IMG/VR virus record: IMGVR_UViG_3300031576_000138
Location: 1 to 41,537 of that record
Source of the DNA: a virus
DNA: 41,537 nucleotides
Direction: 5' to 3' (one strand)
In this document: positions 1 to 41,537 of the stretch, in pieces
Position numbering within the stretch: the stretch's first letter is position 1
Layout of the letters: each line of letters begins with the position of its first letter
Position numbers and translations under genes: made by a program
Notes under the pieces: generated by a model
Database searches by the model: none
Told to the model about the DNA's origin: nothing
Seen by the model: the letters and a program-made list of their open reading frames with translations, nothing else

Positions 1-19
1 GGCGTGGGTACCGGCGGAG
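1..19. repeat. terminal direct repeat, left copy
   Basis: The first 19 bases are identical to the last 19 bases of the window (41519-41537). A reading frame continues correctly through the overlap, which shows that the two ends join. This could be an assembly overlap of a circular contig or a genuine terminal redundancy; the sequence alone does not decide. Confidence 0.9.
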
Positions 20-54
20 CCCCGAGCATCGCTAGCGATAGGCCGCCACAGTGA
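1..54 (+). CDS. C-terminal end of the junction-spanning gene that begins at 41123
   Basis: When the ends are joined, the frame opened by GTG at 41123 enters here in phase, contributes its last 17 residues (ending ..SDRPPQ) and stops at TGA 52-54. The GTG at 51-53 overlaps that stop in the GTGA arrangement used throughout the genome. The full protein would be 149 aa. See the entry at 41123. Confidence 0.7.
   Translation, partial: GVGTGGAPSIASDRPPQ
28..39. promoter_or_regulatory. 12-bp perfect palindrome (possible operator or packaging-related site)
   Basis: ATCGCTAGCGAT reads the same on both strands. It lies inside the end of the junction-spanning gene and just upstream of the first left-end gene. 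A regulator or terminase binding site is possible. No second copy was noticed near other genes, so the role is unassigned. Confidence 0.3.
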
Positions 55-122
55 GTGGTCACCCTGAGTGTGTGGTCGGCGAGAGGTGGACGCTCGCTCA
101 GGAGACCGGAAAGGAACTCGCA

Positions 123-458
123 ATGAAGACCGAGCAAATCGTCACCCTGTTGAACAAAGCGGCGGACCTCGATCCGGCGGCGGTGCACTCGCTGATCTGC
201 AACCGCGTGCCGTGCAACGCGGCCCTGGGGGAGCACGCCACGATCCAGGTGGGCGCACAGATGGGCGACCGAGACGGCTGCCCGCTGCTGATCGTAGGGT
301 TGCTGGGAATACTCAACGGGATCGCGGCGCTCGACGGCGATCTGATCGAGGCCGTATTCGATGGCGGCCCAGTGGGGAAAGCGTGGGACCCCGAGAATCC
401 TCCTGCGCCCGTGCGGTTCAGCGGCTTCCGGCTACGCCCTAAAGATGCTCCGGCATGA
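123..458 (+). CDS. hypothetical protein (small, begins MKTEQIVTLLNKA)
   Basis: This 111-aa acidic protein of unknown function opens with an MKTEQIVTLLN helix, followed by DPAAVHSLI and VGLLGILNGI segments. It resembles a hypothetical family I associate with many environmental phages, but no function is known to me. ATG 123 is preferred because AAGGA lies about 7 nt upstream; an in-frame GTG at 51, coupled to the preceding stop, would add 24 residues. It ends in an ATGA overlap with the next gene. Confidence 0.7.
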   Translation: MKTEQIVTLLNKAADLDPAAVHSLICNRVPCNAALGEHATIQVGAQMGDRDGCPLLIVGLLGILNGIAALDGDLIEAVFDGGPVGKAWDPENPPAPVRFSGFRLRPKDAPA

Positions 459-811
459 GCGAGATCATCTCTTCTCGGACGGTCGAGGAGTTCTACCGCC
501 TGCACGAGAAGCTCACCGGCGACTGGTCTCCCGCACTGACGAACGGGCCGTGCAAGTGTGGCCACGAGCGCGGGCGCCATGCTGCGAAAGAGGAGTGGCG
601 AGATCGAGGTGCCTGCGAGGTCTGCGAGCTTCCGGAGGAGTGCATTAACTTCCGCCCGACGAGCGAACTCACACCACAGGGCAAGCGGTGGTTGAGCAAC
701 CTCGCGCGCTGGGAAACCTCGCGCGCACAACTCGAAAAGTCCGGACTCGACTATACGACCTTGGTCCGGAAGCGGTTCATGCACTGGCTCAAAAAGAAAG
801 GACCAACATGA
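455..811 (+). CDS. hypothetical zinc-finger-like protein
   Basis: This 118-aa protein has a cysteine/histidine-rich core, CKCGHERGRH followed about 20 residues later by CEVCELPEEC, which looks like a metal-binding knuckle. The remainder is helical and basic, ending RKRFMHWLKKKG. It is coupled by ATGA overlaps to both neighbours, so it belongs to the left-end operon. Function unknown; a DNA- or protein-binding adaptor is a guess. Confidence 0.65.
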   Translation: MSEIISSRTVEEFYRLHEKLTGDWSPALTNGPCKCGHERGRHAAKEEWRDRGACEVCELPEECINFRPTSELTPQGKRWLSNLARWETSRAQLEKSGLDYTTLVRKRFMHWLKKKGPT

Positions 812-1035
812 GCCCCCACTGGAACTGGTACCTCGACGTCGTGCTCGCCGGCGTCCTCGGCGGGGTGGCCGTGCTCCACGCGCTCGGCTGGTTCTGGGAG
901 GAACCCGGGGACCTCGCCAAGCAGCGCCGAGAAGTAGCAAGGTGGGTGAGGGACCGACTCAACGCGCAGGGCCAGGCGATGCTCGGCCACGCGCTCGGGC
1001 TGGAGATCGGCGGCAAGGACTACGATGCCACCTAG
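808..1035 (+). CDS. small single-span membrane protein
   Basis: This 75-aa protein has an N-terminal hydrophobic segment (about residues 6-28, YLDVVLAGVLGGVAVLHALGW), followed by a charged amphipathic tail. Its ATG overlaps the previous stop. A longer frame beginning at 688 exists but would overlap the previous gene heavily. Probably inner-membrane located; function unknown. Confidence 0.6.
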   Translation: MSPHWNWYLDVVLAGVLGGVAVLHALGWFWEEPGDLAKQRREVARWVRDRLNAQGQAMLGHALGLEIGGKDYDAT

Positions 1036-1498
1036 TTACCAGAAGCCGACGGCGCACCCGCCGTACGCGCGGGCGCTCCTGATCGGGGAGAGCAACCCGT
1101 ACTCGCGACACCCAGACGACGCGCTGGTGCCGTGGCCGGCCGGCTGCGCCGGCGCGCGGCTGCTCTCGCTGCTCGGCTGGAGCGAGTACGACTACCTCGC
1201 GAGCTTCCACCGCGTGAACCTGGTGGTGGGCAAGCGCTGGGACATCCGCGCGGCCAGGGCCAGGGCGGACGAACTCTCGACGCAGGAGTTCTTCCAGAAG
1301 TCCTTCGTCGTGCTCTTGGGTGTCCGCGTGTCCTGGGCGTGCGGGTGGAATCACGAGATCTGGAAGGTGATCGGCGGCGTGGTGAGGGTGCCGCACCCGA
1401 GCGGCCTCTGCCGGGACTGGAACGACCCGCGCTCGCGGCCGAGGCTCCGCGAGCTACTCGAACCGTACCGGCACAAGGACCTGAGGGTGAGGGCTTGA
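1025..1498 (+). CDS. uracil-DNA glycosylase-fold protein
   Basis: This 157-aa protein carries ALLIGESNPYSRHP near the N-terminus, a central FHRVNLV and a C-terminal VPHPSGLCRDWNDP. The GES-NP turn and the HPSG motif correspond in order to the two active-site loops of the uracil-DNA glycosylase superfamily, although the usual water-activating residue cannot be confirmed by eye. It may act on, or merely recognise, modified bases; it sits directly before a DNA methyltransferase. Similar proteins are usually annotated hypothetical in phages. It starts within the end of the previous gene. Confidence 0.55.
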   Translation: MPPSYQKPTAHPPYARALLIGESNPYSRHPDDALVPWPAGCAGARLLSLLGWSEYDYLASFHRVNLVVGKRWDIRAARARADELSTQEFFQKSFVVLLGVRVSWACGWNHEIWKVIGGVVRVPHPSGLCRDWNDPRSRPRLRELLEPYRHKDLRVRA

Positions 1499-2811
1499 AG
1501 ACCGTCCGCGCCATGCGGATCGCGCTCTGGCCGATCGGTCGGGCGAAACCATACCCGCAGAACCCGCGGCTCCACTCCGAGACTGAAGTCGCGCGGCTCG
1601 CCCAGTTCATCGGGAGCCTCGGGTTCCTCAAGCCGATCGAGGTGGATGAGCACGGCGTGATCCTGGCCGGCCATCGCCGACATGCGGCCGCGAAGCTGCT
1701 CGCGCTCGCGCGCGTCCCGGTGCTCCAGCACCGGCATCTGTCGGAATCCCAGAAGCGCGCCTACCGCGTGGCGGACAACCGGCTGACACTGGAGGGGGAG
1801 TGGGACCCGGCGCTGCTGAGGCGCGAGGCCAAGTTCCTGCGCTCGAAAGGCTGGGACCTCAAGGCGCTGGCGTTCTCCGACGTCGAGATCCGGAAGCTGC
1901 TCGACGGGCTCCCCAAGGTCGGGCCGGCGGGCAAACCCGGCGAGCCCGAGCAGGAGCCACCGCTGCCGCAGCCGCTCGCGAAGCAGATCACGCGCCTGGG
2001 CGAGATCTGGGCGCTCGGCGAGCACCGGTTGATGTGCGGCGACGCGCTCAAGCGCGAGAACCTGGTGGCGCTCATGGGGAAGGCGCGGGCGAGCGCGGTG
2101 TTCACGGACCCGCCCTACGCGATCTACGGGAGCAGCACCGGGATCGCGGCCGACATCACCGACGACAAGATGGTCCGGCCGTTCTTCCGCGACGTGCTGG
2201 CCGCGTGTGTCGAGACCTGCAAGCCGTTCGCCCACATCTACGTCTGCTGCGACTGGAGAAGCTGGGCCTCGTGGTGGGAGGTCGCGAAGGGGACGGGCAT
2301 CGTCCCGAAGAACATGGTGGTCTGGGACAAGAACGGCGGCCTCGGCGCCAGCTACGCCAACTTCCACGAGTTGCTCTTCTTCGGCTGGTTCATGCCGGTG
2401 GAGAGCATCATGAGCCGCAAGGTGACGGGCGGGCGCACGGTCTACGACCCGAACATCTGGAGGGTCAACCGCGTGCCACCGGCGGGCAGGAAGGGCGGTC
2501 GCGAGCACAACGCCCAGAAGCCGATCGACCTGGTGAGACGGGCGCTGGAGAACTCGACCGACGCCGGCGCGCTGGTGCTCGACTTCTTCGTGGGCTCGGG
2601 GACCACAATGGTCGCGTGCCAGGACCTCGGCCGGCGCTGCTACGGATTAGAGATCGAGCCGCGCTGGTGCGACGTCTCCGTGCTACGGTGGCAGCGGACG
2701 ACCAAGCTAGCGGCAAAGCTGGTGGGCGACGGCAGGACCTTCGATCAGGTCGCGGCCGAGCGGATGAAGGCCCCGCGCAAGAAGGCGACCGCGAGCCGGA
2801 CCGAACGATGA
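1495..2811 (+). CDS. ParB-like N-terminal domain fused to DNA methyltransferase
   Basis: A 438-aa two-domain protein. The first ~100 residues match ParB/sulfiredoxin-like domains (PYPQNPRLHSE, GFLKPIEVDE, LAGHRRHAAAKLL, RVADNRL). The rest is an amino-methyltransferase with DPPY at residue 205 and the SAM-binding motif FVGSG near 365. The order, catalytic motif before SAM motif, is that of beta-class N4-C/N6-A enzymes. It should methylate phage DNA in a sequence-specific manner, probably against restriction or to mark packaging substrate. Start: TTG 1495, in a TTGA overlap after GAGGG; ATG 1513 is the alternative. The same frame is open upstream to 1132, but that part shadows the UDG-like gene. 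Confidence 0.88.
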   Translation: MKTVRAMRIALWPIGRAKPYPQNPRLHSETEVARLAQFIGSLGFLKPIEVDEHGVILAGHRRHAAAKLLALARVPVLQHRHLSESQKRAYRVADNRLTLEGEWDPALLRREAKFLRSKGWDLKALAFSDVEIRKLLDGLPKVGPAGKPGEPEQEPPLPQPLAKQITRLGEIWALGEHRLMCGDALKRENLVALMGKARASAVFTDPPYAIYGSSTGIAADITDDKMVRPFFRDVLAACVETCKPFAHIYVCCDWRSWASWWEVAKGTGIVPKNMVVWDKNGGLGASYANFHELLFFGWFMPVESIMSRKVTGGRTVYDPNIWRVNRVPPAGRKGGREHNAQKPIDLVRRALENSTDAGALVLDFFVGSGTTMVACQDLGRRCYGLEIEPRWCDVSVLRWQRTTKLAAKLVGDGRTFDQVAAERMKAPRKKATASRTER

Positions 2812-2814
2812 GGC

Positions 2815-3369
2815 ATGATGGGCAAGACAATCTCCCTGCGGGCGTTCGCGATCGCGATGGGCGTCGCGCCGAGCGCGGTCCAGAAGGCCCGAGACTCCGG
2901 GCGCATCCCGGTCAACCGCGACGGCACTGTGGACCCGGTGAGGGCGAGGCGCGCCTGGAGGGACAACACGCTGCACAGCAAGCGGCCGCCACGCAAGAGC
3001 AAGGCGCGGGCCAGGCGTGGAGCACCCCCGGACGACGTCGAGGAGGGCAACGGCTCGCTCGGGAGCATGTCGGCCGAATGGCACCGGGCCCGCGCGGCAC
3101 GCGAGGCCATCCAGGCGCGCCTGCTGCAACTCGACCTGGAGCAGCGGCAGGGGAAGCTCCTCGACGCTGAGGAGGTTGGCAGGGCGACCTTCGCGCTCGC
3201 GCGCCGCCTCCGCGACCGCCTCCAGTCGCTCCCGGGGCAGATCGGGCCCGAGGTCATCGGCCTGACCTCAGCGGAGGCGGTGCGGTTGCTCCAGCAGGAG
3301 ATCGACAAGATCTGCGACGAGATCGCGGGCCCAACGCCGGGCAAGAACGGCAAGAAGGAGGACCACTGA
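2815..3369 (+). CDS. terminase small subunit
   Basis: This 184-aa protein has an N-terminal helix-turn-helix (about residues 5-30: LRAFAIAMGVAPSAVQKARDSG), as in lambda Nu1-type small terminases that recognise the packaging site. A basic linker and a long helical domain (WHRARAAREAIQARLLQLDLE..) follow, typical of the subunit that oligomerises and contacts the large terminase. Its place before the large terminase, separated only by a methyltransferase, supports the call. GAGG precedes ATG 2815; ATG 2818 is equally possible. Confidence 0.8.
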   Translation: MMGKTISLRAFAIAMGVAPSAVQKARDSGRIPVNRDGTVDPVRARRAWRDNTLHSKRPPRKSKARARRGAPPDDVEEGNGSLGSMSAEWHRARAAREAIQARLLQLDLEQRQGKLLDAEEVGRATFALARRLRDRLQSLPGQIGPEVIGLTSAEAVRLLQQEIDKICDEIAGPTPGKNGKKEDH

Positions 3370-3813
3370 TGGACGGCCGAACCTCGATCTTCATGCCACA
3401 CGGCGGCAAGTCCTCCCGCACCGACGACTGGTCCACGCCGCGCGAGGTCCTGGAAGCCCTCGACCGCGAGTTCCAGTTCACGAAGGACGCCTGCCCGCTG
3501 GTTGACGGTGCGAAGGCAGGGCTCCCCTTGTTCGGGACCGACGCGCTGCTCGATTCCTGGAAGGGCGAGCGCATCTTCTGCAACCCGCCTTACAGCGGGA
3601 TCGCTCCGTGGCTCGCCAAGGCCCGCCAGGCCACGCTGGCGGTCTTCTTGGTCCCGGCTCGCACGGACACCGACTGGTGGCACCGCTACGCCATGAGGGC
3701 GGACGAAATCCCGGTTCATCCGCGGGCGGCTGAGGTTCGGAGGCGCGAAGACCTCTGCCCCGTTCCCGAGCGTGATCCTGGTCTACAAACAGGCGGACGT
3801 CGTCGATGAGTGA
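3369..3813 (+). CDS. Dam-like phage N6-adenine methyltransferase, frame broken near 3710
   Basis: The intact frame encodes WSTPREVLEALDREFQFTKDAC and CNPPYSGIAPWLAKA, with NPPY as catalytic motif IV, then LVPARTDTDWWH; this is the phage Dam family. After DEI the frame becomes arginine-rich and stops at 3809. Skipping one base in ATCCCGG (3708-3714) opens the next frame, which reads RFIRGRLRF then APFPSVILVY, exactly the expected family C-terminus, and stops at 3811-3813. The gene is thus complete apart from one extra base, from programmed +1 shifting, mutation or sequencing error. Its true stop overlaps the large-terminase start by 8 nt. Confidence 0.8.
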
Positions 3814-5782
3814 GGCGCTCGGACTCGTCTCCGCGTTCGTCGAGGAGAAGTGGAAGCACGGCCTCCGCCGCGAGGTTCGCCTCAGCATCTCGGAGTGGGC
3901 GGACGAGTTCCGCGAACTGACGGGGATCTCCGCGCGCGTCCCCGGGCGCTGGCGCACCTCGCGCACGCCATACCTCCGCGAGGTCATGGACGCGCTCTCT
4001 CCGGAGAACCCGGCCGAGCGCATCGTGTTCATGAAGGGGGCCCAGATCGGCGGGACCGAGGCGGGGAACAACTGGATCGGCTACACCATCCACCGCAACC
4101 CCGGGCCGATGCTCATGGTCCTGCCCACGATCGACGTCGCGCGCAAGGTCTCGAAGCAGCGCATCGCGCCGATGGTCCGATCGAGCGCGGTCCTCCGCGC
4201 GAGGGTGCGCGAGGCGCGCGCGAAGGACTCGGGCAACACCCTGATGGTGAAGGAGTACGAGGGCGGCGTGTTCCTCATGGCGGGGGCGAACTCGTCGGCC
4301 GGCCTGCGCTCGATGCCGATCCGCGACATCTTCTTCGACGAGATCGACGACTACCCCGCCGACGTGGACGGCCAGGGAGACCCGCTCGAACTCGCGGAGG
4401 AGCGCACCGCGACCTTCGAGGGGATACGCAAGATCCTGCTGGTCTCGACGCCGACCGTCAAGGGGATCTCGAAGATCGAGAAGCAATACCTGGAGCGCAG
4501 CGACCAGCGTCGGTTCTACATCCCGTGCCCCCACTGCGAGCACATGGACTTCCTCACCTGGAACGGCCGCGACTGGCTCGCCTCGACTGACGGCACCCAC
4601 CATCGGATCTCTTGGGAGGAGGGCAAGCCAGAGACGGCGCACATGCGCTGCGGCTCGTGCGACGCGCACGTCGCCGAGCGCTACAAGTCGTGGATGCTGC
4701 GCCGCGGCGAGTGGCGGCCGACGATCGGGCCGGGAGGGACCCCGGTGGGCGACGGGAAGACGATCGGGTTTCACCTCTCGGGCCTCTACTCCCCGCTCGG
4801 CTGGAAGTCGTGGGCGGTGTGCGTGGGAAAGTTCCTCAAGGCGAAGAACGACCCGCCGGCGCTCAAGGGTTGGGTGAACCAGACGCTCGGCGAGACCTGG
4901 GAGGAGCGCGGGGACTCGATCGAACCCCACGTCCTGCGCCGGCGCTGCGCGAAGCTGGAGGAGGGCGCGACCGGCTGGCCCCAAGCGGGGCACGTACCGC
5001 ACGGCGTCGGCGTCCTGGTGGCGGCCGTGGACGTTCACCCGGACCGCCTGGAGGCGGTCGTGAAGGGCTATGGCGCGGGCGAGGAGTCGTGGCTGATCGA
5101 CTACCAGCGGCTCGACGGCGACCCCTCGGCGACCAAGATCTGGTCGGAACTCGACCGCTACTTGGCGCAGCAGTTCCCGCACGCGAGTGGGCGCCGGGTC
5201 AGGATCGAGCGCGTCGCGGTGGACTCCGGAGGCGTCAACACTGAAGAGGTCTACCGCTACTGCAAGCCGCGCGTCGGCCGCGGCGTGTTCGCGATCAAGG
5301 GCGGGAGCTTCGCCGGACGGCCGCTCGTGGACCGGCCCTCGCTCAAGAACCGCTACCGGCTCCCGTTATTCGTGCTGTGTGTGGACACGGGCAAGGAGAT
5401 CGTGCTCTCGCGGCTTCAGGTCGATAGCCCCGGTCCCGGCTTCATGCACCTACCGGACTGGGTGGACGACGAGTACCTCGACCAGTTGACCGCCGAGAAG
5501 GGGGTGCGCAAGTACGTGAAGGGCCGGGGCTGGGCCCGGGTCTGGTTGCCGATCAGGACCCGCAACGAGGCCCTCGACCTGGAGGTCTACGCCCTGGCCG
5601 CGCTCTACATCATGGGGCAGCCGTTCATCCGCGAACTGGCCGCGCACGCGGCCGCGCTGTCGAAGCCCACCGACAAACCAGGGCCCAGCGAACCCACGGG
5701 CGGGACGGGGACGCTGCGCGAGCCCGGCAGGGCGTTCCCGCGGCGCCGCCCCCGCGGGTGGGTGGACAAGTGGCGCGAGTGA
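3806..5782 (+). CDS. terminase large subunit (GpA family)
   Basis: A 658-aa packaging ATPase/nuclease of the lambda GpA type. The Walker A-like MKGAQIGGTE lies at residues 76-85, with a Walker B block IFFDEIDD ending in D178-E179. Two Cys pairs, CPHC (241-244) and CGSC (282-285), form the zinc knuckle seen in GpA proteins. The C-terminal nuclease domain includes VAAVDVHPDRLE and VAVDSGGVNTEEVY. It motors DNA into proheads through the portal and cuts the genome. GpA enzymes usually act at cos sites, which would fit discrete ends, but the ends cannot be proven here. Confidence 0.95.
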   Translation: MSEALGLVSAFVEEKWKHGLRREVRLSISEWADEFRELTGISARVPGRWRTSRTPYLREVMDALSPENPAERIVFMKGAQIGGTEAGNNWIGYTIHRNPGPMLMVLPTIDVARKVSKQRIAPMVRSSAVLRARVREARAKDSGNTLMVKEYEGGVFLMAGANSSAGLRSMPIRDIFFDEIDDYPADVDGQGDPLELAEERTATFEGIRKILLVSTPTVKGISKIEKQYLERSDQRRFYIPCPHCEHMDFLTWNGRDWLASTDGTHHRISWEEGKPETAHMRCGSCDAHVAERYKSWMLRRGEWRPTIGPGGTPVGDGKTIGFHLSGLYSPLGWKSWAVCVGKFLKAKNDPPALKGWVNQTLGETWEERGDSIEPHVLRRRCAKLEEGATGWPQAGHVPHGVGVLVAAVDVHPDRLEAVVKGYGAGEESWLIDYQRLDGDPSATKIWSELDRYLAQQFPHASGRRVRIERVAVDSGGVNTEEVYRYCKPRVGRGVFAIKGGSFAGRPLVDRPSLKNRYRLPLFVLCVDTGKEIVLSRLQVDSPGPGFMHLPDWVDDEYLDQLTAEKGVRKYVKGRGWARVWLPIRTRNEALDLEVYALAALYIMGQPFIRELAAHAAALSKPTDKPGPSEPTGGTGTLREPGRAFPRRRPRGWVDKWRE

Positions 5783-5826
5783 GCGACCACTCAAGAAAGC
5801 CGCGCCCCGAGCGGCCAAGCTGGGCG

Positions 5827-5854
5827 TTGACAATCGCCGCGCTCTTGCTAGTAT
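5827..5854 (+). promoter_or_regulatory. sigma70-like promoter upstream of the LexA-like gene
   Basis: TTGACA (5827-5832), a 16-bp spacer and TAGTAT (5849-5854) match the -35 and -10 elements well and stand out against the GC-rich background. Transcription would start around 5861, so ATG 5864 would be nearly leaderless. An imperfect inverted repeat, TTGC (5845) with GCAA (5857), overlaps the -10 element and could be an operator. Confidence 0.65.
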
Positions 5855-5863
5855 GTGCAACAA

Positions 5864-6127
5864 ATGTCTCAACTCAACCCGCTCGCTCGCCGCGTGCTGC
5901 GCTTCATCATCCAGCGCACCCTCCGCGACGGTTTCCCGCCGACCCTGCGGGAGATCGGCGACGCCGTCGGCATGTCGTCAACGAACGGCGTGCGCTACTA
6001 CCTCGGTCTACTCCAGGCCGACGGCCTGATCGAGCGCCGCCCTGGGCTCCGGCGGGCGGTCCGCGTCATGCCGAAAGCAACCCGGTGGCTCGCGAACTGC
6101 AATGGCAGGCGGGCGGGCGCCGCGTAG
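5864..6127 (+). CDS. LexA-type winged-helix DNA-binding protein without peptidase
   Basis: This 87-aa protein matches only the N-terminal DNA-binding domain of LexA: LARRVLRFI, GFPPTLREIGDAVGMSS (recognition helix region), YLGLLQADGLIERRPG and a short wing. LexA's autocleavage/dimerisation domain is missing, so it cannot be inactivated by RecA-stimulated cleavage. It is the first gene after a strong promoter and probably regulates this accessory block, possibly also host SOS-type operators. GTG 5855 is an alternative start but would overlap the -10 element. No SD is seen before either start, fitting a near-leaderless message. Confidence 0.82.
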   Translation: MSQLNPLARRVLRFIIQRTLRDGFPPTLREIGDAVGMSSTNGVRYYLGLLQADGLIERRPGLRRAVRVMPKATRWLANCNGRRAGAA

Positions 6128-6173
6128 TTCCCGCAGGTTAGGACTGGCACGGAAGCCGCAACAGGTCGAGAGC

Positions 6174-6269
6174 ATGAACGACAAGCTCAGGCTCCGCACG
6201 GTGTACGAGACCGAACCCACCATCGGCGCTCGCCGCTCCCGCGAGCTAGCCAAGGGGGACCAGAAGTGA
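6174..6269 (+). CDS. 31-aa hypothetical protein
   Basis: A short frame from ATG 6174 (MNDKLRLRTVYETEP..) ends in AKGDQK, with its TGA overlapping the GTG of the next gene. AGGT lies upstream. No family recognised. The last codons contain AAGGGGG, which serves as ribosome-binding site for the next gene. Confidence 0.45.
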   Translation: MNDKLRLRTVYETEPTIGARRSRELAKGDQK

Positions 6270-6484
6270 ACCGGCAGCGGGTGAAATCGCGATTGGAGTG
6301 GGTGACCTGCCGGCGCTGCGGCAACACCGACGCCACGGTGCCCGGCCACGTCGGCACGTCCAAAAGGATGCGGTGTCCAGACTGCGCGGGCGCCAACGGG
6401 ACGGCGGAGCTATGCCGGCGCTGCTGCCCTAGCGGCCATCACACCCGCTGGGAAGTCGCAGGCGCGGCCAAGGGGGACCAGTGA
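6266..6484 (+). CDS. small zinc-ribbon protein
   Basis: This 72-aa protein has three cysteine pairs, CRRCGN, RCPDCAG and CRRCCPSGHH, a double zinc-ribbon/knuckle pattern. It likely binds nucleic acid or a protein partner; no specific family is recognised. It starts with GTG in a GTGA overlap and ends with the same AKGDQ tail as its upstream neighbour, again providing AAGGGGG for the following gene. Confidence 0.6.
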   Translation: MNRQRVKSRLEWVTCRRCGNTDATVPGHVGTSKRMRCPDCAGANGTAELCRRCCPSGHHTRWEVAGAAKGDQ

Positions 6485-6639
6485 GTCGGCGAAAACTGTG
6501 GGCGGCCGGAGGGGCGGATGTGCGTCACGCTCTACACGATCTCGCTCGTGGGCGGTCCCAGGGGAGCTTCCTGTCTGGAGTGCGCCCCGACCGGAGCTAC
6601 ACGCTCAAGCTCATCGAGGAGGAGGGCGAGATACTGTGA
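6481..6639 (+). CDS. 52-aa hypothetical protein (start/frame uncertain)
   Basis: GTG 6481 overlaps the preceding stop and the frame ends YTLKLIEEEGEIL at TGA 6637-6639, overlapping the next GTG. However, ATG 6518, behind a good GGAGGGG, opens another frame (MCVTLYTISLVGGP) that looks more protein-like. It would join the same C-terminus if one base were missing in the CCC run near 6558. Either this is a plain 52-aa gene or a ~40-aa gene with a one-base frame break. Function unknown. Confidence 0.45.
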   Translation: MSRRKLWAAGGADVRHALHDLARGRSQGSFLSGVRPDRSYTLKLIEEEGEIL

Positions 6640-7043
6640 TCGAGAAGGCGGAGGTCCTGGGGTTCGTGGGCGGCTGTGATTCCACCGCGGACCTGAACGA
6701 GATCGCGACCGCGGCGAAGAAGCGACTGAACGAGATCGCGACCGCGGCCTGGAAAGCTCGCTGCGACGAAACCTGGACGCGGTACGCCAGGTTCAAGCCC
6801 GGCTACACGGTCTGGTGCTGCGCTCCCGGCACCTTCCTCGGCGGACCGCTCCAGCGTGGCGATCGCGTCGTCATCGAGGCGGTTCAACCGCGCGCGCGCA
6901 GGCTGTGGATCAAGATCAAGGGTACGACCCACCTGTTCGGAGAGGGCAACGCGGTCCGTTACGAGTTCCGCACCGTGAAGCCCAAAGACCCGATCGACCC
7001 TGACGAGCGCCGCGTCAACGCGCGCACGGAGCACCTCGCATGA
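6636..7043 (+). CDS. hypothetical protein with SH3-like beta segment
   Basis: This 135-aa protein starts at GTG 6636 after GAGGAGGAGGGCGAG. An 11-residue unit (LNEIATAA plus linker) occurs twice near residues 20-40. The second half (PLQRGDRVVIEAVQPRARRLWIKIKG) looks like a small beta-barrel of the SH3 type. No function assigned. Coupled to both neighbours. Confidence 0.6.
   Translation: MIEKAEVLGFVGGCDSTADLNEIATAAKKRLNEIATAAWKARCDETWTRYARFKPGYTVWCCAPGTFLGGPLQRGDRVVIEAVQPRARRLWIKIKGTTHLFGEGNAVRYEFRTVKPKDPIDPDERRVNARTEHLA
6693..6747. repeat. 22-bp direct repeat, 33-bp period, inside a gene
   Basis: A 22-bp unit (CTGAACGAGATCGCGACC followed by GCGG) occurs at 6693-6714 and again at 6726-6747. 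The 33-bp spacing keeps the reading frame and duplicates an 11-aa helix, so this is a recent in-frame tandem duplication. Confidence 0.85.
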
Positions 7044-7297
7044 GCGAAAACACGCCGCTTGAGTCAGCCCAAGCTGCCCCCGCGCCCTCCACCACGAACC
7101 GCTTCGCCGTCTGCGGCGACACGACGGGCACGCGCGTTCTCATCCTCGGGATGACCGTGCTCTCTCAGCGGATGGCCGCCGGCGGGCTCGACGAGGACGA
7201 GGTGCTCAACCTGGCGGCGTGGCTCGTGAGCCTGTGCCCAGGTCCATTTGCCGTGAACAAGTTCGTGCATTTGTACGACGCAGTGAGTAAGACATGA
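7040..7297 (+). CDS. hypothetical protein, 85 aa
   Basis: ATGA-coupled to the previous gene. A disordered, Ala/Pro-rich N-terminus precedes a helical body (LILGMTVLSQRMAAGGLDEDEVLNLAAWLVS). No transmembrane segment or family recognised. Next gene starts within its stop. Confidence 0.6.
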   Translation: MSENTPLESAQAAPAPSTTNRFAVCGDTTGTRVLILGMTVLSQRMAAGGLDEDEVLNLAAWLVSLCPGPFAVNKFVHLYDAVSKT

Positions 7298-7830
7298 GGG
7301 CCTCCGTGCTGCTGCTGCTCTGGACCGCCTCGGCGATGGCGGCGCCGGCGCGCTACGCCGACGCGCCAGGTGGGCGGATCACGTTGGTCCAGCCCGAGGT
7401 CATCGACGCGCGGAAGCAACTCGCGCTCTCGCTCGCCCGCCGGCACGAGGTCCAGACCTTCAGGATGATCGCCGACACCGAGGGCTCGCGTTCATGGTTC
7501 CGCTTCTCAGCCGCCTGGGACACCGTCACGTTCTGGCCGGCCGGGCAGACGATCGTGGCGACGCTCCGGGACGGCCGCCAAGTCGAGGCCCTCGACCTGA
7601 TCCTCTGCGGGCCGCCGCGCGAGGCTCGGCCCCTGAGGCTCGGCCAGGTCGCCCGCTTCGTGGACCCGTCCGAGGTCGAGCACGATTGGCACGGCAGGCC
7701 CGGGGTCCTCCTGTTCGTGAGCTTCCCAGATCCGGGGCTCGCTCTTCGCGACATCGCGGGCGTGCAGGTCCGCGGCAAGCAGAAGACGGGGTTCGCTGCA
7801 CCGACCCCGCAGCAGGAGGTCGAGAGATGA
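7294..7830 (+). CDS. exported protein of unknown function
   Basis: This 178-aa protein begins MRASVLLLLWTASAMAAP, a compact signal peptide with likely cleavage after AMA. The mature part is mostly beta (HEVQTFRMIADTE, FRFSAAWDTVTFWPAGQTIVATLRDG). Export by an infecting phage suggests a role at the envelope such as blocking superinfection, but nothing proves it. It is ATGA-coupled on both sides and directly precedes another exported protein. Confidence 0.65.
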   Translation: MRASVLLLLWTASAMAAPARYADAPGGRITLVQPEVIDARKQLALSLARRHEVQTFRMIADTEGSRSWFRFSAAWDTVTFWPAGQTIVATLRDGRQVEALDLILCGPPREARPLRLGQVARFVDPSEVEHDWHGRPGVLLFVSFPDPGLALRDIAGVQVRGKQKTGFAAPTPQQEVER

Positions 7831-8012
7831 AGAAGCTCGTGCTCGCCTCGATGGTCGCAGCCGCCGCGGTCGGCGCCGTCGCGATCGCGGGGGCGTGCGA
7901 AACGCTGCAAGTGATGGGGTTTCCAGACTCGTGCCAGCAGGCGTGCGCTTACGGCTGGCACAGCGGGAACGACAACTTCATGTGCATCTGGGACATCCTC
8001 ACGGGCTGGTGA
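7827..8012 (+). CDS. small exported Cys-rich protein or lipoprotein
   Basis: This 61-aa protein has a signal sequence (MKKLVLASMVAAAAVGAVAIAG) ending at AC. The mature 30 residues contain four cysteines, including CETLQ at the cleavage site and SCQQAC. IAGAC is a weak lipobox, so either acylation at the first Cys or two disulfides are plausible. It could be a lipoprotein exclusion factor of the type many phages make; this is inference from architecture only. Confidence 0.6.
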   Translation: MKKLVLASMVAAAAVGAVAIAGACETLQVMGFPDSCQQACAYGWHSGNDNFMCIWDILTGW

Positions 8013-8134
8013 ATCTCGAAGGTTCGTGGCGGGCTCCTCTCTCAAGGCGGGGAGCGCGCTGGACCGGCAGCACACCAGGGATCAGCCGGCTCGTCAACGG
8101 TTGCGTGCCGACGACGAAACAAGGCACACGGTGA
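8009..8134 (+). CDS. 41-aa hypothetical protein
   Basis: GTG 8009 overlaps the preceding TGA (GTGA). The frame reads MNLEGSWRAPLSRRG.. and stops at 8132-8134, again overlapping a GTG. No hydrophobic segment or recognisable domain. Supported only by coupling and by filling an otherwise empty gap. Confidence 0.35.
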   Translation: MNLEGSWRAPLSRRGARWTGSTPGISRLVNGCVPTTKQGTR

Positions 8135-8217
8135 GAAGGTCCAGCAATCTGGCGAAGTCGCGAGGATCTGCCGGAGGGGGCCCGCATGGATTCGAGGAGG
8201 TAGAAGGTGATGGATGA
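8131..8217 (+). CDS. 28-aa possible microprotein
   Basis: GTG 8131 follows AAGG and sits in a GTGA overlap. The frame (MRRSSNLAKSRGSAGGG..) ends within the start of the next gene. Its last codons carry the GAGGAGG used by that gene. It may be only a translated leader. Confidence 0.28.
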   Translation: MRRSSNLAKSRGSAGGGPHGFEEVEGDG

Positions 8218-8617
8218 GGCGATGATCGGCCGGTGGGCCCGGGGCTACCTCGGGCAGTGGGCGGCGATGGATCGAGCGCTCCGCGATCGGTTCGTGCGGG
8301 GCCTGCGCGAGCTATCGCGCCGGGAGGAGCGCCTGCCGCCGCGCTTCCGTATCCGCGGCGCGATCTCCGAGGGAATGGTCAGTCTTGGGGCCTCGACCCT
8401 CAACCCCTTCCTGGAGCGAGACCGAGAGGCGGCGTCTGCGGCCGCGTTCGCGCTCCGCCTCATCCGCGAGGCCCGCCAAATGCAGCACGTCCGAGGAGAC
8501 CGGCGCTCGCCGCGGCGCCGGCACACGAGCAGCGGTCCGGGCGTCGTGGACGAACTCATGGGCGTGCGTCTCGAATACTACGACGAGCCCGACCGGTTCG
8601 TCGGGCTTCGTGGCTAG
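8210..8617 (+). CDS. hypothetical basic protein, 135 aa
   Basis: ATG 8210 (GTG 8207 in frame just upstream) follows GAGGAGGTAGAAGG. The protein is rich in Arg and helical (MDRALRDRFVRGLRELSRREERLPPRF), then contains an acidic C-terminus, ELMGVRLEYYDEPDRF. A nucleic-acid-binding role is possible. No family recognised. Confidence 0.6.
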   Translation: MDEAMIGRWARGYLGQWAAMDRALRDRFVRGLRELSRREERLPPRFRIRGAISEGMVSLGASTLNPFLERDREAASAAAFALRLIREARQMQHVRGDRRSPRRRHTSSGPGVVDELMGVRLEYYDEPDRFVGLRG

Positions 8618-8810
8618 TCGCGGCGGCGTCTGCTGGAGGCGCGAGCGGACCTGCGCGGGGGCGCGCGGCCTGACGTGGGTCTACGCCACCGGCCTGAGGT
8701 GGCGCCCCTCGCTGAACCTAGAGCGCTCGATGCGCGCGCTCGCGAGCGCGTTGCGGAACTTCGCGGCCGCGATGCGCCAGCCCGTCGGCGACCAGGAGCC
8801 CGAGCCCTGA
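8610..8810 (+). CDS. 66-aa hypothetical protein
   Basis: GTG 8610 starts within the end of the previous gene. The product (MASRGGVCWRRERTC.., then LTWVYATGLRWRPSLNLERSM and an amphipathic helix) has no recognised family. The 143 bases that follow, to 8953, hold no convincing gene; they end with AGGAGGGCAGGG ahead of the next start. Confidence 0.45.
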   Translation: MASRGGVCWRRERTCAGARGLTWVYATGLRWRPSLNLERSMRALASALRNFAAAMRQPVGDQEPEP

Positions 8811-8953
8811 TTCCGCAACTGCGCGAGTTGCAGCCTGCACGGTCCCCGGCGCCGCCTCAAGCGGAAAACCAAAGACTTACGGCAGGGCACGACTCCTGCT
8901 CTCCCTTTCTGGCGTCGGCGATGGGCGCCGGCAGCCAACCCAGGAGGGCAGGG

Positions 8954-9193
8954 ATGGACCGAGGCGAGAGGGCGCGGCGGAGCCGAGAGCGGCAGGAGTC
9001 GCGCAAGCGCATCGAGGCCGCGCACGCCGAGACGCGGCGCGTCGTCGAGTCGGGCCGGTGCCCGAAGTGCGGCTCGGGCCTGCGCCGGAACCTCTCGCTC
9101 TCCGGCTGGTGGCAGTGCGAGCAGTACGGCGCCGAGGGCTTCCGGAAGGACCGGACGCGGCCGGCGTGCGACTGGCAGGGTTTCACGGACTGA
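8954..9193 (+). CDS. small zinc-ribbon protein with charged helix
   Basis: This 79-aa protein begins with a highly charged helix (MDRGERARRSRERQESRKRIEAA), followed by CPKCGSGL, WWQCEQYG and CDWQGF, a treble-cysteine ribbon like those of Ogr/zinc-ribbon transcriptional activators or tRNA-binding ribbons. ATG 8954 has an excellent SD. It could be a nucleic-acid-binding regulator of this block; unproven. Confidence 0.65.
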   Translation: MDRGERARRSRERQESRKRIEAAHAETRRVVESGRCPKCGSGLRRNLSLSGWWQCEQYGAEGFRKDRTRPACDWQGFTD

Positions 9194-9204
9194 AGGGGGA
9201 GACG

Positions 9205-9330
9205 ATGGAGACCCAGGAGATCTTGAGGTTGCAGCAGGCGGCCGAGGCGCTGCCGCTGATCCTGTGGATCGGCGTGGTCGCGATCGCGGCCGCCGTCGCG
9301 GCGGTGCTCTATGCGGCGGCGCGGCGGTGA
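9205..9330 (+). CDS. 41-aa single-span membrane protein
   Basis: METQEILRLQQAAEALP is followed by a hydrophobic span (LILWIGVVAIAAAVAAVLY) and a short AARR tail, so an inner-membrane peptide with cytoplasmic basic end is likely. GGGGGAGA precedes ATG 9205. The stop overlaps the next GTG. Confidence 0.6.
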   Translation: METQEILRLQQAAEALPLILWIGVVAIAAAVAAVLYAAARR

Positions 9331-9644
9331 GCCCGCACTTCAGGGGCATCGCGACCAACCAGCCGGTCTGGATCGTGACCGATCCCAAGCCCACGAGCAC
9401 GCTGAGCGACGTCGTCAGCAACCGGACGAGCCTGCGGGCGTTCGTCAGCATGTGCCGCGGTGGGCTGCGGGAGGAGGAGTGCCCGGCGCTGCACACGACC
9501 TACGCCTCGGCGCTGCTCGACGCGATGATGCGCTGCCTGCAGTTCAAGAACCGCTTCGACGAACTGGCTGAGAAGATCGAGGCCGCCTACGCCTACGAGC
9601 GCGTCGAGCGCGACGAGTCCAAGGCCGCCGCGAGGGCGCGATGA
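9327..9644 (+). CDS. hypothetical protein, 105 aa
   Basis: GTGA-coupled to the membrane peptide upstream. It is a helical protein (LSDVVSNRTSLRAFVSMC.., ALLDAMMRCLQFKNRFDELAEKIEAAYAYE) with three cysteines. No family recognised. Confidence 0.6.
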   Translation: MSPHFRGIATNQPVWIVTDPKPTSTLSDVVSNRTSLRAFVSMCRGGLREEECPALHTTYASALLDAMMRCLQFKNRFDELAEKIEAAYAYERVERDESKAAARAR

Positions 9645-9847
9645 GCGGCGCGATTCGCTGGACCTGCCGGCTCGCCTTCCGGGCCCTCGCGGCCTGGTCG
9701 CGGCCGCTCGCGGCCGAGGTGGTCTCGTGGGCCGCCGGAGAACTCGCTCGCGACAGCATGTGGGCCGAGATGATGCGCGACCAGCCAAAGTCGGGAACCC
9801 GACAGGGACTGGGCCTAGTCGCAGGGGGACCGTCGTGGCGAAACTGA
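9641..9847 (+). CDS. hypothetical protein, 68 aa
   Basis: ATGA-coupled. It contains a tryptophan-rich amphipathic helix (FRALAAWSRPLAAEVVSWAAGEL) that may associate with membrane, then a polar tail. Its end overlaps the next start by 13 nt. Function unknown. Confidence 0.5.
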   Translation: MSGAIRWTCRLAFRALAAWSRPLAAEVVSWAAGELARDSMWAEMMRDQPKSGTRQGLGLVAGGPSWRN

Positions 9848-10119
9848 GCGCGCGAGGTCGGACCGAGTACCTCCGGGCCCGCAAGGGCGACCAGATGGTG
9901 ACCTACATGAGCGACGGTGCCGTGCTCGACTGCGCCCGCGACCCGTTCACGGGCCGCATGGGGCCGTGGCGCGTGGCCGGCGGATGGGACCGCGTGAGGA
10001 CTTCGCTGCCGGCGCTGAGGGCCCAGGTTCTCTCGCGGGGCTGGGAGATCGTGCGCGGGGACGGGCCACGGGCCGGCTCGCCCGCGGCCGCCGCGAGGGT
10101 GGCGAGCCCATGCCGCTGA
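9835..10119 (+). CDS. hypothetical protein, 94 aa
   Basis: GTG 9835 follows AGGGGGACC. The product (MAKLSARGRTEYLRARKGDQMVTYMSDGAVLDCAR..) has a compact alternating strand/helix pattern and a low-complexity Ala/Arg tail that overlaps the Toprim gene start. No family recognised. Confidence 0.55.
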   Translation: MAKLSARGRTEYLRARKGDQMVTYMSDGAVLDCARDPFTGRMGPWRVAGGWDRVRTSLPALRAQVLSRGWEIVRGDGPRAGSPAAAARVASPCR

Positions 10120-11042
10120 TCCAGTACCGCGAGATCAAGCTGCGGCCGAAGGCCCTGGCGACCATCGAGCAGGCGAACGAGATCATCGCCGAGTTCCAGG
10201 CCCAGGGCTTCGACCTCACGCTGCGCCAGTTGTTCTACCAGTTCGTGGCCCGCGGGCTGATCGCCAACACGCAGAGGGAGTACAAGAACCTGGGCTCGAT
10301 CGTGAACGACGGCCGGCTGGCCGGGCTGATCGACTGGGAGACGATCGTGGACCGCACGCGCGACCTGCGCGCACTGCCGCACTGGGACTCGCCTGAGTCA
10401 ATCGTCCAGGCGTGCGCACGGCAGTTCAACTTCGACCTCTGGGAAGACCAGCCGCACTACGTCGAGGTCTGGATCGAGAAGGACGCGCTGGTCGGGGTGA
10501 TCGAGGGCGTCTGCAACCGGCTCGACGTCCCGCACTTCTCCTGCCGCGGCTACACCTCGCAGTCCGAGATGTGGGTGGCGGCGCAGAGGATCATCCAGCG
10601 GGCCGGCGGCCGCGGTCGCATGACGGGCCGGCGCCCGTGCACCATCCTCCACCTCGGCGACCACGACCCGAGCGGCCTGGACATGACCCGCGACATCCAG
10701 GACCGCCTCGACCTGTTCGGCACCGAGGCCCAGGTGGTGCGGCTGGCGCTCAACCAGGACCAGGTCCGCGAGCACAACCCGCCGCCGAACCCCGCCAAGG
10801 TCACGGACAGCCGGGCGGCGAGCTACATCCGCAGGTTCGGCCGCGAGTCGTGGGAACTCGACGCGCTCGACCCGCGCGCGATCGCGGACCTGATCGAGGT
10901 GGCCATCCGCGAGCGTCTCGACGCCGACCGCTGGGACGAGGCCATGGAACGCCAGAGCCAAGCGCGCGCGCTGCTCTCCGGCGCGGCGAAGAACTGGAGC
11001 AAGGTCATGGACGTGATCCGCGAGAACGGAGGGCTGGGATGA
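10110..11042 (+). CDS. Toprim protein resembling type IIB topoisomerase A subunit (Spo11/Mini-A-like)
   Basis: This 310-aa protein combines TLRQLFYQF (T37-Y43), positioned like the catalytic-tyrosine helix of Spo11/TopoVI-A, with a Toprim domain: E123 in WIEKDAL and GDHDPSG with D184 and D186. Full TopoVI-A proteins are longer; short phage and plasmid relatives have been called Mini-A. Expected activity is Mg-dependent tyrosine-mediated DNA breakage, or a derived DNA-binding role in replication, recombination or genome-end handling. No ATPase B subunit is encoded nearby. ATG 10110 is chosen because upstream in-frame sequence shadows the previous gene. ATGA-coupled to the next gene. Confidence 0.75.
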   Translation: MPLIQYREIKLRPKALATIEQANEIIAEFQAQGFDLTLRQLFYQFVARGLIANTQREYKNLGSIVNDGRLAGLIDWETIVDRTRDLRALPHWDSPESIVQACARQFNFDLWEDQPHYVEVWIEKDALVGVIEGVCNRLDVPHFSCRGYTSQSEMWVAAQRIIQRAGGRGRMTGRRPCTILHLGDHDPSGLDMTRDIQDRLDLFGTEAQVVRLALNQDQVREHNPPPNPAKVTDSRAASYIRRFGRESWELDALDPRAIADLIEVAIRERLDADRWDEAMERQSQARALLSGAAKNWSKVMDVIRENGGLG

Positions 11043-11554
11043 GGCAGGAGGTCGAGGCGCTGGCCGCCAGGTCCTCGAAGGCTGAGCACGAGTACTATGC
11101 GATCATGCACCACCGCCACCAGGCGCAGCGTGCGGCGGCCAAGGCGGCCGAGGAGCGAATCCACGCCGAGTTCGAGGAGCGCGAGCGCGCCGCCTACGAG
11201 GCCTTCACTGAGGCCCGCAGCGCGTACCACGAGCGCCGCCTCGCCTGGGCGCTGTCGGGGACTCGGACGCCCTACCCAGTCGGCACCAGGGTCCGCAAGT
11301 GGCGCAACGTCTGGGGCACTGAGCACTGGATAGACCAGAAGGACGAGGGCATCCTGGAGGTCGTGACCGAGGAGACGAGGCACCCGTTGGGCTACGGCCC
11401 GAGCGACTACCGGCGGGCGAAGATCGGCGACCTCGTGGTGCGGCTGCTCAAGGGCAACGGCCAGCCGGGGATCAGGTACGAGCGCATCGAACCGTCGAGC
11501 GAGGCGAGCCTCGCGAAGCGCTGGCGGCCGGTGGCAGAGGAAAGGCGCCGATGA
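11039..11554 (+). CDS. hypothetical coiled-coil protein, 171 aa
   Basis: The N-terminal ~75 residues form a long charged helix (AQRAAAKAAEERIHAEFEERER), and the C-terminal part looks like a small beta domain (YPVGTRVRKWRNVW, IGDLVVRLLKG). The ATGA overlap with the Toprim gene suggests the two are co-translated and might act together. A 15-codon ATGA-coupled frame (11551-11598) follows but is probably meaningless. Confidence 0.6.
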   Translation: MRQEVEALAARSSKAEHEYYAIMHHRHQAQRAAAKAAEERIHAEFEERERAAYEAFTEARSAYHERRLAWALSGTRTPYPVGTRVRKWRNVWGTEHWIDQKDEGILEVVTEETRHPLGYGPSDYRRAKIGDLVVRLLKGNGQPGIRYERIEPSSEASLAKRWRPVAEERRR

Positions 11555-11579
11555 GGCTGGACCTGCGGAGGCTGCGAGC

Positions 11580-12026
11580 ATGGCAGGCCGGACGCTGACC
11601 CGGGCCGAGGTCGCCGAAGGCGAGGAGCGCGCGCGTCACACCGTCGCGCTGCTCTCCGGACCCGGGGCGGACCCAGAGAACCCCGCACGCAAGGACTTCG
11701 AGAAGCTCGCGGACCTCTACGGCCAACTCGGGCTCGCGATGGACGCGCTGTCGGGGCTGAGCGCCTGGCAGATCTGGCACCAGGTCGAGGTCCAACTGAA
11801 GCAGGGCGGCGGCCAGCACGGCGCGCTGGTGATCTTGATTCCGCACGGCGCCGCCGCCGGCGCCGGCATCGCCACCTTCCCGCTGGTCGAGGTCGCCGCC
11901 ATGAGGCTGCCCGAGACCCGACGGCAGTTCCTCGGCGGTCTGGCGGGCGCCGCCCTGGACGTCGCGTTCGAGAGCCTGCCGCGCGTGGAGCGACCGAACG
12001 GGGACGAACATCATGGGCATGGGTAA
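11580..12026 (+). CDS. hypothetical protein, 148 aa
   Basis: Helical N-terminal half (LTRAEVAEGEERARHTVALL, FEKLADLYGQLGLAMDAL), then a Gly/Ala-rich hydrophobic patch (GALVILIPHGAAAGAGIA) too short and polar for a confident membrane span. Ends in a His-rich tail (DEHHGHG) that could bind metal. No family recognised. Confidence 0.55.
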   Translation: MAGRTLTRAEVAEGEERARHTVALLSGPGADPENPARKDFEKLADLYGQLGLAMDALSGLSAWQIWHQVEVQLKQGGGQHGALVILIPHGAAAGAGIATFPLVEVAAMRLPETRRQFLGGLAGAALDVAFESLPRVERPNGDEHHGHG

Positions 12027-12321
12027 AGTTGGATCGCCCGACCCGCGGTTCGAGCGCAAGCCGGTCAACTCTGGCGGCATCCGGCGTCTCGGGCTCACGG
12101 GCCCGCTGTTGGTCCAGATCCTCGAATGGGGCACATACCACACGGTCCCGCTCGATCCTCCCGACGGACTACAGGTTCTCGACGTGCGCTACGACCAGAG
12201 GAGCGATATCATCGAGGCGCTGGTGCGGAGCCCCTCGTTCAAGGGGGGAGAAGACGCGACATGGGAGACCGCCGAGTGGTGGAACCCACCGTTTCGCCGC
12301 ATCGGTGATTCGCCTCTATGA
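12013..12321 (+). CDS. hypothetical protein, 102 aa
   Basis: Starts 14 nt inside the previous gene. Compact mixed alpha/beta look (GLTGPLLVQILEWGTYHTV, VLDVRYDQRSDIIEALVRS) with several tryptophans near the C-terminus. No family recognised. The last codons overlap the leader of the next, exported, protein. Confidence 0.55.
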   Translation: MGMGKVGSPDPRFERKPVNSGGIRRLGLTGPLLVQILEWGTYHTVPLDPPDGLQVLDVRYDQRSDIIEALVRSPSFKGGEDATWETAEWWNPPFRRIGDSPL

Positions 12322-12332
12322 AGGAGGAGAAC

Positions 12333-12800
12333 ATGAAGACGAGCAAGCGGAACCGGCAGGCCGTGGTCGCGTTCACGATCGCGTTCCTGCTGACGGTGGT
12401 CACCGGACTGCTCTTCGTGGTGCCGTGGCCGGTCCACGCCCAGGTCCCGAGCATCACGCTGGACTGGACCGCGCCGGGCGACGACGGCGACGTGGGGACG
12501 GCGACGACCTACGAGATGCGGTGGGCGACCTCGCGGCCGGACACCACCAGCGGGGCGGCCTTCACGACCTGGTGGAACGCGGCGACCTTGGTCTCGAACA
12601 TGCCGGCGCCGCGGGTCGCTGGGACGGCCGAGTCGGTCGTGGTCGCGCCGGTCGGCGGGTTCTCGTCGGGCCGGGCGTACTACTTCGTCCTGCGCTCGAC
12701 CGACGACGTGGGGAACGTCGCCGGGTTCTCGAACGTCGCCTGGAAGGTGGTGCCGGACGCAGTCCCGCCGGCTCCTATCATCGACCTGCGGGTGCGCTAA
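12333..12800 (+). CDS. exported fibronectin type III-like protein
   Basis: This 155-aa protein has a signal/anchor segment (AVVAFTIAFLLTVVTGLLFVV, then VHAQ) and one domain with FNIII features: ITLDWTAPGDDG, TYEMRWATS and YYFVLRSTDDVGNVAGFSN. Likely periplasmic or cell-surface, where such domains bind proteins or sugars. ATG 12333 has an ideal AAGGAGG; ATG 12318 is in frame upstream. It is the last gene before a strong terminator, and the third exported product of this block. Confidence 0.7.
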   Translation: MKTSKRNRQAVVAFTIAFLLTVVTGLLFVVPWPVHAQVPSITLDWTAPGDDGDVGTATTYEMRWATSRPDTTSGAAFTTWWNAATLVSNMPAPRVAGTAESVVVAPVGGFSSGRAYYFVLRSTDDVGNVAGFSNVAWKVVPDAVPPAPIIDLRVR

Positions 12801-12885
12801 AGAGATTCGCCCCCCAAGGACGGGCGAGGCGCCTCAAGGACGACGCGCGTAGGGGATAAGGAAGGAAGCGGCCCCAGGGGCGACC

Positions 12886-12929
12886 AGGAGGGCCGGGCCA
12901 GGGCAGGCCCGGGGCCCTCCGCTTCTTTT
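12886..12929 (+). terminator. rho-independent terminator closing the accessory block
   Basis: GGAGGGCC (12886-12893) pairs with GGCCCTCC (12912-12919), with further pairing of GGGCC and GGCCC inside the loop, followed by TTCTTTTT (12922-12929). It separates the accessory block from the virion operon. The rest of the 12801-12982 gap holds no gene. Confidence 0.85.
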
Positions 12930-12982
12930 TCCGCGCAAAGAAGAATGGTGGGCTCGCGGAGCGTCTGCTAGACCTCCGTGCC

Positions 12983-13585
12983 GTGAGCCACCAGAACTTG
13001 ACGGCCATCCCCGAGATCATCGTCAAGGGCACGGCCGTCGATTATCGCCGGACCTACGGTGAGTTCCCGGCGAACGACGGCTGGGCGCTCGCGCTCATCC
13101 TCTCCGGCCCGCCCCCCAACTTCACCAAGGCGTTCTCCGCCGACGTCGCCAGCTTCACGATCGCGCTGGCGAATGCTGACACCGGCGGGCTCGGGGTCGG
13201 GAACTACTTCTGGGAGGAGCGCGCGACCAAGACCGGAAAATCCTACCCGGCCGCCTCGGGCGTGCTCCAGGTCGCCGCCGACCTGGCGACGGCCGTCGCC
13301 GGCAGCCTCCAGACCAAGGAGGCCAAGATGCTGGCAGCGCTCGACGCGGCGATTGACATCCGGTTCGGGATCGGCGCCGCCTCCTCGCAGGACGTCATCG
13401 AGTCCTACGCGATCGGCATCCGCCAGTTCGACAAGTGGAAGACCCGCGAGATGCTCGACACGCGCGCCACCCTGGCGCGCATCGTGAAGAGTCAGGCGAA
13501 CCCCGGCAAGATGGGCCCGCAGGTGGCGGTGCACTTCAGCGGGGTCAACAGCGAGCCGGGCGTGCCCTGGGCGCCGCGCGAGTGA
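12983..13585 (+). CDS. putative virion head/joining protein
   Basis: A 200-aa protein ahead of the portal. The N-terminal region (VDYRRTYGEFPANDGWALALILSG, VASFTIALANADTGGLGVGNYFW, ASGVLQVAADL) resembles the beta-rich small head proteins often found next to phage portals; the C-terminal part is helical. Assignment rests mostly on position and general pattern. GTG 12983 lacks a clear SD. Confidence 0.5.
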   Translation: MSHQNLTAIPEIIVKGTAVDYRRTYGEFPANDGWALALILSGPPPNFTKAFSADVASFTIALANADTGGLGVGNYFWEERATKTGKSYPAASGVLQVAADLATAVAGSLQTKEAKMLAALDAAIDIRFGIGAASSQDVIESYAIGIRQFDKWKTREMLDTRATLARIVKSQANPGKMGPQVAVHFSGVNSEPGVPWAPRE

Positions 13586-13590
13586 GAGCG

Positions 13591-15321
13591 ATGAGGGACG
13601 CGAGCCGATCCCCGCTCCTCGACGAGCAGCCTGGGCGCATAATCCCGGCCGGCGGCGGCGGGCGCAGCGTGCCAGCGCGCATGTCCTTCGACGACTGCGC
13701 CCGCCAGGCGGGGCTCGCCCAGCGCCGACTCGCGCGCCGCGAGCGTGAGGCCGTCCGGCTGGCGCCGGCGCGCCGCGAGACCTTCAAGGCCGCCGAGGTC
13801 AACCGCCTGGTCGCCGACTGGGTGGCGACGATCCTACACCCCGACGACGAGATGCGCTGGAGCCTCAGGCGCATGCGGGCCCGCTGCCGAGAACTCGCCC
13901 GGAACGACCCCTACGCGCGGCACTTCCTCACCATGGTCGCAGTGAACGTGGTCGGCCCGATCGGGTTCAAGCACCAGGCGCAGGTGCGCGACAACGACGG
14001 CAAGTTAAACCGCCGGATCAACGACAAGATCGAGGAGGCCTTTGCCGAGTGGAGCGAGGAGGTCACGATCGACGGCCGGCTCTCGCTCGGCGGCTTCATG
14101 CGCCAGGGGATCAAGGGGGTCGGCCGCGAGGGCGAGACCATCGTGCGCCTGTGGCGCGGCTTCGAGGGGAACCGCTTCCGCTTCGCCCTGGAGGCGATCG
14201 ACCCCGACCAACTCGACGAGAAGTTCAGCCGCCCGGCGGGCACCGACGGCGAGGCCGAAATACGGCTGGGCGTCGAGGTCAACCCGTTCGGCCGCCCGAT
14301 CGGCTACCACATCTGGAACAAGCCCGAGAAGCTGATCGGCACCGACTGGCGGCCGCGCGAGCGCGAGCGCATCCCCGCCGACCAGATCGTCCACCTCTAC
14401 GACCAGGAGCGGGCGAACCAGACCCGGGGGCTACCGTGGTTCCTGGCGGTGGCGATGAACCTGAAGATGCTCGCCGGCTACAGCGAGGCCGAACTGGTCG
14501 CCGCACGCACCGCGGCCGCGAAGCAGGGCTGGTTCGTGAAGAAGGGGGACGCCCCCTCGGCCGGCGAGGCCGTCAGCGCCGACGCCGACAATCGGGTGGC
14601 GATGGAGGCGAACCCCGGGCTGATGGACTTCGCCCCCGACGGGTACACCTTCGAGTCCTGGACCCCCGAACACCCGACCACGGCGTTCGCGGCCTTCGTC
14701 AAGTCGAAGCTGCGCGAGATCGCGACTGGGATGAGCGTCAGCTACAACGCGCTCGCCTCCGACCTGGAAGGCGTCAACTACTCGTCGATGCGCTCCGGGC
14801 TGCTGCTGGAGCGCGAGGTCTGGCGGATGCTCCAGCACTGGTGGATCGGGGCGTTCCTCCGCAAGATCTACGCTGAGTGGCTCAACATGGCGCTGCTCTC
14901 GGGTGAACTGGTGCTCGACTCGCGCAACGCCCGCAAGTTCGTCGCCGCCAAGTGGACCGGCCGCGGCTGGCAGTTGGTCGATGCCGAAAAGGAGATCAAC
15001 GCCGGCGTCACGGCGATCCAGACGGGGCTCGACTCTCGGACCGACATCCTGGCCGAGCAGGGGCGCGACTTCGAGGACGTCATGGAGAAGCTGGCGGAGG
15101 AGGAGGAACTCGCCGAGGAGTACGGCGTGGACATCTCCGGTCCCAAGCCGACCGCGAGCGCGCTGTTCGGCGGTGACAAGAAGGCGGACGACGAGAAGAA
15201 GGCGGACGAGAAGAAGGCGGACGAGAACCACAACCACGATGGCCGAGCCCACGAAGACTGGATCTCGCGCACCGCCGCGCTGGTCAACGCTGGCCGGCCG
15301 CGCCGCAGGATCAGGGGGTGA
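13591..15321 (+). CDS. portal protein (lambda-type)
   Basis: A 576-aa portal, forming the dodecameric DNA gate at the capsid vertex. Typical features are WSLRRMRARCRELARNDPYARHFLTM, VGPIGFKHQAQV, IDPDQLDEKF, VHLYDQERANQTRG and MSVSYNALASDLEGVNYSS, all of which I associate with the lambda portal family. The C-terminal tail carries short KKADDEKKADEKKADE repeats. ATG 13591 is preferred; GTG 13582 overlaps the previous stop and is in frame. It precedes the protease/capsid gene as expected. Confidence 0.9.
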   Translation: MRDASRSPLLDEQPGRIIPAGGGGRSVPARMSFDDCARQAGLAQRRLARREREAVRLAPARRETFKAAEVNRLVADWVATILHPDDEMRWSLRRMRARCRELARNDPYARHFLTMVAVNVVGPIGFKHQAQVRDNDGKLNRRINDKIEEAFAEWSEEVTIDGRLSLGGFMRQGIKGVGREGETIVRLWRGFEGNRFRFALEAIDPDQLDEKFSRPAGTDGEAEIRLGVEVNPFGRPIGYHIWNKPEKLIGTDWRPRERERIPADQIVHLYDQERANQTRGLPWFLAVAMNLKMLAGYSEAELVAARTAAAKQGWFVKKGDAPSAGEAVSADADNRVAMEANPGLMDFAPDGYTFESWTPEHPTTAFAAFVKSKLREIATGMSVSYNALASDLEGVNYSSMRSGLLLEREVWRMLQHWWIGAFLRKIYAEWLNMALLSGELVLDSRNARKFVAAKWTGRGWQLVDAEKEINAGVTAIQTGLDSRTDILAEQGRDFEDVMEKLAEEEELAEEYGVDISGPKPTASALFGGDKKADDEKKADEKKADENHNHDGRAHEDWISRTAALVNAGRPRRRIRG

Positions 15322-15328
15322 CCCAAAG

Positions 15329-17779
15329 ATGTGCTGCTCTGAACTCACGGTGGAGATCACGAAGGGCATGAGCCTCGCCCAGGTCCTGCGCGCGGTCCGC
15401 GCCGAGGGCGCCGAGGCGCAGACGGTGATCTGCTCGAAGGAGCGCTTCTCGTCGGTCTCCGAGGCGTCCTCCTGGTGCCGCGAGCACGGATTCCGCACCG
15501 ACAAGGTGGACCCGACCGACGACAGTTACCGCTTCCGGCAGTTCGATCCCGGCGACTGCGCCGAGGGCGCGCTCGACAACGGCGAGACCTTCGCGACCAT
15601 CCGGCTCGACGACGGCGTCCAGGCAGTCGTCTGTAAGAAGAAGGAAGGGCGCGCCGTCTCGCCGCTGCGCCGGCGCTCGCTCCCGTTCGACCTCAACGAC
15701 ATGCGCTACGCGCCCTGCACGATGGACGCCCGCCCGGTGAAGCCCGAGGAAGCGACGGCGCGCGGCCTCGACCTCGCGGGGCCCTCGGGGCGACCGAAGG
15801 ACGACGACAAGGACAAGGGCAAGCACCGCGCGCTCTACGAAGTTGCGATCTCCTCCGAGGCCGAGATCGAGCGGTGGTTCGGGATCGAGATCCTGAGCCA
15901 CGAGGAGGGCGCGATCGACGCGAGCCGCATGGGGATCGGCGCCTCGCTGCTGGTCAACCACGACTACGACCAGCACGTCGGCGTGATCGAGCCCGGGACC
16001 TTCCGCGTGGACAAGGACAAGAAGAGCCGGGCCTACGCCCGCTTCTCCTCGCACCAGAAGGCGCTCGACGTCGAAGGCGACGTCGAGGAGAAGACGCGCA
16101 CCCAGATCTCGGTCGGCTACTTCATCAAGGACATGGAGTACGAGCCCCGGGAGGTCGGGAAGGACGAGAAGGGTCGCCCGATCATCGAGGACGTCTACCG
16201 CATCACCCGCTGGCAGCCGGTCGAGGTCTCGATCGTCGCCGCCGCGGCGGACATCACCGTAGGCGTTGGACGAAGCGTGGCCGGCTCCAAGCCGGCCTCA
16301 ACCGGGGGCGGCCCATCCGCCCGGGAGGAACGAACGATGAAGAAGATCATCGACGAGCGCGGGGCCGTCATCGAAGTCGCCGACGACGACCCGCGCAAGG
16401 CGGCGACCGCGGAGCAGGTCCGCGCAGCCACCACCGGCGGAGGCGCGGCCGTCGCCGTGGCCGACCCGCAGCGCACCCGCGACGACGAAGTCGCCGACAT
16501 CGTCGAGTTCTGCGACGAGAACGGCATCGACAAGGCGCAGCGCTCCGAGTGGATCAGGTCGGGGATGACGGCCGCCACCGTGGCGGCCAAGATCATGAAG
16601 CTGCGCAAGACCAGGGGCACGGCCCAGCCCGCGGCCGAGGACCTCAACGCCGGCCTGCCGAAGAAGGACCGCCAGCGCTACTCACTGGCGCGCGCGATCC
16701 TGTGCGGCGAGCGGCTGCGCGAGGGCAGCGACGCGGACGGGCTGGAGGGCGAGTACCACCGCGAGATGATCCACAAGAACCTCCAGAAGCCGATCAAGGG
16801 CGGCATCCTGGTGCCGATGGACCTGCGCAGCGACGAGGAGCGCTGGCAGGAGTACGAGCGGCGCGCCGCACTCGCGGCGGGGCAGCGCACGCTCGACTCG
16901 AAGACGCTGACCAAGGGCACCGAGACGGTGTTCGAGCGGCCCGGCGAGTTGATCGAGTTGCTGCGCAACACCGCCGTGGTCGCCCGGCTGGGGGCGCGCA
17001 TGCTGGGCGGCCTCACGGGCCCGGTGGCGTTCACGAAGCAGACCGGCGGCCTGACGGTCTTCTGGGTCGGCGAGAACCCGGCGACCGACGTCACGGCCTC
17101 CGATGTCGCGTTCGGGCTGGTCAACATGGTGCCGAAGACGCTCCAGGGCACCACCGCCTACTCGCGGCAGCTTCTGGTGCAGTCGAGCCTCGACATCGAG
17201 GCGATGATCCGCGAGGAGTTCGCGGTCGCGCACGCGCTGCGGCTCGACAAGACCACGTTCTACGGCCTGGGCGCCGCCGGTGAGCCGATGGGGATCTACA
17301 AGACCCCCGACGTCAACGCCCGCGCGGTGGGCGGCATCCCCGACGCCGACGACGTGATCCAGAGCGGCGTGCTGGTGGCCGAGGACAACGCCCTGTTGGG
17401 CAACCTGGGTTGGGCGACCACGCCGGGGCTGGCCGGGAAGATGATGAATATCTTCGAGGTCGTGGGCGCCACCGGTGGGCCGACCCTGTGGATGGGGACG
17501 CTGGTCGAGGGGGCGCTCAAGGGCTACCGGGCGCTGGCGACCAACCAACTCAGCAAGGTCATGCTCGGCAGCGAGGAAATCGGTGGGTCGGAGCACGGTG
17601 CCGTGTTCGGCAACTGGCGCGACGTCGTCATCGGCATGTTCGCGGCCATGGAACTGGTTGTGGACCCGTTCGCCCAGAAGAGGAAGGGGCTGATCGAGGT
17701 CACGAGCTTCCACATGGCCGACATCATCCTGCGCCACGGGGAGAGCTTCACGAAGTGGACGGGGGCCACGATCGTCTAA
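15329..17779 (+). CDS. prohead protease fused to HK97-type major capsid protein
   Basis: An 816-aa fusion. After an N-terminal ~100-residue domain (SEASSWCREHGF, YRFRQFDPGDC) comes an HK97-type serine protease with H211 (LLVNHDYDQHVG) and S261 (TQISVGYF). From about residue 337 it is a capsid protein: a charged scaffold-like delta region, then FERPGELIELLRNTAVV, GLTVFWVGENPA and the C-terminal HMADIILRHGESFTKW. The protease normally cleaves the scaffold region during maturation. An internal ATG at 16337 with a strong SD (GGGAGGAACGA) would make capsid protein alone (480 aa). A longer open frame upstream (from 14903) is only a shadow of the portal gene. Confidence 0.9.
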   Translation: MCCSELTVEITKGMSLAQVLRAVRAEGAEAQTVICSKERFSSVSEASSWCREHGFRTDKVDPTDDSYRFRQFDPGDCAEGALDNGETFATIRLDDGVQAVVCKKKEGRAVSPLRRRSLPFDLNDMRYAPCTMDARPVKPEEATARGLDLAGPSGRPKDDDKDKGKHRALYEVAISSEAEIERWFGIEILSHEEGAIDASRMGIGASLLVNHDYDQHVGVIEPGTFRVDKDKKSRAYARFSSHQKALDVEGDVEEKTRTQISVGYFIKDMEYEPREVGKDEKGRPIIEDVYRITRWQPVEVSIVAAAADITVGVGRSVAGSKPASTGGGPSAREERTMKKIIDERGAVIEVADDDPRKAATAEQVRAATTGGGAAVAVADPQRTRDDEVADIVEFCDENGIDKAQRSEWIRSGMTAATVAAKIMKLRKTRGTAQPAAEDLNAGLPKKDRQRYSLARAILCGERLREGSDADGLEGEYHREMIHKNLQKPIKGGILVPMDLRSDEERWQEYERRAALAAGQRTLDSKTLTKGTETVFERPGELIELLRNTAVVARLGARMLGGLTGPVAFTKQTGGLTVFWVGENPATDVTASDVAFGLVNMVPKTLQGTTAYSRQLLVQSSLDIEAMIREEFAVAHALRLDKTTFYGLGAAGEPMGIYKTPDVNARAVGGIPDADDVIQSGVLVAEDNALLGNLGWATTPGLAGKMMNIFEVVGATGGPTLWMGTLVEGALKGYRALATNQLSKVMLGSEEIGGSEHGAVFGNWRDVVIGMFAAMELVVDPFAQKRKGLIEVTSFHMADIILRHGESFTKWTGATIV
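16279..16322 (+). promoter_or_regulatory. two hairpins before the internal capsid start
   Basis: GGCCGGCT/AGCCGGCC form a perfect 8-bp stem with a 3-nt loop (16279-16297), and GGGCGG/CCGCCC a 6-bp stem (16306-16322). They immediately precede GGGAGGAACGAACGATG at 16337. This looks like an ancestral protease-capsid intergenic region that is now read through; it may regulate internal initiation or ribosome passage. Confidence 0.55.
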
Positions 17780-17843
17780 CGACGAGAGGCCCATCCTGAC
17801 GGGGCCGGCACACTCCCGGCCGGCCCTCCGAGGAGCAACGCAA

Positions 17844-18107
17844 ATGAAGGTGAAGGCGCTGACATCCTTCAGTCTCGGCGGTGGCCGCGACGTGCACCCG
17901 GGCGACGTGTTCGACCTGCTGCCGGAGGCGAACGCCAGGACGAAGGTCTCGATGGGCTGGGTCGAGCCGGTTGGATCGGTCCGACCGCGAGCCCGGACAC
18001 CCCGAGGCGGGGCGGACGGGGACGCGGTGACGACCCAGACCGTACCGCAGACCCACCGCGACCCGGCGCCCGCGCGCCGCCGCGGCGGGAAGAAAGGAAA
18101 CGGCTGA
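17844..18107 (+). CDS. small head protein, 87 aa
   Basis: MKVKALTSFSLGGGRDVHPGDVFDLLPEANARTKVSMGWVEPV is a compact beta domain of the sort found directly after capsid genes in siphoviruses; the rest is a basic, disordered tail (ARRRGGKKGNG). It may be a minor head or joining protein. A GC-rich hairpin (GGCCGG/CCGGCC) lies in the short gap upstream. ATG has GAGGAG. Confidence 0.55.
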   Translation: MKVKALTSFSLGGGRDVHPGDVFDLLPEANARTKVSMGWVEPVGSVRPRARTPRGGADGDAVTTQTVPQTHRDPAPARRRGGKKGNG

Positions 18108-18110
18108 CAA

Positions 18111-18500
18111 ATGCCCGCTTCTGCTTATTCCGCTGCACTCGACAACGACCTGGCGCTCGCGCCGGTGGCGGCGCGCGTCGTGACCCTGACCGGGGCCGCG
18201 CTCGACCTGCTGAACTACGACGGGCTGGCGAAGATCAGGCTCCACGGCGTCCGCGCCACCGGAGACCTGACGCCGACCATCGAGGACTCGGCGGACGGCA
18301 CGACCGGCTGGGCGGTGATCCCGGCGGGGGCGCTCGACAGCGCATTCACGGCGATCACGGCCGGCACCGACTTCCTCCAGTCGAGGGTGCTCGAAGTCGG
18401 GATCGTGAAGCGCTTCATCCGCTTCATCGGCACCGCGGCCAACACGCCGAGCCACACCTACGGCGCGACGGTCTCGGCGAAGCCGAAGTACCGGCCGTAA
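18111..18500 (+). CDS. putative virion protein, 129 aa
   Basis: Beta-rich protein (ARVVTLTGAALDLLNYDGLAKI, DLTPTIEDSADGTTGWAVIP, LEVGIVKRFIRFIGT) of a type seen between capsid and connector genes. Likely structural (decoration or joining), by position. GGAAACGG lies before the ATG, which follows the previous stop closely. Confidence 0.6.
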   Translation: MPASAYSAALDNDLALAPVAARVVTLTGAALDLLNYDGLAKIRLHGVRATGDLTPTIEDSADGTTGWAVIPAGALDSAFTAITAGTDFLQSRVLEVGIVKRFIRFIGTAANTPSHTYGATVSAKPKYRP

Positions 18501-18518
18501 GCCGGGGACGCTGCACTC

Positions 18519-18815
18519 ATGCCGACCGTCTACGGGGCGTCGGACTTCCGGCAGTCGCTGGAGATAGCCGGCGTCCCGGTCACGGTCGGGGCGGTGACGG
18601 TGAAGGGTCTCCTGGACGCTCCGGACGAGCGGATGCTCCAGGGTGAACTGACGGAATACATCGGGCGGTCGCGCAGCGTGCTGGTCGAGACCGGCGCGCT
18701 GGCGCTCGCCAGCGGGGCGACGATCACCGTGGATGCCATCACCTACAAGATCCTTGCCTTCGAGCAGATCGACGACGGCGTACCGACTCGGGTCGCGATC
18801 GCGAGCGTGACGTGA
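18519..18815 (+). CDS. head-tail connector/adaptor protein
   Basis: This 98-aa protein (SDFRQSLEIAGVPVTVG, DERMLQGELTEYIGRSRSV, TITVDAITYKILAFEQIDDG) resembles short head-tail joining proteins of the lambda FII type, which cap the portal and receive the tail. It lies between head and tail-terminator genes, as in other siphoviruses. Overlaps the next gene by 4 nt. Confidence 0.6.
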   Translation: MPTVYGASDFRQSLEIAGVPVTVGAVTVKGLLDAPDERMLQGELTEYIGRSRSVLVETGALALASGATITVDAITYKILAFEQIDDGVPTRVAIASVT

Positions 18816-19249
18816 GCAGCATCCGCGACCAGATCGTGGCCGCCACGATCACCGCGCTCAACGCGGTCGGCAAGCCCTGCGACTTCGAGCGCAGCCGCGC
18901 GACGGCACTCACCGACGCCGACCTGCCGCGCGGCGTCGTCTACCCGGTACGCGACATCCCCGAGGACCCGTTCCTGGCGGGCCCGGTGACGCGCTCGCGG
19001 CTCACGATGATGTGCGAGATCCGAGCACTCGGGACGGCGGCCCTGAGGCCCGACCAGGCGGTCGACCCGATCTACACCTGGGTGGTCGCGAAGCTGGTCG
19101 GGAACACGCTCGGCGGACTCGCGCTCAAACTCCAGGAGGGCGACAGCACGTTCGTATACGGCCAGGGGGACAGCCCCATCTGCCTCCTCGCGGTCGAGGT
19201 CGTCGCGACCCACCAGCACCTCACGGCGAACGCCGAGGCCAGCAAGTAA
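18812..19249 (+). CDS. tail terminator-like protein
   Basis: A 145-aa protein (IRDQIVAATITALNAVGKPCDFE, VVYPVRDIPEDP, DPIYTWVVAKL) with the pattern of gpU-type tail terminators/minor tail proteins that stop tail-tube growth and dock to the head. The position directly before the tail tube gene supports this. Confidence 0.6.
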   Translation: MSSIRDQIVAATITALNAVGKPCDFERSRATALTDADLPRGVVYPVRDIPEDPFLAGPVTRSRLTMMCEIRALGTAALRPDQAVDPIYTWVVAKLVGNTLGGLALKLQEGDSTFVYGQGDSPICLLAVEVVATHQHLTANAEASK

Positions 19250-19283
19250 ACCAGCGGGCGTTGAGCCCGAGGAGGAACAACCG

Positions 19284-20090
19284 ATGCCCCAGAACACCGC
19301 CAACGCCGCCGACGTCTACATCGGCCGCGGCGAAGTCTACGTTGACCGCCTCGACGCGAATCGCGCGCGCACCGGCGAGCGGCTGGTCGGCGTCTGCGAC
19401 TCGTTCACCATCCAGACGTCGGACGAGGTCAGGGACAAGTACGACACGACCAAGGCGACGACGCCGCTGCTCAAGTCGGTGAACGTGCGCCGCACGCCCG
19501 AGATCTCGATACTGCTCTCGGAGTGGAACCCCGAGAACCTGGAACTCGCCCTGATGGGCACCAGGCAGAACTTCGCCCAGACGGGTGCCACCAAGCTCAA
19601 CTACATCCCGCCGGCAGCGCGGGTGAAGAAGGGCTACTGGTTCCCGCTGGAGGACCCCGCGGGCACCGAGCGGCGCACCGTCTCGGCGGTGGTCGTGACC
19701 GGCACCGGCGGCATGCCGACCTACGTCGCCACGACCGACTACGTCGTGGACACTGTCGCGGGCCGGATCTACGTGGTGCCGGCGGGTGCGATCACCGACG
19801 GCCTAGCGCTGGAGGTGGACTTCACCTACGCCACCATTTCGGGCACGACGCTCCCGTACGTGCGCGCCGGGGTCTCGAACTTCATCGAGGCGTACGTGCG
19901 CGTCATCGGCAAGCCGGCCACGGGTCCGACCCAGGAGGTCCAGGTGTGGATCGCGAGCCTCTCGCCTGACGGCGAACTGCCGCTGTTCGGCGACGACTAC
20001 GGCGAGTTCCGCATCCGCGGCCGCGTGATTTCCGACGACGTCAACCACCCGAACGACCCGAACTACATCGTGCTCGAAGTGGCGGCCTAA
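19284..20090 (+). CDS. major tail (tube) protein
   Basis: A 268-aa beta-rich protein: VYIGRGEVYVDRLDANRARTG, VCDSFTIQTSDEVRDKYD, TPEISILLSEWNPENLELALMG and an inserted Ig-like segment (TDYVVDTVAGRIYVVPAGAI). Position before the G/GT chaperones and tape measure is diagnostic of the tube protein, which polymerises around the tape measure. SD GAGGAACAACCG. Confidence 0.82.
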   Translation: MPQNTANAADVYIGRGEVYVDRLDANRARTGERLVGVCDSFTIQTSDEVRDKYDTTKATTPLLKSVNVRRTPEISILLSEWNPENLELALMGTRQNFAQTGATKLNYIPPAARVKKGYWFPLEDPAGTERRTVSAVVVTGTGGMPTYVATTDYVVDTVAGRIYVVPAGAITDGLALEVDFTYATISGTTLPYVRAGVSNFIEAYVRVIGKPATGPTQEVQVWIASLSPDGELPLFGDDYGEFRIRGRVISDDVNHPNDPNYIVLEVAA

Positions 20091-20125
20091 CCAGGCCAGG
20101 AAAACAGGAAGAAGGGAGGACCCCG

Positions 20126-20707
20126 ATGGCCGAGAAACTCTCCCTCGGCGGCCGGGAGTACGTCGAAGCGACGATCGGGCCGGTGCGGCACGACCTGTTC
20201 ATCATGCAGCACACCCGGCACGCCGGCCTGAGCCCGATCGCCGATGGCGAGACGCCCGAGGCGTACATGCAGCGCCTGCTCGCGTCGGTGCTCTCCAGCG
20301 GCCGGGCGCTGCTGCTCCTCGGCGGGCTCCTGTGGCCCGCCGGGACCAAGCCCGAGCAATGGGACGAGGAACTCGCCTACGCGACGGCCGGGCACTTGGG
20401 CGGCATCATCGACCCCGAGGAGAAGGCCAAGCTCTACGCCGAGTTGTCGAGGGCGCTGCTGTCTTTTTTCGAGAACGGGCTCGGCTCCTGGGTTGCTTCC
20501 GCAGCCTCTTCCGTCGCGGAGGCCGAGCCCCCTCCGAGCAACTCGACGGACGCTACGGTGAGTGGGCCCCCCTCGTCCGGGCCCTCTCGGGCTACGACCA
20601 CGATCAGGCGCGGAGGATTCTGGCGTGGCCTATGGACGAGGCTCTCCTCGCCTACTGGCGGCACCTACGGCGCGAGGCGGCGGACTCGTACCGCCACGAG
20701 CAGGTGA
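20126..20707 (+). CDS. tail assembly chaperone, unshifted (gpG-like) product
   Basis: The 0-frame product is 193 aa. Residues 1-115 form the common chaperone domain (LSLGGREYVEATIGPVRHDLF, AYMQRLLASVLSSGRALLLL, EEKAKLYAELSRALLSFF). Past the slippery site this frame stays open for 78 more codons, encoding a Ser/Pro/Thr-rich tail of uncertain reality. G-type chaperones bind the tape measure during tail assembly and are absent from virions. SD AAGGGAGGACCCCG. Confidence 0.78.
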   Translation: MAEKLSLGGREYVEATIGPVRHDLFIMQHTRHAGLSPIADGETPEAYMQRLLASVLSSGRALLLLGGLLWPAGTKPEQWDEELAYATAGHLGGIIDPEEKAKLYAELSRALLSFFENGLGSWVASAASSVAEAEPPPSNSTDATVSGPPSSGPSRATTTIRRGGFWRGLWTRLSSPTGGTYGARRRTRTATSR

Positions 20708-20799
20708 TCTGGGCGCTGTTGGCGCCACACATGAAGCAGCGGCGGCGGCCGCCGGAGCGGCCGCGGATACTGGGGGAGCATGAGCCTCGGGTTGCCTGA
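20126..20799 (+). CDS. tail assembly chaperone, -1 frameshifted (gpGT-like) fusion
   Basis: After slipping at 20464-20470 the ribosome reads 109 further residues: RERARLLGCF.., YGEWAPLVRALSGYDHDQA, then LAWPMDEALLAYWRHLRREA and QVIWALLAPH. MDEAL followed by Tyr/Trp-rich helices is typical of T domains that recruit tube subunits to the tape measure. The fusion totals 224 aa and overlaps the tape measure start by 20 nt, as in lambda-like operons. Confidence 0.78.
20464..20470 (+). promoter_or_regulatory. -1 ribosomal frameshift slippery heptamer T TTT TTC
   Basis: In the chaperone frame the codons read TCT TTT TTC, giving the X XXY YYZ heptamer TTTTTTC. A -1 slip puts ribosomes into a frame that continues to 20799. 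Equivalent sites control the G/GT ratio in lambda-like phages. Confidence 0.85.
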
Positions 20800-22888
20800 C
20801 GTCAGGGTGCGGCTCACCGCCGAGGGCGAGGCGCAGATCATCAACGCGCTCCGCAAGGTGACGGCCGAGTCGCAGCGCAGCGGCCGAGTCGCAGCGCGCG
20901 GGTTCGGGCAGTTCAATACCGCGTTGTCTGGCGCCAGCAAGTTGCTCGCCCAGATCACGGCGGTGGCCTCGGTGGCGGCGTTCGTGGCACTCGCGCGCCG
21001 CGCCGCCGACGCGGCGGACCAGATCGGCAAGATGTCGCAGCGCGTCGGCGCGTCGGTCGAGAACCTCTCCGCGCTCGGCCTGGTGGCGAAGACCTCGGAC
21101 ATCGACATGAAGAGCCTTACGCGCTCGATGGTCTTCCTCAGCCGCCGAATCGCTGAGCTACAAGGCGGCTCGAAGGACGCGGCTCGGGACTTCGCCGCGC
21201 TCAACCTGACGGCGCGGGACTTCAAGGGCAGGGACGCGGCCGAGAACCTCGACGTCGTGGCGCGGGCTTTCGCGAACCTCGCGGACAGCCCGCAGAAGAC
21301 CGCGCTGAGCTTCCGCTTCTTCGGTCGCCAGGTGGCCGACATCCTGCCGCTCCTGAACGCGCTCGGCGGTGAGGGCGGCCTGGGGGGAGCGATCCAGCGC
21401 GCCCGGGAACTCGGGGTGCTGATCTCCGAGGACACCGCGCGGGCCGCCCAGGCGATCAACGACGACTTCACCGTCATCCGCGAACAGGTCCTGGCCGGCG
21501 CCGCGCGCTTCGTCGAGGGCCTAGCGCCGGCGATCCACATCACGCTCCTCGGCATCCAGGACGACCTGGGCCAAAACCAGGACGCCTGGAAGACCTGGGG
21601 CGAAGTGGTTGGGCGGATCGTCGGACTCACGATCATCACCATCCAGCAGTCCTTCGACGATCTCTTCGTGAGTCTCCTGAAAATCAACAACGTGCTCGGC
21701 GCGCTGGCGCGCGTGGCCATTGCCCCACTGGGAGCGAAAGGCGCAGTCCTGCTGGCAGAGAACCTCGTAGCCGCAGAGAAGGCCAGACAACTCGACATTG
21801 ATGCCGCAGCGCGCCGAAAGCTGAGAGAGGAGCAGGCGGAGCGTTTGGGTGAGGCGACCACGCGCGGCGCCGCCGGCCTCCCGCCGCTGCGGCCCAGGGG
21901 ACCCCAAGAGGAGGCCCCGGTGCTCGACGACGAGACCGAGCGCAAGCGCCAGGAGGCGGAGGCGAAGCGCCTGGCAGCCGAAAAGGAGCGGTTACGGATC
22001 GCCGAGCTGAAGAGGATCTTCGACGCCCAGACCGCCGCCGGTGAGGTGGCGCTGGCTGAACTGGCCGAGCGCCGGGCGGAGATCGAGCAGCGGGTCGCCC
22101 TGGGACTCTTGAGTCAGGCCGAGGGGGCGAAGCAGGTCGAGGCCGCGACTCGCGACATGCTCCCGGCGCTGCGCGACCTGCTGCGCAGCTACGTCCTCAT
22201 CGCGCACGCCAACCCGTTCGACGAGGAGGCCTGGGCTCGCGCACGCCAGTTCGCCGCGGCCCTGCGCGAGATCGAGGTCGAGGTCGAAGCCGTGGACGAC
22301 CTGATGGCGCGGCTCGACACCACGGCGCGCGAGGCGCTCCAGGGTGCGCTGGTGAGGGCCTTCACGAGCGCGATCGAGGAGGGCGAGAAGTTGTTGGACG
22401 TGCTGCGGAACATCGGGCTCGCGATCCTCCAGGCGGTGCAGCAACTGCTCGCCTTTGAACTCGCCAAGTCGATCGTCGGGGCCATCCCGGGCTTCAGCGG
22501 CGGCGGTCGCGCCGCAGGCCGCGCCGAGGGCGGTTTGATCTCGGGCCCGGGGACCGCCACCAGCGACTCGATCCCGGCCAGGCTGTCGCGCGGCGAGTTC
22601 GTCATGCGGGCGGCCGCGGTCCAGCAGCCGGGCATGCTGGAGGCGCTCGACGCGATCAACCGCGGCCTCGCCGCGCCGGCTCTCAGCGAGTCCAGGGGAG
22701 TCCGTCGGTTCGCTGACGGGGGCTTCGTCTCGGGGGCCGGCGTCACGAGGCACGAGACCAGCGTGACGCTGGGCCTGGAGGACGGCCTGGTGGCGCGCGA
22801 GATCGAGTCGCCGGCGGGCGAGCGCGCGGTAGTGCGCGTGGTGGGGAAGAACCCCCGCGCGGTCGGCTCCTCGCTGCGGAGGGGTTGA
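20780..22888 (+). CDS. tape measure protein
   Basis: A 702-aa protein, mostly helical, with hydrophobic Ala-rich stretches (LLAQITAVASVAAFVALARRAADAAD), a coiled coil around residues 385-440 (ERKRQEAEAKRLAAEKERL) and a Gly-rich C-terminus (GFSGGGRAAGRAEGG, GEFVMRAAAVQQ). The latter is the common lambda-type tape-measure ending. It sets tail length; at about 0.15 nm per residue it predicts a tail near 105 nm. Follows the G/GT chaperones. Confidence 0.85.
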   Translation: MSLGLPDVRVRLTAEGEAQIINALRKVTAESQRSGRVAARGFGQFNTALSGASKLLAQITAVASVAAFVALARRAADAADQIGKMSQRVGASVENLSALGLVAKTSDIDMKSLTRSMVFLSRRIAELQGGSKDAARDFAALNLTARDFKGRDAAENLDVVARAFANLADSPQKTALSFRFFGRQVADILPLLNALGGEGGLGGAIQRARELGVLISEDTARAAQAINDDFTVIREQVLAGAARFVEGLAPAIHITLLGIQDDLGQNQDAWKTWGEVVGRIVGLTIITIQQSFDDLFVSLLKINNVLGALARVAIAPLGAKGAVLLAENLVAAEKARQLDIDAAARRKLREEQAERLGEATTRGAAGLPPLRPRGPQEEAPVLDDETERKRQEAEAKRLAAEKERLRIAELKRIFDAQTAAGEVALAELAERRAEIEQRVALGLLSQAEGAKQVEAATRDMLPALRDLLRSYVLIAHANPFDEEAWARARQFAAALREIEVEVEAVDDLMARLDTTAREALQGALVRAFTSAIEEGEKLLDVLRNIGLAILQAVQQLLAFELAKSIVGAIPGFSGGGRAAGRAEGGLISGPGTATSDSIPARLSRGEFVMRAAAVQQPGMLEALDAINRGLAAPALSESRGVRRFADGGFVSGAGVTRHETSVTLGLEDGLVAREIESPAGERAVVRVVGKNPRAVGSSLRRG

Positions 22889-24081
22889 TGGCGGAACTGT
22901 GGACCATCGAGGCCAACGGCGCCGCCGACGTCGCCGAGACCTACGGGTACATGACCGACATCATCGCCGGGCACGACGAGACCGAGCAGCGGATCAGCCT
23001 GCGGGCCCGACCGGTGGAGAGCATCGAGTACTCGATCCTCTGCACCAGCGCCCGCGAGTCGCAACTCGCCGAGTCGCTCATCTACGCGGTGCAAGGCGAC
23101 CAGGTGTTCGTACCCTACTGGCAGTACGGGAGCCGGCTGACCTCGGCGGTAGCGCAGGACGACGCCCTGCTCCCGATCACCGACGCGCTCGACGTCCCCT
23201 ACCGCGTCAACGGCAACGGCCTGCTCTGGAAGGACCCCTTCACCGTCGAACTCTTCAGCGTCAGCGGCGTCAGCGCCTCGGGCGTCACGGTGGGCCCCAT
23301 CGCGAACGACTGGCCGGCCCAGACGCTGATCTTCCCGGCGCGCGTCATGAGGATCACGAGCCGCGCCGCCGTCGAGCACGAGAGCGCGGCGTTCCTCTCG
23401 GGCCGGCTCGCCTTCAGCGGTGACGTGAGCGTCTCGGAGGTCCTGCCGTCGCAGACCGAGACCCTGTCGCTCTACCGCACTCTGCCGGTCCTGGAGGTCG
23501 CACCCGACCGCGGCGGCGGGGCGCGCGACGACTTCGACCGCAGGGTGCTGCTCCTGGACCCGACGCCGGGGATCAGGACCGCCTTCGCACCCTCGGCGGC
23601 GCCGCGCACCGTGCGGTCGTTCCAGTGGCTCAGCTTCTCGCGCGCAGACGCCAAGGCGCTGCGCAGCTTCATCGACCTCCGCCGCGGCCGCGCGCGGCCG
23701 TTCTGGATGCTCGCCTGGCAGGAGGACTTCACGCTCGCGAGCGACCACGGCGGCGGCGCCGGAGCGCTCACGGTGGTCGCCCGCGACTACGCGGTCAGGA
23801 TCTTCAACCTCGGCGAGGGGCGCCGGCACGTCGCGGTCCGGGCCCCGGGGGGGTCCTTCCACTACCGGAGGATCACGGCCGCGGTGGACAACCTGAACGG
23901 GACGGAGACGCTCACGCTCGACGCCACGGTGCCGGACGCCCTGCCGGCGGCCGGGACCTTCGTGACCTTCCTGCGGCTCTGCCGGCTGGAGACCGACGAG
24001 CCGCGGATCGAGTGGGTCGGTGGGCAGTACGCCTCGGCCACCCTGCCGTTCCGCGAGCTACCGAACGAGGTCGCCGCGTGA
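22888..24081 (+). CDS. putative distal tail protein
   Basis: A 397-aa beta-rich protein (AETYGYMTDIIAGHDETEQRISL, SQLAESLIYAVQGDQVFVPYWQYG, LRSFIDLRRGRARPFWMLAWQEDF). Proteins with an N-terminal RISLR..P segment just after the tape measure form the distal-tail ring in many siphoviruses. ATG 22888 is preferred; TTG 22885 overlaps the tape-measure stop. Ends in a GTGA overlap with the hub gene. Confidence 0.65.
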   Translation: MAELWTIEANGAADVAETYGYMTDIIAGHDETEQRISLRARPVESIEYSILCTSARESQLAESLIYAVQGDQVFVPYWQYGSRLTSAVAQDDALLPITDALDVPYRVNGNGLLWKDPFTVELFSVSGVSASGVTVGPIANDWPAQTLIFPARVMRITSRAAVEHESAAFLSGRLAFSGDVSVSEVLPSQTETLSLYRTLPVLEVAPDRGGGARDDFDRRVLLLDPTPGIRTAFAPSAAPRTVRSFQWLSFSRADAKALRSFIDLRRGRARPFWMLAWQEDFTLASDHGGGAGALTVVARDYAVRIFNLGEGRRHVAVRAPGGSFHYRRITAAVDNLNGTETLTLDATVPDALPAAGTFVTFLRLCRLETDEPRIEWVGGQYASATLPFRELPNEVAA

Positions 24082-25055
24082 GCCCGGTCGCCGACTCCGA
24101 GGGGGCGGTCGTCCGCCGGCGCTTCCTCCAGCGCACCCGCGCCGCGGGCCGCGTGGTCTCGTGGCAGGCACTGGTCGCGACCACCGCGCTGGGATTCGAC
24201 AACTACGAGCGCTCCGCCTACTTGGGCGAGCCCGTCGAACTCTACAAGTTCGTCTACTCGCCGACGACGCAGCGCTACACTTCGACCGACCGCAACATCA
24301 CCGTCACCGGCGACGGCACCTACGCGGCCGAGGCGATCTCGCGCGACCCGATCGATTTCACGAACGAGGACACCGCCTCGACGATCACCATCCGGGTGCC
24401 GCGGACAAACGCGGTGGCGCAGTTGTTCGTCAACTACCTGCCGACCGTCCCGGTGGGCGTGACCATCTACAGCAAGCACCGGAACGATCCCGAGGTGCGG
24501 GTGCGGTTCGTGGGCAAGGTGGTGTCGGCGAGCTTCGAGGACCCCGCCGCGGCGCTGGTCTGCGCGCCTATCTCGCAGGTGCTCAGGCGCAAGATCCCGA
24601 GCATCGTGTTCCAGTCGCACTGCAACTGGCCGCTCTACGGCGGCGGCTGCGGCGTCGCCAAGGCGAGCTTCAAGGACTCGGGCACCGTGCTCTCCCAGGT
24701 GGGCTCGGTGGTGCGGGCGGCGGTGTTCGCCACGCGCCCCGACGGCTGGTACGAGAACGGCTGGGTCCAGATCACGAGCGGCGTCCAGAACGGTCAGCGG
24801 CGGTTCGTGGTGCGGCACGTGGGCGACGCGGTGACGGTCATGAACCCGTTTTCCGTAATCGGGCTGTTTGCCGCCGCCATCGACGGCTTCGCCGGCTGCG
24901 ACCGGACCGAGGCGACGTGCGTCAGCAAGTTCGCCAACCTGGTCAACCACATGGGCTGGCCGCGCATCCCCACCCGGAACCCGTTCGGCCAGTCGCTCGA
25001 CGACACCGGCGGCGCGGCGACATGGGGGCGCGCGACGCTCGGGATCGGAGGCTAG
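24078..25055 (+). CDS. DUF2163/BR0599-like tail hub protein
   Basis: A 325-aa protein whose C-terminus is characteristic of this family: CNWPLYGGGCGV, IDGFAGCDRTEATCVSKF and NHMGWPRIPTRNPFGQS. The family occurs in siphophages and gene-transfer-agent-like tails, between the distal-tail and host-specificity proteins, probably in the hub. The repeated Cys positions may hold a metal or disulfides. GTG start in a GTGA overlap. Confidence 0.8.
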   Translation: MSPVADSEGAVVRRRFLQRTRAAGRVVSWQALVATTALGFDNYERSAYLGEPVELYKFVYSPTTQRYTSTDRNITVTGDGTYAAEAISRDPIDFTNEDTASTITIRVPRTNAVAQLFVNYLPTVPVGVTIYSKHRNDPEVRVRFVGKVVSASFEDPAAALVCAPISQVLRRKIPSIVFQSHCNWPLYGGGCGVAKASFKDSGTVLSQVGSVVRAAVFATRPDGWYENGWVQITSGVQNGQRRFVVRHVGDAVTVMNPFSVIGLFAAAIDGFAGCDRTEATCVSKFANLVNHMGWPRIPTRNPFGQSLDDTGGAATWGRATLGIGG

Positions 25056-25059
25056 CCCG

Positions 25060-28000
25060 GTGGGCTTCTGGCTGACGCTCTTCCTGTGGGCGGCCGTGAC
25101 CGCGATCGGCGAACTGCTGCGGCCCCGGCCGCGCTTTGGCGTCCCGCAGCCCTCGGGGATCGGCGATTTCAACCTGCCGACGGCGCAGGAAGGGCGCGCC
25201 GTACCCGTGGCCTTCGGCACCGTGCACGTCAAGGGCCCGAACGTGGTCTGGTACGGCGACCTGGTGGTGAGCCCGATCACCAAGCGGGTGAAGACCGGAT
25301 TGTTCTCCAGCACCCGCGTGACCACCGGCTACCGCTACTTCCTGGGGCTCCACCTGGTGCTCTGCCACGGGCCGGTGGACGACCTGCTCGAAGTACGCTT
25401 CGACGACCGCGCGATCCCCGGCGGCTCGCTCTCGGTGACGGCCGACAACAACGCGATCGTCTTCAACAACGGCGTCTCGTGGTTCACCGCCTCGATCCCG
25501 GTGGGGCCGTACTCCAACCTGACCTCGCTGGCGCGCGCCGGGCAGGACGCGATGCAGGCCGTCAACGCCCAGCCCTGGCGCGTGGTGTACGGCTACGAGG
25601 TGGTCGCGGGGCAGACCGACCAGGTCATCTACGCGGTGCGCGTCACCGGCGGGGCGGCGACCAACCGCACCGCCACGATCGTGGTCGGGATCTACGAGAC
25701 CGGCGCCGACTTCGCCGCCGCGGTGGCGGCCGCGATCAACGCCGTCGAGGCCGTCGAGCCCGGCGGGGCCCGCATCCGCGTCGATCCCGCCTTCGACGGG
25801 GCGCGCTTCACCTTCACCGCCTACCTGCTGCGCCCCGGCTTCGACGCCTGGATCTTGCGCGGCGCCGTCGCCGACTACAACGTGTCGGCGATGCCCTGCT
25901 ACGGCTTCCAGATGGGCGTGGACAAGACCATGTTGGGCTTCCCGTCGAGCTACACGAGCGAGTTCCTGACCGGGCCCAAGCGCTTCATGTTCGCCTTCAG
26001 CGGCCTCGCCGGACTGCTCGGACTCGCCAACGCCAACGGGATCTTCTCCTCGGCCGGGCTCTTCGGGCTCGCGACCGGCGCCAACGTCACGATCCAGCAC
26101 CACATGGCGGAGAACGACCGCGACCTGCCGGGGATCACGTTCTACTCGCAGACCGACCTCATCAACGTGCTCATCAACCAGCCGAACCTCTTCGGGGGGC
26201 AGGAGCGCGAGGGCGGCGTAATCGGCACCATCGACTTCTACAAGGGGACGCTCACGCAGACCGCCAACGCCTACCTCCAGAGCGTGCTGGGCGTTGACCT
26301 GCCGGCCTACCGCGGGGTCTGCCACGCGGTGCTCCGCGGCGGGCCGCGCGGCGGGGTGGGCTTCGGTGGAGGACTGCCGCTGCCACAACTCACCTCGGGC
26401 ATGTACCTCGGGACTTCGCCCTATCTCAAGCCGATCTCCTTCGTGGTGCGCGCGACCCCCAACACGCTCGGGCTGGTCGCCGGCCGCCAAAACATAGGCG
26501 GCGACGCCAACCCGGCGTGCATGCTGTACGAGATCCTCACCAACACGCGCTGGGGGCTGGCGATACCCGCCGGCCAGATCTACACCGCCTCGTTCGTCGC
26601 CGCCGGCGACGCGCTCTACGCCGAGTCGCTGGGGCTGTCGATGCTGATCGACCAGCAGGCGGCGGGCTTCGACCTGGTGGGCGAGATCCTGCGGCACATC
26701 GACGGCGTGATCTACACCGACCCCGAGAGCGGCCTGCTGTCGCTCAAGCTCGCGCGCGCGGACTACGTCGTGGCCTCGCTGCCGGTGCTCGACCAGTCGA
26801 ACGCGGAACTGACGAAGCTGTCGCGGCCGTCGTGGGACGACCTGAAGAACGTGGTCAAGGTCCGCTACCTCGACCGCGCGGCCAACTTCTCCGACCGAGT
26901 GGCGCAGGCGCAGGACCTCTCCCAGATCGACCTGCGCGGCGGCGAGGTCTCCGAGGAGGACTTCCCGTTCCGCGGCATCTCGAACGCCGCCGCCGCCCAG
27001 AAGCGGGCGGCGAGCCTGCTGAAGACGGTCGCCTACCCGCTGGCGCCCTTCCAGGCGGTCGCCAACCGGCAGTTGGCGAAGCTCCGGCCCGGGGACGTGG
27101 TGCGGCTCAACTGGCCCAACCTCGGGATCCTCAATATGGTCGCCCGCGTCACCCGGCTGCGCGACGGCGAGGTGCGCGACGGCAAGATCGTAGTGGACGG
27201 GGTCGAGGACGTCTTCGCCGTGGACTGGACCGCCTACCCCGCGCCGGCGGCGTCGGGCTGGGTCGACCCCATCTCGCCCCCGGCGCCGCTCTCCGCCTCG
27301 GCGCTGGTCGAGTGCCCATACGGCCTGGTGATCGGCGCCGACCGCCTGGTGCTGACCCTCGGCGCCAGGCCGGCGAGCGGTGGCCTGGTGCTCGGCTACC
27401 AGGTGTGGTCCGACCCCGCCGGGGGTGGCAACTACGCGCTCTCCAACGAGGTCCTGGAACTGACGCCGAGCGCGCTGCTCGCCGGCGGCGGGCTCGGCTA
27501 CGTCGAGACCACGCTGCTGCTCGCCTCACCAGTCGGCATGGCGCTGCTGACCTCGGCGGCCCAGGCCGACTTCAAGGCGGGCACGCACGTCCTGCTGGTC
27601 GACCAGGAGTTCGTCGCCTGGCAGTTCATCACCGCCAACTCCGACGGCACGTTCACGATCTCGGGCTGCGTGCGCGGCGTCTTGGATACCACGCCGGTGC
27701 CGCACGCGCCGGGCGCCAGGGTCTGGTTCGTCACCGCCGGCGCCGGGCTGGCGAGCGAGGAGGCGTACCAGGCCGACCTCACGCTCAAGGCCCGGCTGCT
27801 GCCGTTCAACTCGCTCGGGGCGGTGCAGCTTGGCGACGCGGTGGAGGTCAGCCTGACGACCAACTCGCGGGCCCAGCGGCCCTACGTCCCGAGCGCGGTG
27901 CAGGTCAACTCGCTCTCCTACCCGTCGCTGATCTCGGGCGCGCTCACGGTTTCCTGGTCCCACCGCAACCGGCTCGGCGAGTGGTCGCACGACGACGCCG

Positions 28001-28332
28001 GCGCCACCGCGTCGCCCGAGCCCGGGACGACCTACACGCTCAGGCTCTACGGCGAGGACGGCTCGCTCGACCGCACGTACTCGGGACTCACCGGGACGTC
28101 TCAGACGTGGACCACTGAGACCGCCGACTCGGGCCTCGGCCGGCTCAACAACGTGGTCCGCATCGAACTGGAGGCGGTCGTGGCCGGGGTGGTCTCGTTC
28201 CAGTTGTTCAACTTCACCGTCTGGCGGGACATCGTCGCCCCGTCGATGGGGCACCCGGCTCCGCGCCACGCGATGTCGCGCCGTCGCCGGCAGCGGGTCG
28301 CGCGCGTCATGAGCAGCGATCCAGGAGAGTGA
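25060..28332 (+). CDS. tail-tip/host-specificity protein (gpJ-like baseplate hub)
   Basis: A 1090-aa protein. The N-terminus has a hydrophobic segment (GFWLTLFLWAAVTAIGELL), then AVPVAFGTVHVKGPNVVWYGDL, as in J-type proteins. Around residues 560-720 lies a phage_tail_3-like hub region (GLALPAG-like GLAIPAGQIY, FDLVGEILRHIDGVIYTD, LAKLRPGDVVRLNWPNLGI). FNIII/Ig-like segments follow. It likely recognises the host receptor. The last residues (HPAPRHAMSRRRRQRVARV) resemble the repeat at the fibre C-terminus. GTG 25060; the longer open frame upstream is a shadow. Confidence 0.82.
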   Translation: MGFWLTLFLWAAVTAIGELLRPRPRFGVPQPSGIGDFNLPTAQEGRAVPVAFGTVHVKGPNVVWYGDLVVSPITKRVKTGLFSSTRVTTGYRYFLGLHLVLCHGPVDDLLEVRFDDRAIPGGSLSVTADNNAIVFNNGVSWFTASIPVGPYSNLTSLARAGQDAMQAVNAQPWRVVYGYEVVAGQTDQVIYAVRVTGGAATNRTATIVVGIYETGADFAAAVAAAINAVEAVEPGGARIRVDPAFDGARFTFTAYLLRPGFDAWILRGAVADYNVSAMPCYGFQMGVDKTMLGFPSSYTSEFLTGPKRFMFAFSGLAGLLGLANANGIFSSAGLFGLATGANVTIQHHMAENDRDLPGITFYSQTDLINVLINQPNLFGGQEREGGVIGTIDFYKGTLTQTANAYLQSVLGVDLPAYRGVCHAVLRGGPRGGVGFGGGLPLPQLTSGMYLGTSPYLKPISFVVRATPNTLGLVAGRQNIGGDANPACMLYEILTNTRWGLAIPAGQIYTASFVAAGDALYAESLGLSMLIDQQAAGFDLVGEILRHIDGVIYTDPESGLLSLKLARADYVVASLPVLDQSNAELTKLSRPSWDDLKNVVKVRYLDRAANFSDRVAQAQDLSQIDLRGGEVSEEDFPFRGISNAAAAQKRAASLLKTVAYPLAPFQAVANRQLAKLRPGDVVRLNWPNLGILNMVARVTRLRDGEVRDGKIVVDGVEDVFAVDWTAYPAPAASGWVDPISPPAPLSASALVECPYGLVIGADRLVLTLGARPASGGLVLGYQVWSDPAGGGNYALSNEVLELTPSALLAGGGLGYVETTLLLASPVGMALLTSAAQADFKAGTHVLLVDQEFVAWQFITANSDGTFTISGCVRGVLDTTPVPHAPGARVWFVTAGAGLASEEAYQADLTLKARLLPFNSLGAVQLGDAVEVSLTTNSRAQRPYVPSAVQVNSLSYPSLISGALTVSWSHRNRLGEWSHDDAGATASPEPGTTYTLRLYGEDGSLDRTYSGLTGTSQTWTTETADSGLGRLNNVVRIELEAVVAGVVSFQLFNFTVWRDIVAPSMGHPAPRHAMSRRRRQRVARVMSSDPGE

Positions 28333-28338
28333 GGCGCG

Positions 28339-28536
28339 ATGGTGAGCAAACCCGACCAGCGGGAGACGGTGGAGGACATCCGGATGGCCAACGGCGGCAT
28401 CCTCCAGCTACAGCGCTTCGAGGGCGGCCGCGTCCGCCTGGTGTTCGCCAAGGGGCCCGCCGGGGAGGACTGCTTCCCGACGCGCGAGGAGGCGCGCCTG
28501 CTCGTCGTGGCGATGGTGAGGGAGTTCGAGCTATGA
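28339..28536 (+). CDS. hypothetical protein, 65 aa
   Basis: Small alpha/beta protein (ILQLQRFEGGRVRLVFAKGP, TREEARLLVVAMVREFEL). SD GGAG and ATG start; ATGA overlap with the next gene. No family recognised; within the tail operon. Confidence 0.6.
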   Translation: MVSKPDQRETVEDIRMANGGILQLQRFEGGRVRLVFAKGPAGEDCFPTREEARLLVVAMVREFEL

Positions 28537-28778
28537 GCGACTTGGCGGGAGGGCTCCCCGACTCGCGGACGCGCGAGCAGCGGGGGCAGATCCGCACGCC
28601 GCATGGGCTGGCGACGCCGGTCTACTGCGTCAACTGCGGGAAGGCGCAGGGGTACACTTATGCGAGCACCGAGTTCATGTTCTACCTGTGCGACGACTGC
28701 GACAAGCACGGCACCGGCCTCGACCTCCCGGTCGTGGACGAGCGGGCCGTTCGGGACGCAGCGAGAGGAGGAAGCTGA
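28533..28778 (+). CDS. small zinc-binding protein, 81 aa
   Basis: CVNCGKAQGY and CDDCDKHG form a two-pair zinc knuckle. ATGA-coupled to its upstream neighbour. Position within the tail operon suggests a small structural or assembly protein, but this is not shown. Confidence 0.58.
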   Translation: MSDLAGGLPDSRTREQRGQIRTPHGLATPVYCVNCGKAQGYTYASTEFMFYLCDDCDKHGTGLDLPVVDERAVRDAARGGS

Positions 28779-28779
28779 G

Positions 28780-29244
28780 ATGTTCTACTACGACGTCAAC
28801 GCGGTGCAGGTCTCGAACGCCACGCCCAACACCGAGAACCAGTCGGCTCGGCTGCTGACGGTGGCGAATCAGAGGACCTGCGCGATCATGGGCATGTACG
28901 TCTCGGCCCGTGAGACGGGAGCCGGCGGCCTCGTCATCCGCCTCAACACCATGGCGACGCCGGGCACGGTGGGAGCGGCCTACACGCCCGGCAAGCGCGA
29001 CCCCGATGCGCCGGCGGCGAGCACGACGGCCTTCACCGCGCACACGGTCGGCGCGACGCCGAAGACTCGCATCCACGTCGGATGCGCCGCGCAGGGCGGC
29101 TTCGGCGGCTGGTTCGCCGCCACGCCCGAGCAGTCCATCATCCTCAAGCCCAACGGCGGCGCGAACGGCAACGCGGAGATCACGAACCTCGCTGGCGTGA
29201 CGGCCGTGGACTTCGACCTCAGCCTGGAGTTCGCGGAACTGTAA
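28780..29244 (+). CDS. putative small virion protein, 154 aa
   Basis: A beta-rich, Thr/Gly/Asn-rich protein (YDVNAVQVSNATPNTENQSARLL, RETGAGGLVIRLNTM, SIILKPNGGANGNAEITNL). The composition resembles phage tail or decoration proteins, and it lies between tail-tip and fibre genes. Strong SD (GAGGAGGAAG). Followed by a GC-rich hairpin. Confidence 0.55.
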   Translation: MFYYDVNAVQVSNATPNTENQSARLLTVANQRTCAIMGMYVSARETGAGGLVIRLNTMATPGTVGAAYTPGKRDPDAPAASTTAFTAHTVGATPKTRIHVGCAAQGGFGGWFAATPEQSIILKPNGGANGNAEITNLAGVTAVDFDLSLEFAEL

Positions 29245-29266
29245 GGCGTTTTCCCAGTCAACTGGC

Positions 29267-29293
29267 CCCCGCCCCGCCGGAAGCGGGGCGGGG
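29267..29293 (+). terminator. GC-rich hairpin (possible attenuator or terminator)
   Basis: CCCCGCCCCG pairs perfectly with CGGGGCGGGG around a 7-nt loop. No T-run follows, so it would act as a weak or rho-assisted terminator, or protect mRNA 3' ends and lower fibre-gene expression. Confidence 0.55.
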
Positions 29294-29316
29294 CGTTCCA
29301 CCACTGGAGCAGACAA

Positions 29317-29730
29317 ATGTCGGCGGACGGCGAGGTGAGGTGTGCGCACTGTGGCGGCCCACATCCGTTTGATACGGTCATCCCGAACCCGGCGTGGGTT
29401 CGAGTTGTTCGCGCGGCCGGGCTTCCGGAGTTCCTCTGCCTGACCTGCATCGTCGCGGCGTTCGCTCGCGCGGGAGAGGGGTTCACCGCTGTCCTCTACG
29501 GCCAGGGACTCGATGGACTGGCGATCGACTTCCGGATCGGCGGCAAGGTCGCGACGGACGCGGCGGTGCTGGTGCAGGCGAACGTCGATCTGACGCTCCG
29601 TTTGCGCGAGATCCGCGGAACCCTCCGGGCGTGCGCGGCGGTCCTCGAAGGAGAGACGCCGACGCTGGTGAGCATGCGGGAGGGAATGGTGGCGGAAGTC
29701 CACAGGGTCCTAGAGCAGCGGATGCCGTGA
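29317..29730 (+). CDS. hypothetical zinc-knuckle protein, 137 aa
   Basis: CAHCGG near the N-terminus and CLTC about 30 residues later form a probable zinc site; the C-terminal half is helical (NVDLTLRLREIRGTLRACAAVL). SD not clear. No family recognised. A GTGA-coupled 32-codon frame (29727-29822) over the next gene is not credible. Confidence 0.55.
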   Translation: MSADGEVRCAHCGGPHPFDTVIPNPAWVRVVRAAGLPEFLCLTCIVAAFARAGEGFTAVLYGQGLDGLAIDFRIGGKVATDAAVLVQANVDLTLRLREIRGTLRACAAVLEGETPTLVSMREGMVAEVHRVLEQRMP

Positions 29731-29766
29731 GCATGGCGTGCTGCTCAGAACGAAGGGAGGAGACCG

Positions 29767-29979
29767 ATGCCTGTCACGAATCTCCAGGAGTTCTCGGCGA
29801 CGCTCAACGCGGCGCTGAATGAGCAAGTCCGGAAACGCGACGAGGTGAGCTTCGTCGCTGCGCGCCCGACGTGGTTCACGGGTGCGACGAAGATCGACAT
29901 CAAGGCGGAGTTCGCGGCGATGGTCGCAAGCGCGAAGGCGAAGCTCGACGACTGCGCCGCCTGGATCGCTCTCCAGTGA
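29767..29979 (+). CDS. hypothetical protein, 70 aa
   Basis: Two helices (QEFSATLNAALNEQVRKRDEV, IKAEFAAMVASAKAKLDDCAAWI). Strong SD (GGGAGGAG). GTGA overlap with the next gene. Perhaps a fibre-associated or assembly protein; unknown. Confidence 0.6.
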   Translation: MPVTNLQEFSATLNAALNEQVRKRDEVSFVAARPTWFTGATKIDIKAEFAAMVASAKAKLDDCAAWIALQ

Positions 29980-30215
29980 AGATCACGATCGAGAAGGACG
30001 ACGGCTCCAAGGAGGTGTTCCAGGGCGTCACCGACTACGCGCTCAACGTGCGCCAGTGGCGCCCGGTCTTGGTGAAGGACAAGCCCACGGAGATCCTGGT
30101 GTCCCATAGCTTCTGCCACGACACCGGGGGGCTGCGGGAACTCGTGAAGGAGATGCGCCAGGCCGTGATCGACCTGCAGCGGGCACTCGACAAGAGGCAG
30201 GATGCCGGTCCCTAG
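29976..30215 (+). CDS. hypothetical protein, 79 aa
   Basis: N-terminal beta part (KITIEKDDGSKEVFQGV, ILVSHSFCHD) followed by a C-terminal helix (LRELVKEMRQAVIDLQRALDKRQ). GTG start in a GTGA overlap; its end overlaps the fibre gene start by 14 nt. Could be a fibre chaperone or joining piece, from position only. Confidence 0.55.
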   Translation: MKITIEKDDGSKEVFQGVTDYALNVRQWRPVLVKDKPTEILVSHSFCHDTGGLRELVKEMRQAVIDLQRALDKRQDAGP

Positions 30216-32025
30216 CGGTGTGATCTGCCTGTGGCCGGGTTTGGCTGCGGATGTTGGAGTGGGAGCCCTCGCCGGTTGGACGCGCGAGACGGCCCTCGAT
30301 GCGCGCTACATCCGCGGCGCTCCGGCTGCTGGCGACGCCGATCTCGCGACGGATCGCGGCAACACGACCCACACGCACACCTCTCCCGCGCACACGCCGA
30401 CGCAGCCAACGCACTTCCACGAAGTCACGGCTCTGTCGTTCACGCCGCTGGAACGCTCAATGTCCGCGCCGACGGAGGCGGTATCGGAGATCCATTCTCA
30501 CGCTCTGGCCAACTCCAACGCCAGCGCCGCGACGACGCAGTCGTTCACGATCACGGTAGACGCGGCGTCGAACGACCTCGCGTTCATCGAGGCCATTTTT
30601 ATCAAGAGCGATGGTACTCCAGTGGGCATCCCGGTCGGGGCCTATGCGATGTTCGCGAGCGACTCGCTTCCGTCTCTATGGGTCCGGGTGCACGGTGATC
30701 GCTTCCCGAAGGGCGCGGCGGCGGCGGGAGACGGCGGCGGGACCGGCGGAGCGAACAGTCATGCACACACGACGCCGAACCACACCCACATCGCGAACGC
30801 CCATCAGGGAAGTGGCACGACAGGCGCTTCCTCCGGCCTGACGGACGCCATCGAAGCCGTGGACGTCGCTGATTATGCGACGGGGGCACACACTCACACC
30901 TACAACCTGATCGCCAAAACGCAGACCATCAACGCCCAGGCGATCACGATCGCGAGCGGGGATGGGCAGCCGACGTTCAAGAAGCTGAACGTCGTCCGGA
31001 ACGACAACGCCGCCGCGGACCTGCCGACCAGCATCATCGCGCTGTGGGGCGGGACGCACTTGGACATCCCGTTCGGATGGACGCGCTTCACGTCGATGGA
31101 TGACAAGTTCCTCAAGGGCGCGGCCGCCGATGGGCAGTCGGACGTCGATACGGGAGGCGGCACGCAGCACCTCCACACCGCCACGGACTGCGCTCCGACG
31201 GTTGTCACCCACAACCACTCGGGCCTGACCAACATGGCGAGTTCCTCGACGACGCTGGCGACCGACGTCAACTCGCCGGGGTCGGGGCGAAGGGGTGCCG
31301 CGGCGAACCACGTTCACACGGCGACTATCGGGTTTGACACGGGAGGAGACAACCAACACCTCCCGGTGGCTGTGACGATCGACAACAGCGCGGCGGAGGC
31401 GTCGTGGCCGAAGCATCGGCACGTGATCTTCATCCAGTTCGTTGGCGAGATCCCGGCCTTCACCGATCGCCAGTGGATGTCGCGCCGCCGCGATCTCCGC
31501 GGCCGGCCCGCCGCCAGGCTGCTCCGCGTCCAGTCGGGCGGGGAGTTGCTGGAGGAGGTGTTCGAGGAGTTAGAGCCCGCCGCCGGCCAGCTCATCCACG
31601 CGGTCCGGCGCCGCGATTTGAGGGGTCGCAACCTCGCGCGGTTCCTGCGTGCCGAGTGGGGCGTCGAGGTCGAGGAGGAGGAGGTCCCGCCGGGGCCGGC
31701 CGACCTCGTCCACGCGGTCCGGCGCCGCGACTTCAGGCGGGTCGCCTGGGTGAGACTCGCGACCTTCCAGTCGTTCGAGATCTCGCTGGAGCCGGAGCCC
31801 GAGGCGACGGTCGAGAGCTTCGTCCACGCGATGCGACGTCAGATGCTCCGGCTCGATGCCGCGCGCGGCTGGCGCTTCTCGCCGCGCTGGTCGGAGTTCA
31901 TCGAGTTTGAGCCGCCGCCTCCCCCTCCTCCACCCCCCCAGAGGCATTCGCTCGGAGAGTACTACCGATTCTTCATCTTCTCGAACTACGGCATCCGCAT
32001 CCCGCGGCCGCCAGGAAAAGGGTGA
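30202..32025 (+). CDS. His-rich tail fibre with collar-like modules and C-terminal repeats
   Basis: A 607-aa protein with three collar-like modules beginning VICLWPG (residue 8), IPVGAYAMFAS (~142) and SIIALWGG (277). Each has an aromatic/Asp plus FLKGA-type strand and clusters of HxH (HTHT, HTHI, HLHT, HNHS, HVHT, HRHV). In T4 short and long tail fibres, His pairs in trimers coordinate Zn or Fe, so a metal-threaded trimer is likely. Residues 424-560 hold four Arg-rich repeats, then ten or so prolines. It probably mediates host binding. A reading frame shared with the previous gene overlaps at its start. Confidence 0.75.
   Translation: MPVPSGVICLWPGLAADVGVGALAGWTRETALDARYIRGAPAAGDADLATDRGNTTHTHTSPAHTPTQPTHFHEVTALSFTPLERSMSAPTEAVSEIHSHALANSNASAATTQSFTITVDAASNDLAFIEAIFIKSDGTPVGIPVGAYAMFASDSLPSLWVRVHGDRFPKGAAAAGDGGGTGGANSHAHTTPNHTHIANAHQGSGTTGASSGLTDAIEAVDVADYATGAHTHTYNLIAKTQTINAQAITIASGDGQPTFKKLNVVRNDNAAADLPTSIIALWGGTHLDIPFGWTRFTSMDDKFLKGAAADGQSDVDTGGGTQHLHTATDCAPTVVTHNHSGLTNMASSSTTLATDVNSPGSGRRGAAANHVHTATIGFDTGGDNQHLPVAVTIDNSAAEASWPKHRHVIFIQFVGEIPAFTDRQWMSRRRDLRGRPAARLLRVQSGGELLEEVFEELEPAAGQLIHAVRRRDLRGRNLARFLRAEWGVEVEEEEVPPGPADLVHAVRRRDFRRVAWVRLATFQSFEISLEPEPEATVESFVHAMRRQMLRLDAARGWRFSPRWSEFIEFEPPPPPPPPPQRHSLGEYYRFFIFSNYGIRIPRPPGKG
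31471..31860. repeat. four ~38-40-residue repeats in fibre C-terminus (HAVRRRDLRGR)
   Basis: Units start near residues 424 (WMSRRRDLRGR), 464 (IHAVRRRDLRGR), 502 (VHAVRRRDFRR) and 540 (VHAMRRQMLR), each followed by an acidic stretch. The middle two share a 22-bp identical DNA stretch, indicating recent duplication. Confidence 0.75.
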
Positions 32026-32031
32026 AACCAA

Positions 32032-32538
32032 GTGAGGAAGACCCACATCGTCGTCCACCACTCGCTCACCGAGGACGGGCAGGCGGTCTCGTGGCCCGCG
32101 ATCGAGAAGTACCACCGCGAGGACCCGAAGCATGGCTGGCGCGACATCGGCTACCACGCCGGCGTCGAACTGGTCGCGGACCCGCACGGGGACGTCGGGC
32201 CCTACGCCTGGCAGGGGTTGGTCGGGCGGCCAACTTATGTGATGGCGTCCGCCTGCCGGGAGGCCGACATGAACGTGCTCGGGCTCCACCTCTGCCTGGT
32301 GGGCAACTTCGACCTCGCGCCGCCGCCGCTGCGCATGCTAGAAGTCGCGGTGCGGCGCTTCATCGTCCCGTGGATGACCGAGCACGGCGTGACGCCCGCG
32401 CGCGTGATCGGGCACCGCGACGCCGGCCTCATGGCCGGCTTCGACTGGCGCAAGGTCGGGGCCGACGGCAAGCGCCAGTACAAGACCTGCCCGGGGCTGA
32501 GGTTCGACATGGACCTGCTGAGGAGGATGATCTCGTGA
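32032..32538 (+). CDS. endolysin, N-acetylmuramoyl-L-alanine amidase
   Basis: A 168-aa amidase_2/PGRP-fold enzyme that cleaves the MurNAc-L-Ala bond of peptidoglycan. Visible features are IVVHHS (H9/H10), DIGYHAGVEL with Y41, LGLHLCLVGNFD, VIGHRDAG (H128) and KTCPG (C153). H9, H128 and C153 correspond to the His-His-Cys zinc ligands of T7 lysozyme, and Y41 to its catalytic-site tyrosine. No signal peptide, so release requires a holin. GTG start; GTGA-coupled to the next gene. Confidence 0.92.
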   Translation: MRKTHIVVHHSLTEDGQAVSWPAIEKYHREDPKHGWRDIGYHAGVELVADPHGDVGPYAWQGLVGRPTYVMASACREADMNVLGLHLCLVGNFDLAPPPLRMLEVAVRRFIVPWMTEHGVTPARVIGHRDAGLMAGFDWRKVGADGKRQYKTCPGLRFDMDLLRRMIS

Positions 32539-32915
32539 GCGCGGGTGCCCCAGCCCCTCCGAACGGCACGCTCCTGGAGCGCCTGCTGCGCGCGAACGAG
32601 GAGCAGGCCAGGAGTACGGGGGCGCTGGTCGAGATCCAGCGCGACAACCGCGACCGCCTGGGTACGATCGAGGAGCAGAGCCGACTCCAGACCCAGGCGC
32701 TCGTGGGGATGGTCGAGAAGCTCGGGCGACTGGAGACGGGGCGCGACGCCGCGGTCGAGGTCTTGAAGCAGCACGTCAGCACGTCGATCAAGCTCGGCTT
32801 CTCCGCCAGCGAGGTGTGGTGGCGCCGGGCCTTCGTCATCCTCGGCATCGGCGTGGTGTTCGCCCAGGTCCTCGGCGTCGGCGTCGGCCGGCTGATCGAC
32901 ATGATCGGCAAGTGA
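32535..32915 (+). CDS. coiled-coil protein with C-terminal membrane span (lysis accessory)
   Basis: A 126-aa protein: a long amphipathic coil (LLERLLRANEEQARSTGALVEIQ to QALVGMVEKLGRLE), then one hydrophobic segment (AFVILGIGVVFAQVLGVGVGRLI) at the C-terminus. The architecture suits a membrane-anchored lysis regulator, holin partner or spanin-like protein, and it sits between endolysin and holin candidate. No specific family recognised. Confidence 0.6.
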   Translation: MSAGAPAPPNGTLLERLLRANEEQARSTGALVEIQRDNRDRLGTIEEQSRLQTQALVGMVEKLGRLETGRDAAVEVLKQHVSTSIKLGFSASEVWWRRAFVILGIGVVFAQVLGVGVGRLIDMIGK

Positions 32916-33062
32916 GGGCCCAGCGTGACGCTCGCGAGGTGCATCGAGGAGTTGGCGCGCGAGGTGGGGCGGCTCGCCTCCGCGCTCTCGGGTCACGAGC
33001 CGCCGACAAGCCCGATCGGTCTCTCGATCGTTCGGGTCTACGGAGACGAAAGGAGGACCGCA

Positions 33063-33400
33063 ATGAACGTGGACCGCGGAAGCATGGAACTGGTGGACAC
33101 GCAGAAGGTGCTGCTCTCGATCGCGGCCAAGGACCAGGGTGGGCCCAGCGTGCGGTCGCGTCCGACGAGTTCGACTGGGTGTCGAGCAACCCGGACGCCC
33201 TCGCGCTGGAGGCCGTCGTGAACGAGGACGGCACGCCCGGCGACCCGTACACCCGGTGGGGCCTCACGCCGGCACCGGGGTATGCAGTCGTCACGGTGAC
33301 GCACGTCCCGAGCGGCAACACCGAGATGCTCACCGTCTCGGTCAACAAGAGCGGGCCCGGTGCGATCGGCCTGAGCGCCGGCACGCCGATCCTGGAGTAG
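33063..33400 (+). CDS. Ig-like (BIG2-type) small protein split by a -1 frame break
   Basis: From ATG 33063 (perfect AAAGGAGG) the frame reads MELVDTQKVLLSIAAKDQGG, then turns into Arg/Ser-rich nonsense ending at 33221. From about 33150 the -1 frame reads AVASDEFDWVSSNPDALAL, then GYAVVTVTHVPSG, and ends at 33400. Together they form one bacterial Ig-like domain of about 110 aa. One missing base in the GGGCCC at 33141-33146 would restore it; no canonical slippery site is present. The same frame is open upstream to GTG 32925 (MTLARCIEELAREVGRL), which may be an N-terminal extension or a separate tiny gene. Confidence 0.65.
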
Positions 33401-33466
33401 TTTCCCGCGGCCGTCCCGGGTCGTCACCGTTGGCGTCCCGGGACTCCCCCGCGACTTTGGGAGGAA

Positions 33467-33820
33467 ATGATGGACAAGATCCTAGTGTTCGCGAGTTCCC
33501 CGGCGGCGATCGCCGCGGTGCAGTGGCTCCTCGGCTGGCTCGTGAAGCCACGCCTCAAGGGCGTGGAGGCGCAGGTCAAGCTCACCGGCTGGGTCAACGT
33601 GCTCAACTACTTCGTCGGCGTGATCGGCTTCGCGATCGTGCCGAAGGAGTTGAACGCCGCGAGCCTGCTGGACCCGCTGATCGGTGGGGGCAGCATCTTC
33701 CTCGCCGCGTTCGGCCAGAACCTCATGGTGACGGGCATCCACTCGACGGTGAAGAACACGCTGAAGCCGGCGCTGCTCTTCACCGCCAAGGCGCTGTTCT
33801 CTCGATGGATCAAGTTTTAG
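33467..33820 (+). CDS. holin candidate
   Basis: This 117-aa protein has hydrophobic segments at about residues 5-27 (ILVFASSPAAIAAVQWLLGWLV), 42-58 (VNVLNYFVGVIGFAIV) and 68-92 (LLDPLIGGGSIFLAAFGQNLMV), and a basic tail. Size, multiple spans and position after the endolysin fit a holin that permeabilises the inner membrane. SD GGGAGGAA; ATG 33470 directly follows and could be a second start, as in dual-start holins. Confidence 0.6.
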   Translation: MMDKILVFASSPAAIAAVQWLLGWLVKPRLKGVEAQVKLTGWVNVLNYFVGVIGFAIVPKELNAASLLDPLIGGGSIFLAAFGQNLMVTGIHSTVKNTLKPALLFTAKALFSRWIKF

Positions 33821-33925
33821 GAACAACCCCGGGCGGGGGGCGCGCATCCGACCGAAACGCGCTGAGGGGACCTCCTGGCCCCCGAGACGCCAGCAAAGCC
33901 GCGCCGAGAGCGGAGAACCTGCCCC

Positions 33926-33955
33926 TTGACTAGGCGGCCGGGCTCGCGCTAGCGT
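33926..33955 (+). promoter_or_regulatory. candidate promoter for the early module
   Basis: TTGACT (33926-33931) and TAGCGT (33950-33955) are separated by 18 bp. The -35 is good and the -10 weak, suggesting a regulated promoter. It opens the 214-base gene-free stretch (33821-34034) before the HTH gene; the rest of that stretch holds only a palindrome. Confidence 0.45.
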
Positions 33956-33985
33956 GGGGCCCGAGTTCCGAAAAGTGCGCGCCGT

Positions 33986-33997
33986 TGACGCGCGTCA
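33986..33997. promoter_or_regulatory. 12-bp palindromic operator candidate
   Basis: TGACGCGCGTCA is a perfect palindrome located between the candidate promoter and the HTH gene start at 34035. It is a plausible autoregulatory site for that protein or the LexA-type protein. Confidence 0.4.
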
Positions 33998-34034
33998 GGT
34001 TGCCGGTGTAGGCGTCGGGAGGAGGAGCCCCACG

Positions 34035-34301
34035 ATGCAGCGGCGCCCGCAGCGCTGGCGGACACGGTTCGGGTCCTTCGTCAGCAGCTACACGATCGAA
34101 GCCCTCACGCGCGACCTAGGGGCCGCGGGTTTCCCAGTGACCAACAAGGCGGTCTACTCGTGGCTCTCCGGGCACCGGACGCCGCGGCTCTCCGCCGCCA
34201 ACGAGATCGTCAAGCTGAGCGCCGGCAGTCTCGCGCTCGACGACGTGTGCAGGCATCGGGAGGAAGTAGGCGATGGCTCAGCGTCACCCGCGACGCGCTG
34301 A
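34035..34301 (+). CDS. small helix-turn-helix regulator (Cro/YdaS-like)
   Basis: An 88-aa protein with an HTH core at about residues 20-60: YTIEALTRDLGAAGFPVTNKAVYSWLSGHRTPRLSAANEI.., in which NKAVYSWLSGHR is the recognition-helix signature of XRE/Cro-like proteins. First gene after the candidate promoter, so it likely controls the early/replication operon. ATG 34035 has GGAGGAG; upstream in-frame codons to 33954 overlap the promoter and are excluded. Confidence 0.72.
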   Translation: MQRRPQRWRTRFGSFVSSYTIEALTRDLGAAGFPVTNKAVYSWLSGHRTPRLSAANEIVKLSAGSLALDDVCRHREEVGDGSASPATR

Positions 34302-34503
34302 AGTCCGACAGCGTCGCGCCCGCCGCGTGCGCGGCTCCCGCTCGGTCGGCCCCCACGTCTTCGAGAAGCCCGGCGCCCTCCTGCGAGTCCTGTCGTATGA
34401 GATCGACGTGCGGCCGCTCATCCTCGCGGAACTCCAGCGCTCGATCTCGGCCGACCTCCGGAACGCACTCGCGGACCTCGTCCGCCGGGGTCTGTGGCCA
34501 TGA
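34273..34503 (+). CDS. hypothetical basic protein, 76 aa
   Basis: Arg-rich N-terminus (MAQRHPRRAEVRQRRARRVRG) followed by a helical domain (VRPLILAELQRSISADLRNALADLVRRG). Starts inside the HTH gene after GGGAGGAAGTAGG and ends in an ATGA overlap. Likely nucleic-acid binding, unproven. Confidence 0.55.
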   Translation: MAQRHPRRAEVRQRRARRVRGSRSVGPHVFEKPGALLRVLSYEIDVRPLILAELQRSISADLRNALADLVRRGLWP

Positions 34504-34713
34504 TGCGGACCTACTGCCAGGTCGATCTCATCCTCGACGGGGGACAGATTGGGGCCCGTAGGCTCACCGGCACAGTCGAGACGCATGACGTCCACGCGGC
34601 GGCGGTCTCGATCATCCGCCGAGCAACTTGGGTTGGAACTCTCGGACCCGAGCCGCTGGGAAGTGAAGCGCTACAACTTCTACAGCGAGGGCGTCCCGAG
34701 CCCACCCAGTTGA
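34500..34713 (+). CDS. hypothetical protein with a +1 frame break at 34620
   Basis: ATGA-coupled start; MMRTYCQVDLILDGG.. then HAAAVSIIRR is good protein. Beyond 34620 the same frame is codon-poor (many A/T third positions). One base later, the frame reads EQLGLELSDPSRWEVKRYN and ends EGVPSPPS at 34713, with GC-rich third positions. One extra C in CGCC explains it. The product would be about 70 aa, of unknown function. A second one-base shift in the C run near 34705 would run on into the next frame. Confidence 0.5.
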
Positions 34714-34741
34714 CGCGGAGAAGGAAAGGCTCCTCGACTTG

Positions 34742-34906
34742 GTGCGGCGCGTCCTCCGCGAGTTCGTCGAGTTTGTCCAGCGCCAGCAGCGCCGCCTTGT
34801 CGCCGCCGCGGCACCGTCGATCGACGAAAGAGTGCCCCCAGATCCCGACGCCGCGCACGTCCTCGACTACTTCGGCAGGAGGGAGTCTGATGCTGTCAGC
34901 GCTTGA
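34742..34906 (+). CDS. hypothetical acidic/helical protein, about 54 aa
   Basis: The frame reads VRRVLREFVEFVQRQQRRLVA, then ERVPPDPDAAHVLDYFGRRESD, with excellent third-position GC. The start is uncertain: GTG 34742 or TTG 34739 after AAGGAAAGG, or fusion to the preceding frame-broken gene, since the same frame is open upstream (DAEKERLLDL). Ends within the next gene's start region. Confidence 0.45.
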   Translation: MRRVLREFVEFVQRQQRRLVAAAAPSIDERVPPDPDAAHVLDYFGRRESDAVSA

Positions 34907-35045
34907 CCTCGGCCGTAGACCTGAGCAACTGAGAGTTTGCCGGGGAGAGCGGGAGCGCAGGCGAACCTCGCAGGGGCCGCCGAACTCCCGCGCCCCGGCG
35001 GGAACAAAGGAAAGGGACGGCATGTCAATCCAGGAAGGCCCGTGA
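34890..35045 (+). CDS. 51-aa basic hypothetical protein
   Basis: ATG 34890 follows AGGAGGGAG and the stop overlaps the next GTG (GTGA). The product (MLSALDLGRRPEQLRVCRGERERR..) is Arg-rich and probably unstructured. Its sequence is less convincing than its signals. Confidence 0.45.
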   Translation: MLSALDLGRRPEQLRVCRGERERRRTSQGPPNSRAPAGTKERDGMSIQEGP

Positions 35046-35296
35046 GCCGCGTGGTCAGGATCACGGTGCCGAGGCCCAAGCCTGGGCACGCGGTCCTGGT
35101 GATCGTGTCCGAGCACGGCGGCGCAGTGGTCTACGGCTCGCACGTCGTCAGCTTGGAACTGCTGGATAAGGAGGAGGCGAAGGCGCTGGGGTCGCTGCTC
35201 GTCCAAGAACTGCGCACGACGTTGGTCCGGATGCGTGGCACCGTCGCCGCGGGTCAACTCCGGGAGACTCCCGATGGCAACGCTCGAAAGGATTGA
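35042..35296 (+). CDS. hypothetical protein, 84 aa
   Basis: GTGA-coupled start. Beta strands (VVRITVPRPKPGHAVLVIV, GGAVVYGSHVVSLEL) followed by a helix (EEAKALGSLLVQELRTTLV). No family recognised. Overlaps the next gene by 23 nt. The open frame upstream to 34937 is a shadow. Confidence 0.6.
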   Translation: MSRVVRITVPRPKPGHAVLVIVSEHGGAVVYGSHVVSLELLDKEEAKALGSLLVQELRTTLVRMRGTVAAGQLRETPDGNARKD

Positions 35297-35636
35297 GGCG
35301 TGGCAAGCGTCGGTAGTGAGATGTGGTCTGGCGGCGCGGGCGCTCAACGCAACCGTGGCGCTGTTCAACTCGTCGGGCCCCGACGGGGACGCGGCGTGGA
35401 AGTCGGTCGAGGCCGCCAGAACGGCGTTCTCGCGTTCCACGGCGCGCGAAGCTCAGCAGTGGAAGGCGGCGACCGGGAAGGACGACCAGCAGACCATGGC
35501 GGGCATGGAGCGGCCGGGACCCGGGGCGCGCGAGGGCCGTGCCGAGAGCAAGGTGGCCGCCGGGCGCAAGGGTGGCGGCAAACGCTCGAAGCCGGCCCTC
35601 GCCGCCGTACCGCCGCCGCCGGAGGAAGTCCACTGA
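35274..35636 (+). CDS. hypothetical protein, 120 aa
   Basis: Helical N-terminal two-thirds (ERIEAWQASVVRCGLAARALN, SVEAARTAFSRSTAREAQQW) and a disordered Gly/Lys/Pro-rich tail (GRKGGGKRSKPALAAVPPPPEE). SD GGGAG. Its stop shares bases with the CTG start of the nuclease gene. Confidence 0.6.
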   Translation: MATLERIEAWQASVVRCGLAARALNATVALFNSSGPDGDAAWKSVEAARTAFSRSTAREAQQWKAATGKDDQQTMAGMERPGPGAREGRAESKVAAGRKGGGKRSKPALAAVPPPPEEVH

Positions 35637-36067
35637 AGCGCTGGGGACGCAGGTCGAGCCGCCGGGTCGGAAAGTTCGGCGTCGCGCCCAAGCTGGAGCG
35701 CCAGTACCGCGGCGCCGTCTACGCCTCGAAGGCCGAGGCGCGCTACGCCGCGCAGTTGGAGCTTCGGCGCCTGGTGGGGCAGAACGTCGGGTGGTCGCGC
35801 GGTGAGCGCATCCCGCTGATCGTCGATGGGCTCCGCGTCGGTTACTACCGCCCCGACTTCCAGGTCTGGTACGCCGGCTCCGCGATCCCAAACCTGGTCG
35901 AGGTGAAGGGCAGGTGGAACCAAGCGGATCGGCTGCGCGTGCGGCTCTTCCTCGCCTGCTACCCTGAGGCGCGGCTGCTCTGCGTTCGCGCTGGACCCGG
36001 GGGCCAGTTCGAGACCATGGATTCCCCGCAGCCGGTGCCCGTCGAGGGCGTCGGAGAGTTGTCGTGA
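35633..36067 (+). CDS. PD-(D/E)XK nuclease, DUF1064-like (Holliday-junction-resolvase-type)
   Basis: A 144-aa protein: SKAEARYAAQLELRRL (first acidic helix), YYRPDFQVWY (catalytic Asp) and LVEVKGRW (E-x-K). This is the DUF1064 pattern common in phage replication modules, where such proteins probably resolve branched DNA or trim replication intermediates. The frame has no usable ATG, GTG or TTG at its 5' end. CTG at 35633, in a CTGA overlap and 8 nt after GGAGG, is the only start with signals. GTGA-coupled to the next gene. Confidence 0.75.
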   Translation: MKRWGRRSSRRVGKFGVAPKLERQYRGAVYASKAEARYAAQLELRRLVGQNVGWSRGERIPLIVDGLRVGYYRPDFQVWYAGSAIPNLVEVKGRWNQADRLRVRLFLACYPEARLLCVRAGPGGQFETMDSPQPVPVEGVGELS

Positions 36068-36144
36068 ATGTCGTGATCTGCTTCCTGATCGTGTGCGCGG
36101 CCGTCCTGCTGTCCTGCTGGTTGACGCCGCCGAGGCGGCGATGA
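36064..36144 (+). CDS. 26-aa single-span membrane peptide
   Basis: GTGA start and ATGA stop overlaps fix both ends. The product is a hydrophobic span (NVVICFLIVCAAVLLSCWL) with a basic tail TPPRRR, suggesting inner-membrane insertion with a cytoplasmic C-terminus. Such peptides can modulate membrane proteins; function unknown. Confidence 0.55.
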   Translation: MNVVICFLIVCAAVLLSCWLTPPRRR

Positions 36145-36365
36145 GCCGAGATCGAGTCGTGTGCATGGAGTGGCCAGGGATCGTGGCCGTGGCGAGCCGC
36201 GTCGCGTGCTCCATTTGCGGCCGCGTTTGCGCGATCAGTCCCGAGACGAGAAAGGCGATCGACGGCCAGGATGTGGACGTGGTCTGCCTGGACTGCTTGG
36301 CTCCACCTCCTGACGCTGTGCTCATGCCCCCAACGGAGGGGCAGATCCGGGAGATGCTGGAGTGA
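36141..36365 (+). CDS. small zinc-knuckle protein, 74 aa
   Basis: VACSICGRVC and VVCLDCLAP form a two-pair zinc knuckle in a 74-aa protein; ATGA and GTGA overlaps on each side. It directly precedes the replication initiator gene. Function unknown. Confidence 0.62.
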   Translation: MSRDRVVCMEWPGIVAVASRVACSICGRVCAISPETRKAIDGQDVDVVCLDCLAPPPDAVLMPPTEGQIREMLE

Positions 36366-37204
36366 GCCGCGGGCCGTTCGCCAAGGTCTATCGCTCGCTG
36401 TGGAACGGCACCCTCGGGGCCAAGTGGGAGGGCTGGGCGCTGCTGGTCTACATGCTCGCCCACTGCGACGCCGACGGCAGGATCGACGAGACGCCGGAGG
36501 CGATCGCCAGGAAGTCGGGCCTGCCGCTCGACGTCGTGGAGCGCGGGATCTCGATCCTGGAGGCGCCCGACCAGCACAGCCGCTCGGCCGCGGACAAGGG
36601 GCGCCGCATCGCGCGCCTCGACGACCACCGGGACTGGGGCTGGCAGATCGTCAACTTCGAGCACTACCGCTCCAGCGAGGACCCGCGCGGGGCCGTGGTC
36701 AGGAAGCGCCGCCAGCGTCACGGCGAGTCACGGGAGGTCACGGCGAGTCACGGCATGTCCCGTGAAGCAGAGGCAGAAGCAGATGCAGATAGAGACCAAC
36801 CCCTCCTCCCCGCCGGCGCGGAGCGCTCGCCTGACGGCGCCGCTCCGCCCGCCCTTCCCCTGGGGCTGACGATCCCGGAGGGGGACGCCTCGGTCTTCAT
36901 GACGCTGCCCACGAACCGCCAGGGGGCAGCCGTGGCGGTGCATGAGGGACAGGTCCGGGAGTGGGCCGCGCTCTTCCCGGCGGTGGACGTCCGGCAGGAA
37001 CTCCGCGAGATGCGGGCGTGGCTCCTCGCCAACCCCAGGCAGCGGAAGACGACTCGGGGCATGGTGGCGTTCGTGACCCGGTGGCTGGCGGACGAGCAGG
37101 ACAAGGCCGCCCGCGGTTCACAGCGCGCCCGCGGGCACCGCTCGGGCGTGGACGAGCGCTACCGCCGAGAGAACCTCGGCACGAGAGGAGCGGGGAATGG
37201 CTGA
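36362..37204 (+). CDS. phage replication initiator/replisome organiser
   Basis: A 280-aa protein. The N-terminal winged-helix part (AKVYRSLWNGTLGAKWEGWALLVYML, GRIDETPEAIARKSGLPLDVVERGI, WGWQIVNFEHYR) matches phage replisome-organiser domains. The C-terminal LREMRAWLLANPRQRKT..FVTRWL resembles helicase-loader-binding domains. Like lambda O, it should bind origin iterons and recruit the helicase through the adjacent loader. The linker (residues ~118-145) is encoded by a 10-bp iteron array. GTG start in a GTGA overlap. Confidence 0.82.
   Translation: MSRGPFAKVYRSLWNGTLGAKWEGWALLVYMLAHCDADGRIDETPEAIARKSGLPLDVVERGISILEAPDQHSRSAADKGRRIARLDDHRDWGWQIVNFEHYRSSEDPRGAVVRKRRQRHGESREVTASHGMSREAEAEADADRDQPLLPAGAERSPDGAAPPALPLGLTIPEGDASVFMTLPTNRQGAAVAVHEGQVREWAALFPAVDVRQELREMRAWLLANPRQRKTTRGMVAFVTRWLADEQDKAARGSQRARGHRSGVDERYRRENLGTRGAGNG
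36717..36766. repeat. 10-bp iteron array, candidate replication origin
   Basis: GTCACGG recurs at 36717, 36727, 36737 and 36747, with a degenerate fifth unit (GTCCCGT) at 36757. The 10-bp period is one helical turn and not a multiple of three, so it is not driven by a protein repeat. A purine-rich, less GC-rich tract of GCAGA(G/A/T) repeats follows (36766-36795). Confidence 0.75.
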
Positions 37205-38129
37205 GAAGGAACAACCGGAAGCCTTCAGGGAATCCGAGCAGATCGCCGCTCGGGCCGAGTCGGCCGTCTCCGCGGCGGGGCTCACGGCCCGCGCGCGACG
37301 CGGTGCTCAAGATCCTGGAGCGATACGAGCTCCGGGGTCTGCCCAAGATGCGGCCACGAGTCCCTACAGGCCGGCGCCGCAAATCTATCGCTGCGAGCAG
37401 TGCCAAAGAGATGAAGCCGAAGCCACCCGCGTCGCCGGCGAGGCGGCCAACATCCTGGCGGCTATGCCGGGGCTCTCGGATCGCGCGCTGCGTCGCTCGG
37501 GAGTCAGCACGCGCGAGCGTTCGGCGAGCCTGGATCTCGTGCCCGCCAACATCCGCCGGCTCTTCGGTGCCCCCGCGCTGGGCGTCGAAGCGCTCATGGC
37601 GGGCGAGGAAGTCCGCCGCGGCTTCGGCCTTTCTGGAGGCGCTGGGTGCGGGAAGACCTTCGCCTTGGTAGCGCTCTTCAAGGCGGCCGTCGAAGCGCGG
37701 CTCAGGACTCGCGCCCCCAAGATCGGGCGCGCCGCGTTGCTCACCTGGCTCGCGTGGACGTCGTGGCCCACCGAGGTCAACGACCTGCGGGTCATGAGCA
37801 CGCAGGAGGAGGGGCTTGTGGAGGCGCGCGCGCGCATCCTCAGGCTCAGCAAGATCGAGGCGCTGGTGATCGACGACCTCGGCGTCGAGCGGCTGCGCGG
37901 CACCTACGAGGACGACTGGGCGGCCTCGCAGTTGGACGCACTCGTGGACGCGCGCTACAACGAGATGCTGCCGACCTGGTACACGACGAACCTCACCGCC
38001 GACGAGCTTCAGGATCGGTACGGCTCGCGACTATACTCGCGCCTGTGCGCCGAGAACCCGCTGCGCGCGGTCCCGGGCCCCGACCTCAGGCTGGTGGGCC
38101 GAAGCACCGCCGCGCCGGAGGCCCCATGA
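37197..38129 (+). CDS. DnaC-like helicase loader (AAA+ ATPase)
   Basis: A 310-aa protein with Walker A GGAGCGKT (K153), Walker B ALVIDDLG (D226-D227) and a sensor-like region TWYTTNLT; it should load the host helicase at the origin bound by the upstream initiator. N-terminal part: CEQC (about residue 67) suggests a zinc ribbon. Between 37296 and about 37365 another frame is better coding (RDAVLKILERYELRG) and a third gives CPRCGHE, so several one-base shifts may disguise the true N-terminus, including the missing Cys pair. Net frame is preserved. Confidence 0.82.
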   Translation: MAEKEQPEAFRESEQIAARAESAVSAAGLTARARRGAQDPGAIRAPGSAQDAATSPYRPAPQIYRCEQCQRDEAEATRVAGEAANILAAMPGLSDRALRRSGVSTRERSASLDLVPANIRRLFGAPALGVEALMAGEEVRRGFGLSGGAGCGKTFALVALFKAAVEARLRTRAPKIGRAALLTWLAWTSWPTEVNDLRVMSTQEEGLVEARARILRLSKIEALVIDDLGVERLRGTYEDDWAASQLDALVDARYNEMLPTWYTTNLTADELQDRYGSRLYSRLCAENPLRAVPGPDLRLVGRSTAAPEAP

Positions 38130-38554
38130 CCGAGCCCCGGATCACCGATGAACGGCTGGCGGCGCTGGTCAAGTTCTTGACGTACCCCGCCGAGAACCGC
38201 GTCAGGGAGCTGGAAGCCCAGGTCGCGGCGCTGCACCGGCTCGTCACCGTGGTACTCACTGCTGAACCACATCGAAAGGTCATGGACATGCCAGGAGGTG
38301 CGCGGAGCACGCAGCGATTGCTCGCCGACACCGCCGCCGCCGCCGCTCAGTACGAGGCTAGGATCAAAGAGCAGGAGCGGGAGTTCCGGCGCGTGCTCAA
38401 TGGCGTTGACGATCTTGACGGCGCGCTCGCCACCGCCGAGGATAGTCCTTGGGGGAGCGATCCGGGCTTCATGGCTGTCACCAAGAAACTGGCGCGCACG
38501 TTCTCTGAAGTAGCGGCCGCCGCGATCCGTGCCGGGGAGCACGCTGATGGCTGA
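38126..38554 (+). CDS. hypothetical coiled-coil protein, 142 aa
   Basis: ATGA-coupled to the loader. Long helices (RVRELEAQVAALHRLVTVVL, QYEARIKEQEREFRRVLNG, VTKKLARTFSEVAAAAIRAGEHA) suggest a coiled coil. May accompany the replication proteins. No family recognised. Overlaps the next start. Confidence 0.6.
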   Translation: MTEPRITDERLAALVKFLTYPAENRVRELEAQVAALHRLVTVVLTAEPHRKVMDMPGGARSTQRLLADTAAAAAQYEARIKEQEREFRRVLNGVDDLDGALATAEDSPWGSDPGFMAVTKKLARTFSEVAAAAIRAGEHADG

Positions 38555-38763
38555 GAAGCTACGCTGCATCAGCACCGAAGTTGACGGCGGCGAGCCGGAT
38601 GGGATCGTGTGGATGGAGCCGCCCGAGGTCACTATCGCGGGGCGCGTTTCTGGACATGATGCGAGAGCACGCCGAAAGTCTGGAGGACGGCGGGAGCATC
38701 ACCATCACGATCTATCGTCACGACCTTACGCGGGAGGAACTCGATGCCATTCCCGAGACTTGA
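38547..38763 (+). CDS. hypothetical protein with a +1 frame break at 38643
   Basis: From ATG 38547 (SD GGGAG) the frame reads MAEKLRCISTEVDGG.. and WMEPPEVTIAG, then degenerates. Dropping one C at 38643 continues as AFLDMMREHAESLEDGG, then ITITIYRHDLTREELDAI, ending at 38763 with much better codon use. The restored protein is about 71 aa. No start codon with signals precedes the second half, so one gene rather than two is likely. Confidence 0.6.
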
Positions 38764-38806
38764 GTGGGGCCGTGCCGGGAGAGCCGAGAACAGCCAAGGA
38801 GGAAAG

Positions 38807-38869
38807 ATGAACCTGATCGAACAAGCCGACCCGCGAGAGGGCCGTGCATCGTCGGAGCCAGCTACTTAG
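38807..38869 (+). CDS. 20-aa leader peptide candidate
   Basis: ATG 38807 follows a perfect AAGGAGGAAAG and the frame (MNLIEQADPREGRASSEPAT) ends at TAG 38867-38869, whose last base begins the GTG of the CsrA-like gene. It may act as a coupled leader for that gene. Confidence 0.35.
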   Translation: MNLIEQADPREGRASSEPAT

Positions 38870-39315
38870 TGACCAACACGAGGAAGTTCGGACCCAAGCC
38901 GTCCGGCACGCTGCTGATCTGGCGCCGACCTGGCAAGGGGCTGTTCATCGGCCGCAGCATCCGCGTGACGATCCTCGACTGCACGCACTCGACGGTTCGG
39001 CTCGCCGTCGAGGCCCCGCTGGCGGTGGTCGTGAGTGCGGGCGACGTCGGCCTGGAGGACCACCTCGCGCGCCAGCTTGATCGGGACACCCGGGCGCCCG
39101 TTGATGGGAAGGATCTGACCACCGTCGCGCTGCTCAAGGACCAGGCTGCGAAGCTCGGGCGCGAGGCGACCATCGTCTACGTCGGCGAGGACGAGGGGCA
39201 GCGCGCGTCGCTCTCAATCGACGCCCCCCTGAACGTGGCGGTGACGCGCGACGACTTCAGCTTCGAGGAGCACATGACCGTCCAGACCAGGCGCGAAGGC
39301 GGGGAACGCGGGTGA
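38869..39315 (+). CDS. tandem CsrA/RsmA-like RNA-binding protein
   Basis: A 148-aa protein with two CsrA folds in one chain. Half 1 (residues 15-68): LLIWRRPGKGLFIG, IRVTIL, VRLAVEAPLAVVV. Half 2 (residues 84-137): LLKDQAAKLG, ATIVYV, ASLSIDAPLNVAVTRDD. Against E. coli CsrA, half 1 keeps the beta-1 arginines (R19/R20 for R6/R7) but has A57 for R44. Half 2 has Leu-Leu at 88-89 for R6/R7 but keeps R127 for R44. It would bind GGA-type mRNA hairpins and control translation of phage or host messages. GTG start; GTGA-coupled to the HNH gene. Confidence 0.78.
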   Translation: MTNTRKFGPKPSGTLLIWRRPGKGLFIGRSIRVTILDCTHSTVRLAVEAPLAVVVSAGDVGLEDHLARQLDRDTRAPVDGKDLTTVALLKDQAAKLGREATIVYVGEDEGQRASLSIDAPLNVAVTRDDFSFEEHMTVQTRREGGERG

Positions 39316-39782
39316 GCCCCATCCGGCCCGAGAACCGGGCGCTGTATCCGAGCGACTGGAAGCGGATCTCGGCCCGCATCCGCGCGAGCTCCGCTGGCCG
39401 CTGCGAGTGCGAGGGCGAGTGCGGGCTTCACCAGCCCTTGCCGGTCTGTGAATGCGGCGACCCGCAGCGCAACCACCAGGACGCAAGCGGTAAGTGCCTC
39501 CTGAGGAGCCACGACGCCCCATGCCTAGCCTACCGCTACTCTCACCACGAGCTTCGACGCTGCGAGGAGCGTGACGGGGAGAAGGCCTCGTGGGCCCGCG
39601 GGACCGTCGTGCTGACCGTGGCCCACCTGAACCACGAGCCGAGCGACTGCCGGGATGAGAACCTCAGAGCTATGTGCCAGCGCTGCCACAACCGCTACGA
39701 TCGCCCGCACCGCAACGCGAACGCTGCTCAGACCAGGCGCGCGAAGAAGGGCGTGGTCGAGATGTTCGAGGCTCGCAGATGA
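39312..39782 (+). CDS. HNH endonuclease
   Basis: A 156-aa protein: NRALYPSDWKRISARIRASSAGRCECEG.. , CGLHQ, a central insertion with extra Cys/His (VCECGDPQRNHQ), then VVLTVAHLNHEPSD and ENLRAMCQRCHNRYD. TVAHLNH supplies the catalytic His/Asn and CQRCHNRYD the last His plus zinc cysteines. HNH enzymes near phage ends often assist packaging; here it could equally be a replication-module or free-standing nuclease. ATGA-coupled to the next gene. Confidence 0.85.
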   Translation: MSPIRPENRALYPSDWKRISARIRASSAGRCECEGECGLHQPLPVCECGDPQRNHQDASGKCLLRSHDAPCLAYRYSHHELRRCEERDGEKASWARGTVVLTVAHLNHEPSDCRDENLRAMCQRCHNRYDRPHRNANAAQTRRAKKGVVEMFEARR

Positions 39783-39951
39783 GGCTGACCTTCTCAGAAG
39801 CCGCGCGAAAGGTGCGACGGCTGGGCTCGACCTACCGCGCGTGGTGCGACGGCTACGCGGCCGCGCGCGCTCGCCGCCGCGCCGTCCCGGGGGCTACCGC
39901 CACGGGCTTAGACGGAGGGCGATGCTGGAGCAGACGGAGCTTTTCCGATGA
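39779..39951 (+). CDS. small basic protein, probable -1 frame break in GGGGG at 39889
   Basis: ATGA-coupled start: MRLTFSEAARKVRRLGSTYRAWCDGYAAARARRRAVPG. The unshifted frame runs on to 39997. If one G is missing in 39889-39893, it instead reads GGYRHGLRRRAMLEQTELFR and stops at 39949-39951, exactly in an ATGA overlap with another small frame. The second reading is preferred but not certain. Function unknown. Confidence 0.45.
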
Positions 39952-40052
39952 GGCCGCGGTGCTCGTGCGGCGATCAGTGGCCTTGCCCATGGCGTAGATG
40001 GTGGAACGCATGGCGACACTACGCCCAACGTCACCACCGAGTGCGAGCATGA
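39948..40052 (+). CDS. 34-aa Trp/Arg-rich peptide candidate
   Basis: ATG 39948 overlaps a possible upstream stop. The product has CSCGDQWPCPW then RRWWNAWRHYAQRHHR, an aromatic, basic peptide that could bind nucleic acid or membrane. Codon use is mediocre. The ~75 bases after it contain no clear gene. Confidence 0.3.
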   Translation: MRPRCSCGDQWPCPWRRWWNAWRHYAQRHHRVRA

Positions 40053-40126
40053 TGTAATAGAACGACACGAAGCCGTCCGCTCCCATATGGAGGACCCCGA
40101 AGTGCCCCGGCCCCCGACTGCCCCCG

Positions 40127-40198
40127 ATGTGCAACGGCGAAGCATGTGTGAAGTGCGGGGCCGGGATCGTGGCGGACGGGCGGGGGGTGCCGGCATGA
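40127..40198 (+). CDS. 23-aa Cys-containing microprotein candidate
   Basis: MCNGEACVKCGAGIVADGRGVPA ends in an ATGA overlap with the next gene. No SD is visible; it may be the C-terminal part of a frame opened at ATG 40087 (MEDPEVPRPP..) if one base is extra near 40118. Confidence 0.28.
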   Translation: MCNGEACVKCGAGIVADGRGVPA

Positions 40199-40404
40199 GC
40201 AACTACACGAGGAAGTTCCACCGCGCGCAGCGCTACCGGCACGCGGCGCACCGCCGCCGACGGCAACCGCACCCGCCGCCGCCGATCGCGCTAGACGTCT
40301 TCCAGGACAATCGCCAGAGCCACAAGAAGGCGCGCCACGGCGGCGTCGTCTCGACCTTGCTCTCGATCGCGGCCTTGTGCGGCTTCGCGAGGCGGAGGAC
40401 CTGA
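40195..40404 (+). CDS. hypothetical basic protein, 69 aa
   Basis: MSNYTRKFHRAQRYRHAAHRRRRQPHPPPP is strongly basic with a proline run, followed by a polar stretch and a short hydrophobic segment (VVSTLLSIAALCGFA). Frame continues upstream in phase to 40087, so an earlier start is possible. Its TGA shares one base with the next ATG. Confidence 0.5.
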   Translation: MSNYTRKFHRAQRYRHAAHRRRRQPHPPPPIALDVFQDNRQSHKKARHGGVVSTLLSIAALCGFARRRT

Positions 40405-41126
40405 TGCAAGTCGGCCTCAACGTGGACGCCTCGCGGCTGCTGCTGCGGCTTCGGAACCCGGAGAAGCGGATTGCGTTCGCGATCGACAACTCGCTGAATG
40501 ACACCATCAAGGTCGCGCAGCGGGCGGTGCAGCTTCACGTCCAGGACGAGTTCGAGATCCGCAAGCCAACCTTCTTCTTCGGTGGCGCAGCCGGTGGAGG
40601 TCGGGGAGGCGCGGCGGCGCGCGTCGAGTTCGCGAGCGTCCGCAAGGGCAGGCACTACGCCGAGATCGCGGTCGGGCGATTCCGCCGCCTGCTGCTGCCG
40701 CTCTTCGAGCGCGGCGGTCTCCGCGAGCCGTTCAAGGGCAAGGAGTCGGTTGCCGTACCCGTCGAGGCCCGGGCGACGAAGAGCGCGAGCATCCCCGAGG
40801 AGTTGTTCGTGCAGCGGCTCGCGTTCCGCCGGCCCAAGGCCACTACGGTGGAGACCCGGAGGGCACGGAGCCAACGGAGCCGGGGCAAGGTCTGGGAGGG
40901 GAAGCTCGGGAGCTATCTCATCCCGCGCATGGGCATCTTCCAGCGCGTGACGGCGGCAGTGAGCCGCGTGCTGTACGTGTTCGCGCGCCCGTTCCAGATC
41001 CCGCCCGGGAGGCTGAAGTTCGTCGAGACCGTCCACGGTGTCGCGCGACGCGTATTCCCCGAGAGCCTGCACCGGCACGTCCGCGAGACGCTGGAGTTCC
41101 ACGCACGTAGAGGAGGTCGGAGGTGA
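40404..41126 (+). CDS. minor tail protein Z-like protein
   Basis: A 240-aa protein: RIAFAIDNSLNDTIKVAQRAVQLHVQDEF and IRKPTFFFGG match the start of gpZ-like minor tail proteins, which help connect tails to heads. Later parts are basic and helical, ending RETLEFHARRGGRR. On the circular map it lies at the distal end of the early module, close to the terminase block and away from the other tail genes. TGATG coupling upstream, GTGA downstream. Confidence 0.65.
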   Translation: MQVGLNVDASRLLLRLRNPEKRIAFAIDNSLNDTIKVAQRAVQLHVQDEFEIRKPTFFFGGAAGGGRGGAAARVEFASVRKGRHYAEIAVGRFRRLLLPLFERGGLREPFKGKESVAVPVEARATKSASIPEELFVQRLAFRRPKATTVETRRARSQRSRGKVWEGKLGSYLIPRMGIFQRVTAAVSRVLYVFARPFQIPPGRLKFVETVHGVARRVFPESLHRHVRETLEFHARRGGRR

Positions 41127-41537
41127 AAGCTTGGGAAGTAGAGCACGAGACTGGGACGCACAGCATCGAGCGGGGCGAACTCGTGGTCGACGGTGGCGCG
41201 CTGCTGTTCTGCGACGAGACGGACACCGGCGTTGACGATTGGCCCGAGGGGACTTTGATCCGGGCGATCGCCCCACACTGCTGGCGCAGCGTGCGTCGAT
41301 GCAGGCCTGAAGAGGTCGAGGCTATCGCGGAGCGCGACAAGGAAGCCGAGCACGAGAAACGCGCTGCTCTGACCGCGAGCGGCAACATCGAAGACGACCT
41401 CCGCGCAGCATGGAGGGACGTGCACGACCGCGGCGAGTGCCTGCCAGCAGTCGGCGCCTTCGGTGCGCCTTGTCCCTTGTGCATCGAGGAGGCTTCTTCG
41501 GGTCCTTCCGCGCAGTCTGGCGTGGGTACCGGCGGAG
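41123..41537 (+). CDS. hypothetical protein spanning the contig junction
   Basis: GTG 41123 follows GGAGG in a GTGA overlap. The frame reads MKAWEVEHETGTHSIERGELVV.., DDWPEGTLIRAIAPHCW, a charged helix (VEAIAERDKEAEHEKR), DDLRAAWRDVHDRGEC and CPLCIEE. It is still open at the window end and stops at 54 after joining (149 aa in total). GECLP and CPLC may form a zinc site. Function unknown. Confidence 0.7.
   Translation, partial: MKAWEVEHETGTHSIERGELVVDGGALLFCDETDTGVDDWPEGTLIRAIAPHCWRSVRRCRPEEVEAIAERDKEAEHEKRAALTASGNIEDDLRAAWRDVHDRGECLPAVGAFGAPCPLCIEEASSGPSAQSGVGTGG
41519..41537. repeat. terminal direct repeat, right copy
   Basis: Identical to bases 1-19; see the left copy. Coding continuity across the join supports a closed genome. 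Confidence 0.9.

Follow-up and report, generated by a model that had tools for sequence, protein, structure and literature searches.

Two CsrA domains in a single phage protein

CsrA is the textbook bivalent RNA-binding dimer, known as a homodimer of single domains of ~60-75 aa with two identical sites (PMC7366521). So far, how much its regulation depends on two sites has been examined by means of engineered dimers with one site. The window, that is, the whole stretch of 41,537 b that was analysed (69% GC), is an uncultivated tailed-phage contig from an IMG/VR record, with lambda-type terminase, major capsid and tail genes.

The gene of interest (Table 1) encodes a tandem CsrA of 148 aa that, as a whole protein, matched the Pfam family CsrA (PF02599) over the cut-off (E 6.7e-11) in two stretches. 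Its reading frame was coding-biased, with a GC content of 0.68/0.51/0.84 by codon position, as measured on the longer ORF 38764-39315. When each half of the four family members described below was scanned separately against 24,736 Pfam models, CsrA was the best family for all eight halves, several of them being weak matches (E 0.08-0.18) and others reaching 1e-8. Half 2 alone was a weak match in the window protein (E 0.086) and gave E 2e-8 in the L103 relative and 1.6e-5 in L102; in one relative the reverse was found, half 1 and not half 2 being the weak one. The similarity between half 1 and half 2 was higher than in all 2000 shuffles in each of the four proteins (z 7.9-12.4), so the two copies of CsrA are not a product of chance. 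A chance or misread ORF at 38869-39315 was discarded on the basis of the Pfam match, the GC content by codon position, the scans of both halves and the shuffle test.

The first-pass annotation had described both halves as aligning to E. coli CsrA almost without gaps, and this was borne out: the core of half 1 aligned gapless, and half 2 carried one additional residue in the loop before beta-4. Members of PF02599 are described by a single domain of ~65-75 aa with two identical sites and by Arg44 in every protomer. The chain found here has 148 aa and two domains with, as judged by sequence, non-identical sites, and Arg44 is present in half 2 only (4/4), its place in half 1 being taken by A/G/G/G. 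Therefore, the protein is best described as a divergent two-domain derivative of the CsrA/RsmA family and an atypical member of it.

Table 1. Features of the tandem CsrA locus in the window (amino acids numbered as in the 148-aa protein)
Feature	Position	Strand	Remarks
DnaC-like helicase loader	37197..38129	+	Upstream of CsrA; 52% identical copy upstream of tandem CsrA in L102
Possible leader: AAGGAGGAAAG Shine-Dalgarno and 20-codon ORF (ATG 38807)	38796..38869	+	Inferred from direct reading
Tandem (two-domain, single-chain) CsrA gene, 148 aa	38869..39315	+	GTG start, TGA stop
Half 1, CsrA domain, residues 14-74	38908..39090	+	Pfam CsrA E 9.5e-8 alone; AlphaFold2 model
R19-R20 (CsrA R6-R7), beta-1 half of putative retained RNA site	38923..38928	+	R6 in 4/4, R7 in 2/4
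A57 at R44 position, half 1 (lost)	39037..39039	+	G in three relatives
Half 2, CsrA domain, residues 81-143	39109..39297	+	Pfam CsrA E 0.086 alone; AlphaFold2 model
L88-L89 at R6-R7 position, half 2 (lost)	39130..39135	+	
R127 at R44 position, half 2	39247..39249	+	Within VAVTRDDF, kept in 4/4
HNH endonuclease	39312..39782	+	GTG overlaps CsrA stop (GTGA); same arrangement in sister L013
phrog_1924 tail-type protein	40377..41126	+	Downstream; follows CsrA in L102 (57%) and single-domain CsrA in L014 (42%)

The tandem CsrA in other phages

Three more full-length tandem CsrAs, 58, 48 and 33% identical to the window protein, were found in other uncultivated phages, and the protein is carried by a small family of soil-type phages. 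The sister phage L013 (IMGVR_UViG_3300031949_000085; 58% identity over the alignment and 60% in the best segment) and IMGVR_UViG_3300027897_000003 (33%) were reached through terminase relatives, and IMGVR_UViG_3300044983_000114 (48%) through an alignment query. A single-sequence query of the viral contigs returned no close relatives, and all members surfaced via the terminase and alignment queries only. Repeat scans with four-sequence alignments did not find a fifth member, no tandem CsrA was found among 199 genomes from the phylum of the Elusimicrobiota MAG mentioned below, and the phage and plasmid collections gave weak matches to CsrA-type genes only, none with 80% query coverage. As the scans depend on conserved peptide patterns, the family has at least four members.

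Predicted structure of the tandem protein

AlphaFold2 models of the single chain were built from a four-row alignment for the window protein (pLDDT 87.4, pTM 0.81) and for L102 (pLDDT 90.9, pTM 0.84). In both models, two CsrA sets of strands and helix were found within one compact unit. The two sets were complete in the window model, with five strands plus a helix in half 1 (strands 12-19, 24-27, 31-38, 42-50 and 55-57, helix 62-74) and in half 2 (strands 81-89, 93-96, 100-107, 113-120 and 125-127, helix 132-143), and beta-5 of half 1 in L102 was too short to count as a strand. The five-strand plus helix protomer fold of PF02599 is thus present as a prediction. The fold of half 2 had been proposed as a check at the outset, and a CsrA fold was predicted to form: residues 67-123 of L102 were superimposed by VIA-align on CsrA 1vpz with a Z of 5.2 (55 residues, 2.3 A), and RsmE matched residues 69-123 (Z 4.6).

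RsmN/RsmF structures (4krw, 4k59, 4kji) matched both models from beta-1 of half 1 to beta-5 of half 2 (Z 5.1-6.0, 23-30% identity); as the matched stretch follows the order of the sequence, this match speaks for a possible geometry of the retained site and not for a preference over the other site. Unrelated, non-CsrA beta proteins scored equal to or higher than the CsrA chains in the VIA re-ranking, and the structural matches therefore speak for the fold only when taken with the sequence data. A Foldseek search of the model against the PDB gave no significant match. In a Foldseek-type search of BFVD, six viral models were recovered at E <= 0.001, one of them named carbon storage regulator. This 114-aa model (A0A6J5RUQ1) and a second one of 88 aa (A0A6G5YEX0) aligned over large parts of the double-CsrA model. 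The former overlapped both halves with a low score, so other double CsrA forms may exist.

Retained and lost RNA-contact residues

Residues are given hereafter in E. coli CsrA numbering, in the order window/L013/L102/L103. In RsmE, chain A provides T5 and R6 for an RNA site to which chain B contributes Q29, R31, R44, E46 and I47 (PMC4005645), and L4 and R44 are the critical residues of CsrA (PMC7652899). The first-pass annotation had equated R19/R20 and A57 with R6/R7 and R44 of half 1, and L88/L89 and R127 with the same positions of half 2, and these assignments were correct. In half 1, residue 4 was I/I/I/I, R6 was R/R/R/R, R7 was R/A/R/E and residue 44 was A/G/G/G. In half 2, residue 6 was L/L/I/V, residue 7 was L/L/E/P, residue 44 was R/R/R/R and residue 46 was D/D/D/D, with V40, V42, R44 and the change of E46 to D kept in all four. 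R6 of half 2 was thus lost in three of the four proteins; the fourth, L103, is ambiguous, as the 14-row alignment allows an RR pair at positions 6-7 with a loop shortened by two residues.

From the aligned sequences, the site made of half-1 beta-1 and half-2 beta-5 keeps its key residues in all four proteins, and the mirror site is devoid of R44 in all four. The recurrence of such a complementary pattern among homologues had been suggested as a second check, and it was seen in the three relatives, R44 being lost from half 1 and kept in half 2 in 4/4. As the four tandem CsrAs are of common ancestry, these losses may represent a single event.

At residue 31, half 1 has R/R/K/E and half 2 has S/S/T/R; the residue is retained in the former and lost from the latter in three of the four. 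This RNA-stem contact, located on the chain that provides R44, is the reverse of a clean complementary pattern, and the retained site may therefore read RNA differently, accepting other stems or single-stranded RNA. Other RNA contacts were also changed, with H43 replaced by T/S and T5 by W in half 1. The initial proposal of one intact composite site therefore stood for the L4-type hydrophobic residue, R6 and R44, in four diverged proteins and two models, and did not stand for R7 of half 1, which is variable, or for residue 31, which is opposed.

A putative single-site CsrA and its alternatives

We consider that these data are best explained, with a fair degree of probability, by a fused CsrA that folds on itself, keeps one working GGA site and acts as a monovalent translational repressor. 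A phage CsrA gene would have been duplicated head to tail and then fused, and the fused chain would fold like the two-protomer CsrA dimer, both the fold and the pseudo-dimer geometry being predictions. One working GGA-binding site would be built from half-1 beta-1 (R6) and half-2 beta-5 (R44), and the mirror site (half-2 beta-1, half-1 beta-5) would have decayed. The protein would then cover one GGA, most simply at the Shine-Dalgarno, as CsrA does on hfq. We infer in this way a monomeric state, RNA binding, monovalency and a target of this kind. CsrA dimers with one site, made in the laboratory, do not fully repress the two-site glgC leader, and one known CsrA target, hfq, is controlled through a single site (PMC7652899). 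That the protein is a natural, covalent, single-chain monovalent CsrA, with one decayed site, which represses or competes at a single GGA without bridging, is put forward more tentatively, as something a little short of an even chance.

The strong Shine-Dalgarno AAGGAGGAAAG ahead of the 20-codon ORF (38807-38869) holds two GGA, and the CsrA gene starts with a GTG that overlaps the TAG stop of this ORF. Translational coupling of this leader ORF with the CsrA gene, or autoregulation, is possible. When the leaders of the four tandem CsrA genes were inspected for GGA and hairpins, GGA was found near the starts, in ordinary Shine-Dalgarno sequences only.

The pattern of residues would be fitted equally well if half 1 paired with half 2 of another chain, in a domain-swapped or head-to-tail dimer that would have two working sites and be bivalent, and the ordinary CsrA dimer is likewise intertwined and swapped (PMC7366521; PMC4005645). 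However, the single chain was modelled as a compact unit in both proteins (pTM 0.81, 0.84), which an isolated swapped chain would not have to yield, and we regard a dimer of this kind as unlikely.

The fused chain could alternatively be a monovalent competitor on the GGA of host mRNAs or of CsrB-type sRNAs, weakening the Csr/Rsm circuit of the host during infection. There is a precedent on a mobile element, the plasmid protein RsmQ, which binds GGA sequences and portions of the host Rsm sRNAs (PMC9928087), and single-site R44A heterodimers repress glgC poorly (PMC7652899). In contrast, the MAG binned with a related phage contig has no CsrA match outside this contig, although the MAG is possibly incomplete and binning gives weak evidence of a host; this role is, in our view, rather unlikely. 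The first-pass annotation had proposed either an antagonist or retuner of host CsrA or a dedicated regulator of one phage message. Antagonism or retuning by the tandem CsrA would be conceivable, and regulation of one phage message is at least as likely. The chain would provide its own dimer interface, so the poisoning of host CsrA at the subunit level is unlikely.

A role not related to RNA, in which the CsrA pair would be a scaffold that binds proteins and the arginines still present would serve another purpose, would agree with the changed contacts (R31 of half 2, H43, T5 and R7 of half 1), but it is very improbable, as the best-conserved feature is the pair of arginines on which GGA binding depends most, along with the V40/V42 backbone strand around them.

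Origin and selection

A single-domain CsrA was found in L014, the phage contig binned with the Elusimicrobia MAG (positions 3900-4170), and it keeps R6/R7 as well as R44 (VTRDDF). It occupies the corresponding place, ahead of the phrog_1924 gene (42%), and the tail genes of L014 fall into the same families. The frame of this CsrA gene is interrupted near position 4010, either by a sequencing error or because the gene is dead, and either may hold. In a 14-row tree from a short alignment, the eight halves and the L014 CsrA were placed apart from the ordinary CsrAs with support of 94/97, this fork being drawn open and no fork being starred. The simplest account is a duplication and fusion within the phage lineage followed by split loss, and the intact R6/R7 and R44 of the syntenic single-domain CsrA fit such an order. 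The dN/dS ratio between the CsrA genes of the window and the sister phage L013 was 0.53 (0.355/0.665). Therefore, the gene is retained under constraint by purifying selection.

An ordinary single-domain CsrA with intact R6, R7 and R44 was also detected in phage G026, which has a related terminase (L098, positions 1438-1662, - strand).

Comparison with known CsrA proteins

No relevant report of a tandem, fused or monomeric CsrA was found in the literature available without subscription, where CsrA is given as a single-domain homodimer. Phages such as BcepMigl, Pondi, VvAW1 and those of the Pseudomonas F116 type encode CsrAs with the same domain as each half described here, but those examined have a single domain and 64-70 aa, compared to the 148 aa of the two-domain chain. 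In Vibrio phage VvAW1, csrA directly adjoins an HNH gene, as it does in the window.

RsmN/RsmF is a rearranged CsrA, and its compact unit can be aligned with the stretch from half-1 beta-1 through half-2 beta-5 of our models. RsmN forms a homodimer with two sites and carries an additional helix between beta-2 and beta-3 (PMC3791407), whereas this helix is absent from either half of both models and both halves belong here to one chain. A further parallel would be the E. coli CsrA dimer in which one protomer was engineered to carry R44A (Mercante 2009, via PMC7652899), which has one working and one dead site and cannot bridge; it is a two-chain laboratory construct, whereas the tandem CsrA would be natural, covalent and present in several phages. 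RsmQ is, like the tandem protein, a CsrA homologue on a mobile element, and it needs R44 for efficient binding, but it has a single domain and forms homodimers as well as heterodimers with host Rsm proteins (PMC9928087).

If the single-site reading is true, a natural one-site, single-chain CsrA makes the dependence on two sites directly testable, and it shows how phages rebuild a global regulator. Complementary loss after an internal duplication would also be a clean case, with a related single-domain form for comparison.

Gene neighbourhood

The gene context of the tandem CsrAs is partly common, with the DnaC-like and phrog_1924 genes in L102 and the HNH gene in L013. In the latter, the stop of CsrA and the start of HNH overlap (GTGA) around position 3432. 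As the same overlap is found in the window, CsrA and HNH are probably translationally coupled.

Other genes were observed further away in these phages. A gene matching both ParB-like nuclease and DNA methyltransferase families was found at positions 1132-2811 of the window, ahead of the terminase, and at 1773-3329 of L120, shortly after the tandem CsrA in G013. The window also has a match to a DNA topoisomerase family at 9966-11042 (phrog_6247, 2e-110), an unexpected enzyme in a phage of 41 kb. In L118, the tail genes at 1540-5876 match the Rcc01698-like and DUF2793 families, which we take to be families of alphaproteobacterial phages and gene transfer agents and which are a possible clue to the host.
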